Positions 1 to 64,000 of a stretch of DNA of 64,000 nt are shown piece by piece (position 1 is the first letter of the stretch; every line of letters begins with the position of its first letter). The DNA comes from Colletotrichum lupini (lineage: Eukaryota; Ascomycota; Sordariomycetes; Glomerellales; Glomerellaceae): positions 4,712,001 to 4,776,000 of the forward strand of contig NC_064677.1 of assembly GCF_023278565.1 (NCBI RefSeq). Direction: 5' to 3'. Below the pieces are notes generated by a model. That model saw nothing but the letters and a program-made list of their open reading frames with translations, made no database searches and was not told where the DNA came from. Position numbers and translations under genes: made by a program.

Positions 1-2809
1 GATCTCCTCGTGCTCGGCAGTCTCCTTTTGCTGCTTCTCATGCTGCGCGCGGCGACGTTCCTTTTGGTACGCCAGCTGGGCTTCGCGGTCGGCTTTACTC
101 TGCGCCTCGGCTTCGGCTCGTTGCTTGCCGCGCGCGGAGCCGTAGAGGGCCTCGGCTGCTGCCCTGTCCTCTTCGTCTTGGTCCTTGTATTTGGCTGCAA
201 TCTTCTTGGCTTTATTACGTCGGCCTCGTTTGGCTGGTTGTTGCTTCTCGGTCGCGGCGGTGCTTGGTGCACCGGACGGCTCTGCCGGGGTTGATGTTTG
301 TCCTGTAGCTGCCTTGTCGCTCTCTTCTTCGTCGTCATCCCCGTCTTCTTCCTCGTTGTCCTCATCTTCCTTCTCTGCCGGCTCGGCTTCATCCTCCGCA
401 GACTGTTCCGCAGGCTTGTCCTCTTCAATCTTGAGGTTTGACAACTCCTCGGCAGGGGACTCTTCAGATGCAAGCTGCTCCTCTGAGTCATCCTGTCCAT
501 TCTGTCCAAGATTCTGCAGAGGGTTGTCGCGCGGCTTCTCATCCTCCTGTTCGTCCTCAGAGCCAATGTCAGAGGCATCATCCGGAACGTCGTCATCAGC
601 TTGAGCAGCATCAGTCGCAGTCTCTGGCGCCGCGCTATCGGCCGCCGAAGCCGGGACATCAGCGGTCTCATACAGTCTGTGCTTCACATGCCTGGCCTTG
701 CTCTCTTCGCTAATCTTGAACATGATGCCGAGACCGAGCAGAAGCTGGGCCGGGGGAAGGAAGTTCTTCTGACCCCGGACCATGAAGCTTCCCGTGGGAA
801 GGTACTCTCCGGTAGGAGCAGACTTGGAAACCTGGTCGGCGTTCACCCACCATGCGCCCATGCCTGCCTTTGAATCCCAAGCACTCGAGCTGCACACGGC
901 CATTGTGCCTGCCTGCGCCAACGTCGAAGGGGGGATCGGCGCACCGGGATCGCTGGGAGTGTTCTTGATGATGACAGTTGCGGCGCCATGCATATCCGCG
1001 TGAACGTAGACGTCGCCCTTGCGGAGATAGCGCTTGTACAACATCTCGTTCTGCTGCGCATCCTTGCCTGCCAAAACCAGGTATCCGTCAGACGAGACAA
1101 ACCAGGTGAACTTTTCGAACCATATCTGCTTCCGGATTGGCGCAAGAACAGCCTTCTCCGTCTTGAGACCCTTCTTCAGCTCAGCCTGAATCTTCTGCTC
1201 GGCGTTCTTCAACGCAATCTGGGACTGCAAGACCGTCTTTTCCTCCTTCTTAGCGGCGCTCCTCTTCTGCTCGTGGTATCCTCTAGAGTTCGCCCATGGC
1301 GTAAGAGTGATATCAACATCAATCTCCAGATGCTTTGCGGTCTTTTGCTTGTTGCTGGTGTCCTCCCCGTCGCTGTCGGATGCATCAGAGTCAGTCTCGT
1401 AGTTGGACTCATCGTCTTCGATATCTTCCTCTTCTCCTAGCAGCAAGGTAATCGTGTTATCCGCCAGTTTCAGGGGTAGCTTAATGATCTCAGCCACTGG
1501 GTTGCGGCGCTTCTGTTCACGCTCAATGAGCTTGCTGATATCAACCCAATCCATGCCTTGCTGAAGCAGCCCATTGACAGCGTCCATCGCCTCCTGCACA
1601 CGCTCGACGTTTGCCTCGATCGCGGTTGCCTTCTGGACATTGAGTGATTTCGCCTCCCGGAGACCCTCGATTCGCTTCTCCTGGTCGTTTCGCGCTGCAT
1701 CAAGCTTCCTCCTTGCCGCGGCCTCTCGTTCAGTCAGTCTTGACTCCAGCTTCTGGCCCTCCAAAGACGAAAAGAACTCGTCGACAGTCTTGTTGTAGCC
1801 ATCAAACTCGATGACCTTGACGGTAGGGTCGTTTGCAAACTTGTTTGGCAAGAAAGGGTGGAAGTCGTCGTAGAGAAGATCCGATCTCTTCGCCTCCTCT
1901 CCCTCTGCTGCTGGCGCGCCGTCCGGCTTCGATCGGTACTTTGCAAAAATGTAGCCCTTGGCCGTGGCAGAGCTAGTGGTAACTTCCACAATACTGCGGG
2001 CTTCGGCCAACGCCTTCAAAAGCGCATCCAGAAGCGATTCATCCTCGAGAATCTCGGCGGGTTTCTTGGTGCCGTCAAACTTGGTAATCTGGAATGCGTG
2101 GTCGACGAGAATAGGCGGTAATTCGGTGATCGTCGTCGCCAAGCTCCTCCTCAACTCGTCACCAGGCTTCGTCCTGATCTTCTTCCCCGCAGAGACAGCT
2201 GTCGCGCTCTTCTTGACTGACGACTCCAGTGCCGCTCGTACTCTCTCCTTTGTGAGATCGGGAACGCCGTTGAAGTTCTGCCGGTTGTCTAACGAGTAGT
2301 TCAACCCGATTCGCTGAGGTTCCTGGCCCTCTCCTTCGGGGACGTTGCGCAGGAGTGTGAGGATCTTGAGGTCGGCATCGGTCAGGATGACGTTTCCGCT
2401 CTGCGTAAAGACAAAGTCAGTGGTTGATTCTTGTCGCAGGTAGATGAATCAAGCCACTTACAGCGAAGAACTCGAGGAAAAGACGGTACTGGCCATCACT
2501 AAACTGAAACTCCAAGATTCTGTCCGTTCCAACCTGCTTAACAGACGTCAACCGCCTCGTCTTCAGAAACTTGCGCAACCGCGCCACAAAAGCCGAGGGC
2601 GCCGCGGCGGTCGTGCGCGTAAAGTCTGTAAGATGGCATCGGAAACCAGAGTCGATAATAAGCTGCTTTTTATTATCGGGCTTGGCGAACTTGAGGAGTA
2701 GGATCTTGGAGGAGAGGTCGTAGACGTTGGCGAGTCGCAGGGTCGTCAGGCTCTCTTGGAGCTCGTGGGCGATGACTTTGACGTCGATGGACGAGAAACG
2801 CTGCTTCAT
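1..2809 (-). CDS. RQC2: Rqc2/NEMF (Tae2) ribosome quality control factor, 3' end outside window
   Basis: This is the NFACT-family subunit that binds stalled 60S-peptidyl-tRNA complexes, recruits the Ltn1 ubiquitin ligase and, in yeast, directs CAT-tail addition. Exon 1 is 2809-2462, a 61-nt intron lies at 2461-2401 (GTAAGT...CAG), and exon 2 is open to the window edge. That gives 916 visible codons, and the C-terminal NFACT-C region is missing. The NFACT-N start is very conserved (MKQRFSSIDVKVIAHEL). Asp9 and the Asp96-Arg97 pair match the yeast residues needed for CAT tailing. A coiled coil lies at about 323-415. The NFACT-R (DUF814) domain begins near residue 540 (WFEKFTWFVSSDGYLVLAG) and includes VHADMHGAATVIIKN. 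An acidic, disordered Glu/Asp-rich stretch and a basic Lys/Arg-rich stretch follow. The family is certain; the intron rests on frame continuity. Confidence 0.96.
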
Positions 2810-5800
2810 GACTGCGGCAGTCGAGTCGTAGAGGTTTGGTATAGGGTCGGTTTAACAAAGTGAGCGCGCCAGTCTTTTTGTGGCGGCTTTGGTGTTGCAA
2901 AGAGTTGAATACGTTGCCAGTGAGGGGCAGGAATATGTGATGCAAATGAATAATCGCGGGGCATTCGTGGCTGAAGAGCTTTGAAAATGTGGAATGCGCC
3001 ACGATGACGTCACGTGCTTGGTTTGTCACCGGGGACTTCACTCCACGTTCGTCGGGTCTTTCTGCCAATTGTTAGGAAATCCAAATAGTTTTTCAGTCTT
3101 GTGTGACTATTTTTAAATGACAAGAGACTCAGGTGCTTTCAATTAGGATTATAGGCTTCATTGATGGGAATTGGCCTCACTATGATTTCTCATCTCTCAT
3201 CCCGAGCTGGCCGCGATGACGCACACCGAGCTTCTAGCGCCACATTTCGAGCTTCAAGCAAAGACGAAAAGCTGTCATACTAAATTAGAGCTCCGTGCCA
3301 CCGGTTCGTGGTGACATATGCCAACTCAAGTAAGATGCAATAAGGTCTTTGTCTCTGAAGTTTCACTCGAAACGTTGTAAGTGAATTAATCATACAACCA
3401 GTCCAAGGCTTGCCAATATTCGATGGATCTTTCAGAACCACATGGGTCCTAATGCTTGAATCAACAAAGCCTTGAATCAAGGAAAAGGCTATACGCTTTC
3501 CATCAAAGGACGGCTATCATTCAAGACAATACACTTGATGATGGTTTTGGCAGCATGCCACTACGACATGCCACTCTATAGGTGGTGCGGCTCAGCAGCT
3601 TAAAATGATTGCAAAGTAGTATCAATAGCTTGACGGATATAGTGCCCATGCCTAACCGCTCAAGCGCGTACTTGATAATGGCAGTTTCCAGTGCGGTCTT
3701 CAAATTTATAGGTCGACGATCACTTTCTAAAGCAACTCAAAATCACAATTGAACACAGGCAGCGCATGGGCTCTACTAGATGCGTCAACCCGCGCAGCGA
3801 AGCCATTGTTCACCAGTCTTGGCCTTCAACGAGGAAGAATGTGTGCCATGGACATTCAGCCGGCATAGACTATATCAGCTATGCCTTTCGCAGAGACGTG
3901 GCTGATATCGCCTTTCACTTCGAGGTTTCGGCCTCAAATTCGTTGACCAACTGCCATTTCTGACCTCTTCAAGCGACGATCTCCTGCATCCTCCCTACAG
4001 CGGCCCCATGACTCTGTTGTTTAACCGCCAATAGCAAGAAATATTCCCAAACTCTTTTGACTTTCATGTGATCCATCCACATAATCACATCTGTTATCCT
4101 CTGTTCGATCCCGTCGGCGGCGGAGAGCGATGGTCGTCCAGTGCCGAAGAAAGGGTACTCAATTACAGTTAGCGCGGGAGCCGGGGCCAGTCAGTCGTCA
4201 CGGCAACCAGGTGCTTTGCAGGGGAGCTCCCGCCCGTGTGCCCCGACCGGTTCGTCTGGTTTGATGGCTTTGGTTTGAAACCATTGACAATATGATGCCA
4301 ATTGGGATGATCCAAGGACGGGGAGGCTGGTGATTATGAATAGCTCCAACCTCTCCCATTGAAGAGTGCCAGAGTCTCATAGGAGAGCAAGACTGGGACG
4401 GAGCAGCGTGTCCATGACTCTCTGATGGATCCAGGGGAAATGGGGAATCTGACTGCTGAGATCCATCAATGGTTTGAAGCCCCACTCGGGCGCTGCGGGC
4501 GGGATCCGTGAGGTAGGCAGGACCGCAGGTAGGGTACTTTGCCTTGGCCACGTCGTAGGCCTCCCTGGAAAAAGCAAAGCCGCCAGCCAGCCTCGTTTTG
4601 CATGTGCGACCGTCGACTTGCATGAGTTGTGCGGCGGTTGCAGACAGACAGTCCAATGGAGGTGTTCCACGATGTGTGAGACCCAGTATTGGATCCCCCG
4701 TATTGGTGTGAGAACTTGAGAAGTGGTCGATTGCTGATTTTCGCAGGGCCTCAGCAGCAGCCGCCGGCCTGAGAACCCTGGAAACAAGTGGCCGGGAAGG
4801 GCGATTGCAGCTGAAAAGTGGTTGGGGAAGCTCCACGACTGGCCAATTGAGTTTCCGGGCTGCCGCGGTCAGGCTATGCGGACCATGCAGACGGTCGATA
4901 GCGGGCATTTGGGCCGTGGGCGAAACGACGATCTTCGTACCCAGCCCCAAGTCGGTGTTTTGTTTGTTGTATCCGTAACTTGACGAGCGTGTCAACAAGC
5001 TGCCAGATGTGACAGGCGACATACACAGAGCGTAGTTCGTAAGGTCGGGAGCATCAGCGCAATTCGCGACAGCCGTCAGCAATGCAGCTGGACGCATGGA
5101 GGCATTCGACACGGCCCATCGTTAGTGTTTGTTCGTCGCCTCATGCTCAAGAACACAGCCAATGAGTCCATAGACTGGCGCCTCTCGAACTTGTGGCGCC
5201 CATCACGGCGCCTGAGTGGGAATGTCTGTGGGCCATGGGATACCATAATAATTTACAGATTCTGGCCGATTGTGAGAATCCGGGGTTCCCTCTTCCCGGC
5301 ACCACAAGGTCCCAGTTTCTTCCTCTTCTCTGATCCAGCCTCGGGTGTTTTGTCAGGCCAGCCCAGCCAGCAAAGTTGGGGTTATTCTGTTGCTGATCGA
5401 CCACGGCGCCTGTAATCTTGGTGTGAAGGGAAGGACCCAGAAACGAGCAGCCGAGGACGAAGCTGGTCAGCGGCGGTCGGGCCAGCAGCTCTAACTTGTC
5501 CAGGACGGTTGTCAATAATCAATGCTGGAAGGTCCACTGCTGGAGCTTGCGCAAGCGGGCGTCTTGGAGGTGCGATTACTGCCGACATTGCCTGGCACAC
5601 TTTGCAGCGCTAGGGAAAGATGTGTGGGTGCGCATGTGTACCTAGTGCGTGGTGTGGGAGAGCCGAGCTCTGCTCTGTGGAAGCTTTGGTGCTGTGGTGG
5701 TCCATCGAGTCGGCAGCATCTTGCATGCAGTAGGATGACATTCCATCGCATGTGAATGACTGGAATAGTTATTACTTGCATGAAGATGGGCCATTGAATC

Positions 5801-6411
5801 AATTGACCCCATATCGAAGTTGTCGGGCTGACAATTGAGGTGATTAGGCGCAGTGATTGAATAGTGAGACTCGGAAGAGAGAGCTTTTCGAGGTGAGGTG
5901 TGCGACATGTGCGGGCACGGGCAGTCAGAATCAGATGGGAAAGGAAGGACGGGAGGAACGAGACAGCGGGTACGGAGTACGTATCCGAGGTTCCTTCCAT
6001 TAGCTCAGGTACGTTACACGTAGCGTTGTACTGGTCGGTAAAGTACGTTTCCACCTCACCTCAAACAGTCGGGCAGGTCGCCATCGAAATGGAGAATGGG
6101 AAAGTGTGCAGTGGTGCCCGGTACCTGCGGCGCCGGAGCAAAACTGGTGCCTGACTTGGGTACCGTTGGCCTGGACACCTCAGATGCAAGGCGTTCAAGG
6201 CAACCAAGTACATACACACAGTAGTTGTGGCTTGTACCGATGTACACATTTTCAGGGCGTCAAAGCTTCGAGCTGCAGCTCCGAGCTTCTCCTTCCCAAG
6301 TTCACCCCATGTCAAATCTCCACTTCCCATCCCCCAGACTAGTCCTCTTCGGGGCGGAATAAACAAACGGAATATCCACTGCTGGTTTGATGCAGGAGAC
6401 GGGGGCCAATG
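2810..6411. other. Intergenic region between RQC2 and hex1
   Basis: No convincing gene is seen in these 3.6 kb. Reading frames here are short or lack ATG starts, have no recognisable domains and show no third-position C bias. The segment nearest 2810 must hold the RQC2 promoter. The segment above about 5.9 kb turns pyrimidine- and ACA-rich towards the hex1 leader. Confidence 0.5.
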
Positions 6412-7194
6412 TCAACATTCCCTCACAACACACGGCGCACTTTGACCACCTCTCTTGCTGGGAATTACTCGTCTTTCTCACTATTATCCGTACCTTGCCA
6501 TTTCTGCCATTCTGCAGGCATCTTCCTCATCTCTCACCCTCGCACACCATCCATCACAACTTGAACCCACATCAGACAGAACACAGACTCTCGGTTGGTC
6601 TCTCCTCTCTCCTCTCACATCTTTTGATATCTTTCTCGCAGAAAACGAGACACACTCGATCTAATCCTGTCCAATCCAGATCATCCAACCCGCCTCCTCC
6701 GCATCCACTCCCAGCCGTCCATCCACCCACAAAGACACTGATCCCAGTCTCCAGTCCCACTTGGATCCAAGATACCAGTCCAGAGTCTCAAGAGGACACA
6801 CTCGCACACTCTCACACACAACAGACAGTCAGACACACAACAGACACACGCTCACAACATTTCACCCCTTGCCCCGGCAACCCTTCGCAACCCTCGTTTT
6901 CTGCAGGACTGCATTCGCTCGCCGCTTGCTCTGCTGCTCGGTCCAACCATCACCCCCCAAACCCCCCGTCTTCAAAACCCAATCCGCATCGCACATCTCC
7001 AACGACCCTCTTCTCCCTCCTTCTTCTCTCCTCTCCATCCATCTTCAAAGCTTCAATCGCCCTTTTTGCCCAACTTCACCCTTCTGTCGGCACACCCCCT
7101 TTCCTCCAAATCCAAAAGAGAAGAGAAAAGCAGAAGCGCGTGTCACTCGAACGACCGGCTTCTTCCACCTTTTTCTTCCCCTTTGTTTTTCTAG
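6412..7194 (+). promoter_or_regulatory. Pyrimidine-rich, ATG-free leader/promoter of hex1
   Basis: Very C/T- and CA-rich sequence with no ATG in any plus-strand frame from 6412 to 7639. CT-rich leaders are common before strongly expressed filamentous-fungal genes. A polypyrimidine stretch ending in CTAG at 7194, and another ending in TTCAG at 7240, would both make good 3' splice sites. A 5'-leader intron ending there is therefore possible. The transcription start cannot be placed from sequence alone. Confidence 0.5.
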
Positions 7195-7284
7195 GAAAAC
7201 GAAGCAAGAGGATACTCTTCTTTGCCTTCCTCACTTCAGGAACGCTTAGAAGATTCTCCTCTCTGCGCCCCCAGAGCCGCCAAT

Positions 7285-8601
7285 CTGGATTTTGAAGCTC
7301 GTGTCCCCGTCCCCTTTAGCGTCTTTCCCTCCACCTACAAGGAGAGTGAGACACAAACCCAGACCCAAACAGTCACTCAGACACATCAAGAGCTTGAGAT
7401 CAAACTTCCCGAGAAGAAGCCCAACAAGCCCGGACGGGAGGAAAGTCAATACTCTTCCTTCACCACCATCGCCGAGTCGAAGCCGCAGCCGCCGCAGCAG
7501 CAAAAGCCGCAGCAGCAGCAGCAGCCTCTTCCCCCTCGGAAAGAGCAGCACCGCTACGAAGAAGAGGTCCGCATCGAAGAACACTACCACCGTCCCGGTG
7601 TCCACTACGAGTCCCACAACTACCGTGAGGAGTACCGGTATGTTTTGGTCTTTCTCTATCCGTTCTCTGTCTATCTGTCCATCACTCTCTCTTCCTCTCT
7701 CTGCCCAACCCTCTCTCTCTCTACCTGCGGCCGGATGTGCCCATGACAGCTTATGTATGGCATGGCATCGATCGATTCATCCAGCCCCCTCACTCCCGCT
7801 TCCCTCTTCCCATGCAACCTCAAAACAACACATACCCACTCGCGTCACTCCGGTCACCGCCCCTTCTCCTCCCCTTGGCAACCGTCTCTCACCTACCTAC
7901 CCATCTTCCTCCTCCTTCTTCCACACACCCCTACCTCTCCTCCCACTGGGCACCCCGGCTCGGGACCGCTTCAGCTCGGGCCCCGGTATTTCGCCAAATT
8001 TCCCTCCTTGCCCATTACGAGCCGCCAGTCATGGACCCTGGACGCCTCCTCCCGGCCCCCCTAGTCCCATGTTGGCCAAGTAACCACTTGTCACGTCAAA
8101 TATGTCAACCGGAGCGAAAAAGCTTCCCCATCAAGCTCCCCCATCAAAACATCAACTGACTTCTCTCTTCTTTTCCTTCTATCCAGCCCTGCCCCTCCCG
8201 CTCCTGCTCCTGCTCCCTCTCAATACACCACTCAGCAAGAGTTCCACGACACTCGCATCCACCACCACGACACTCGCGTTGAGATCGACACCCGTCACCA
8301 CGAGCACCTGGTAAACCCGATTGATAAAATCGAACGCCAGTACCGTCAACGCTTCCAGCCTACCTACCACAAGGAGGAAGTCACCGTCGAGACCTACCCG
8401 GCTCCTCACCACCACCACCACCACCACTCTCACTCCGACCACCACTCGGATCACCACTCCCACCACCAGCACTCCCACGTCGACGAGTACACCGTCGAGT
8501 CTGAGCGCCCCCGTCCTCAGCAGTACAAGGAAACCATCACGGTTACCGAAGAGACCATCGAGCCTACTCACGTCTCCAAGCCCCAACACAAGTCTTCCAA
8601 G
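7285..8601 (+). CDS. N-terminal extension in frame with HEX-1, no AUG (candidate CTG start at 7285)
   Basis: The frame is open from 7195 through a 549-nt intron (7638-8186, GTATGT...CCAG) to the HEX-1 ATG at 8602. It has a strong third-position C bias in exon 2, so it looks translated. The peptide is rich in Gln, His, Glu and Pro, with short charged repeats (EEVRIEEHYHRP, HDTRIHHHDTRVEIDTR), a run of seven His and an ETQTQTQT stretch. Neither exon contains an ATG in any frame. The in-frame CTG at 7285 has A at -3 and G at +4, preceded by GCCGCC, a good context for near-cognate initiation; a TTG at 7222 is an alternative. From CTG 7285 the full protein would be about 469 residues. The other explanation is an upstream exon supplying an ATG before 6412. 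The frame is clear, but the start is inference. Confidence 0.6.
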
Positions 8602-9432
8602 ATGGGTTACTACGACGACGATGGTAAGTCGAGAAATCCCCCTCCCCAGTGCTCTGCTTGACCCCCTTTTGTGCGTGCGTGCGTGTGCTTGCTGGCTTGT
8701 CTGTCCGTCCAATGCTTGTTGGGCTTTGTGTGTCTGCGCGTGTGTGTGTTTTGGTTGCGCCGTTCGTCCCCCCAATCTATGGACCGACACTGAAGGGTGC
8801 TCGCACCACCAGGCCACTACCATTCTTTCCGTCAAGGCCTTCACAAGCTGGCGGACAAGATTGCTCACCCCCATCATCACCACCATCATCATCATGGTCA
8901 TGCTGACCGTTACGAAGTCTCCGAGGTTCGCGCCGCTTCCGCCCCCCGCCGCCAGTCTTCCGGCTCTGGCTCCGGTGCCCCTCGCATTCCCAACACCGTC
9001 ACCATCCCCTGCCACCACATCCGCCTCGGCGACTTCTTGATGCTCCAGGGCCGTCCCTGCCAGGTCATCAAGATCTCCACCTCCGCCGCCACCGGCCAGT
9101 ACCGCTACCTCGGTGTCGACCTCTTCACCAAGCAGCTCCACGAGGAGTCCTCCTTCATCGCCAACCCCGCCCCCAGCGTCGTTGTCCAGACCATGCTCGG
9201 CCCCGTCTTCAAGCAGTACCGCGTCCTCGACCTCTCCGATGGTCACGTCACTGCCATGACCGAGACCGGCGACGTCAAGCAGGGCCTGCCCGTCATTGAC
9301 CAGTCCGACCTCTGGTCCCGCCTCAACAACGCCTTCGAGTCCGGCCGTGGCTCCGTCCGCGTCCTTGTCCTCAACGATGCTGGCCGTGAGCTCGCCGTCG
9401 ACGTCAAGGTCATCCACGGCTCCCGTCTGTAA
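8602..9432 (+). CDS. hex1: HEX-1, Woronin body major protein
   Basis: HEX-1 self-assembles inside peroxisome-derived Woronin bodies, the dense-core organelles that plug septal pores after hyphal wounding. It is an ancient derivative of eIF5A. The short form starts at ATG 8602 (MGYYDDD, as in Neurospora HEX-1). Exon 1 is 8602-8623, the intron is 8624-8812 (189 nt, GTAAGT...CCAG), and exon 2 is 8813-9432, giving 213 residues. A His-rich linker (eight consecutive His) precedes the two-domain eIF5A-like core, with the conserved blocks TVTIPCHHIRLGDF, GRPCQVIKISTSAATGQ and LHEESSF. The C-terminal tripeptide SRL is the type-1 peroxisomal targeting signal. The same frame continues upstream without a stop, so a longer isoform sharing this body is likely. 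Confidence 0.96.
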
Positions 9433-10286
9433 GCGTATCACGCTATGTCAATGGTTTATCTAGCAAACATGTCATGTACGAATTACAGATGATCAGATGT
9501 AATGGAAGAAATTGAAGTCGATTTTTGGATAAAAACAGAACGGATAAAGGATCCAGGAGTCTTTTACGTAGATATGTAGCTCTGTATATGATCTGTAATC
9601 CATATGTTGGGTACTACACTATACTGTCTCAAATATGCTCCCTGTGATCTTTGTCATGCTCTGTGCTCTTGTTTTCGTTTCTCAAGAAGTGCCTTACTAA
9701 CTCTTACATATACTTGGTATAACCCAAGCTCAGCACAGGGGCTTCTAGCAGCACACCAGACCTCTGTCAGGCTTCTGACCAAGCCTTTGGGACGAGGAGT
9801 TGTGGTTGGAAGTGCGTGCTTGTCGTACAGCAAGGCATCTTCAGAGACATGCGCGAGTCGCTGCTCTCCCTCCTTACTGTCTCCCATCCAGTCATCAAGG
9901 GTACATGGACCAATTACTATGTTCATCCACTAAATCTCACACGCCTCCAGAGCGTTGTGTGATTCCTGTAGTGATGTTTACTCATGGGCAGCACATTACA
10001 GGCATCATTCGACCTCTCGATACACCACCTCATCATGAGAAGAATAGAAGTCATTGTGACCGTCATTGACCGTCAAAGTCGTGGCGTCGTCACCTGTCAA
10101 TCATATCTTGGGAAATGCCTCAGTTGAACTTGCGAGTGTGGGAACGTTGCCTCTTTTTCAAGCCTATATCTATCCTGTGGCGGTAGGGACTCGAGTTGTG
10201 GTGAATGGATGAATGTTTTCGTATTTATTGTCAGAAGGCGAGTGTCGAAAGACTGGTGAATTTACCGTGTGGTTGCACAGAGGTCT
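9433..10286. other. hex1 3' region and intergenic spacer
   Basis: AT-richer sequence after the hex1 stop, presumably the 3' UTR and polyadenylation region. No gene is recognised. Confidence 0.4.
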
Positions 10287-10381
10287 GGGAAACCGCCACA
10301 TGTGGTCCCCCCACCCTTTTAAGCCAGGACGTGAACACTTTTTGGATTTCATCAATCGTTCCCTCCGAGTAGGGCGGTTTA
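10287..10381. promoter_or_regulatory. Shared upstream element of the small-gene family (member A), direct plus inverted copy
   Basis: GGGAAACCGCCACA lies at 10287-10300. The core AAACCGCC recurs in reverse orientation at 10372-10381 (gggcggttta). The same element occurs 318-353 nt upstream of the proposed starts at 17557 and 30169 (weaker there), and before the gene at 14.6 kb. It looks like a binding site for a shared regulator, or a remnant of duplication. Confidence 0.5.
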
Positions 10382-10632
10382 AAAGATCGTTATATAGACA
10401 AAGAAGGAGAGGAATATGAATCGTGGCGTGTTCGGTGGTGATGCTATCAAGCTCAATGATCGTGAACTCATGATCAACAGAGTCATACCTACGGGGACAC
10501 AACGAATGCTCAAAGAGTGGTAGAGTTTCCTGGATTATAAAAGATGCCATGTTTCTATCCAAAATAGCCTCTTTATTCTTCAAAAACATCTCTGTACCCG
10601 GTAACGAAACTACCGAATCCCAAACGATAGTC

Positions 10633-11803
10633 ATGGCTCCTAGTGATTTCAACACCCAGGTCCTTGCCGACCAGCCCTCCGAAATGATACGGGAATGCGA
10701 CAAAGTGTTCAAATCCATCGTGAAGTATCCTGGCGAAATCCCTTATCACCTAGCGGGGATCATAGTCGACCATCTGTGGGTTCATTTTAGGAACTGGCTC
10801 GATAGGCACCTTAAGACGAACTGTGATCGACCTGAGCCTTTGTCCGGATTGAGAGCTATCGATGAGAGAATCTCAATGGGAGGTGAACGCGAGAAAGCTA
10901 ACTTCGTCCACGACCTCAAAGTTCTCTACCACTATCTCGGGAAAAGTACATCACCGCACCAATCCTGATAGTAATGGTTTGGAATACTGACCGACCTAAC
11001 CAAGTGGCATCAATACTCCTCCGTGGAGCTGAGAATCGGCTGAGGGGCGACGAAGCCACTCGAAAAGATCCCTTGCCGCTAGGCTCACCGATCGAGATAG
11101 ACTACGACATCAGGCTGGGTCCACGATCTGACCTCGGCTGGTACATGTTCTTCGGTATTCCGATGCGCCTCTTGCTCCTCGAGTCCGCTTCTTTCGTGTT
11201 CTCTGAGAAGAGTGATGAGGCAGCCGATGCTTACCTAGCGGAGACTGTGAGCAAAGGTGCCATAGGGGGTGGATTGATAAACCAGCATATTCACTGAACC
11301 AGTCCTGCGAAAAGTTCGGTTCCCGGAAGTCCAAGCCTCCATCTCCTTTTTCTCCTTGGTTCGGCAGAGAGAAGTGGATGGAACGACAGTCGCTGCTTTC
11401 TAAAGGAGGAGACAGCGATACCAACGGGCTTTTTCGAATCAGCTGCCAGGAAACCATCGTCGGCCTTGGGAAAGTACGGGTACTATCGCGACTTGGGAAA
11501 CACAGTGGAACACTGGTAATTGCGAGGAATGCGACTATTGCTTTTGGCTGGTTTACCTAGACCAGGCAGCTCCGGAAAAGAATTCTTCACTTATCTCAGA
11601 ATCAATCGTGGTATATGAACGTGTATGATGCGGGCTCCCCGATTACCTGTCTTCTTACGTATTCAACATCAGAGTCGGTTTCCAATGCCTACGCGATGGC
11701 CTCGCGTTTTTACTTGACGGCCAGTGTAGTTTCCATCAACGGACAGGGAGGAATCGTTGAATCCGGCTACGCATATGTCATCGACGACTGGGAGTGGATA
11801 TAG
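10633..11803 (+). CDS. Unrecognised four-exon protein, family member A
   Basis: The proposed exons are 10633-10945, 11005-11246, 11303-11473 and 11561-11803, with introns of 59, 56 and 87 nt (GTACAT, GTGAGC and GTACGG donors, all ending AG). All phases agree and give 322 residues. An in-frame ATG at 10549 is an alternative start. No domain is recognised. The first exon is helical with an IRECDK motif. Its first intron is phase 1, after a Leu-Gly-Lys, at the same place as in the genes at 17.6 and 30.2 kb. The later part is unlike the other members; it contains GWYMFFGIPMRLLLLESASF and ends in a Ser/Thr/Tyr-rich region finishing DDWEWI. It could instead be two genes. Confidence 0.5.
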
Positions 11804-12088
11804 CGTGGCGGAAACGCTACTATATTTGTCGTGGAGAAAGAAGAGACTAAGCGAGTCGGCGCACATGAGCTTGAAAGAAGCGCAAGAGAGGCATTGAACA
11901 AGGGAAGATTTGTCTCACGTCTATTTGGCTTTGGGATATCCTCTAGTCCAATTAGGAGCACTTCGGTACACTGCCAATATGTGAAATAGGGGGAAAGTTC
12001 GCATCTCCCTTCAGATACGGTTGCCGTACAATCATCATCCATCTCAGGTTGTTCATATTGGATGATCATATTTAGATCAACAAACCCT

Positions 12089-13105
12089 TCAGGCTTGTGA
12101 CGCCCAGGTCGTCTTATTCTTCTCCGCGAAGTCACAAAATCGTGATGGGCGTTTCCCTGTCAACTCGACAACAACGCTGTTCATCCGGTCCTCACTCCCG
12201 TTTTTGATAGCCAAGTCTGCGTTGCCTAGCATCTCCGCAATGTGCGTAGGTAGACCTTGTCGAACATAGTAATCCACAAGCTCGTCAACTGAGAGGTTCT
12301 TGTGCGTGATCTCGCGGCCGAGAGTTTTGGAAAGGACCTCGGCGATCTGTATACCATCGTTACTCCTACTGCGAGAAGGTCTAGTTAGACGACTGCACTT
12401 ACATCGCCGTAGCTGAGTAGCTCGGGCCCAAGAATCAAATACTCGTCGTTTGGAGCACTCTTTTGGGTAAGTAGCTGGAAAGCACACGCAGCAATATCCT
12501 CTGTCGCAACCCAGGGAATCCTCCCGTCCCCGGTGGCAGAGTAGATAACACCTTCTTTCACAATAGAGCCGCGGTAGTTTTCTAATTCCGCAAAGTTCTC
12601 TGTCCAGTGATCAGCAATAGCACTTCCCCAGATCTTCCCTAGGAATAGGCGCGCACTTACGTTGGAACCATGTCGGTCTGATCGCTGCCCATTCCACTTC
12701 GCCCTTCTCACCAAGTTGCTTCAGATAGGCATGAGGTCGGCCCATCCCCTGACTATTGATATCCGGCTCGACCGGACTCCCGCTCAGCAGAACGAATCGC
12801 TTCACATGTCCCTTGAGTCGCGCCTGATCAATGAACAACTCCACCGGCGGCAAAGGACCCCCTGGTGGCGCCACCAGAAATACGCTCGTCGCGCCAACTT
12901 CCAGAACCGTGTTCCATGTCTTCTTATCGTCCCAGTCGAAGGCGATCGGTTTGATGTTCTCGGCGCCCGCCTCTGTCGTTGCCGACCCTTTGCGGGAGGC
13001 TTGATAGACCTGGACTGACGTCGCCGCAAACAGCTTGGTGAGCTGTCGGCCAACTTTACCAGTTCCACCAATGATCAACACTATTTTCGGGCGATCTCTC
13101 TCCAT
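12089..13105 (-). CDS. NmrA/EasG-like NAD(P)-binding oxidoreductase
   Basis: This is a Rossmann-fold protein of the atypical SDR (NmrA-like) group, closest in pattern to the fungal EasG/agroclavine-dehydrogenase-like set. Exons are 13105-12661, 12599-12403 and 12346-12089, with introns of 61 and 56 nt (both GTAAGT...CAG). Phases agree and the product is 299 residues, a normal family length. The dinucleotide-binding glycine motif GGTGKVG is near residue 13. Other typical blocks are SVFLVAPP, VKRFVLLSGSPVEP, IRPTWFQQNF and IPWVATEDIAACAFQLL. No ergot-alkaloid cluster partners are nearby, so a role in that pathway is not supported. The substrate is unknown. The ATG at 13105 is chosen because nothing upstream in frame begins with ATG. 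Confidence 0.86.
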
Positions 13106-14502
13106 TGCTGCGCTTGCCAGATTGCCGTTTGATATTACTTGAACTGATTCCAATCATTTAGTATAACGAAAGAAAGGGGAGAAAAACTACATCGCTGTAA
13201 CGTGAACTGCTTCGATTACCCTACGGAGCTAAGAGTTAAAAGCCGCTGCGGACTTAAGATCCGACTAGATGCTACGACCCGTACAAAGATGACAGTCAAC
13301 CGACCCACTCGGACGCAAGTCGTTCGTATTGATTGATTGATTGATTTTGTCTCATTTGGTTTTGGCCGCTTCATTCAACAGCTATACCCAGATAACAAGG
13401 TTTAGCTTGTGGGACACATCTGTGGACAGCGCTTGTCAAGCGGCACCATAATTTCTCGGTACACTACACATCCCTCAGTAGGGCTTTGAGTGCCTGTCAT
13501 CGTTGTCACCGCCATCATACCCAGAATGAACTCAGTCATGGCCAGGAAAGGCCCGGGAGAAACCCCCAGCTGAGCTCTCCAGAGAGAACCTTCAAAGACT
13601 CATGTTGGCCATCAAACCTCCACGCAAGAGCTCTCCGAAGATATCGGTATACTGTGGTGTTGAGATCCAGACCTTGGCACGTCTGTACTCATTAGACTTT
13701 CATCCCATGATCTCCATCGACATTGCTCCAGCAACTGTTCAAGAGCGCAGTTGCGCTTCGCTTTCTCTATGTGAGCCCTCGTCTGCTCCGCGTAATGGCG
13801 TTGTATACCCACATCCGGATTAATTGTACTTTGGAGGTAGGTAACTATATGCTGCCGCAACGTCGTGAGTGCTTAACTATTGCAATCTGGCAGCGCCATG
13901 TACTCGACACGTATGAGCCCATGAGAACCCTCCAAGAATGGCTGTGGAAGAATCTTCTGGCGGCATCGAATAGAAGAAAGTACCAAGCCTACGATGCGCC
14001 GCCTTCATAGCTGCCAGGTTCATGTGCTCCTTGACGAAAGCCACTGAACAGGCGACCTTGTTCGCTTCGAATGGATCATGAGACTGGTGCCAAATTCATA
14101 CATGCCGTCCTCATCAACAGCAACACCAGCCCAATGGGAGCTATGCCTCTGTGGCCTCTTTCAGCTACTGCAGGTGAGGCTTCCGTCAAGGTAACCTCTC
14201 TCAATGGTGGTCTTGCCGCCGCGCAGAGTCCACGATCTTTCGTTGATCCCTCTGTTCAAGCTCGGGTTGAACATGTTTACGCGTGCTCAAAGACTATTTA
14301 TTCTGAATCACGTAACACATCTTCGTATCGCTATCATTGGTGATGCTTCATGGAATCGCGGTAAAGCAGTTATAGTATGGGTTGGTCATGCGCATCTCGA
14401 CAAAATATGCTGCCATCAGAAGTCTCTCGAAACCCAGTTGCATTTCTGTCCTCTGACGTGTTGTGGCCCGGTCCATGGTCGTACGAAAATCTTGAATGGA
14501 CT
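13106..14502. other. Intergenic region with fragmentary coding-like sequence
   Basis: No intact gene is seen. A TTGA tandem microsatellite lies at about 13,330-13,346. Between about 13.9 and 14.58 kb both strands contain short protein-like stretches interrupted by stops, for example minus-strand frames near 14.25 and 14.45 kb. They may be remnants of a decayed gene but could not be joined or identified. Confidence 0.3.
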
Positions 14503-14517
14503 GGGTAAACCGCCACA
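14503..14517 (+). promoter_or_regulatory. Shared upstream element of the small-gene family (member B)
   Basis: GGGTAAACCGCCACA, matching the elements upstream of members A and C. It lies only about 100 nt before the recognisable coding start of member B, against 318-353 nt in the others, so sequence between element and gene appears to be missing here. Confidence 0.45.
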
Positions 14518-14598
14518 TAGGATGCCGCCCTATACACAAATCCGAAAGTAAACGTGTATGTACTACATCAGCCTTCACAAGGGTTCACTCACTGGTGA

Positions 14599-15099
14599 CT
14601 GTTCGGGGAGAGCCAACAAGAACCTCCTCCATCAACCGGCGAAGATACAGTGGCTCTTTTAGATGATTGCCGAGAAGTCATTGAACAGATCTTCGAACGC
14701 ACTGCGGCTTACCCTGAGGATTGGTACACATATGCCCCCATGTGGCTGGTCTTGAGGGCGCGAAAGACTCAATACGAAGACAAGTGCAACATACTCGAGA
14801 AGGCGAGATTGGAGTACGTTATAACCGATTTCAAAAAAGGTAATATAGTGCCAATTTTAAAAAGCAATATTAGAAAGATTGCTGATTGAGGTAATGCAGT
14901 GAGAGACATACTCACGGGAGCAGCCAATAACAGGGAAAAGGTCGAACGCGAGGATATGCCAGGTCACAATTCAGAGTTATATCAATCGCTAAAAAAAATC
15001 GAAATGAATCTTGGGGAAGGCTCACCTATGTCCCTCGCCGACAGAGGCATTACCTTTAAGGATGACTCGTCGATGTCCCTCGCCAATTTCAGTCCCTAG
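14599..15099 (+). pseudogene. Unrecognised small gene, family member B, start codon not found
   Basis: The exon frame runs from about 14599 to 14839, followed by a 60-nt intron (14840-14899, GTAATA...GCAG with a CTGAT branch-like site) and a second exon 14900-15099. The intron is phase 1 directly after a Phe-Lys-Lys, exactly as in members C and D, and the first codon after splicing is again Val. The N-terminal frame (SQQEPPPSTGEDTVALLDDC) resembles the start of member D (NQQKQPLTDAQTLIGECD). No ATG is in frame between the upstream stop and this region. It is therefore a pseudogene that has lost its start, or it uses an unseen upstream exon. It lies between the oxidoreductase and member C. No known domain. 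Confidence 0.42.
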
Positions 15100-17225
15100 A
15101 TCAGCCCCGCAGATATAAATGTCGTCTGTTGTCTAAGGGGAAGATTGTTGCATCTCAGAATGCACGGAAATTGGGGGAAACAGGCACACGACAAACAGAG
15201 CTACTACGAAGAATGGGGCGCTTTCCGGCTCGTTCATTTGGCCAGAAGGTTTCTGGACAGATTTTACCACAGATGTGGCTCACCTTGTCGTTCATTCAAC
15301 AAATAGCTATAACTATTGGGCTCTGAAAAAGGAAGAAGAAAAACATCATAAATATTGAAGAATACAGCATGATTATCAAATAATATGTTCCGCTCATGAG
15401 AAAAAGACGCATCGAGATGTCACACTGGACGCCGGATGCAGGAAAGGGCTCGCGAAACGGGATGTCGCATCTTGCAGGCTTTCTCCTCAACAATCAACAA
15501 TCGAGCATCCTTCATAAATCAAGTAATTCCCTCTATTATATAAGAGTGAGGTATGTACTGACAGAAGTCCCAGCGCCCAGCGCCCATTTTTTTTTTGGGG
15601 GGGGGGGGGGGGGGTGTCCGCGCATGTTTAGGTGTAGACCGCTTAGAATAGTTATTGCCACCATGGTTCAGGGACTTGATGAGCTCCGTCAATTATTCGG
15701 CTCAAGCCACTCGATCAGGATGACAGATCATCGACCTTGTGACTTTAGCCAAACCTTGCCATCTTCCTGTCAGATGCTTCTCTTCTGGGTAAATTAGGAG
15801 TAAGGCATTGAACGAGCATGCTCGCGACACAATACGGCGCCCCGTGCATTCATGAGCGATTAAAAGTACGGAGTAGCGCGCACTATACTCTTGCATCATG
15901 CATTAGTATTCGCGAAAGTCATGTCGATACAACAACACGCCTGAAGCTTTCGAGAAAGCAACTCACAAAGGCCCGGGCGGTTGTAGCTTTTGGACCCTCT
16001 TTTCCCGACCCGAGCCCGGACCTCCCGTGCAGGGTGGGGTCCCGGGTCGCGGCATATAGATTTGGCTTACCCCGTCTCTCATGCTCTTTGCTTTTGTCTT
16101 TTATCTGCCTCCTAACGCTACAACAAGAAGCGTCTGATTTGGGATATTCTTCTAGTTGTACGTGCCGACGATGTCAAAATTGACATGGCACCCAGTGTCT
16201 AAGGTACTCGTCGCCGGCTCTGGAGAGCGGAAGGACCTAAGCATAAGGCAAGGTAGTAGCTGGTAGCTCGCAGCTGAAGACAGGTGAGTAAACATAACGC
16301 TTAAATCAGAAATTCCTCCTTTGGAAATTGCAGAGCAACATCGCATGCAAGTATAATAACCCCCGTTGATGCTTTCTGGCAATTCTACGGAGGGCATTAC
16401 GAGGAGCACTACCTTCAGCGCGGCAAGAGACCGCGCAAGTTCATTTAAGTACTGTAGGTGCCGATGCATGTCGTCACGACTAGAAAGCGCCATACAACTA
16501 CTTGCCGCTTTGAGTGAACTGGGAAGAATTTCTCGGCATATGTATGGCCACGACGGTGATTCTCCGGCTCGGCGTAGCCCTCCCGGCTCATATCGGGGCC
16601 TAGGCCTGGGGGTTGGTTCATCGGGACGGTCCCTGTAGCGAGCCCCACCCAACACCAAAAGGGCCGCTGAGAGCGATGCTAAAGATGTGCCCATAGGTAT
16701 CAAGGCATAATTCCCACAGATGCGGTTTTCCATAAATTTTTTTGAGAAGGGACAGAAAACGCTTTCGCTTTCGATTTTAGGGGTGTCCAGCATTCAAACC
16801 CCCCAGACCTCACCTCCCCTCCTTTCCACTGGACCGGTGCCTAAGAACTTATATGATGTGCACCCCTAATACCCACTAGGTCAGCCTCCATAGCCTCTTT
16901 CTGTTGTAAGACTGCAAACGAAAAGCAGAGACAGTGATTTGAGTGTGTCTTCGGGCTGATGGTTTACATATCCCAGGAGGAAACTCCTATGATGTTCTGG
17001 GTTTCTTTATCGCGTGCTTGTGACAGTGCCACATGACGTTCAGATTCAAATCATCAGGTACACCACCAGCCGTCCCCTCAATCGTGTACCCGCATCTGTT
17101 CGACTGCATCCCACTGAGTCACCAACTCTGGAGCAATGACTTTGAGGAAACTACGCCTCGATTTTCGTCATACTCTTGACCTCTTGAACAGTGAACGTTG
17201 GCCCTTGGTTGAAGGACAAAGGATT
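15100..17225. other. Intergenic region
   Basis: No gene is recognised over 2.1 kb. It contains a T10 run followed directly by an 18-G run (15587-15614). Confidence 0.4.
15587..15614. repeat. T10-G18 homopolymer junction
   Basis: Ten T followed by eighteen G. The exact length is likely to be unreliable in assembly. Confidence 0.9.
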
Positions 17226-17239
17226 AGGAAACCGCCACA
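17226..17239 (+). promoter_or_regulatory. Shared upstream element of the small-gene family (member C)
   Basis: AGGAAACCGCCACA, 318 nt before the chosen ATG. The 23 nt at 17211-17233 match 29789-29811 upstream of member D at 19 positions. Confidence 0.5.
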
Positions 17240-17556
17240 GGCGGCTCTGGCCAGTGCAAGGACGTTTTGAGATTCGACCAATTTCCAAAAGACTGAACGT
17301 ACACATACCTAGGTAGACAAAGGATAAGAATAAAAGTTCGGTTCGTTGAGGGTTCAGTCTGTTCTATCGGTGCTGCCACCTTGCTGCCAGGTTCATACAA
17401 TCTCTTTGTGTGAAGCATCTCCAGGCCGATGCAATGAGGAGGGCTTCTGGCCTACTTATAGGTCACTCTTGCTTCCTTCGCATTTTGCCCGACCCATTTA
17501 CACGTATTTTCAAAGTTCAACTATCGTCATCACTTCGTTCCATATTCACGGCGAGT

Positions 17557-18081
17557 ATGGACCAGGAGAGACCGATTGACTCGGTAACAAAACTGGTGGA
17601 AGAATGCGAGCAATTTCATACCATATACAAGCTCAGATTGGGCTTGGTAGCATTTCTCGAAGTTAGATATACGGCTGGGACTCAGATTGAATCCTGGCCG
17701 GCGATCCAAAAGAGAATCAAGATATGGCGAGAAAGGGGGCTACTACATGTAGGTTCATTCAGACCCAAGGTAGAAGATGCACTTAAAGCGTTGGAGCTTT
17801 TTGCATCAATCCTCCGAAAAGGTGAGTCTTTAGCACTTCCAAAGTCACCAGCTTACAGAAGTGCTGATCTGGGTAAAATAGTGTTTAATGAGCTCCTAAA
17901 ACTTGGGCTCCACGACCCCGCACCGCAGAAGACGATTGAAGAGTCGAAAAAGCTTGTGGGTGCTGGGGACCATCTTCTGAAATTATTTCCCTCTTCCAAT
18001 ACAGAAGAGAATGACCTCCTGACCAATTCTGAACGTCAACTTGTCCTATACTCTCGCAACGACCAACTCTCCGAAGACTGA
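17557..18081 (+). CDS. Unrecognised small helical protein, family member C
   Basis: Exons 17557-17821 and 17882-18081 flank a 60-nt intron (GTGAGT...AATAG, with GCTGAT upstream of the acceptor), giving 154 residues. The intron length is a multiple of three, so the unspliced frame is also open. Splicing is preferred because it aligns the product with member D: Arg/Lys-Lys, then Val, then (Q/F)xEL. The protein is Leu/Glu/Lys-rich and probably all-helical, with LVEECEQF near the N-terminus. There is no signal peptide or known domain. ATG 17557 is chosen over the in-frame ATG 17434 because it gives an N-terminus like that of D. Its 3' flank shares two sequence blocks with that of D. Confidence 0.6.
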   Translation: MDQERPIDSVTKLVEECEQFHTIYKLRLGLVAFLEVRYTAGTQIESWPAIQKRIKIWRERGLLHVGSFRPKVEDALKALELFASILRKGESLALPKSPAYRSADLGKIVFNELLKLGLHDPAPQKTIEESKKLVGAGDHLLKLFPSSNTEENDLLTNSERQLVLYSRNDQLSED

Positions 18082-18914
18082 TTTGCCATCTCGATGTACT
18101 TGGGAAATGATCACTGCATCCAATATCCCAACGCAACTAGGCTTAAAGAAGGTGATTCGGAACTCAGAGTTGCGGTACTTGTTCAGCTCGTCACATAGCT
18201 CGTCACACTGTGGTCGCGGCCTGGATGGAGTATGTCAAAGTCAGCGAAGGGACTCTCCGGGTGGCCAACTTCGATGGCGGTCAGCCACCTAACATCAAGG
18301 CATGTCTACTTTAACACCTTATATCGACCGTACGCTCTCATTATTACCCCGCAAATAACCAATGCTTGGTATTCAAGATTGAATGCGTATACTTTACGGA
18401 TAATTACGGCCGGTCAAGTAGAAAATAAAAGGTAACCACAGTAATTACCCCATAAGTGCCTTATCATTTTAAAGTGCGTGAGGCGATTCGTGACTGTAAG
18501 GTAGTTTGATCTGTGGGAAGTAGTTGAGACAACGACTAATGAGACAGGACGAAGAATTCCCGTGATCATCTCAGCAAACGTAAAGAAAACACACTGGCGG
18601 AGTCGAGATTTCTCGCATCGACAAACGAGCTCTCTCCGAGACTGTAGCTGGGGCCGGGTATGGAGGCGCAAGTTGCCCGCGTATCCATAGATCCTGGTGC
18701 AGTGGACACACTCGAGCTTTATCCGAGGAGAGGAAGCGAATCATCATCAAGATTACCTCGTATGCCAACATTGTAATGGAATCCGCAGTCGTTGTCGATA
18801 TCGAAGAGCAGAAGGAGGTCGAAATGTTCAAAGCAAGCTAGCAGATCGCTTATAAGTAAAGGTAGAGCCCTTGGTAGCGAATCTACAGTTCGTAACTGTT
18901 GAGAAACGTGAAAT
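18082..18914. other. 3' flank of member C up to the retrotransposon
   Basis: Contains two blocks (18505-18515 and 18564-18580) found again in the same order and at the same spacing downstream of member D (31107-31181). A plus-strand frame ending at 18841 looks weakly coding but has no start and no recognisable domain. Confidence 0.4.
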
Positions 18915-18919
18915 ATAAG
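18915..18919. repeat. Left target-site duplication (ATAAG)
   Basis: Five bases repeated exactly at 28911-28915, bracketing the whole retrotransposon. Confidence 0.8.
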
Positions 18920-19124
18920 TATCGGATTGGAAGTCTAATTTGACCGCGGCATATAGCCGACTACGCAGGGGCTAATTAGGGGCCCTATTTATAATTATTA
19001 TAGCTAGCCTAACTTACGGTTAGAACCTCTTTTTTATACTTATTACGTAAATATTTATATAGTTTAATTAATCTCTTCGTTAACTATAGTTCGAACTAAC
19101 TATTTTATAATAGGGATATTAATA
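18920..19124 (+). repeat. LTR copy 1 (5' LTR)
   Basis: 205 bp, starting TATCGGATTGG and ending GGGATATTAATA. This copy keeps more G and C at its start than the other two, so it is the least mutated there. Confidence 0.88.
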
Positions 19125-21659
19125 CTAATTAGTAATTAAATTCTATTATTATAGATCGGTAAGGTATTTTGTTATATAAAAAAGACGACCTTTTAATATT
19201 ATATAGGATAAGAGATTTATACTAATTAACCTTATAGAAATTAACGAAAAAAGAGGTAATTCTTAAATACCGCACGGAATTAAGTAATCGTAGCCCTTTA
19301 TTATTTATAAGAGGTCGACGTTTATTATATTAAACTACGTTAATTAATAGAACTATTTAAATAACTAGCCTTTTACCGTTACTCTAAGTAGCTTTTTTAT
19401 TAAATAACTTTTTTATAGCTAGCCCGTAATTAAAAATTAATTAGTTAAATTAGTAAAAAGAAATACTTATATAACGACTACTTACCTAATTAATTAATAT
19501 AACGAACGAGCTTAATAATATAATCTAAAAAAGTACCGTGCGATTAAAAAAGGGGATTTTTAAATATAAATATTCTTACTTAGTAATAAAGGTAACCCTA
19601 TAAGAGTTATTAAGCTAAGAGATTTATAATATATAAAAAAGTCTATTATTACGAGGATTTTATAAGTATAATTTTAAGCCTATAATCTAAATAACTTCTT
19701 TATAACTCTTTTAACTACCCCCCGGGTATTATTTAGGAATATAATATAAAAAATAGTCTAAAAAAAAAAAGGGATTTAGAGGTCCTAATAATATCGAATT
19801 AAGAGTATTACGGACCTTGGAGATTAATTTAAAAAAAAAAGTAGCTATTCTAAAATAATCCTACAACCTCCCGCTAGAGTTATTATTAACCTAAAAAAAG
19901 GCTAAAAAGATAAAGATTTAAAAAGAAAAAAAAAATCCTTTAGAAAGCTACTAAAAAGCTTCTTTTTATACTAGCTCCCGGTATAAGATTATTAATTTTA
20001 AAAAATTAACCAAGTAATAAAAGGGATTATTAATAAATAATAATTACTTAACTATAATTAAGTTACGAAAAAAACTACTTAAAAAATATAAAATAGGGTA
20101 CCGAGAGGTTATAAAAAATAAGATTTTTAAGGTATTTAACCTTATTATATATAAATAATAAGTAGGTATTTTTAATAAGTCTTTAAAATTTATAATTTTA
20201 TAAAAAAGAGGGCTTAATTTCGTTAACTATACTTAACGGCTTATACGGTTCTTAATAGCTTATATAGCTCCTTTACGAGCTACTTAGCGTTTATTTTTAA
20301 TTATTTTTATAAAATACTACTTTAAAAGAGGTAAGTTAAAAAAAGAAGCTATTTAGAAATTATAAAAAATACGAGGCTTAAGAAGTTAGAAATATATAGG
20401 ATAGCGGAAATCGGTAACTAATAAAGATCCTAAGATTAATTACTATATCTTCTTATAATAATATAAACGTCTATTATTATTATTATAAAAAGGAATTATT
20501 AAAACCTACCCTTTTATATTAAATAAAAAAGAGGATTTTAATAAGTATAATAACTAGCGATTTAAAAGGGTAGTAATAATTATTAAAAATAATAAAAACG
20601 AGAGTAGTAATAAGACGGTAAGAGAAAGCGGGAATCTCTTAGATTTTAATAAATTCGTTAAGTAATAAAAGTACGGATTTATTATAATTAGCGCGCGGAT
20701 TAGATATATCCTTATTAAAATTAAATACGTTAATAATTACTAATATAAGTATAAGTTAGAGTACGACCCTTAGCGAGTTAAGGTAAAAAAGAAGAGGATA
20801 AAACCCGATTTTAAATAGAATCTTAATCCCTTATAAGTAAGTAAATATTAACCCGGATTATTAGGGGACGTAGATATATAGAATTGCGGATTAGCTTAAT
20901 AATAAGTAAATTAATATAATATTAATCTATTTAACTAAGGTTTATAAAAAAAAGGGGTTATAGGGGTAACCCCTATTTTATAAGATCGTAAATAACCTTA
21001 GTTATTAGCTAAACGAATAGTTCGTAAGCGTAAGCTTAAGAATTATAAAAGTAGTTAATAAATTCCTTTATAGGCGAGGGGTATTACTAGCGTAATTATA
21101 ATTACGAGAGCTATATAAAATACTAATAGTAATAATTATAAAAGAGGAATTCGTACTATAGAACTAAGTATAAGTTAATAGAGCGTATAATCGTTTTAAC
21201 GAATTTAAAAAAAGGGTAAACAACTTAGATTTCCTTTTTATAATTACTAATAAAAATCTATTATTATAAAAGGATATACCGGGGCAAAATATAGTACTAA
21301 AAGTATAATAATTAATAATTCTACTTATTTCGATCTATAACTTATTACCGCTACTAATATAAAATTTAGCACCGATTAGCTAATAAAAAAAGAGGTAAAC
21401 GACCCGAAGTTATTAATAATACGTAGTAACGTAGGGATCGTATATAAATACTAAAAATTTAATAATAAATACGAGGTAATTTATAAACCTTAAAAAGATC
21501 TTTTTAAAAAAGAAATTATACTCTAGGGGGAAGTATAAGGTCTTATAAAAAACCCTAACGATATTTTATAATTATTATAAAAAAGTTAGAATTAGGGAAT
21601 ACTAATACTATTTAGTAATTAATATTCTAGCACGTATAGCTTTAACGAGGTAATGCGGG

Positions 21660-22140
21660 ATATTCTTATAAAGAATATAAAAAGTGAATATTCATATAGA
21701 AGCAAGAATATATGAATATAGGGGATATAAGCGTATATAAAAGAGGTTTTTGTAGTAAAGAGAGTAATATAGTTAAATTACTATATGAGAAGTTGCTTGC
21801 TTAACGAAAGGTCTAGGTAGGCAAATACACGCCTATATATAGGCATAAAAACCTCCTACTAGAATATTCCATTGCTTATTAATTATGATATAATTAATAA
21901 GCGTATACGTAAGTGAATGCGTAATCGTAGTACGTAATTCCGCCTCGAGTAAATTCCAGATTATTCAGTTACTTTCCAGTACTTTCCATTGCTCACGTAA
22001 GCTTATATAAGCAGTATTGCTTACATAATCAATACCTATAATAATCTACAGAAATCGTAGATTAATATGGTATATAGTTTGCTTACGTAATATTGATAAT
22101 AAGGCGAATAATAAGGTAAACAAAGTTACCTTCGTAACAA
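21660..22140. mobile_element. Non-RIPped island inside the element, possible later insertion (solo LTR or MITE)
   Basis: About 450-480 bp rich in CpA and TpG, unlike the flanking DNA. On the minus strand it would begin TGTTACGAAGGTAAC and carry a TATA-like stretch (cctatatataggc). The opposite edge has a related inverted sequence (gatattcttataaag against gatatttgttacgaag). It has no coding frame. The boundaries are approximate. Confidence 0.5.
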
Positions 22141-24802
22141 ATATCGTACTCGTAAGTAAAGCCTCTAATTATTATTATAAAGTAGTACGTAATCTCGATT
22201 AAAACGACTTTTTTAATATAATTAACGTAATCCGAAGCCGCTTCGAGACTTATAATAAGAACTTAGAGCTCTTATCTAAGCTATAAGCGATTTTTTTTAT
22301 ATTTATAGCTAGGATAATAGAGGGTAAATTATAAGTAAAGATCTTTAAAAAGCTTATTAATCGAATCGATAAGCTAGTAAAAACCTAGCTAAATAAGGGG
22401 ATAAATAAGTAAAAAGTTAGATATTTTTATACTATAGTTTAGCGTATATTAAAAGTAAAAATAACCTTATACTAAGTACTTAAAGACTACGAGACGCTCT
22501 ACTCGAGGCTAAGATCTAGCTTTAATATTAAAATAAAAATGCTATACTAAACCTATTTCTAAGTATATAATAGCCCTTATTAATAATATTAAATTAATTA
22601 AATATATAATAAAAAAAGAAAAGAGGCTAAATACGGTAATTATTAATAAGGAGGCCTAGATTTGTTAAATAAGTAGAGATTTAATTTATAGGTAGGGTAA
22701 TAGAAGAGGTAATACTATATTTATAAAAAAAAAAGATATTAGTTAAGTAATTACTCTAAGGAAGAGCGTATTAAATTATATAAATAATATAAAAAGTTAA
22801 GGGTAGTAAATAGTAAAACTAGCCCTCGTTAGTTTAATTAATTCCTTGTTATATATAAGGGTAAATCTGGGGGTACGGAACTTAATAACGGTAGCTAAAG
22901 TAGCGGTTTAAAGTATATACCCTTTATAAAAGATTCGGAAAATAAGGAAGATCTTACCCCCTATATTAACGAATTAGATTATAACAAAATTAATAATATT
23001 AACTACTCTTTTTTTACCTTATTAGCCTCTAGAGGATATATAAAGCTAAACGAATAGAGGGTAATAAAAGCTTTTAATAAGTAGGCTTTTATTTATAAAT
23101 AATAAGGGAAAGTCCCTTAGATAATAAATACGGAGGCGGCCAAAAGGGCGAATTTAATAGGGCCGAAGCCTATTTTTTTAATAATTAAAAAGAAGACGCT
23201 ATTTTTCTTAATATTTAAAAAGAAAGAATATAGTACTAAATAAATCTAAGGGTAGCTAGAGGGGTCCTTTTTATATTACTTAGATCCCTCGAATACTAAG
23301 CTCGTATAAGTATTTTATATAAGTAAAAAGTACGGCCTAGATAATTTCTATAAGATTATCCTAAATATTAAGGTATTATAATAGTTAACTAGAGGAAAAG
23401 GGTAATTCTAAGCGCTATAAAAGATCGCGTTAGTAATACTTAATACGTTAATAATAAGTATTATAAAAATTAGTTTTAGCTTAGGTAAGGAAATCGTCGC
23501 CCTAAGTATAGTAAAAATAAAAATATACTTCGGAACGATAACTTTTTATATTTTACTTATTAATACCCTATTTCTCTTATATTTAAAAAATATAGATCGA
23601 CTAGATATTATATTTAATAATACGAGGAATAGAATCTTTAGTAATAAGTACTTTAAGATAATCGAACGATAATAAGAGTATATATTTATAAAGCTTATTA
23701 ATAATACGAAGTTAATTAATTACTTAATAAAAAGTAAGCTTAGAAAACTATACTAGTGATTTGGGTACCCGTTAGTTACGAGGCTATATAACTTTTTAAA
23801 ATAATTAAATAATAATAATATCAAAATAGGGGCGTTAGAGTAGTTAATAAAAGTATATTATTAATACTAAATAAATGCGCAGAGCCTACGTAAATTTAAG
23901 TTTAAATTGCGTAATAAGCTTAACTTTAACTAGGAAATCGTCGTTAATATCTTTTACTTAAATAGTCGGCTAGTACTATATATAATCGACGTAACTATAT
24001 CTTTCTAAATAAGGCAATTCTTTTAGGATCTATAAATAAAAATAGTATAAGTAGCCTTACGAAAAAGCTAGATTAATATATACTAAGGACCGCTAAACGG
24101 TATTAGAACTAATGCTAGTACTAGCTTTAAGTTAATAGAATTTAGGGATAATACGACGGCTTATAGTATATAGCTAAAAGTCGTACCCGTTAAAGCGTAC
24201 TATAGTATTAAAAAGGTAAAAAGGGCATATTAATAGTTAAAAAGGGCGTTTAAAATTATTAAAAAGGAAAATCCGGATTCTATTAATAACGAATACCTCT
24301 AAATAGTACTTAAATACTATAATAATACTATAGGGCCTAACGGACTTATACTAACGCTATTAATATTTAGAGTATATTTAAAAACGACCTTAGCCTCGTT
24401 ACTATTACTAAGTATAAGCTAACGAGCCCGAGTAGTTAAAAAAGTAATACGGGTATTACGTAAGGTAAGCATAAGAAGGTAAGTTAATAAGGTAATTATT
24501 ATACGTAATAAGCCCGATATAAAGAGTAATCTAAATATACTACTAAATTTAAATATATAAATATAATACGAAATTACCTAATAGTAGGCTAGGTTATATA
24601 AATTAATTTCTATTAACGAGCGCTCTTATATAGTTATAAGAAATCGTAACTAGCTACTTAAAATATTAATTATAATAATTAAACCGTATTATATAGATCC
24701 TAACGAGGTAATTTCTAACCTATAAAAAAAAGAAGAGCTAAGGGAAACTATATAACCCGTAGTAAAGGTATAGGAAATTATCCTTAATAAAATCGTCGTA
24801 AT

Positions 24803-26856
24803 AATATTAATAGATAATAAAAAAGAGGAAATTACTAAAAGGGCACTAATACTACTAATAAGACGTCGCAAAAGACTACGATAATAAGCCCTAACGTAGC
24901 AATTTATTACTAACAACGAGGTAATTAACACTTTTTATATAAAAAAAAAAAAAGCTAATTTCGAGCTAGTAATTAAACTACGTAAAGAAAATATAATTAT
25001 AACTATTAAAAAGCCGTATAAAAGATTAGATCTTATTAAAATAAACACTCTTCGTAATTAAGGGGTCTATCGATTTATCTTATATAACCTAAAAAAACAT
25101 ATAAACCTCCGCATATTTAAATTACGAATAGTTCGTAAAATTAAAAAGAAAAAAACACCCTAGCTATATAAGAAATCTAAATACGTAATTTAGGGGTATA
25201 ATAACGTTAAAAAAGTAACGCTACTTATATAATCGCCCACTATATAGCGCTATAACTAACGATTAATAATAGTACTAATAGTATTATTATAAAAAAAGGA
25301 ATACGAGATTTAGAGCCGTAATATTACCTAGGCCTATACCTAATCGGCCATAGGGCTTATAAAAAAAATCCTAGCCTATTTACTAAAAGAAATAGCTAGT
25401 AAGTACTTAGAAAGTACGATTATTAAAGTACTTAAGCTACTATATAGGCTCGTAAAATTGGGTACTTATTAGTAAGCTACTTACTACGATTTTTATATTA
25501 ATTAATTATTAATAGTTATTTCTATATATAACCCGTATTTACTAGTTACGGAGTACGAAAACGACTAATTTAGGATTATTAAAATATAAACCGATAATAT
25601 ATTAAGCCTATTTAATATTAATTTTATAAAAAAAGAGGATAAGGAGCTTTAAAAAGCAAGCTTCGTAATAAAGCTAAAAAAGGTCCTTATAATAAATACC
25701 CCCTTAGTATTTAATAGCGGGATTTTTATAATTAAAAAGGAAACCGTCGTTTTTTAGTAAAAGGGGTAGGGTAAGAAGATTAACCTTATTAATCCGAATA
25801 TAATTAACGTTAAAAAGCGGTATAAGGCTAAGCTCGCATAAGGGGTATATATTATAAGTATTTATTAGCCCGAGGTAATTTTTAATTATATTAAAGTAGT
25901 ATAAGCTATAGATCTAACCGAACGAGATATTAAAATACTTAATAAGTAGCTTAAGTAATAATAAACGAATCTCGATCGAAGTCTCGTTTATTACCTAATC
26001 GACTTTACGATTAATAAGCTCTACGTCTTTATTAATAAGTTATTTATAAATAATAACGACCTTATTTTATAATTAGGGTATATTATTATCCTAGTTAACG
26101 AGAGTATAGGTAAAAGTAAATTTATTATATATAATAATATAATCTATTACTTATTAATTAAAAATAAGCGGGTAATAAGAAGTATATTAATATTAGAGGT
26201 TTATAATATAGTTAACGGTATTAACCTCTCTTACGCGATTTTAATAACGCTAAAAAAGATTATTAATTAAATTAGCCTTTTACCTATTTTAATAATTATT
26301 TATACTAATTCTTATTTATTATACGAATACCTCGTTAAATTAGGAATAAAAAAAAAAGAAGCTTATAATTAATATTATAGCCTTTAAATAATCGTATAAA
26401 AAGCGCAAAATACTTAAGATCTGTTAGATTAATAATAAAAATAACCTCGTAAACGCTTTTATAAAAGTAGTACTAAATAAGGGATTAAAGTAATTCGTAA
26501 ATAGTAGAAAAGTTACTATACGAATAGAGGGATAGGTTATATAAAAAGAGTAAAAAAAAGAGAGAAAAAGAGACGACTTAATAAACGGGCCCGAGGTTAA
26601 ATTATACCTCTAACTATAATAGTTAAATTAATAAAAAAAAGAAAAAGTTAGTATTAAATTAGAAATCTAATTTAACTGCGGTATATAGCCGACTACGTAG
26701 GGGCTAATTAGGGGCCCTATTTATAATTATTATAGCTAGCCTAACCTATAGTTAGAACCTCCTTTTTATACTTACTACATAAATATTTATATAGTTTAAT
26801 TAATCTCTTCGTTAACTACGGTTCGAACTAACTACCTTATAATAGGGATACTAATA
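24803..26856 (+). repeat. Tandem duplication, unit 1 (RT/RNase H end of pol plus LTR 2)
   Basis: This unit repeats as 26857-28910 with a constant offset of 2,054 bp. It runs from the start of the reverse transcriptase region to the end of LTR 2. Differences between the units are mainly RIP-type transitions. Confidence 0.85.
26652..26856 (+). repeat. LTR copy 2
   Basis: 205 bp, aligned without gaps to the other two copies. It is preceded by a purine-rich tract (aaaaaaaagaaaaag), a likely polypurine tract. Confidence 0.88.
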
Positions 26857-28910
26857 AGTACTAATAGATAACGAAGAAGAGGAAATTACTAAAAGGGTAC
26901 TAATATTACTAATAAGATATTATAAAAGACTACGATAGTAAGCCCTAACGCGGTAATTTATTATTAATAACGAGGTAATTAATACTTTTTATATAGTAAA
27001 AGAGAAAGCCGATTTTGAGCTAGTAGTTAAATTACGTAAAAAAGGCGTAATTGTAATTATTAAAAAGCCGTATAGGGGTTAAATCTTATTAAAATAAATA
27101 CTCTTCGTAATTAAGGGGTCTATTGATTTATCTTATACGACTTAGAAAAATATATAAACCTCTATATATTTAAATTACGAATAGTTCGTGAGATTAAAAA
27201 GAAAGGAATACCCTAGTTATATAAGAAGTTTAAATACGTAATTTAAGGGTACGGTAATATTAAAAAAGCGACGCTATTTATATAATTACTTATTATATAG
27301 CGCTATAACTAACGATTAATAATAATACTAATAATATTACTATAAAAAAAGGGATATAAGATTTAGAGCCGTAATATTACCTAGGCCTATACCTAATTAG
27401 CTATAGGGCTTATAAAGAAAATCCTAGCCTATTTACTAAAAGAAATAGCTAATAAGTACTTAGAAAGTACGATTATTAAAGTACTTAAGCTATTATATAG
27501 GCTCGTAAAATCGGGCACTTATTAATAAGCTACTTATTACGATTTTTATATTAATTAATTATTAATAGTTATTTCTATATACGACCCGTGCTTATTAATT
27601 ATAGAATACGAAAGTAACTAATTTAGGATCGTTAAAATATAGACCGATAATATCTTAAGCCTATTTAATATTAACTTTATAAAAAAGGAGGATAAGGAGC
27701 TCTAAAAAGCGGGCTTTATAATAAAGCTAAAAAAAGTCCTTATAATAAATACCCCCCTAATATTTAACGACGGGATTTTTATAATTAAAAAGGAAACCGT
27801 TATTTTTTAATAAAAAGGGTAGGGTAAGAAGATTAACCTTATTAATTTAAATATAACTAATATTAAAAAATAATATAAAGCTAAGCTTGTGCGAGGGGTA
27901 TATATTATAAGTATTTATTAGCTTAAGGCGACTTTTAATTATATTAAGGTAATATAAGCTATAGATCTAACTAAACGAGACGTTAAGGTACTTAATAAGT
28001 AGCTTAAGTAATAAAAAATAAATCTTAATCGAGGTCTCGTTTATTACCTAATTAACTTTATAATTAATAAGCTCTACGTCTTTATTAATAAGTTATTTAT
28101 AAATAATAACGACCTTATTTTATAATTAGAGTATATTATTATCCTAGCTAATAAGAGTATAAATAAGAGCGAATTTATTATATATAATAATATAATCTAT
28201 TACTTATTAATTAAAAATAAGTAAATAACGAGAAGTATACTAATATCGGAGGTCTATAATATAGTTAACGGCGTTAACCTCTCTTATACAATTTTAATAA
28301 CGCTAAGGAAAATTACTAATTAAATTAGCCTTTTACTTATTTTAATAATTATTTATACCGATTCTTACTCGCTATATAAATACCTCGTTAAATTAAGAAC
28401 GATAAAAGAAAAGAAGCTTATAATTAATATTACAGCCCTTAAGTAATTATATAAAATGTATAAAATACTTAAGATCCGTTAGATTAATAATAAAAATAAC
28501 CTTATAAACGTTTTTCTAAAAATAATACTAAATAAGGGATTAGAGTAATTTATAAGTAGTAAAAAAGTTATTATATAAATAGAGGGATAGGTTATATAAA
28601 AAGAGTAAAGAAAAAGGGGAAAAGGAGACGACTTAATAAACGGGCTTAAGGTTAAATTATACCTCTAACTATAGCGGTTAAATTAATAAAAAAAAAGAAA
28701 GTTAGTATTAAATTAGAAGTCTAATTTAACCGCGGTATATAGCCGACTACGTAGGGGCTAATTAGGGGCCCTATTTATAATTATTATAGCTAGCCTAACT
28801 TATAATTAGAACCTCCTTTTTATACTTATTACGTAGATATTTATATAGTTTAATTAATCTCTTCGTTAACTACGGTTTGAACTAACTACCCTGTAATAGG
28901 GATACTAACA
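26857..28910 (+). repeat. Tandem duplication, unit 2 (RT/RNase H end of pol plus LTR 3)
   Basis: Second copy of the 2,054-bp unit. It ends with LTR 3 and the right end of the element. There is no 5' LTR or gag of its own, so it is not an independent full insertion. Confidence 0.85.
28706..28910 (+). repeat. LTR copy 3 (3' LTR)
   Basis: 205 bp, ending GGGATACTAACA. It is followed directly by the right target duplication ATAAG at 28911-28915. Confidence 0.88.
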
Positions 28911-28915
28911 ATAAG
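28911..28915. repeat. Right target-site duplication (ATAAG)
   Basis: Exact copy of 18915-18919. Normal base composition resumes immediately after it. Confidence 0.8.
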
Positions 28916-29788
28916 GATAAGAAGACCTGGGCAGGATTCTAAGGAGCACTGCCATGAGCTCGGCAAAAGACCATACGAATTCCTTAGAGGAGTATTCCAA
29001 GGCATATATGGACGAAAGAGAGGTCTAAGACGACTAACTACGCTCTGAGTCAAATGACGAAGAGATCATTTGCGAAATAATGGTCGCGGCAGTAGTTTAT
29101 GAATTCAACTTAGTTCTTGAGGCTTATGCCTGAGCCGGGCCCGGAGACATAGGTTTCCCGGGATAAGCGGCGCGCCTTGCCCGATCCACAGTCAAAGGGG
29201 CTTGACGATGGGGACAGCGGCAGAGATTCTGATTCCGCATAACGATCCTTATAATCAACTTTGGCCGGAGCATATATCTGAGAAGCACCAGAGCGCGCTT
29301 TGGCTTGATGTATTCGAGTTGGTCGGGGATCAACCACCCTAGGTCTCCCCTCTTACCCTCAAAGTAATGGATCTAAGTACCTTAACTCAAAGTAACCTAC
29401 CATTAGCTGAGATGAATGGAATTCTCGTAGCAATGGCCAGTTTCGACAGCCTCTACCTTATCTCATGCTGGAAATCCCAACAGGAAGCAGGCCCAGAGAC
29501 TGGCTATGATTTTCGGAGACGATGGTCTCCTTACTCCAAGGAAGCTTCCATGGTCTTTCGTGCTTCGTGGCCCACTTCTGCATCTTCTGTATCTTCAGTC
29601 GCCACATATCATTCACGCTCGGAGAATCAGGAACCACCACCAACCACCTTCTCGCCCCCTCGGCCGTCTGCCAGCATCTGTTCAGATTCATTTAATTGAT
29701 TTACTAGACCTAGAGCCACTCTTCCTCAGGAAGGACTGTTTCAATAGTCGTCGTTCTTGCTACCGGACAGTGAAATTTGACCTCTGAT
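28916..29788. other. Right flank of the retrotransposon
   Basis: Normal-composition DNA. A minus-strand ATG frame (29691-29458, 77 residues, starting MNLNRCWQTAEG) looks coding-like, and another minus frame follows at 29333-29110. They might be exons of an unrecognised gene or remnants, but could not be joined with confidence. Confidence 0.3.
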
Positions 29789-29802
29789 GAAGTACAAGGG
29801 AT

Positions 29803-29816
29803 CAGTAAACCACCCC
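29803..29816 (+). promoter_or_regulatory. Diverged shared upstream element (member D)
   Basis: CAGTAAACCACCCC, a diverged form of the GGxAAACCGCCACA element, 353 nt before the ATG of member D. It lies in a 23-nt block related to that before member C. Confidence 0.4.
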
Positions 29817-30168
29817 TGAGGTCACTGGCAAACACAAACACACACTATCCTTGAAGTTGACAAACCATCAGATGACTGAACATAACGCTACATGGACATA
29901 AAGGGGGACGAAAGTGGTTCGATGAACAATCAGCAGGTGCTATCAGGCTCGTCTATCTCAGATTATGACGAGAGGAGCTGGTAGATAGCTTAAGGACGGC
30001 GCCAACCTGGTGAACAGATTTCTTTGTGCCAAGTACCTTATGTCTAGACCAAAGCAATGAGGGTGAGCTCTGGTGTAGAGACCTATTTATAAGTTAAATT
30101 CCCTCATCAATCAGCTTGACTGACTTCCACAAAAAAAAAAGCTATCGAAATCATTTGCTTCCACAATC

Positions 30169-30650
30169 ATGGCGTCTAATCAACAGAAACAACCTCTTAC
30201 CGACGCCCAAACTCTGATAGGTGAATGCGATACAATCATTGGCGCAACCCTGAGCTTCCTCGAAGAAGAGGAACAGAAAGTTTACAAGAATATCAATGTT
30301 GAGAGCTTGAAGAACAAACTTTCGACTCAGAAAATCTTCTTCATATTTTGCAAAACTGCATACGAAGAACGGCGAGCAGGCTCACGCAACTCTAACGAAG
30401 ATAATGTACTGAAAATGTTGGAACCCGTCAAGGTCAGTCTCAAGAAAGGTGAGTCATCGCAACTTGGAACGTCTCTAGCATGATATCAGCAGATGCTGAT
30501 GCGAGTCATACAGTGCAAGGCGAGCTCAGGGCACTCTTGCAGACAGACGAAGACGGCGCGCTCGAGGAGGCAGAAGAAAAAACAAAAGTAGCGTTCGATG
30601 AGCTTGCTGGTAGCGTTAAGACGTTGAAAGCCATATTTCGCTCTCCCTAG
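30169..30650 (+). CDS. Unrecognised small helical protein, family member D
   Basis: Exons 30169-30448 and 30514-30650 with a 65-nt intron (GTGAGT...ACAG), 138 residues, phase 1 after Leu-Lys-Lys. The unspliced frame stops soon after the donor, so splicing is needed to reach the second exon. The protein is rich in Glu, Lys and Leu and probably all-helical, with TLIGECDTIIGATL near the N-terminus and GELRALLQTDED after the splice. No domain, signal peptide or membrane segment is seen. It shares promoter element, intron place, N-terminal E-C motif and 3' flank with member C, on the other side of the retrotransposon. The function is unknown; a helical N-terminal domain without its partner domains is one guess. 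Confidence 0.62.
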
Positions 30651-33078
30651 TTATGAGGGATTATCGGCTCGCAACAAGAACTGTCATATTTGCAGTTAAA
30701 CAGTCTTTCGAAGACCAATATGCCATAGAGACCTAGGAAGCAATAGATGCGTTCAAGATTGCAACACGACCAGATTTGGGGGGAATGGGTCGTGTTTCGA
30801 AGGTATGGCAGCGCTTGTTCAACTGATATGATGGTGCTCATGACCTGAGCGGGATATGCTGGATGCCTGGGGGGTTCTGGGGGAGGCCAATGTTTGTGGC
30901 GATCAGAATCATTCCATTGAGTCATGTTTTTTTTGTTTTCTACACACATATTATCACTGGTCTACTGGTAGTGCTGCTTCTGAATATGTTTCCTGCTTGT
31001 CGTTACCTTGGTCAAAAGACTCCAGGTTGACTAGCCAGTATCTAAGTAAGGTTCAAACGAAAACAAAACCATTAATATAAAGTGCAAAGAAAACTGAATT
31101 CTAGACTTTGATCTGTGTTAATGTAGGAAGGGATTCCTTGAATAGAATGACATGAGTTGTAGACGATCATCTCAGCAAACGATCATTACGGTCACTCCGA
31201 ACCGCTCTCCAGTCCCTTTCTAGGTCATGCAATAGGAGTAAATGTAATGGAAAATGTCTCGGCTTTGAGATTATAGTGTGTAGACTTCCTCATATCGAGA
31301 CATGAGTCACCCCAATGACGATAGCTGTGGCCAAGTGCTGAGTCGCATTTTGCCTAGAAAAAAGCATCCATGGCTCTCAGTGATGTCGCCACGTTCCATG
31401 TCTCTCGGACTAAAAGAACAGGACTAGATTCAATATCGCGGCCTTCCACAAACACCTCGTCAGAGAGACTTGACTGCTGAGACAGACGTAGTTGTTTACC
31501 ACAGCGTGAATTCCATCCTTCTGCTCCTCCGCCGTGCTTTCTTGACCATTGCGTTAGGAGATCTAGTTCTTACTACAGAAAAGACATATCATGCTCTACC
31601 TCCGTCAAAGTCCCAAATCCTGTTCTATACTAACCTTACTCGTCTCCTTACAGTTACCATATACCTTCCTCCGCACTCTCTGGCCGACTGGAGCCTACTA
31701 CTTTGATGCGTGGATGAAGTCCGGCTCAAAGGGCAGTACATAAGATGTATCGAAGGATCAACAGCTCATGTTCAACGCAAGCTTCCAGTCGTGATAGCTG
31801 CCTCAAACGGCACCGTATTTCGGCCCCGCTTTTCCCGGTCATCTCCCGGTCCTCCCGCATCAGTGGACCCTCCGTTTCGCCGCGCACGAATCTGGACTCG
31901 ATTGCAGTGCTGGGCTTATCTCCCACGCGTTTCTTGACCAAATTTGACCTGTTTCCCAAATTCGAAGAGATGTAATGCTGCTTCCCGCTTCTTATGTGTC
32001 TTAGGCTGTTGATATCGCCAAACAGGAGGTAGCACCTCTTAATCATCGGGAAGACGGAGTAGGTCAAGATATCCCCTTCGAAAAACAAGCCCAACAGAAT
32101 TCGGAAGCAACCGATGCTCATCTGGAAATCAGATCCCATAGGCGATAACTACCTTGCAACAAAGATGCACACGTGAACCAGCGTTTCTGCACTTGACAAT
32201 CGTGGATCCCTATGGCGTGCTTCCGCATCATCGTCGCCATCACTCAATAACCTCACAGTCCTACAGTAAAGAATACGACAAACAACCCAATCAATCCTCT
32301 CGAGCCCACCTCATCATGTGCTCCTCCCTCTCCGACATTCCATAACAGAGCAAGCACCTTGATGGTTCCCCATTCCCCCGGCCTGCGGGTGCGTGACTCT
32401 CCAATCGCTCCCTCGTGGGCACCTGATCCCTGTCGACCCAACCCCAAAGTTCCCCAAACCCTCGTCGCTGTATGGCTGGATTTCCCCCATGAAGCACGTT
32501 AGAGCAATCGCCGACCCCTCCATCCCTTCTCGGACTCGACTCCAACTGATAAGAGAAAGAGTGAGACAGAGAAGAGAGACGCGCAAGTGCGGGCACCACA
32601 CACCCAACTTTACCCCAGGAAGCTTGTTCATGACCTTCCCTACCGAGATAACTAGCAAGCACAAGCGAAGCAACCCGGAGAGACAACTATACCCCCTTCT
32701 CTAAAGCATTTGCTCGGTATCAGGCGGATCGGAACGAAGGATGGTTGGTGTGAGGGGTCGCGGGGGTTTCTAGTCTACGACTCGTGCTGCCAGCTCCTTT
32801 GTCTTAAATAGCATAACCTCAGCCCAGCCTTCTTCATCGGGAGCTAGATCTGGACTTGAGCTCTCATCTTACCTCCCAAGCTTTCTGACCTCTAACGATT
32901 GCGTGATCGTGTTTCTCTTCTGCAACAATAGGCGTCGACATCCGTGACGTCCCGTCATTTTACCGCGCTCAGCTTCCCTTACATTGCTTGTGAGGTAGCT
33001 TCACATTCAGCTTCAAGCTCAACCACAAGCACAACCTCCTCTACGACTTGGCCCGCAACACTGAACAAAATAGCCAAG
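30651..33078. other. Intergenic region between member D and bleomycin hydrolase
   Basis: No gene is recognised. 31107-31181 carries the two blocks shared with the member C 3' flank. A minus-strand ATG frame of 137 codons (32139-31726) has no recognisable content. The last 300 nt should hold the promoter and leader of the bleomycin hydrolase gene. Confidence 0.4.
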
Positions 33079-34681
33079 ATGGGTTCCCAAGCATCCAAAC
33101 CCGCCGTCGACGCCTCCAACGAAAAGGCCCTCCTCGAGCGCCTCCGCCGCTTCCAAGTCACCGACGACGACTTCGTCAACGTTGCCTCAACCAGCAGCGA
33201 TGAAGAGAAGCGAGACATCAGACTCGTCCGCGAGCCAGAGGGCCTGCCCGTCCAACAGACGCAGTCTTGGCAGTCGAGGTTCCTCGCCGACCCAAAGAAC
33301 AAGTACACACTCCCCCAGCCTAATCTCCAGAGTATCCAAAAACACAGAAAGCTAACTCACTGTCTTCCGTAGACTCGCCCTCACGGCCCTGAGCACAGCA
33401 GACCCCCGCACAGTCCTAACCTCAACAGCAACCAAGCTCGCCGACCCCCAAATCTTCAACACCCGCATCCCCTTTGAAGGCGGTCCCATCACGAACCAGC
33501 GCTCCTCGGGCCGCTGCTGGCTCTTCGCCTCCACGAACGTCTTCCGCGTCGCCCTCATGCGCCGCTACGCCCTCGACTCGTTCGAGCTCTCCCAGTCCTA
33601 CCTCTTCTTCTGGGACAAGCTCGAGAAGAGCAACTACTTTCTCGAGCAAATCATCGACACCGCCGCCGCGGGCGAAGACCTCGACGGACGCCTCGTCCAG
33701 GCTCTGCTGGGTGACATCGTGAGCGACGGCGGGCAGTGGGACATGGTCTACAACCTCGTCCAGAAGTACGGCCTCGTCCCGCAGGCGCTGTACCCGGACT
33801 CGTGGAACGCCATGAACTCTGGCGTGCTCAACTCCATCGTCAAGACGAAGCTCCGCGAATACGCCCTCGTCCTCCGCAAGCTCGTCCAATCCTCCCCGTC
33901 AACCACAGCAGAGACCCTCACGGCGACAAAAGAGAAAATGATGCGCGAGATCCTCTCCGTCCTCACCCTCGCCCTCGGCCCGCCCCCCAACCCCCGCGAC
34001 GAATTCACCTGGACCTACCTCGACAAATCCTCCAAACCGCACACCCTCAAAACGACGCCCCAGGCCTTCGCCCGCGACATCTACTCTTCCGATCTGCGCA
34101 TCACCTCCTCCGTAATCGACTCCATGGTCTCCCTCGTCCACGACCCGCGCCACGAACCCCTCACCCTCCTGACCGTCGACCGCCTCGGCAACATCGTAGG
34201 CGGCCGCGGCGTAACCTACGTAAACGTCTCCATGCCCACCCTCAAATCCGCCTGCGTAGCCATGATCAAAGCAGGCCTCCCCGTATTCTTCGGCTCCGAC
34301 GTCGGGAAGTTCAGCAACTCCGCCGCGGGGGTGATGGACCTCGACCTCATCGACTACGAGCTCGGCTTCAACGTCTCCCTGCTGGGCATGGACAAGGCCA
34401 GCCGCCTCCGGACGGGCGAGAGCGCCATGACGCACGCCATGGTCCTGACTGCCGTGCACATAGACGAGGAGACCGGCGAGAGCGTGCGGTGGAGGGTGCA
34501 GAATAGCTGGGGCGAGAGCGCGGGCGATAAGGGATGGTTCGTCATGAGCGACGCGTGGATGGATGAGTTTGTCTACCAGGCTGTTGTTGATCCGCGGTTC
34601 CTGAGCAAGGAGGTCCGCGGGGTTATTGGGACTGAGCCGACTGTGCTGCCGCTGTGGGATCCCATGGGAAGTTTGGCGTAG
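33079..34681 (+). CDS. LAP3: Bleomycin hydrolase / cysteine aminopeptidase (Gal6/Lap3, peptidase C1B)
   Basis: This is a cytosolic papain-fold aminopeptidase that forms a hexameric barrel, trims peptides from the N-terminus and inactivates bleomycin. Exons are 33079-33302 and 33373-34681, with a 70-nt intron (GTACAC...GTAG). The product is 510 residues, slightly longer than yeast Gal6. The active site is complete: oxyanion Gln and catalytic Cys in TNQRSSGRCWLFA (Cys about 123), His in ESAMTHAMVLTA and Asn in VQNSWGES. Other family blocks are SDGGQWDMVYNLVQKYGLVP and PVFFGSDVGKF. The N-terminus begins MGSQASK, a plausible myristoylation or N-terminal Gly signal, though this is inference. The C-terminus ends GSLA. 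In-frame sequence upstream of ATG 33079 has no other ATG. Confidence 0.96.
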
Positions 34682-37600
34682 AGATCTGGTTAGATCCCGT
34701 GTGTGCCGTGTTAGATAGGGCCCGGGGGGGGGGGGTTATGAGATTGGTGGATGGCATATTCATCCACTCACCGTTTTCTTCTGGGTTTGATGCAGACGAT
34801 GGTCTAGATTCTTTTACGTACTCAGCAGGACAGCGTGTCTATTTACTCGTTTCGAAACATCAACTCACCCGAAGCCAGTCTCAAAAGATGTGCACGCCTT
34901 CACTTCCATCCGCGGCCGTGGTTTTGACAGCTTTTGCCCACGGGATAACCCAGCATGGGAATGGAGACTCTTTTGGGTCCGGCGCCATCAACGGTCGTCT
35001 AGCTCAATCCGGACCGGCGTCAGACCAACGACGCACGAAGTGGACAATGTGGACTGCGCCAACTCATCATTAATCAACTTCAGTCAGAGTTCCCGTCGAC
35101 CTGTACTCCTGCTCCATCTCTAGCTCTAGTCAACGTCAACATACGCGCCCCCGCACACCGTCTCCGGGACGGACACAGCCTGAAGACCCGGACACCTTCC
35201 CCGGAGCGGTCGACCACGAACCCCGGGTTATTATCCCGCTTCACCACAGGCTTTCTTGGCCAACCCCACTTCGCTTCACCGAGAACAGTTTCGTCCGGGT
35301 GTCCGGAACAAAGGGTCAATTCAGTAAAGTAAGCAGCCGCACAGGCTATACACTTTTGTGTCTTCCCCGGCCCGCGAAAGTTATCTTCCAAGGCCGGACG
35401 CCTTCTGTACACTTTGGTTCGGCGGGTTGTTGGCCTCAAAAAGGACAAAAGTGAGGCGAAGGAGGGTCCCGGTTGCGGGCCCTTGCGTACGAGCAGAGTT
35501 TTTGTCCGTATTGGCGCCATCTTCGGCAACTACTGACTTTGCTGCTACCTGCCACAAACCTACCGCATCCTGCCATTTACTTTGAGGCATACTCTTGAGA
35601 ACAGAAGATGTGTTCTGATGAGATGACGAGAGATGGTAGAGAGGCGAAGCTAAGCCGCATAGTCCATCCGTTTGCGCCTTGTCTAAGCCTTTCGTGAACT
35701 AGATGAAATGCTGGTCGACAATATCGAGCCCAATCACGGCACGTGGAAGAACGGACTACGCTTGGATGAGAACTAGTTCCATCACGCATGGCCAAGTGCC
35801 GCTTGAGGGCACATTAGTGCTCAGGTCGACTATTCACTGTAGTCGGTGTCGTTGCCTCTCTTGCTAGGCAATGCAGCTCCCGGGGCATTGACTTGGTTAG
35901 AAGCGCCAACGATATATAGAGTGCCATTATCTGCGTGACTGGTCAGCACGCTCAGCCGCACAGTCGCCAGCTCAGGTTTAATCTACGGAGGCTACATGGC
36001 CTCAATTCAGATGACGTTACGGTGTTTTCTTGGCACTGTAGTGAACCACGTGGGAAACAGACCATTCTAAACCTCATCGACCTGCCCGTGGAGAACTCAG
36101 CGTGAATCTTTTGTCTGCTGCATGCATCTTCCAAGCTTCGTGAAGAGCATCATCTCGTATCAAACTCGCGCACGTAGCACATCAAGGTCCGCCATCGTCG
36201 GCCGATCTGGATGAAACGTTGCGAGATCGAGATGCGAGAATAAGCATCTCAGAGTTTTCTTTCCTTCACCGAGACGACGGTCTCCGGAGGCTAGAACAGG
36301 TCACTCGTGGGTCAATAAAGCGGAACGGCCTGAAATGAACAGCAAATGCCCTTTGGACGGATGTGCCCGACATTGGTCGGGTGTGAACCCAACGGCGCTA
36401 TTTGGGGGCTTGGGATTGTCAGGACGGGGAAATCCCCGTCTTGGGCTTCGCCGGAACGGACGTTGTTGGCGGATCTCCGGGACTGCCCCTGTCCAAGTGT
36501 CAACGTTGTCTGACGGGGACCACAGCAGACGAGAGTAAAAGCTTCTCCAGAGGAGTTAGTGTCCAGAGCGAAATGGTCTCCATGGTTGTTCACCGAAGGA
36601 ACGCGTTGAACAGGTGGGTAAGTCAAGCCAATTGGCAATGCCAATGAATAGTACACCGTCAACGACAGGCCTGCTAGGATCATGTCTTTCGGCAGGGCTG
36701 TTTGGCGAAGCAACTGAAATGGGATGCTCCTTGTCTGAACGGAAGAAAACCGGGGGAGAGTATCGCCGTTGCCTCTTTTTGGTCGTCGGCGTGGCTGTCA
36801 AGACAGCCATCCCTTGTGTTGAGTATCGTTCGTCGCCTTTCACAGGTAAGGCAGCCTGGGGGACGTTGCACCTGTTGCCTTCTTCCATGCGTTTGCGGCT
36901 TGCCTCTGCAAGAAACGCCGCAGCCTGCGAGTGAGGGAAATACTGCGACAACAGCCGGGTGTCGCCAGAGCATAGCGGTGAGCAAGCAACGGAGACATGT
37001 CGAGTTGCATCGCATCTTTGGGGCTCAAAGATCAGCCCCATTGACCCCACGCGGCAGTTGCGGTTTGTAGATGCAGAAAGGCCCAAGGAGGATCGAGTCA
37101 GGGCAGGCAGACGCAAGTCATTGCTTGTTTGGTAGTATGCTTTGCGCTGTGGCGTGGCCTTTGTATGCAGATAATATGGGTATGCGCCTTGCAGAAAGGC
37201 GAGATGCTGCAGATGTAGTCCGATGGAGAGGGAAAGGCGAAGTCAGGTTTCGGTGGCGGCATCTGACCAGCCAAGGTGTTGACGAGAAGTTCAGGTGGGT
37301 TGAAAGTGTGTGAGGTGGTGCGGGGTGGTCTGCCGTCGGCCGCTGTATTCCGTCGGCATCGCCCAGTCAATAATGGTAGTGATATCCATACTTCCGAACG
37401 CCTAGTGTCGTATGGTGTTGAACTCAAGCCCGGGGGACGGCGGCGCGGAGAGGAATCCAGAGTTTTCGACACATCCCATAGTTGGGCTTGGTGCTTGGCG
37501 GTTGCATTGTCGACGACTGACAACCATCAGGGAGAGAGGCACGACAGGCGGGTAGATGCAGGGAAACTGAGGCCGAAGATGCAGGAGGCGTTGGTTGGGT

Positions 37601-40600
37601 TGAAACGGGGCATGGTGTTGGATATGCCGCTGGCCAGACAATGCCACAGCATTCGCAGTGTACGAAGTGCAGACACCAGAGTATAGAGTCTTGCAACTGG
37701 CACTGGAACCTGATGTATGGGACTGAGCCCGACGGGCCAGGGGCTGTGAAAGGTCGCTCAGAGACACCCACTTGAACATGGACATGGTTGGAGTCAAATG
37801 TCGGGTTACCGGCTCGGTGGAGCATACGACAGGCGACGTTGGACGACAATGGGCGCCTCAATGTCCGCGAGAGGAAGGGATCGTGGTAGTTAAGGTTTGA
37901 GAAGTGGAGGATGAGCGTGTGGCAAGCAACAGAGACTGCGACGAGGCAACCAATAGCGACAGGCTGGTATGGTTTTCTGAAGCTCATGAGTGCATGTTTG
38001 GAGGGGCACTGTGCCTTTCTCGATGTTGAAGGAATCTGGAAGGGCGCAACATCGACGTCTCTCTGGCTGTGGTTGACCGTTGAAGTTTTGACGAACCGTC
38101 GACGGTGCAGCATATCGTTGGCTTGCTCCTGCCCTCCCGTTTTCTGTTGAACGTTCCTCTCCTTCCATTCAAACTTACTGCGTACCTAGTCCCCTAAGGA
38201 ATACGTACCTCTCCTTCCCTGACAAAGCAATCTGGAAGTAATAAGTACCCAGGTACCTCAAATTCCAATGGCAAGAGCGAGTTTGCAAGTTCCGAAGTTC
38301 CTCCTGCCTTCTTCCTGCCTTCTCAAGATGGCCCATCTTCAACCATGACAACGGCGCGGTCTAGACTTTCTGGCCTCTTGAAGTTGCAAATGAAGCAATT
38401 TCTTTCTGTGACATCCAACCCGGTTGATCGATGCAAACGAAGAAGTAATCGAAAGGAAGAGAGAACGCAGCCGTGGGCGCCCTACGTGTTCATGTTTATG
38501 CACCAAACAGCATCTTCCATTGGCCCCAGTACAGGCCATTCCTAGCCAAAGACAATAATTCGCCAACCGTCTCCTGAACGGTCTTTGGGGGGACGTCGAC
38601 GTCCCTCGGCCACAAACTCCCCGTCGTCACCACGCGCTAACACAATCTTTCAGGTCCAGTCACCATCATTTCCGTTGACGCTGACGTCGGTCAAATTCCC
38701 GCCTGCCTTTCTAGTTGTCACTGGCCACCGACCGTATCTGTTAGTCAGGGACCCCGAGCAGTTCCCCTACCCTAGGCATCAGTAGTCGGTTCGGCGCCGT
38801 CGAATCTCAGGGCAATGGGCCATATTCCGTTCATCCCGCAGAAGAGACGAATTGCGACTTCAATATTCGAGTCGATGAAGGATCTTGGACAAATGGAGTC
38901 TCGGAATTAAGCACCCTGGAGCGGCGCCTCTTGACGATGTGCTATCACAGCAGGATCTCCTTTTACCAATCGGCAATAGAGTTATTCAACACTATTCCAC
39001 CAAGCACCGGAGAAACGAGGCCAAACCCTCCATATCTTGCCTGAAAAGATTGAAATCTAGGATGGGAAACTTCGCCGTGCCCTGAGAAGCGCCAGACGCC
39101 AACTGACCAGTCCGGTACGGTCCTAATCCTGGCCTCACATTAGCTCCTCAGTCCTGATTCACGTCCAGCCCAGCAGGACGTCATCGCCGTGATCGACATG
39201 GACGACAACCGGCTTCCCAAAACGGCAAGAGAGCGACCGTTTTGCACACCATCAACACCTTGCCAACAGCCATCAACCCGTCAACTGCATGCTTGCTCAC
39301 ACCAATGGCAGGGTTTTTCGCCTCGCCTCTGAGGTACGGAAGACCATCTCATATCCCTCCGCGGGAAGGCTCTGCTACCTGAAGTTTCACTCTCCTGAGC
39401 CAACGCCATCAAGTCGGACCCTTGGGTCGGAATAATTACACCAATCTTGGCTGAGTTCATTCTGCGGCACCTGCGCCCTCGTCTCTCCCTTGTCTCGGGA
39501 CACTTTTGCACTTTGGATCGAGGCGGCCATCCATGTTATCTTCTGTGTACCTACTCCGTAGTCCTCTGCACAATATCATCATCATTGTCTTTGGAGGGCA
39601 CATTCCATTGCGCATCCCGAGACGTCAGCGGTCAGCAAACAGCTTCGTTGCCAACAAATCAACAGTCACTTGCAACAAATTGCATGTTTCGGTACGGAGC
39701 CAGGCTCCTTCTGTTTCTGCCAGTCGGAAAGCCACAATCCGTTTTGACATTCATAGCTTGACAACGAATCCTCCGAGCAAAATTTGGCTTTCTGCTGTGG
39801 TGCCTGAATGAGCACCACACGCCACAGAAAAGCAGACACCGAGATAGGAATTGCATGTCAACTTCAGAAATCCCCCGTCTCATGCGACGTCCGCCTGGTT
39901 TTCATCTGAACTTTGTGAGAACCATCTACACTGCAGACGAAACGGCCCTAGCCAAGCAAACTGCTCCTGCATGTACCCTCTGACTGGCCTAACTCTTCGA
40001 CCTCGAGTCTGAGCACCTTCAACCAAGGTGTGGATACTTAGGCTCTGTGGCTGCTTGTCGATCCAGCTGTCGACGCGCTTGACTGTCACTGTGGTGGGCT
40101 AAGAATTCTACCTAACAGTGGAAGGAAAAGGCCATGCCACCCGGCACTGGTGTGATTAGTCTGCCGTCATCTCGTTGGCTGCCCCATCACTGACGGCGAC
40201 GCTACCTCACGGCATTGGCATTGACGTTGACGCACGTCCGCCCATCTTCTACTAATATTTCTCGTCAGCTTGGGGCAAGGTACAACCAAATTCTTTTTGG
40301 CGATCATTTGCAGTACTACACGTCCAGAGGTCAGCACCCGAGAAGGAGACGCTCTTTGGCATTTGCGCTACATGCAGCCTTGTCACGACGAGAAGCGACC
40401 AGCCGTCGTCAAGCCCGGATAACCGCAGCCACTCGCCATCTTCCGAAGACCCCCCTACTGGAGGAACATTGTGCGCCTCGAGTAACCCGTATACTACACC
40501 ATTCGACCAAGTGACATCCTTGGCCTTATCACCCAAGTCCTTGGTTTTCGCAGAATTCGCCAACCCCCGTACCGATACCACCGACACGACGCCTTCAGTA

Positions 40601-42035
40601 ATTCGTACTTTGTACGGATACACTACAGCCGGTTCCCCGCTACACCGAAGACAAGCTCTCGGGCAACCAGTCGTATTGTCCCATTGTTTGCTGACTGTCT
40701 CCCTGACTTCCCGCTCTCTGCTGCTAAGGGGATAAGAATACACGGCCTGGAGAGGGTCCGGTGCATCCATTCATCAGCATCCATCATCAAAGCGAACCCC
40801 CCGCGATCCTTGCTGCTGAGTCGACAGGGATCAGTCGACTCCTCCCTCCGTCATTGCGCCCGGGATAATCCCCCTCCCAGACTACTCGACGTCGCAGTGT
40901 CTTCAACCACTGCCCAAGTTTTGCCCCCCTTCTCTTCTGGCTCTCTCTCTTTGCGTTTCTCAGATGCCTCAGCCTCAGTGACGTTATCTCTGTACTACAA
41001 TATCTGGTAAGTAATTCTCCCTTCCTCCTACATACACACATCCCACTTCTTCACCTCATCTTTTTGTATGCACAAACACGCTATGCATATGGCCTATACT
41101 CGGTACAACCATCCACAGTGTATGGAACCATATGGAGACCTTGCATGGATTCATTCATCCTATTTTTGAGACTACGCCCGCCCATTCAACTTTCACTTGA
41201 GTCTCCTAACAAAGCTGACTCGCCCCTCTTTTCCGACGGTACTGCAGATGCATGCAGTTGGATTTTCACTACGGAGTACAGTCCACAACAGACAGACTGG
41301 GACGTTTCGACAGCGATCCGACGACAGAGTCCACCCAACTCCAGCCCGACCTGCTAGCCCGACCTGAGAACCCGACCTGACCCAGCCCATTTGACGGGGG
41401 TCGTCCACCACAACCACGACCAGAGGAACGGGAAGAGAACAGACTGAAGTGATCTGAGAAGAGACTGGAACCCCGCCATCTCTCATCAACCAAAAAGAAT
41501 CCACCTCACATCCCATCTCAGCGGGTATCCCAAAGACTTGCCCCTCCTCTTTCTCTCTTTCACTCTCCGTGCAAAGGGGGGAAAAAGCGAACAAATAGGG
41601 CACCGTCCACTTGGTAGCTCTATCGCCCAAAATCAAAAACAAAGTGAGACACATCGACGCCCAAACAAGCGACAACCCGAAAAAGGGCGCCAAAGCACCT
41701 CCAAGTCAAAGCGACCGAGAGGGGAAAGAAAAAAAAATTAGGAAAGTGAGAGAAGACGAGACCAAATTTCCTTAGGGCGGAATTCCTCACGCGGTTGCGA
41801 CGTGCGTCCTGCCGCTACGGCCGTCCCGCTTCATATCCATCTGTTCAAGGTGGTCAGCGCCCAACCCAATTCCCGACTGCCCCTCCTCACCTCATCTTCC
41901 TCCCTCGACGTGCACCCTCGAGGCGCTGAGCATTCTGCCTCATTCAACTCATCCGGAAGAGAAAGCACCTCGGCGGCCACAAGCGATAGCTACAAGTAGC
42001 ACGATTTGTCGACGACTCGACTAGTCAACGTTGCC
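34682..42035. other. Gene-poor 7.3-kb stretch
   Basis: No gene is supported. Many medium-length frames exist on both strands (for example minus 38113-37424), but they overlap one another, lack known domains and show no codon bias. A 12-G run lies at 34724-34735. The last kilobase is CT/CA-rich and probably the leader of the gene at 42036. Non-coding transcripts cannot be excluded. Confidence 0.4.
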
Positions 42036-45000
42036 ATGGATCACCGCTACTCCTCATCGCGGTACACTACCGCTCGGCCGCGGTCGCCGACTTTCAATCC
42101 TGCCAGGGCTTCGCTTCCCACCAGTATTGGCTACAGTTCCATGTACGGGGGTGATATTCATGTCATGCCCACGTCTTCGACGAGATATGCCTCTGGCAGT
42201 TCTCGAAGCCATCATTCTGGCACGCCCACAACCACGACCACTACCTATGCAGTCACCAAAGACCCCCTCGCCCGCGGCCCAGGCCTGAGAGAAGCGAGCC
42301 GCAATCGCTCTCATCGCTCATCGACCCTCGACTCTACATCTGCCCGCCCAGTCATTGTTACCACGACGACCCGACCGCCGCAGGCCAGTTCATCGTCGCA
42401 CCACTCGTCGAGCAACAGACATAGCAGCCCGACTCGCGATGAGTATCGCTCCAGCGACTCGACATTTTACACGCAGCCTGCGTCATCCATACGTTCCCGA
42501 AGCCATCACCGCGGTGGCTCTTACAGCGCAACCATGGACAACGAAGAATTCACCCGCATGCGCGAGCGAACCCTCGATCCTACATCGTCTAGGCACGATT
42601 CGTACCGCCCTTCGAGGTCTTCGGCCATTTATACCAATATCTCCCGCCATGGAAATGCCCCAGTCGACATTGGCGGCACGGATGGCTACGAATACACCAC
42701 TCCAAGCGATTTGGCAAGATACGATTTGGATCACACCCGGCCACCTTCACGATCACGCAGGCGAGAGAGCATCGACCGCGGCTATTACCGACCGAGTGTT
42801 AATGTTACGACAACTGAAAGCACTAGTCGTGCATATGATGTTGGTCGACAGCGAGCAGGCCCTCCGCCCACCACCTGGGGCTTGGATAAGATAAATCGCT
42901 CTTCCACGAACGTATACGACCCAGCCCAAGGCTCAATTCCTCCGGCAGCCCCTGCTGCGCCTATCCATCTACCAGTGCCCCCAAGCCCGACCAGCCGACG
43001 CTCCACTGGTGGTATCCCTTCCTCCATGGATGTCGCCGCAGCAACTTCCGTAGCGGCAGCGACTGTCGCAGGAGCGGCTGCCTCTCGGCGGCCTGTATCC
43101 GTGTATAATGAGGGCCCCCCTCGATCCAGCCATCACGAGGATTACTACCGAAGTCGCGATGATGATCGGGCTCAGCGGCAGGCCCGGGAGCCTGATCGCA
43201 AGTATGATCCCATTTACGGCAGTGGTGATTACTACGATAATGGAGTCACCAGCCGTGGTTTCGGTATCCGTACGGACTCAGCTCCCGTTGGCGGCGATTT
43301 CGAGGACCGACGTAGAGAGGCACGACCCGAGTCTCGAAACGGTTATCGCCCAGACTCGCGCACTGGATATAGACCAGAGTCGCGCGGCGGCCCCCGACCA
43401 GAGTCTCGAAGTGGTCATCGAACATCTCCTCCGGATGTCAAGAGAGGATCCGACGATGAATCTAAGCGCCGGGACGAAAAGGATCGCTCCAAGCGTGATT
43501 CAGCCCGCCTCGAGACGGACAAGGATCGCCATCTGCGGCGGACTAGCACAGCTAATGAGGACGAAGCCGAGAAGAAGCGCCTGCGTGATAAGTTGAGTGC
43601 GGGACTTGGTCTTGCCGCCACCGCGATTGGCCTCGGCTCAGCTGTGAAGGAGAAGGAAAAGGAGAAGGAGAAAGAGAAGGACGAGCGCCCCGAAAAGTCG
43701 GAGCGGGAGTCCCGGGAGCCCCGGCGCCGAAGCGATGAAGAGGATCCTGGAGCGCGTGCTGCCGAGAGATACAAGCCTCGGGAGGAGTCTCGGGACCCTC
43801 GTGATCGTGCACCCGTCATTGTTGAAACTCGCAGGGCCGCCGCCGAGCAAGAGGCAGATGTCCGTGATCGCGAAAAGGAGCGTGAAAAGGAGCGCGATCG
43901 AGAGCGTGACCGGGAGCGTGATCGCGACCGCAATCGCCGGGATGCCGAAGCCAAGCTCACGGGCGATTCTACAGCTGCACAACGAGATGTGTCCCCGGAA
44001 GATGACGAGCAAAAGTCGAGGCGTCCTAAGCGGCAGATTGGCTTCAATCCTACCAACACCAACGACATTCGGGAATTGAAGGAGCAACTGGCAGCCATGA
44101 AGGATGACAAGCCAGAAAGGGTTCCGATTCCTGTTGACAGGTCAGACCGCGTTGACCGGTCGGAGCGCTCAGAACGTCCAGAGCGGACTGAGAGATACGA
44201 ACGATCCGACCGATTGGACAGGCCTGAACGATCTGAAAGAGATGATAGATCAGACAAGCAAACATACGCTGATCTTCCGTTCCGCGAGCCACACAAGGAG
44301 CCGAAGGAACGCACACCTTCACCCAAGAAGGAGTCACCGCCACCAAAGAGGGAATCGCCCGTCTCACTCCCTTCGGCCGACTCAATCGTTACTTCATCCA
44401 GAGATGAACATCGCGACCGTGACCGCGACCGCGATCTCACACCACCTCGTGACGAGAAGCAGGTCCGCGTCGTGTCTCCGCCTCGCGACAAGTCAGACGC
44501 AAAGCCTCTCAAGGGTATCTTGAAGGCACCCAAGAAGTATCCCGAAGAGGACAACCCAATTCGTGAGGGTGTGGCACCTCACAAGGATGACAAGAAACTG
44601 AGGGAAGTTCCTCCTGGTGCCCGATGGACCAAGATCAGCCGGAAGATCGTAAATCCTGAGGCCTTGACCGTTGGCAAGGAGCGGTTCGAAGTCAGAGACG
44701 ACTTCGTCATTGTCCTTCGCGTTCTCAGCAAGGAGGAGATCCAGGCCTATGCCGCCGCAACACAGGTCTTGAGAGGTATGTTGGGAAACTAGAAGCACTT
44801 GCTCTGGCATGGACTAACAAGTGGAATAGAACGGAGACGTGAAGAGACTGGTAAGGACCGGGACCGCGGCGATCGCGACCGGGACCAGGACCGTGGACGT
44901 GACCGCGATGGCGAAGATGATGACAAGCGGAAGCACCGTCATCACAGGAGGGAAGACGGCGATGATGACCGGTACGACGAGGAGCGCGACAGAGAGCGCC

Positions 45001-45113
45001 ACCGCAGACACCGTCGAGACGAAGACGAGTATGAAGACGACTCGAGGCGACGTGATGACCATCACCACCGCCACCGAGAGCGTGACCGCGAGACTCTTGC
45101 CATTGAGGGCTGA
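42036..45113 (+). CDS. Large disordered protein with C-terminal DUF8035-type domain
   Basis: Exons 42036-44775 and 44830-45113, with a 54-nt intron (GTATGT...ATAG), 1,007 residues. The N-terminal 300 residues are Ser/Thr/Tyr/Arg-rich and disordered. A charged middle part follows, with repeated RPESRxGxRP units near 430-470, an AATAIGLGSAVKEKEKEKEK stretch and long Arg-Asp/Arg-Glu runs. Near residues 855-915 is a conserved block (GARWTKISRKIVNPEAL, FEVRDDFVIVLRVLSKEEI) that I recognise as the fungal DUF8035 domain. The second exon encodes another Arg-Asp/His-rich tail ending ETLAIEG. The function is unknown. RD/RE-rich composition resembles nuclear RNA-processing proteins, but this is only analogy. 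ATG 42036 is the first in frame. Confidence 0.86.
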
Positions 45114-47336
45114 TGAGTACGGCGGGGGCAGATGTAAGAGGAAGCATGTAGCAGGAGATGATGATACTTGTATGCGCGGAGCTTTGGTTATCTAACGGCA
45201 GCATTGGACGAGGAGCCCTTGAAAGCGAGAAGCGAATCTCTACATTGAATTTATACATCTTTTATTATTTTCACAGATTTGGGAAAGCGAGGGATATTTA
45301 AGACTTTTACGTGTGGAGTGATTGGGCCCAGCGGCTATCATGTCAATTTCAGAAAAAAGAAAGCACTATTGGATTTGCATATGATATATCCCATCCACTT
45401 TTTGCGTGCTTGGCCATGAACGATTTACGCCTCTGGGAAGGGGATCGGGTCCTGAAGGAGTGAGACCAGAGGTTCTGGGGGGTAAAGGACCCAGAAATAA
45501 TGGTCCCGTGAGGTGGTTTGCGCGAACTGGTCTTAGAGTTGGCGCGAACACCATTACGCACGGAGGTTAGCCTCGAGGGTGAGGGGTTTCGTGCTCGGTC
45601 TCGTCCGGAGGTGTGTGGCCGGCTGGCTGGCTTCTCGGGGCGACTTTAGGGAGGAGGCGTTGCGGGATGAGCTTGAGAGACGTCACTTTGGGTTTAACGA
45701 TTTGTTATGCTTCTTATATCTGCTTATTTCTCATGTCTGTTTTAAGCTGATTGAAAGGCTGGGGTATTCTTTCATTGTTTTCGTTAAGTGAGGTTGCGTG
45801 AGGTTGGGAAAGCAGTTGAGGGAGCCTCAGCTGGTAGGGTTGGAGAAGGGGTTCGAGGGCTCATCTAATCCGTGTCGGACGGGGGCGTCTCCTGTCAATG
45901 TGCCTTGCCTCACTATGACTGACCAGCTCTAGCCATAACATTCTCAAAGTATCGTTTCAGAGATACGATCGTCTAGCTGGTTCTAGTTCGGGGGCTGCTT
46001 TGATATTGCCTTGAGTTGCGGCGCCTGACACTCATTTACTTCAATAAGGCGGTAATTAAGGAAAGCAGGGTTTAGAAGTCGTGTAAAAGGTAGCGAAACA
46101 GACGCATTGCATCTGTTTCTTGTTGATCCATTTCACCGGAGCTACTGTCTATGGGAAGATCGACAAGGTGCAAGATGAAGATAGCGCCAGACGAAGGGGT
46201 TTAAGGTGAAGTGTTCCTGTCCGGGAGGCCCGCTGCCCTCCGGCCGGGTGTGGGTCTACGAATATACGGGTGCGGACGCGGGGCCTCCGAGAGGCGCGGG
46301 ATACACTTTGCAGAGGAGCTCGCCGATCCGTTATCCGCATTGCCCGACTTAACTTCTTCTATAGCACGGGCGAATCCTGCCCAGAGAATTTTGACTAGGT
46401 ACGGGATGGTTTGGAGCTTGTTAGTTTGTGGCTCGTGGCCTTGTTTTGAGTCAATCGGCGTATCTGTTTGGTCTTTTGTTACTGTTTGGGCTGTCGACGT
46501 GGCGTTTCTCGTCATCAGCAAGTTGCATCGTAATGAATCTTCTCTCTCTAAATAACCCACTCTTTCAAGACTCGATAGTCACCAGGAAACTTGCGGTGCC
46601 ATTTCAGCTCAGAAACTCCAGGTTTCTGGCCTCGAGATCGGACACGGCGAGATAATCGTGCCTTTATATTAGACTGGCTGAGAAATTAGAAGGGGATTGA
46701 GCGTGCCGGCCGGTTGCTTTTAGACGCATGTCGTCGTGACTACTACTATTGGCGATAGTGCTCGTGAGAAGCCCCCTGGCAATTATCCCACTCTGACTTT
46801 TCAGAGTAGACGTGAGAAGACCTTTTTGAAGATGAAGCTCCGATCCGCAACGATGACTTCAACTTTTACTTCCCGCTCATCAGTTGCAAGTATTCCGATG
46901 GATTTCTGGGCCTTGCGTACTGGAAGATGGTGTGATCTTCGAGAAATGAATGAGTTTCTCAAGGAAACGCGCCCGAGTTCTGTTGAGATCATGCATCTTC
47001 GGAAAGCCGCGTCTCAGCGATGGAGTTATGGACGGGTGATGTTGAAGTAAAGCCATGAAGAAATCGTTATACAACCTTACAGCGAAAATACGAGATAATG
47101 CATCCCTACGCGGTTGGATACCTTGTAAGGGAAAGTGCATAGGGGAGATGGAAGCCAGCAATCTTGTACCTTCCTAATGCATGTCTGCCAAGAATTAGCG
47201 ACATGGTGCGATTACACCACATCCGCTTTTCTACCCGTAATAAAGGTTTCGCGAACCCTCAAACTTTGAAGACTGATAGACTTGATTCAACATCGTAGAC
47301 AGCTTTCTGCTTCGGACTGCAAACCAAAGGGCAAAG
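45114..47336. other. Intergenic region
   Basis: No gene is recognised over 2.2 kb. A weakly coding-like frame without an ATG start lies at 46736-47050 on the plus strand. Confidence 0.4.
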
Positions 47337-48129
47337 ATGAGAATCCTTCACCTGGCAGGTCTCCTGTCCATCGTGTCCGGCACCCTAGCCGCGACCTTCA
47401 AGTCCTGCACCGCCGCGCAAATCGTCACCCTCGAAGCGGCCATCGAGCGAGCTACCAACAAGTCGTTTGCGGCGATTGAGCACCTGGAGGATAACCCCAA
47501 CGGTAGCGATGTCCAGACAACGTGGTACGGAAAGTTCGGCACCGACCGCTATAATCGCGTGTTGACGGCTTTCAAGGTACGTTTGGCGGGGCTTTTCAGT
47601 CTCATGGTACCTAGAGGGGGAGAGACGATGGATATATGAGTTAACAATCTTCAAAACAGAAATTCGCGCCTGATTTGGCCACTACGTTCTCATACGATTG
47701 CTCGTGTACCAGCACCGCTGTATACGCGACTATTGGCGGCACGTACGGCGACGTCAGAATTTGTAGTGTGTATTTCAACGAGGCGATGCTTCCGCCTGCT
47801 GGGCGGCATCGCAATCAGTGGGAGTGAGTTCATGTCTCGACCTTGAGGGCACCTATGTCTTCTCATGATCGTGAGTCAAAGGATTGTGCCTGACTGAGAT
47901 TTTTATAGTACTATCATCCATGAGGCGACGCACTTTCGAGATGTGTTAGGAACAACGGACTATGGGTATGATGTCGACTACTGCAAGCAGTTTGCCCTCG
48001 AAGATCCCGAGAAGGCGGTGAAGAACGCAGAGTAAGTTACAAGACAACCCTTACTATAAGCAGAAGCAATTAACATCTTCCAGTAATCACGCCCGTTTTG
48101 CTGTTGAGGTGCCGCCTTGGGGTCCCTAA
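47337..48129 (+). CDS. Small secreted M35-type (aspzincin) metallopeptidase, Lys-specific endopeptidase-like
   Basis: Four exons: 47337-47576, 47660-47823, 47909-48031 and 48084-48129. Introns are 83, 85 and 52 nt, all GT-AG, with phases that agree, giving 190 residues. Residues 1-18 form a signal peptide (MRILHLAGLLSIVSGTLA). The zinc motif HEATH is at 139-143, with the aspzincin Asp in GTTDYGYD (Asp152). These are the metal ligands and fold signature of M35 enzymes. DPEKAVKNADNHARFAVE is the typical C-terminal helix of the Lys-specific subgroup. Four Cys in the mature part could form disulphides. It has no long propeptide and is at the short end for the family. It is probably secreted to digest host or substrate protein. 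Confidence 0.9.
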
Positions 48130-48849
48130 TTGCATATGTCCGAGTCACCACCAGGCCTATCTATGTTCACTCTCACACACGCGCGACATATAACCCTCCC
48201 GCTCATCTCGATACCCTCTATAGCCAATAAATTTGTTTGATGCTATCACCGGCTCATGTAAAGTGTAGTGGGGAATGCCGGGTCGCTACCGAATTGCTGC
48301 GCGGAGTCTCGTGAAAAGTCCTCGCATCGCTATTCAAGAGTGTCATACATGCGTAGGAATTTCCATAGGTCCTCGGAAGGTCGGCTGGGCTTTCATTTAT
48401 ATATTTCTTTCTCTTCGCTGAGAGGGTAGAGGAGCAGCCGCGTGATTGGAATTGTTCTCTCATGGCTAGAGCTGAGAAATTCGACAAAGGTGGTTGACAA
48501 ACAAGGTCTTCTACAGTCGCTTGAAATGCTGTTCTACACTAAATCACCTTACGCTAGATGGTAGGAAATTCCAAACGCTTCTGGAATCCAAGCTTGTCAT
48601 CGCTGGTCGACAGCCTGGCATGGTTGGTGTGGTCCACGTATATGAGGAAGCCACGATCCGACCGTCAGCCGTGATAAAGGGGAAGACAGGTTCTTGAATG
48701 ATCTAGTAGCTAACGAGGGTTCCCTGTTCGTGTACTTTGAGCTAGTCAATCAAACTGTTCGAAATGTAAGGGAACCTATTGATAAGCTAAGATTGATGCC
48801 GCAACCGCTGTTCCTAACATTCTGACATCGTTCTTGGACCGGATGTCCA
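48130..48849. other. Intergenic region
   Basis: Nothing is recognised. Confidence 0.4.
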
Positions 48850-49027
48850 CTATATAATAGATACCTCGGGAACACCGGTATTCAGTGCCTTTGGCTTGAT
48901 GGCCTCGTACTGGGTCTCGATAATAATAGGTAAAGAAGGAGGCCGTTTTGCAGTATTCGTCTTCTTACCTGCCTTTGCTATTGTGGTCTTGTTCCCCTTT
49001 CCCCTCCTCTTTCTCAATGATCTCGAG
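48850..49027 (-). pseudogene. Broken inverted copy of the repeat-secreted-protein gene at 50.9 kb
   Basis: Read on the minus strand, the fragment encodes LEII, then after a frameshift RGKGNKTT, AKRPPSLPIIIET and AIKPKA, ending at a stop near 48850. The intact gene at 50917 has LEII, KGKGNKTT, AKRPPSLPIIIET and IIKPKT in the same order (its residues 50-100). The frameshift, the loss of signal peptide and repeats, and the lack of a start show it is a remnant. It lies about 1.9 kb away in inverted orientation. Confidence 0.75.
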
Positions 49028-50177
49028 TGTGAGCTTACTCACATTGAGGCCACGTAGGGGCTAGATGTGTGGTGTGAACTAAGCTTGTATTCTCCATCTG
49101 TCTGTCCAGCTGTGTGTTTTGTGCCTTGCCTGTGGCTGCGGATGTGGCTAGCCGCAGCTCACATCAGTAAGATGCCGCTCAGATGGGGGGGGGGGGGGGG
49201 GGGGGGGTCAAGGTGTGTATGTAGGAGGTTGGATTGCTAGCTAGGATTGTTGTGGCACGAGGCCCATATGTACATCCCATCCGAGCCCCCTCGGAGCTTC
49301 CAAATTGGTCCAGTGGGTCTCACCCACTCACAACATCGAGGATCGCAATGGAACTTTGTCTCAAGTCATCCCCAGGCATCACTCTGTATATATTCAGTGT
49401 AGACTACATAAGAGATGACCACTTCTGGCCGAGATTTGCGTCCCGATTTCTCTTTACTGCTCTCAACGTCCGCCAAACAGAAGCTTTCTGGCCACTGAAT
49501 TCGTTGTAAACAACGAAACGAAAAGCAGTGTCGAATCTGTAAAATCCCTCGAGAAGTCACACCCATGACAGAAACTGTTAACGTTGTGGCTCACTATAGA
49601 TACCAGCGTTTTGGAACGGAGCATTCGCGGCATTAGTCGCGCGATTGCATGCCTTGAGAAGTAAAGAGACTCGTTTCATGGCGAAAGGATATTTTCCGTC
49701 GCAAGGTCCATAGTCATTCACAAGTACCACGCCTCAGATTAGACCTTCAAGCAGGATTCTCACCCTTCCGGATCAAGTACACGTCCAGCCTCGTGGTCAG
49801 TACCGTTTCCCGAGTTATACCGAGTTGCCTGTCGCATGATCCGGCCTCATAGAAGCTATCAACGGGGGAATCTCATAGCAAGATGATGCAACTCCACAAG
49901 GAAGCCCGCAACTGGCCTCTTCCAACCTTGCGCCTCCTTGTCGACCTTTGTGTCCCTCAGCAACATATCAGATTCTTCCAAGGTCCATTTCGGTCAGTAC
50001 AGTATCGCCGAAAGGTCATTACTGCAGAATGATGTGAGCTCTCGTTAGCCTCGAAGAGAGCTCTTGTTCTTTCCTCGGTTTTAAGCTCTACGTCATGGTA
50101 CTCTATCTCCAGTTAAGCCACATGAAGGGTTTCGGAAATCTTTCTTTAGGATCGCTAGAGACCCGTAGTGCGTACCC
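49028..50177. other. Intergenic region with G23 tract
   Basis: A run of 23 G lies at 49185-49207. No gene is recognised. Confidence 0.4.
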
Positions 50178-50630
50178 TTACTGTTGATGAAACCATAGCG
50201 GTTGATGACGGAGCGGCTCATGTATGACTTCAATAGCGGGTAAAAACGGGAGGTTGAAGGGAGAAAGCGATGTAAGAATTTTCACAGTCTGGAATCGGAG
50301 ATTTAAAGTTTCGCCTTGAAGATACGAAGTCACCAGTGCATCAATCAAGCCACGAAGTCCGTTGAGGTTGATGATCTGGCGAATTGTGTCCGCCACAAAA
50401 CTCAAATTATTGTGGTTACAATGGTATCAACCGGCCTCCATCATCGACAACCTCTCACCTTGAAAGTCACGAACCGTCTGGCTGTTTGGAAGCGAAGAAC
50501 GATATATGTCCCGCAGATCCCTGTCCCGTCGAAATGCCTCTGACAGCCTTTCTCTACCATAGTCATGTTCCGCTCGGGATGCCTTGATCTGTCCTATGAT
50601 GTAACATTCATATATGGTCCTTCAAAACTG
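50178..50630 (-). pseudogene. Coding-like remnants of an unidentified gene
   Basis: Two minus-strand stretches look protein-coding. One lies near 50.63-50.47 kb (with ASRAEHDYGRERLSEAFRR) and runs into a GTGAGA donor-like site. The other lies at 50405-50178 (with LRGLIDALVTSYLQGE) and ends in a stop. Their phases do not join across the obvious splice sites and neither has an ATG, so this may be a decayed gene. The family is not recognised. Confidence 0.3.
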
Positions 50631-50916
50631 AAGCTTTGCTTGTGGATAGGTAGCAAATGGAATCTTAGAGCCTTGGCGGCCTTGCTCCGCTAAGCACCGT
50701 CCTGGCAACTCCTTTGAAAAGGCTGAATCTGGGAAAGCAACCTTGTGGACTTCTCAACGAATTTTCTATTCCAAAGCTTGAACCTGCTTCTTTCCACCAA
50801 TGTATATAAACTCATCTTCTGCCAGACTCTTCCCTCTTCCCTTGCTTCTTCTGTCAACTTCTCACATCTGTGATTTCATCAATCTTGTAGACCATATTTT
50901 ACAACAAACTCTCAAG

Positions 50917-52074
50917 ATGAAAAGTATCACCTTCCTGGCCGGCATCCTGCTGGTCTCCGTCGGCCCCTCCCTCATCAACGCTGATACCATTCGGGGTCCG
51001 CGTCCGACAACCACAGCCGTGGCCGAGGACTCCTCCCTCTCGAATCTCCCCCCTATGTTAATCCTCGAGATCATCAACATGGAGAAGAAGAGGAAGGGAA
51101 AGGGGAACAAGACCACGACCGCAGTAGTAAGCGAGAAGACCAACCCGGCAAAACGCCCCCCTTCTCTACCAATCATCATCGAGACACACCACGAGATCAT
51201 CAAGCCAAAGACACCCAAGACCGCTGCTCTCAAGAGAGATGCTCCTCAGCCTACTGCCCCCCTTCAGGCGCGCGAGCAGCGAAGCGGTGAGGCGGATGAG
51301 AATGCCGAGTCCTCCTCCCTCTGCACGCATAATAAGTGCCCCAAGGAGATGGAGGTCACCCGCACCCTCGAGCCTAGACAGCAACAGGAGACGGACGACG
51401 CCGAGCCCTCCGCTGACGAGGATGACGCCGACTCCTACAGAGACTGTCCCAAGAGGCGCTCGCGCAAGGCCAAAATCGCGAGTATGGAGGCTACCAAGAC
51501 CCTCGAGCCCAGACAGCTGGTCGTAGAGACTGCCGCCGCCGAGCCCTCTACCGGCGAAGACGTCGATTCCTACCTCTGTACACACGAAGACTGCCCTCAT
51601 AAGTTTGCGCGTCTGGTGAAGCCACGGGCCGCGAAGCCCCTCGAGCCCAGGCAGCTGTACGTGCCGACTAGCACTGCCGAGCCTTCTGCGGACGAAGAGG
51701 AGGAGACGGAGGAGAAGGATGATGAGTACTACGCCATGCCGCCCCCTCGCACCCGTCGCTTGAGGTGCAAGGGCAGACACAGCAGAACCGCTTCCAGCAC
51801 GGCGACTCCTACTTCTTCCACCACTTCATCGACCACCTCGTCTGCCACCTCGTCCAGCACCGGCACCGTTACTGTCACCGTGACGCCGACTGCCACCACC
51901 AGCTCGAGCTCCTCTTCTTCCACCAGCACTTCCTCATCCTCCTCCACTTCCACCAACGCACCCGATGGCGCTGTTACGCGCACCACCACGATCACCGTGA
52001 CCGCGGACCCGACCTACACCCCGACTTACATCCTGAAGCCGTACCCGACGACCTTCCGCAAGGTCAGGGCTTAA
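50917..52074 (+). CDS. Secreted repeat protein with three 46-residue LEPRQ units and a Ser/Thr-rich tail
   Basis: Single exon, 385 residues. ATG 50917 is preferred over the in-frame ATG 50800 because it begins with a clear signal peptide (MKSITFLAGILLVSVGPSLINA). A Lys-Arg site at 106-107 could be cut by a Kex2-type protease. LEPRQ then recurs at residues 151, 196 and 242, and AEPS at 162, 208 and 254, giving a 46-residue period. Between them are acidic stretches (PSADEDDADS) and short Cys motifs (LCTHNKCP, LCTHEDCP, YRDCP). The C-terminal third is Ser/Thr-rich, probably heavily O-glycosylated, with TVTVTVTP. No enzyme domain is seen. It could be a cell-wall or secreted effector-like protein, or a Kex2-processed repeat precursor; neither is shown. 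A broken inverted copy lies at 48.85-49.03 kb. Confidence 0.75.
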   Translation: MKSITFLAGILLVSVGPSLINADTIRGPRPTTTAVAEDSSLSNLPPMLILEIINMEKKRKGKGNKTTTAVVSEKTNPAKRPPSLPIIIETHHEIIKPKTPKTAALKRDAPQPTAPLQAREQRSGEADENAESSSLCTHNKCPKEMEVTRTLEPRQQQETDDAEPSADEDDADSYRDCPKRRSRKAKIASMEATKTLEPRQLVVETAAAEPSTGEDVDSYLCTHEDCPHKFARLVKPRAAKPLEPRQLYVPTSTAEPSADEEEETEEKDDEYYAMPPPRTRRLRCKGRHSRTASSTATPTSSTTSSTTSSATSSSTGTVTVTVTPTATTSSSSSSSTSTSSSSSTSTNAPDGAVTRTTTITVTADPTYTPTYILKPYPTTFRKVRA

Positions 52075-52367
52075 ACGCGATTCTGTTGGAGTGTCAAATA
52101 TGGGTGTTCGTTTGTTTGGGTCCTAGGTGTAATGAAGCCTAGGTTAATGAGGAAACTTAGGGTGTATCCGGATGTTTGTTTACCAGCTTTCCAGCTGGCG
52201 CAGTCTATTCGGCCTTGAGTACGCTTAGTGAGATAGGTCATAGTGAAATCCAGTATCGTTTAGTGAGCTCGGGTGTTGTCCATACCGTGAGAATTTGGTG
52301 TGATCATGTATTATCTATTTTGATTGAAGATGCCCGTCTTTGCTTCCACATCATCAACCCCACGACC

Positions 52368-54095
52368 TTACGACCAAAGCTTCCGAATCAAATACTCAAC
52401 CGCCTCAGCGCGGTACGTATCCGGCTGAACATGAACCAAGTCGGTAACGTTGACATCGAATCCCATAATCTCAGGGTTCTCAACATCATACCGCGGCCAC
52501 TTCACGCCCGTCGCCCCAGCATTCGCATTCGGATCCCCCTTGGCGATAAACCCAACCCACATCCGCGACATAATCTCCGCCAGCGCCTTGAACGTCTCGG
52601 GCTTCCCCTCGAACGGATTCACCGCCACCGCCGTCTCGTACCCCAACCCGTCCGTGTTGTTAAACACAAACGCAACCTCCTGGAAGTGGTTCACGCCCTC
52701 CGCGGGCGTCATACCGTTGACGAGCACGTTGAAATTATACGAGTACACGCTCTGATTCCCCCTCGGTCCAGCCCAGTTGCGCGCAAAGAACCGCCGGGGA
52801 CCATGCTGCGCGCGATCGCCCGCAAACGCATTCACGCGCTTCCACATGGCGCCGAAATTCGCCTGCGCGCCGCTCGGTCGGCCCTGCAGCGTCGCCGGCG
52901 TGCCGAGGCGCGGGATATCCGGGTACAGCGCCGAGAGCACCTCGATCGTGAGATTACCCGCCCCGCCGGAGCGGAGGTAGGCCTGCCATTGCGCCGTGGT
53001 GTTGACGCCCTTGACGCCAAACTGCGTGCCCTCGTCCGAGTTGGCGCCGATCAGCAGCGGCACGCGCGTGAACTTGCCCTCGTTGACGAGCTCGTGACGC
53101 GGCGCCTCGAGGAACTCGCCGTCGACGACGCCCGTGAAGGCCGGGTTCGTGGCCGTGGTGTTGAGCACGTCGCTCAAGGTCCAGGCCGGGACGCCACGAA
53201 GGCAGGAGAGCGTATCGGACGCTGCGGAGCAGTTTGTCTTATTGACGATGGTGTCGTAGTAATCCTGCCACGTGGCCGCAGACGAAGACGCCTCCAACTC
53301 GCCAAAGTCGGTCCCGAGACCGGTGCCGCTCTGCAGGATCGCGGCGCGATAGAGCCCTTCGTCCCGCCCCCCGTAGGCCAGCATCTGCGACGCCACGCTG
53401 CGGGAGCCGGCGCTCTCGCTCCACAAGGTAACGTGCGTCGGGTCGCCCCCGAACGCGGCGATATTCTCACGGACCCAGTGCAACGCCAGGCGCTGGTCGC
53501 GGAAGCCGAGGTTGCCCGCGCCCTCGGCCTTGATCTCGTCGCTCCACAAAAAGCCCCAGGCATGGAGGCGGTAGTTGATGCTAGCGGCGACAAAGGGGGA
53601 GCCCATGCGGACTCCCTGCTCGACGATGAAGGAGAGGTTGTAGCGCGGGTCGGCGCTGCCGCCGTTGGTGAGGCCGCCTCCGTGGATCCAGACCGCGACA
53701 GGGAGCTTTGCGTCCGCGGCGACGCCGTGAGGCCGGACGACGTTGATGGTCAGACAGTCTTCTGATACGTGGTTGCCGAGGACCCAGGTGTCGCTTCCGT
53801 AGCCGAAGCAGAGCGGGGAGTACTCCGTCGCGTTGCGCGTGCCGTCCCAGGAGGAGTTCAGGGGTTGCGGGACGCGGAAGCGGAGGTTGTCGACGGGGGG
53901 TTGGGCGTACGGCATGCCGAGGAAGAAGTCTTGGTCGTGGGGCTCGTTGTAGACGCCATAGTAGGAGCCGTTCTTGAGGTCGACGGTGGGGACGGTGCCG
54001 GTGGTGGTGTTTGCCGGGACGGCCTGTCTCGGTACCAGTGCGGACACCGTGGCGCAGGCCGTGGAGAGGGTGGCGAGCAGGTTGAGTCGGGTCAT
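52368..54095 (-). CDS. Secreted type-B carboxylesterase / lipase
   Basis: An uninterrupted 575-residue alpha/beta-hydrolase of the carboxylesterase B family (fungal lipase/cholinesterase-like). It has a signal peptide (about 1-19) followed by a VPRQ propeptide-like site. The oxyanion-hole HGGG is at 138-141. The nucleophile Ser is 228 in SESAG, where the usual motif is GESAG. The acidic residue lies in NSDEGTQFG and the catalytic His in GVNHFQE. The family block EDCLTINVVRP and a typical disulphide-forming Cys pair are present. Several Asn-X-Ser/Thr sites suggest glycosylation. It probably hydrolyses extracellular esters or lipids. It converges with the repeat-protein gene, with about 290 nt between the stops. 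Confidence 0.93.
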   Translation of the reverse strand: MTRLNLLATLSTACATVSALVPRQAVPANTTTGTVPTVDLKNGSYYGVYNEPHDQDFFLGMPYAQPPVDNLRFRVPQPLNSSWDGTRNATEYSPLCFGYGSDTWVLGNHVSEDCLTINVVRPHGVAADAKLPVAVWIHGGGLTNGGSADPRYNLSFIVEQGVRMGSPFVAASINYRLHAWGFLWSDEIKAEGAGNLGFRDQRLALHWVRENIAAFGGDPTHVTLWSESAGSRSVASQMLAYGGRDEGLYRAAILQSGTGLGTDFGELEASSSAATWQDYYDTIVNKTNCSAASDTLSCLRGVPAWTLSDVLNTTATNPAFTGVVDGEFLEAPRHELVNEGKFTRVPLLIGANSDEGTQFGVKGVNTTAQWQAYLRSGGAGNLTIEVLSALYPDIPRLGTPATLQGRPSGAQANFGAMWKRVNAFAGDRAQHGPRRFFARNWAGPRGNQSVYSYNFNVLVNGMTPAEGVNHFQEVAFVFNNTDGLGYETAVAVNPFEGKPETFKALAEIMSRMWVGFIAKGDPNANAGATGVKWPRYDVENPEIMGFDVNVTDLVHVQPDTYRAEAVEYLIRKLWS

Positions 54096-55788
54096 GTTGT
54101 CGTCGTCCGGGGGCTAAGCTGTGGTGGCCGACGATGTCTTGACGAGCATACGCTGCAGCTGTCGTCCCGTCAGGTCACCGAGGAGCAGGGCAGCTCTCGG
54201 CCATTATGTACTTGAGCCATGGACTGCGGGACCGGGAGAAGGTCGGACATTGGACCTCTGGGTTGTTCTCCATGCTGCGAGATGAAGTCCACCATGGCTA
54301 GACCCCTCGAGGATGATGATCCCGGCGTCATGCCACGAGACCAATGCCGGCCGGGGGTGGCAGGGAATGGCTCCAGGCTAGTGTAGTGGACTACGTCACT
54401 TTGTTAAGAGAAAGACGAAGTCCGAAGCGGTCGTTTACCGTGGTATTGAAGTTGTGAATGCCAAGGCCCGTGGTCGGTAAGGTCAAGAGGAAAAAAAATC
54501 AGTAGCTTATTTGTCGTTGATGGGTACAGAGTAACATGGCATGACAGGTCCGATCCAATGGGCTGGGTTGGCCTACCCCGCAGACGCAAACGCTCCGCAA
54601 GAATCGGCCCTACCCTGGCACTTGGGGAGCATTGTGGAGGGATTTGGGGTTGGGTGGTGTGGGGGAGAATTAGAGAAGTTTTGACAAGACTCGTGAGGAA
54701 CGGTTCAGGATGTTGGGTGCGGTCAACTCCCGAGGGGACCATGGATACCAGACGAACGGGTTGCGATGCCGGGACGGTGTTTGGCTTTGTTTAACATTCG
54801 AGTTCCGAGTCGCCCATTTCCACATGCCGAACATGCAGAAGTCGCGTTGTGATGCTGTGTAATTCTACATTGAGGGAACACTCCGCTGGTGGCTCGATTC
54901 ACTAGGCTAAAGTTCAGCAAAATCGATTCTGATGAGTAGTCTTGTCAGTGCTAGCTTGACTCCTCGAGTCAAGTCTATTAAGACCTTGAGCAAGTACTCG
55001 ACTAAGGTATCTACCTAGGGTATGCATAGCCAGACCAGAGCCGCAGCATTTCTCCGCGTTTCTCCGCCTCCTCGTCGTGGAGAATCCGGCAGTCAAATTT
55101 GGCCCCCGACGTCCCGACAGATTGGCTCTAGTTGGCGACCAAAAGGGACAGTTGCTGACTTGGGGTTAATGGGCAACTTCTATTTCAACAACTGTTCATA
55201 GTAAATTGATCACTGGGTATTAGTCTTACTCTTCTAGAATGTAGACTAAGGAAAATAGAAAATCGTAATGGAAGAAACCAAACTTGGTCGGCTCGTCGGG
55301 TCGGCTAACTCCCCCATCCATAAACTCCGTACTGTGCCGTTGAGCGTCAAATCAACGCATTGACACCGTCCCCTATACACCGAGAAAAGCGGGACCCAGG
55401 CACTCACCGAACCAAAAAACCAACGACGTCATGCCGTCCGCTCCGAGACCACGGCCCCGAAAACTCGGCACCAGTGCTGACGACAAGGGGGTCCGAATCT
55501 CGAATCCTTCCGGCCACCATTCAACGTCCTCCCACTCCGACCCAGTCACAACGGAAAATCCTAATCTTCAACGTCCGGTAGACCCTTGAATTTCCAGGCC
55601 TCAGACCGATCTCGACTGTATTACAAATCTCAAATCCCGAGCCTCTGTAAATCTCTCATTCCTCACCTCTGAACCCCTCACTCACAACAATCACAGGACA
55701 AACCCTCACGCTCTCACCTCGTTCATCAACCACTCCCAGACGTCCACGCCTACCCATCCGCCCGCCGTCCGAACGCGGTTCCGCCAAA
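54096..55788. other. Intergenic promoter region between the esterase and the methyltransferase-like gene
   Basis: The two genes diverge across 1.7 kb. The stretch 55.6-55.79 kb is CT/CA-rich, as expected for a leader. No gene is recognised. Confidence 0.45.
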
Positions 55789-56195
55789 ATGCCCCCAAAA
55801 ACCCCCAAGCCAAACGGCACCTTCACCTACTGCGTCGGCTCCAACCCGCCCTTCACCCCCGAAGAATACGCAAGCGACCCGACCCGCCGCCAGCGCGCCC
55901 TCGACCACCTGGCCAAGAACGACCTCCACGCCGCCGCCGTCGTCACCTTCAACCTCCCCGAGCGCGACACCTACGTCTACCACGCCATGACGGCCGTCCG
56001 CCTCGCCGAGGTCCAGCGCGTCGTCAGCATGGGCGGCGTCAACGGGTTGCACGCGTGGTATCGCGACGAGGAGGGGAAGCCGGTATGTTTGAGCGGTCTC
56101 TGTTGTCGATTGTCTTTGATGCTCTGCGTGTTCCCTTACTTTCCCTACTTCGGGATATCAGCCTCCTCTGGTGTCAGCTCGGTCTTCTCGTACAC

Positions 56196-56263
<68 letters not shown>

Positions 56264-57492
56264 CCCCCCCCCCCCCACCCCCCTCACGCCTCCCCCCCCC
56301 TCTTGCCTCCCCCCCCCTCCTCCCCCCCCCCCCCCCCCCCCCCCCCCCTTATCACGTCTCCGACAGGTCTCTCTCCTCTAACTCCCAACATCTTTATGTC
56401 ACCAAATGCTCGGCCATCACTCCTTCTTACATTCATCTTAACCCTCACTCCCCAATAGTCTCTCTCAACCCCTCCCTTCTCCTTATCACCAGTCTCCATG
56501 AGCCTCCACCACCCACCCCCCCCCTCACCATCAGCCATCACCAACCCTCTCCTCCCACCTCACACAGAACATCAAAAGACTAACATCACCAGCTCGACCC
56601 CCCACCCCAAGCAGACATCCAATCCTACATCCAAATCTTCTCCCCAAAAACCTCGACCCCGCAAGCCCTAAAATCCCACCTCGCAAACGCCAAAAAGTCC
56701 TCCCTCCGCGCCCTCTCCGCCTCCCACCTCCTCGCCCACCGCTACATCCACCCGTCCCTCCCGCACCTCAACGCCATCCCCAAGTGCAAAAACCCAACCG
56801 CGTCCCTCCCCCCAAACCCCTCCCTCGACTTCTGGTCCTGGTCCGCCCTCTCCCTCCAATACCTCGGCCCCCTCCCCAACCTCCCCCTCCGATCCCACCA
56901 CGCCCTCCCGATCCAAATGCACCACTTCGGCTGCGCCACGCCCTCCCACGAAGCCCTCTCCGTCCTCCGCCTCCTCGCCGGCCCCCGGCCCATAGCGGAC
57001 ATCGGTTCCGGAAACGGCTACTGGACGCACATGCTCCGCCTCTACGGCCTCACAGTCCACCCCGTCGACAACCTCCAGTCGGCGTGGCGCACGAACTGGG
57101 TCGCCGACACCATCCCCTCCGACGGCGTCTCGTTCCTCGAGTCCCGCGCGGGGGGGAGGGACATGGTGATGCTGCTGGTCTACCCCGTCGTGGGCGGCTC
57201 CGTGGCGGGCGGCGCGGAGGGGAGCTTCACGCGCGGGCTGGTGGAGGCCTACGAGGGCGACACCATCGCCGTCGTGGGCACGCAGAACGGGAACGGGTAT
57301 ACCGGCTTCCGGGGGATGACGATGGCGGAGTACATGGAGAGAGAACAGCCCGAGTGGGTGAGGGTCGTGCAGATCCCGCTGCCGAGTTTCGCGGGGAAAG
57401 ACGAGGCGTTGTTTGTTTTTCAGAGGGGGGAGAGGGCGCCGCCTAGGGACGAGGCTTTGGGGAAAGAGGACGAGGGGGTCAAGGATGCGTAG
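55789..57492 (+). CDS. Methyltransferase-like fungal protein
   Basis: Exons 55789-56082 and 56593-57492 flank a 510-nt intron (GTATGT...CCAG), giving 397 residues. The acceptor at 56592 is chosen because it keeps the frame. The likely SAM-binding glycine loop is ADIGSGNGYWTHMLR near residue 232, followed after one strand by VHPVDN, where the Asp would bind the ribose. Flanking blocks are LPIQMHHFGCATPSHEAL and EYMEREQPEWVRVVQIPLP. There is no signal peptide. The substrate is unknown. The intron contains the poly-C tract described separately, which may affect splicing or be an assembly artefact. Confidence 0.76.
56197..56348. repeat. Very long poly-C tract in an intron
   Basis: The first 65 bases (56197-56261) are pure C. 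C runs broken by a few A, T and G then continue to 56348. The length is likely to be unstable and unreliable in assembly. On the other strand it is a G tract able to form quadruplexes. Confidence 0.95.
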
Positions 57493-58655
57493 ACGTAGAA
57501 AGATGAGAGAGTACTCAACAGACAATTTGACATCTCATACCAACATCATTCACAGTAGACAGTAGAGAGACGGTAAACCGAAAGAAGTGATTCTTAACTA
57601 CCAAAATTCTATAAGTCCCTTTCATTCCCATTGCCCTCCGAGATAAAAAACAGTCCAAATGAAAACACACCATCCACGAAGAAAATTCCTCATCATCCGA
57701 CTTTGTGCCATCCGCACTTCCCAAAAATGCCCGCCGGGAAACAAGCATATCCTTACCAGCAAGTACGCTCTCCGACGCCTCTCAGAATCGGGAAAAGAAC
57801 AAACAAGACGAGGAAAAAATCGAACCGTGGAAAAGGAAGAAAGCGGTAAGCGAAACCCCCTTCTACCTTGGGAAGAGAAAAAAAAAATGTACCGAGAAGT
57901 AGGAGAGAGGCAGTCGAAAAAGCGTCGCAGACTCCATTCCACTCCATCCGCCTTTCATACTCAGGAATGATCAACAGACTGACAAAAATCAACAGACTAA
58001 TGCCTCGTGAGAAGAAAAAAAAAAGAGTAGAAAGCCTCCTCATGTCTTGTCGTAGGGGTCCAAGGCGTCTTAGCAAAGCCCGTATACTCTTCGCTGTGTC
58101 AAGGAACGGAAATTTTTTGCGTGACAAGATGCTTCTTTTTCTGACCAAAACAGCGTCCTCCCACCCCTTCAGGAAAAGTAAAAGGAAATCGGTCATCCAT
58201 CGTAGAGAAGAAGAAAAGTTTTGTTTTTTGTCATCGTCAAGTCGTCAACCTAGGAAATCCATCTACCCTCTTTTGCAAGTAGGGTGTTACTTTTTACGTC
58301 ATTTCCTGGTCCTAGCCTCTCTTTTATAAACTTGTCGTAGTGTCGGGCACGTTATGATACAAAATGGGCACCCTTTTTTTGTTGCGTGTAGCTGTGTGCG
58401 GTGTGCGATGTGCGATGTGTGTGTGGTCGTGAGACGTCGGTATTAACAATGCGCGAAAACGAGATTGAAAGGCACTGGAAACGTTTTGACGGGCGGGCAT
58501 GGTGACTTTCGCTTTGATGATGCTGAATGTTGGGGTCCATGGCGAAAAAAAGAATGCGGTTATGTGCGTAGTGAGAAACCCACAATAGTAAACGTATAGT
58601 CGCGAGGTCGAGTAGATGAGTAAATGCTTTTTACGAGTCCAACATCGAAAGACGT
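57493..58655. other. Convergent 3' region
   Basis: A-rich sequence between the stops of the methyltransferase-like gene and medA. No gene is recognised. It probably holds both 3' UTRs. Confidence 0.45.
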
Positions 58656-61600
58656 TTACTCATCAGCCTCTCCCTTTCTCATTCTCTCGTTCCACTTCCG
58701 CTTGCCGACACGCGTCTCAAAGTGAGGAACGAGCGTCTTGACATCCTGCATGATGGATTCAATGGCAGTACGGGTCTTGTTGCGGTAGCAGTCCACTATA
58801 ACTCATGTCAGCCCGATCTCTGTTTCGTACTCAACACGGAGAAACTTACGAGCTCTCTGGAGGAAGACTGTCCGTCCCGCAAAGACTCTGCTCTGCAGCC
58901 AGGCCATGCGGTATCCGAGGTCGTTGAGTCGGACCTCCTTGCCTCGGACACTCTTCCTCATGCGGGGAATGGCGACCTCGCCTTCGGTGTTCTCGCCAAT
59001 CGGAACCTTGACCATGGACTTGCTGTTTCCACGGCCCCTGCGGGAGCTACGGCCCTCGGTGTCTTCAACACCATCGTCCTCCTCATCGGCATCCTCCTGG
59101 AAGAACTTGGTGCCGGTGGCAGACGGCGGCGGGCTCTGCATCTCGCGTGGGAAGTACGACCGCGGGAAGACGGAAGCGCCCTTGCGGAAGGAGTCGGGAA
59201 TTTCCTTGGTATCGACACCGTCGAGCGTGACCCTAACACGCAGACGCGAACCGCGGACATTGTCCTCGACGAGAATGAACTTACGCTTCTTGGCCTCGGG
59301 GATGTTAGGGAACAAATCCTCGGGCTCGCCGTTGTCGCTGCGGCTGTGGCGACGGGCAGAAATGGCGCCGGCATGGGAGCTGCTGCCCATGTGCGGCATC
59401 GAGCCGGAGCTGGATGCCGGGTAGCCTCCGTGACCGCCGTAGCTTCCGGAAAAGACCTGCGACTGTCTGACGTCGCCGCCCGCCTGGCCAGCGGGGGCCT
59501 GGTGGTGGTGATGGTGTTCGTCCATGTATTCGCCATCGCCTATTTCAAGACAGCAAATGTCAGTCAACGTTACAATGAAGAAAGATTGGAAACTGGTTTC
59601 GGGAGGACGTATGCAGACGAGCGGAGTGTGGGAGGGGTAAACATGTTTGATCGACAACCCTGACAACACAAGCCAACGGCAACGCGAAACGCTCAAGACG
59701 ACAAAGGGAGGATCGGGATGGGTTTGTTGCTTTTTTTTTCCCTCGAGGTACAAGAGTGGCATAAGAGTAGGTCTTTGGGACAGGCAGGACGATTTTCTCT
59801 TTTACGAGAAAAAAAGCCCCCTCTTTCATCCAAAGCCATGCTATTGGGACGCAGAAGGATTGGGGATGGAATGCCAAAAACGCTAAGCAATGCGACTTTT
59901 TGCCGATGTCTCTTCTAAGAGGCATCGCATCTTGTTGCCCGACAAACTCGGGTCAGGTGACTAACGACAGCAACAGCAGCAACTGCGTGCAGCGCAACTA
60001 TGGTAATGTACAGATCTGTGCCGTAGAGAAAAGGAAATCCCTCTCGACCCGCGGCGAGCTTTGCTGTATCGTGGTGGCAAGTTGCTTTGATGCGGCCGAA
60101 AAAGCCCGGCGCTATACAACAGGAGGAGCGCAAGGAAAATGACAAAAAAGTGCAACGAACCCATTCCCGAGACGTCTGACCAACTAGCAGAGTAATAATG
60201 TAATAAAGGCACAGAGGTAAAAAATTTGTATGTGTTTGGTGGTGATGAAGCTCGTGTCCGCTCTAGGATCACGGCCGACAAGACTTGGTGATGATGAAAA
60301 GGGGGGAAAGGTATCACATAATCAACGATCTTTGGGGGTTGTGCCGGGCAGTGGTGTGTATGTGCGATGCAACGACAATCAACAACAAACAACGACTGGG
60401 CTCGCAAACGCTGCAGATGCGGAGGGCTTCTTTAATCACATCTGGTGAAACATACCGACTTCATCCCCTCCACCCGGAGCGTTGGTGTGCGGCATATGAC
60501 CCATGTTCATTCCAGGCATCTTGGCTGATGCACCCGCGGGGCCCATGCCACCAGCACCTTGAGCCATCCCTGGCGGACTGGGGCCGCCCATGTGAGCAGG
60601 GTGAGGGCCGCCCTGAACCGATTTCCGGGTGTTCATCTTGGCCATTCGGCGCACTCTTCGGCTTCGGAGCCGGGGGTCTTGGTTGCTGTTGCGCCAGCTG
60701 TCCACGGCGCGCTGGATAAGACCTCTCTTGCCGCGCAGAGGAGGGTTCAGCTGAGCAAGAGCCCATCCGACCGTGTTGCACTCGGTCTCGTATACTTGGC
60801 GGTTGCCTCGGTATTGGTCCTTGGGGCAACAGGCTCTGGGGTAAACGCAGTTCTCCGTCTTGAATTCGGCCGAGAGCTCGTCCGTGTTGACCGACTCAAC
60901 ATCGCAGCGGATGGTGTACTCCATCTTGACACGGTCGCGAGAGTACTCAAACGCGATCCATTGAACACCGTTCTGGTCTTGCCTTACAACCAAAGGCGTA
61001 GTGGCGGGAATGGGTCCAGGCGCCGCATTGGGATTGACACCGCCAGGAGTCGATCCTGTGGGGGTGTTGAGAGCAGCGCCGTTCTGAGGGTGCTGCTGGT
61101 GTTGCATGGGAGTCGTCTGAGGCTTCTGGAGCTGCAGCGGCACCTGGGGCTCCGTCTTCATCTGGCCGCGGGGGCTGTTGGTCATCTGAGCCTGGTGTTG
61201 TTGCGCCTGGTGCTGGGGCATGTGTTGCTGCTGCTGCTGGGACTGCGCAGACATCATCATGTTGGGCTGCGAAGACATGGACTGGTGGGTCTGGGCCTGG
61301 TGTTGCGCGTAGGGAGACTGTTGGGGTTGCGCCTGCATCGACGGGTAGTGGGCTTGCGGCGTCTGGTAGTACATGTGCTGCTGGAGAGGTTGAGACGGCG
61401 GCTGGCCGTAGATGCTTCTGTGCTGGTCATGTTGGGAAGGCGAGGCTACCGACGCGGGCGAGTTCGACTGCGGTGTGTGGTAGGACATGGGAGGGTAAGG
61501 TGGTCTCGGCATTTGAGCGGCGGCCATCATGTCGGATTGGTCTGCTATCCAGTGGTCAACGGTTATGAACTTTTGAAGCTGTCTCGAGAGAGCAAGTTGT

Positions 61601-62071
61601 CGCGCGAGAAGAGAAAAGGCAGCAAAAGACGCGTCTTTTTCTCAGTGTCTGGCGCGTCTTTTGCGCGCGTCTCTCTTGTGGCAGGCGCAGACACATATAC
61701 ACACACGCAGAGCAAGGTAAGGATAGCAAAGGAAAGAAGGAAAACTCACCAGCGGATGTGTATCCGCTTGTCGCGCCTGGGGTGCTGTAGGGACTCGGAT
61801 GCGCGTAGTAGGGAAGGCCGTCCTGGGAGTGCTGCTGCTGGGCTTTGGAGGGCTGGCTCTGCTGCTGCTGGTAGGCGGGAGCAATTGGGTGTCCGGCGGA
61901 GGCGTAGGAGGGATGCTGCTGCGACTGGGCCTGGGGATGATGCTGTTGATGAACAACGCTCGAGGGTCGAGGATGTTGCTGGTGCTGCTGCAGATGTTGC
62001 TGCTGCTGCTGTGTAGGTGCGTGACCCTGGGGCTGATGGTGGGGGTGATGCTGCATAGAGAAAAGACCCAT
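58656..62071 (-). CDS. medA: Medusa-type developmental regulator (MedA / Acon-3 / Ren1)
   Basis: A nuclear regulator needed for normal conidiophore development, and for virulence or adhesion in several pathogens. Exons are 62071-61750, 61541-60456, 59539-58850 and 58795-58656, with introns of 208, 916 and 54 nt. All are GT-AG and the phases agree, giving 745 residues. The first 280 residues are Gln/His/Pro/Met-rich. The conserved core at about 295-420 contains WIAFEYSRDRVKMEYTIRC, CVYPRACCP and VGWALAQLNPPLRGKRGLIQ. After the long intron come DEVGDGEYMDEHHHHHQ and a second conserved part (KKRKFILVEDNVRGSRLRVRV, LNDLGYRMAWLQSRVFAGR, VPHFETRVGKRKWNERMRK). ATG 62071 is chosen; ATG 62056 in the same frame is also possible. 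Joining both halves into one gene follows known MedA proteins. Confidence 0.92.
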
Positions 62072-64000
62072 TAGTCCCTCGTCCAAGAAACGCTTCGACG
62101 TATTAAGTTGACTGGTGACAAGCAAGAAGGAGGAAAAAACAAAGTGAGGCAAGGCAAGGCGCGGCGCGTCTGTATTTTTATTTTTTGCACCTTGACACTG
62201 TCAGGGGACTGGGGGCATCCAGGTGCAGGCAGGTGCGTGTGGTGAGAAGTGGTTCCTTGCTGCCCCTGGGAGTCCTGGGAGTCGACGAGGATCACGCGGG
62301 TGAGGCGTGCTAGACCCAGTTCGGGACCCCTTTCTGATAAAAGAAAATGTGGATATTCTTTTGGGGAAAAGAAGAGGAGCAAGGCAAGGCAGGCAAGGTA
62401 CGAATAGACAAGCAGCAGGATGGACGGATGGATGGATGGGCTCCAGACCAGATGCAAGGTCGCCGTACTACGGCGCCGCCAGATCGGAGAAGCGAGGGCA
62501 GGGGATAGACACACACACACATACACTAACATACACACCACAGAGAGTGCGAGTGAGCTGCCAGTGGAATTGTGTACAAGCTGGGTAAGGATGATCTGGG
62601 AACAAGATGGGAGGGGCGGATTTTTTTGGTTTACCCCTGAATAACTACCCAAGCAAAGTAGCGAGCTTCGGGTAAAGAGTGAGAATGGGCAGGTACTGCG
62701 ACGAGGATACTCGGAAGCGGAACCCGAGTGGTTTCGAGAATGCGATGGCCTGGCTCTGGCAGATTTGCGCGACTGGGGCAGAGAGACGAAAAGATGAAGG
62801 ATGGAGGATGAGTGGGAGAGGTATACGGAAAAGCGGTACGAGTAGGTGAAAAAAGAGTAGTGGTGTAGAGTGTAGATGAAGTACTCGAAAGAGTAACGAG
62901 AGGGTTCTTCTCCTTCGACTTAGACTGCGGTCCTGGTTCCTACTGCGGGTTCTTCCCAAGCTTGGTTTGGAGACGCGACAGGAAGGCCAGAAGGCAGAAA
63001 GAGACGATGGATGGTGCAATGAGATGACAAGGGAGTATGAAGGACGGAGGAGAGATGGCGATCGGAGCGAGGGTGCAGCAGGAATATGGGCAGCCGAGGG
63101 GATTGGGCGAGTGAGGGTACAAGAGAGGAACAGGGTAGCTATTTGAACATTGGAGCAGGGTAGGATCCAAAGTGGGTAATTATGATGGGGAGTGATATGT
63201 CTGGGAATCGGGGAGGATGGGATGGGCAGCAAAGGAAGAGGCAGAGGACGAGACAGGAGGCGTCCGTCTTGGTACGAGAGCTGTTTTCTTTTCCTCTCTC
63301 TCACTCGCGCAGAGTGAGTATGAGAGAGAGAAAGAGAGAAATCCTCTTCACTCTACCGTCTCACACCTCGCACTTGCTGCTCCCGCTCTCACTTGTGAGG
63401 CAGCAGCAATGTGAAGAGAAGAGAGAATAGAGGATCCAGGACCAGACAGACAGGCAGGCGTACACACGATCAGCCAGCCAGCCCGCAGCAGCCCAACCGG
63501 GGGTGAAAGCAAAAATGGGAACGCAATAGCCAGAGCCAGACCAAAAGCAGACGATACAGGAAAGCAGAGTGTCAGGGGGGGCGCAGACGCGGTGGAGCTT
63601 GATACGGCACCGGTGCGGCTTCTTGTTCGGGGTAGAGAGAAAGTGCAATGTAAGGTAATACAAGGGGGGCGATATAATGGCACGGTACCTCGAGACCTTG
63701 GACCCGATGCGAGGTTACGGCACGACGAAAGTCGAGATATCGACGGAGATGGCGATGTCGACGGCAATGCCCTTGTAAGCGCGCTACCAAAGCCGTGGGG
63801 CAAATTGGAGGCGAGACGACGAGGGCATACCATAGTATGCGCTTGTACACACACCTCTAGCCAGGCCCAGGGTCGGGAGGATATATCCGTGTATATCTCG
63901 ACGTCAGAGAAGAGATGTGTGTAGGTGTATGTAATAGGGAATGCGGTTGAAGGAAAGACAGAGCCAGAACATACTCAACAAATGATATGCGCCACCCAAG
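62072..64000. promoter_or_regulatory. Upstream/leader region of medA
   Basis: No gene is recognised in the remaining 1.9 kb. It is rich in simple repeats: GGAT repeats near 62,420-62,440, CA repeats near 62,510-62,540, and GA-rich stretches near 63,320-63,340. Long leaders with upstream frames are known for medA genes in other fungi. Several upstream minus-strand frames exist here, but none can be called without transcript data. Confidence 0.45.

Follow-up and report, generated by a model that had tools for sequence, protein, structure and literature searches.

Comparative sequence evidence for a putative CUG-initiated long form of the Woronin-body protein HEX-1 in Colletotrichum lupini and related fungi

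The window analyzed here is a stretch of 64,000 nucleotides of the Colletotrichum lupini genome (contig NC_064677.1, positions 4,712,001 to 4,776,000) that contains the gene for HEX-1, a protein that in Neurospora comprises 176 residues and self-assembles into the Woronin-body core (PMC7762394). The product encoded in the window presents the MGYYDD start and a C-terminal peroxisomal targeting signal (PTS1), and Pfam searches, which covered the relatives P0001, P0108 and P0223 (P-numbers denote listed homologues) rather than the protein of the window itself, assign IF5A-like N-terminal and eIF-5a OB folds to P0001. Upstream of the main AUG, and in frame with it, the spliced sequence (6412-8601) carries an open frame without an AUG start. 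The predicted long form comprises 469 residues, with a 256-residue methionine-free arm preceding a 213-residue HEX-1 that bears the PTS1. One match each is obtained for the HEX-1 body and the two extension exons in the 63.4 Mb genome to which the window belongs, and no paralogues of the extension exons were found in that genome besides the gene itself. The features of the locus are as follows.

6412..7284, + strand: leader without AUG ahead of the CTG, also devoid of near-cognate codons in strong context (Markov comparison, codon-position GC)
7192..7194, + strand: TAG behind a pyrimidine tract, serving as in-frame stop at the upstream end of the frame and possibly as 3' splice site for an intron in the leader
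7195..7284, + strand: leader segment, in frame and open, not coding-like (GC3 0.40)
7285..7287, + strand: CTG at which the long form is proposed to start (-3 A, +4 G)
7285..7341, + strand: (L/M)DFEARVPVPFSVFPSTYK, the most conserved block of the extension (profile, alignment)
7285..7637, + strand: extension exon A, with ATG absent in every frame
7638..8186, + strand: intron 1 (GTATGT..CCAG), with 10 ATGs inside, unlike the exons
8187..8601, + strand: extension exon B, with ATG absent in every frame
8602..8604, + strand: canonical HEX-1 AUG in strong context (A at -3, G at +4)
8605..8623, + strand: remainder of canonical HEX-1's first coding segment (GYYDDDG)
8624..8812, + strand: intron 2, the conserved intron behind MGYYDDD (sequence; available text of PMC7762394)
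8813..9432, + strand: HEX-1 body, with the stop at 9430 (IF5A-like N-terminal and eIF-5a OB folds by Pfam in relative P0001)
9421..9429, + strand: SRL, the PTS1, common to both forms (sequence; available text of PMC7762394)

The two introns at 7638-8186 and 8624-8812 join the reading frames in the manner originally predicted, and the CTG at 7285 indeed shares the HEX-1 frame and has the stated context (-3 A, +4 G). Two upstream ATGs had also been proposed, at 6389 and 6409; the second is where it was placed, and the first actually lies at 6390. The claim that the leader lacks ATG is borne out as well, with none in any frame of the 1641 nt formed by splicing 6412-7637 to 8187-8601, so that AUG 8602 is the first AUG of a spliced stretch starting at 6412. 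Under a first-order Markov model built from that same spliced stretch, the mean expectation is 6.0 ATGs, and zero occurred in 0.3% of 2000 runs. The segment 6412-7194 alone would be expected to contain 3.9 ATGs under the Markov model and has none (P = 0.02); the absence is unremarkable in each extension exon taken alone (P 0.34 and 0.38). Furthermore, 6412-7284 has no near-cognate codon (CTG, GTG, TTG, ACG, ATC, ATT and ATA were counted) with a purine at -3 and G at +4, the CTG at 7285 being the first. Markov versions of 6412-7284 had zero ATG in 1.2% of cases and zero strong near-cognates in 6%, and in 0/3000 were both zero. No convincing stem-loop was found 3' of the CTG (z-scores of -0.2, -0.6 and -1.9; in the best case, 8/200 shuffles).

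The frame had been described as open, coding-biased and continuous with HEX-1 from 7195 onward. It is open and continuous from that position, and its coding bias begins at 7285: GC content at codon positions 1, 2 and 3 is.57/.57/.40 in 7195-7284, compared to.65/.36/.69 in 7285-7635 and.68/.42/.81 in HEX-1. Protein conservation shares this onset. In an ungapped profile of 228 proteins, in which positions +1 to +10 fall within the search pattern and all other residues outside it, information per residue is 0.2-0.5 bits at -30 to -13 and 0.5-1.0 at -12 to -4, rises to 1.7 at -3, 2.6 at -2 and 3.9 at -1, reaches 4.3 at the CTG position and stays at 3.2-4.3 as far as +18. A near-cognate codon in strong context thus sits at the conservation boundary, a CTG in the window and, in relatives, a position judged by its leucine or methionine and the flanking residues.

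These data bear on whether the extension might start at another near-cognate codon farther upstream, with CTG 7285 encoding an internal leucine. In favor of this, no stop interrupts the frame as far back as 7195, weak in-frame conservation is seen at residues -12 to -4, and C. fructicola retains 24/30 residues upstream of the CTG, compared to 28/30 downstream. However, GC3 changes from 0.40 to 0.69 across the CTG, the conservation step sits at that codon, and 6412-7284 offers no other strong-context near-cognate. Among 230 listed proteins that extend far enough ahead of the motif, a short word upstream of the motif is HSRKD in 43, AFEK in 12 and GIRE in 5, with none of the three in 170, and Aspergillus contains both HSRKD and AFEK; all three words can be encoded by one short sequence read in its three frames, a pattern noticed post hoc and read from proteins. 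Such use of three frames across lineages suggests that the leader above the CTG may be kept as RNA rather than as protein. Overall, an initiation site farther upstream is quite improbable. For a long form beginning at 7195 itself, GC3 and the occurrence of the upstream word in three frames are grounds for rejecting that start.

To place the extension among relatives, we considered 301 distinct homologues, comprising the best 120 each from three overlapping sets of 935, 209 and 210 matches. The sequence falls in the acutatum group of Colletotrichum, and the closest long homologue among the matches listed is that of C. scovillei (P0001), with 98% identity over 469 aa. The motif (L)DFEARVPVPFS is present in 290/301 listed homologues. 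With the whole long form as query, it occurs in 109/120 of the best of 935 matches; the other two queries were the N-terminal part, and their 119 and 62 new proteins carry the motif by selection, because of that query. Conservation of the frame in relatives had been named as a check on the original prediction, and among the listed homologues the frame is kept in at least six classes, Sordariomycetes, Leotiomycetes, Dothideomycetes, Eurotiomycetes, Lecanoromycetes and Geoglossomycetes, with hosts checked in the taxonomy. No Neurospora protein was found among the homologues listed.

At the CTG position, the 290 listed motif proteins have leucine in 285 cases and methionine in 5, and all five methionines (P0012, P0028, P0067, P0077, P0105) are annotated as residue 1. 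Under the NCBI standard-code rule, such a first methionine is compatible with CTG, TTG or ATG as its codon. The residue immediately ahead, in 284 listed proteins, is N in 269, T in 12 and K, I and V in one each; since the codons for N, T, K and I begin with A, an A at -3 is implied in 283/284, the exception being P0167 with V ahead of L, and is therefore kept even where the preceding amino acid differs. Likewise, with a pattern leaving +1 free, the residue at +1 is Asp in 290/290 listed proteins, which implies G at +4; a pattern anchored only from +7 onward recovered two extra proteins, neither of which fits. The leucine codon at this position in relatives would presumably be CTG. Searches for DNA of related loci in viral contigs gave 4 stretches matching a pattern, 0 of them confirmed, and a degenerate motif pattern gave 0 matches in viral contigs and 0 in genome contigs.

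It could be argued that the extension is an untranslated, conserved regulatory leader and that database entries for long proteins reflect faulty annotation. The available text of PMC7762394 warns that inaccurate annotation might explain the predicted hypervariable N-terminal extensions of Hex1, and six motif peptide strings were not found in the open full texts searched. Nonetheless, conservation here is at the amino-acid level, with D2, F3, A5, P8, P10, S12, F14, P15 and Y18 invariant over 57 rows (56 distinct); the extension has codon periodicity, its frame is open across the listed proteins, and hypervariability is confined to the part before the motif. The published warning accordingly applies to the sequence ahead of the motif but not to what follows it, and we regard the absence of translation as highly improbable.

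The part before the motif is where database models disagree. Annotated segments of at least 20 residues ahead of the motif (n = 87) are similar in just 13/3741 pairs at E 0.01, whereas the 60 residues downstream of the motif are similar in 25,878/25,878 pairs. Three different 5' ends are annotated within C. fioriniae alone (P0002, P0004, P0005), and two 5' models are in conflict within C. lupini. Apart from gaps at the places where model splicing differs, the C. lupini models P0003 (2 mismatches over 469 positions, 22 of them in gaps) and P0006 (4 mismatches over 409, with 34 in gaps) depart little from the window's long form, as would be likely for a C. lupini sequence. In our reading, the conflict arises because gene finders want an ATG and attach differing upstream exons.

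These models bear directly on a more conventional possibility, namely that the long form begins at an ordinary AUG carried by a short exon spliced in frame from farther upstream, such that two transcripts rather than two starts would yield the two proteins. Most listed database models do start with Met in such an exon, a good-looking 3' splice site ends at 7194, the C. fructicola model P0019 joins its exon at the place matching the TAG at 7192..7194, and the ATG at 6390 serves models P0001, P0004 and P0006. Against it stand the mostly unrelated upstream segments and the contradictions within single species. Moreover, 20 listed NCBI models named partial have a non-Met start no more than 21 residues from the motif, of which the few on short contigs may be cut; one of the partial models, P0071, starts exactly at the motif leucine.

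Eleven listed JGI metagenome homologues also lack a Met start, their first residue being L or V in every case. Ten of the 11 lie on contigs of 1.5-2.4 kb, and those 10 proteins continue past MGYYDD, the site of intron 2 in the window, and end in a PTS1-like tail. These contigs are probably spliced transcripts, and the L or V would then be called starts rather than cut ends, as expected of a bacterial gene caller forced to TTG or GTG if ATG is absent in frame. Two proteins from another source, P0131 and P0136, match P0130/P0132 and P0133, with M written for the first L.

The scarcity of methionine in the arm is equally unexpected under an upstream exon, if scanning ribosomes never cross the arm. 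Between the motif leucine and the methionine of MGYYDD, we counted 3 Met per 63,017 residues in 275 listed proteins, with 273/275 having an arm without Met. All three are found in P0136 and P0300, within inserts at the intron 1 position that are absent from the compared relatives and are apparently mis-spliced. As a control, the linker after MGYYDD has 118 Met per 12,999 residues (0.9%) in 231 listed proteins, and Trp and Cys are about equally rare in arm and linker. The Met ratio is biased, because proteins annotated from an internal Met escape the count; with Met as frequent as in the linker, chance would leave about 13% of 220-residue arms without any, so that a reading by chance alone needs about 1,760 uncounted Met-bearing proteins (273/0.134 - 273), compared to 935 matches of any kind, although the counted proteins share descent and are thus not independent tests. 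A further 15 motif proteins are without the usual MGYY anchor, and one of these, P0282, has two Met where its model leaves the homologous sequence. Exclusion of Met from the arm is expected if ribosomes that have bypassed the CUG arrive at the HEX-1 AUG by scanning through the entire arm, as they would if one mRNA gave both proteins, and it would fit the idea that ATG is absent because selection keeps the path to AUG 8602 clear for scanning ribosomes. With this evidence included, we consider a spliced upstream AUG exon unlikely.

Taken together, these data point to a HEX-1 mRNA encoding two Woronin-body proteins, HEX-1 itself and a minor 469-residue isoform started at a CUG by leaky scanning, a reading that we hold, on the strength of sequence comparisons, with a probability of roughly 80%. 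The near-cognate start originally put forward is supported by the conservation of frame, boundary and context, from which we infer the use of the CUG. Ribosomes scanning from 6412 would encounter neither an AUG nor another near-cognate codon in strong context before CUG 7285, where a minority would begin translation of the 469-residue protein. The remaining ribosomes would scan on and, with no AUG in the arm, would reach AUG 8602 and produce abundant HEX-1. Since the arm is followed by the complete HEX-1 body and SRL, import through the PTS1 and co-assembly as a minor subunit are expected of the long form, which with its HEX-1 fold could enter the Woronin-body lattice and there display the conserved N-terminal peptide. 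We further think it probable, with somewhat less assurance, that one conserved CUG gives rise to a long subunit in most leotiomyceta, and that an AUG-free arm kept by selection sets the long-to-short ratio in the crystal.

Non-AUG extensions of fungal proteins are an established kind, as illustrated by cpc-1 and pgd1. In Neurospora cpc-1, an N-terminal extension is translated from near-cognate codons (Ivanov et al. 2017, PMC5487733). According to the available text, it resembles the HEX-1 arm in being in frame, free of stops and conserved across Pezizomycotina, in its near-cognate starts of near-optimal context (A at -3, G at +4), and in that some automated models include the extension and leave its start unresolved. 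It differs in having AUG uORFs and several start codons and in encoding a transcription factor. In HEX-1, by contrast, there is one CUG in strong context, the leader has no AUG, and the extension is Met-free and larger than the main protein. The main text of PMC5487733 does not contain the terms hex-1, hex1, Woronin and NCU08332. In the fungal 6-phosphogluconate dehydrogenase gene pgd1, a non-AUG start in the 5' leader likewise lengthens the N-terminus, giving a peroxisomal isoform (Kremp et al. 2020, PMC7214817); as described in the available text, that start is a tandem AGG AUU and the extension supplies a PTS2, which alters the protein's location, in contrast with HEX-1, in which the PTS1 is already on both forms and the extension spans 256 residues.

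Two HEX-1 proteins from one gene are themselves known, through alternative use of the intron just behind MGYYDD, which in V. dahliae yields isoforms of 188 and 209 residues (PMC7762394). As the available text describes them, both have the usual N-terminus, whereas the long form proposed here adds 256 residues ahead of it. In the available part of PMC11842775, the term non-AUG was found in the reference list. No literature report of a non-AUG-started HEX-1 was found, and as far as our search extends such an extension is new, and unusual for its lack of methionine and for a length exceeding that of the main protein. If the proposal is correct, contradictory gene models have concealed an unnoticed second Woronin-body subunit, about twice as long as the first, and the locus offers an unusually clear natural example of selection against AUG along an entire translated leader. 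The conserved peptide may then dock the crystal to a partner, for which our guess would be a Woronin-body membrane protein, or limit crystal growth.

Structurally, the arm offers few landmarks. No PTS2 was seen in the N-terminal peptide when judged against the PTS2 consensus, and no Pfam domain above cut-off was found in the extension of relatives P0001, P0108 and P0223. A sub-threshold match to TGF_beta_GS in P0001 falls within the linker. The AlphaFold2 model of P0012, calculated from an alignment of 57 rows in which P0105 was entered twice, has a mean pLDDT of 57, and most of the extension lies below 50, with the exception of a helix at residues 145-157. The arm is thus predicted to be mostly disordered apart from this one helix, which covers the IDxxEREYRxRxQP block.

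Three metagenome proteins that share a start (P0130, P0131 and P0132) diverge from one another directly after MGYYDED, where the residues read either GGRDAAP or GRYHSFR. This difference fits what is known of the intron lying 3' of MGYYDD, the N-terminus of canonical HEX-1, which is alternatively spliced. Within the N-terminal extension, the Fusarium homologues P0298, P0300 and P0301 carry tandem units of the type EKTEINNFTVDGRSSQPQY, and the copy number of such units varies among these compared proteins.

Preceding the conserved (L)DFEARVPVPFS motif at the beginning of the extension, the leader of the relatives presents a short word that differs by lineage and may constitute a separate RNA element; it was seen in the relatives and was not placed in the window:

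Leader word HSRKD, AFEK or GIRE, 11-14 codons 5' of the start position (the Leu of the motif, at the place of CTG 7285 in the window); examples in homologues P0169, P0177 and P0122

Elsewhere in the window, positions 18900-28900 define a block of ~10 kb with an A+T content of roughly 75%, which has the appearance of an AT-rich repeat block, possibly RIP-mutated. ATG-free runs in this block reach 4.3 and 2.8 kb on the plus strand, and 2.7, 2.2 and 2.2 kb on the minus strand.
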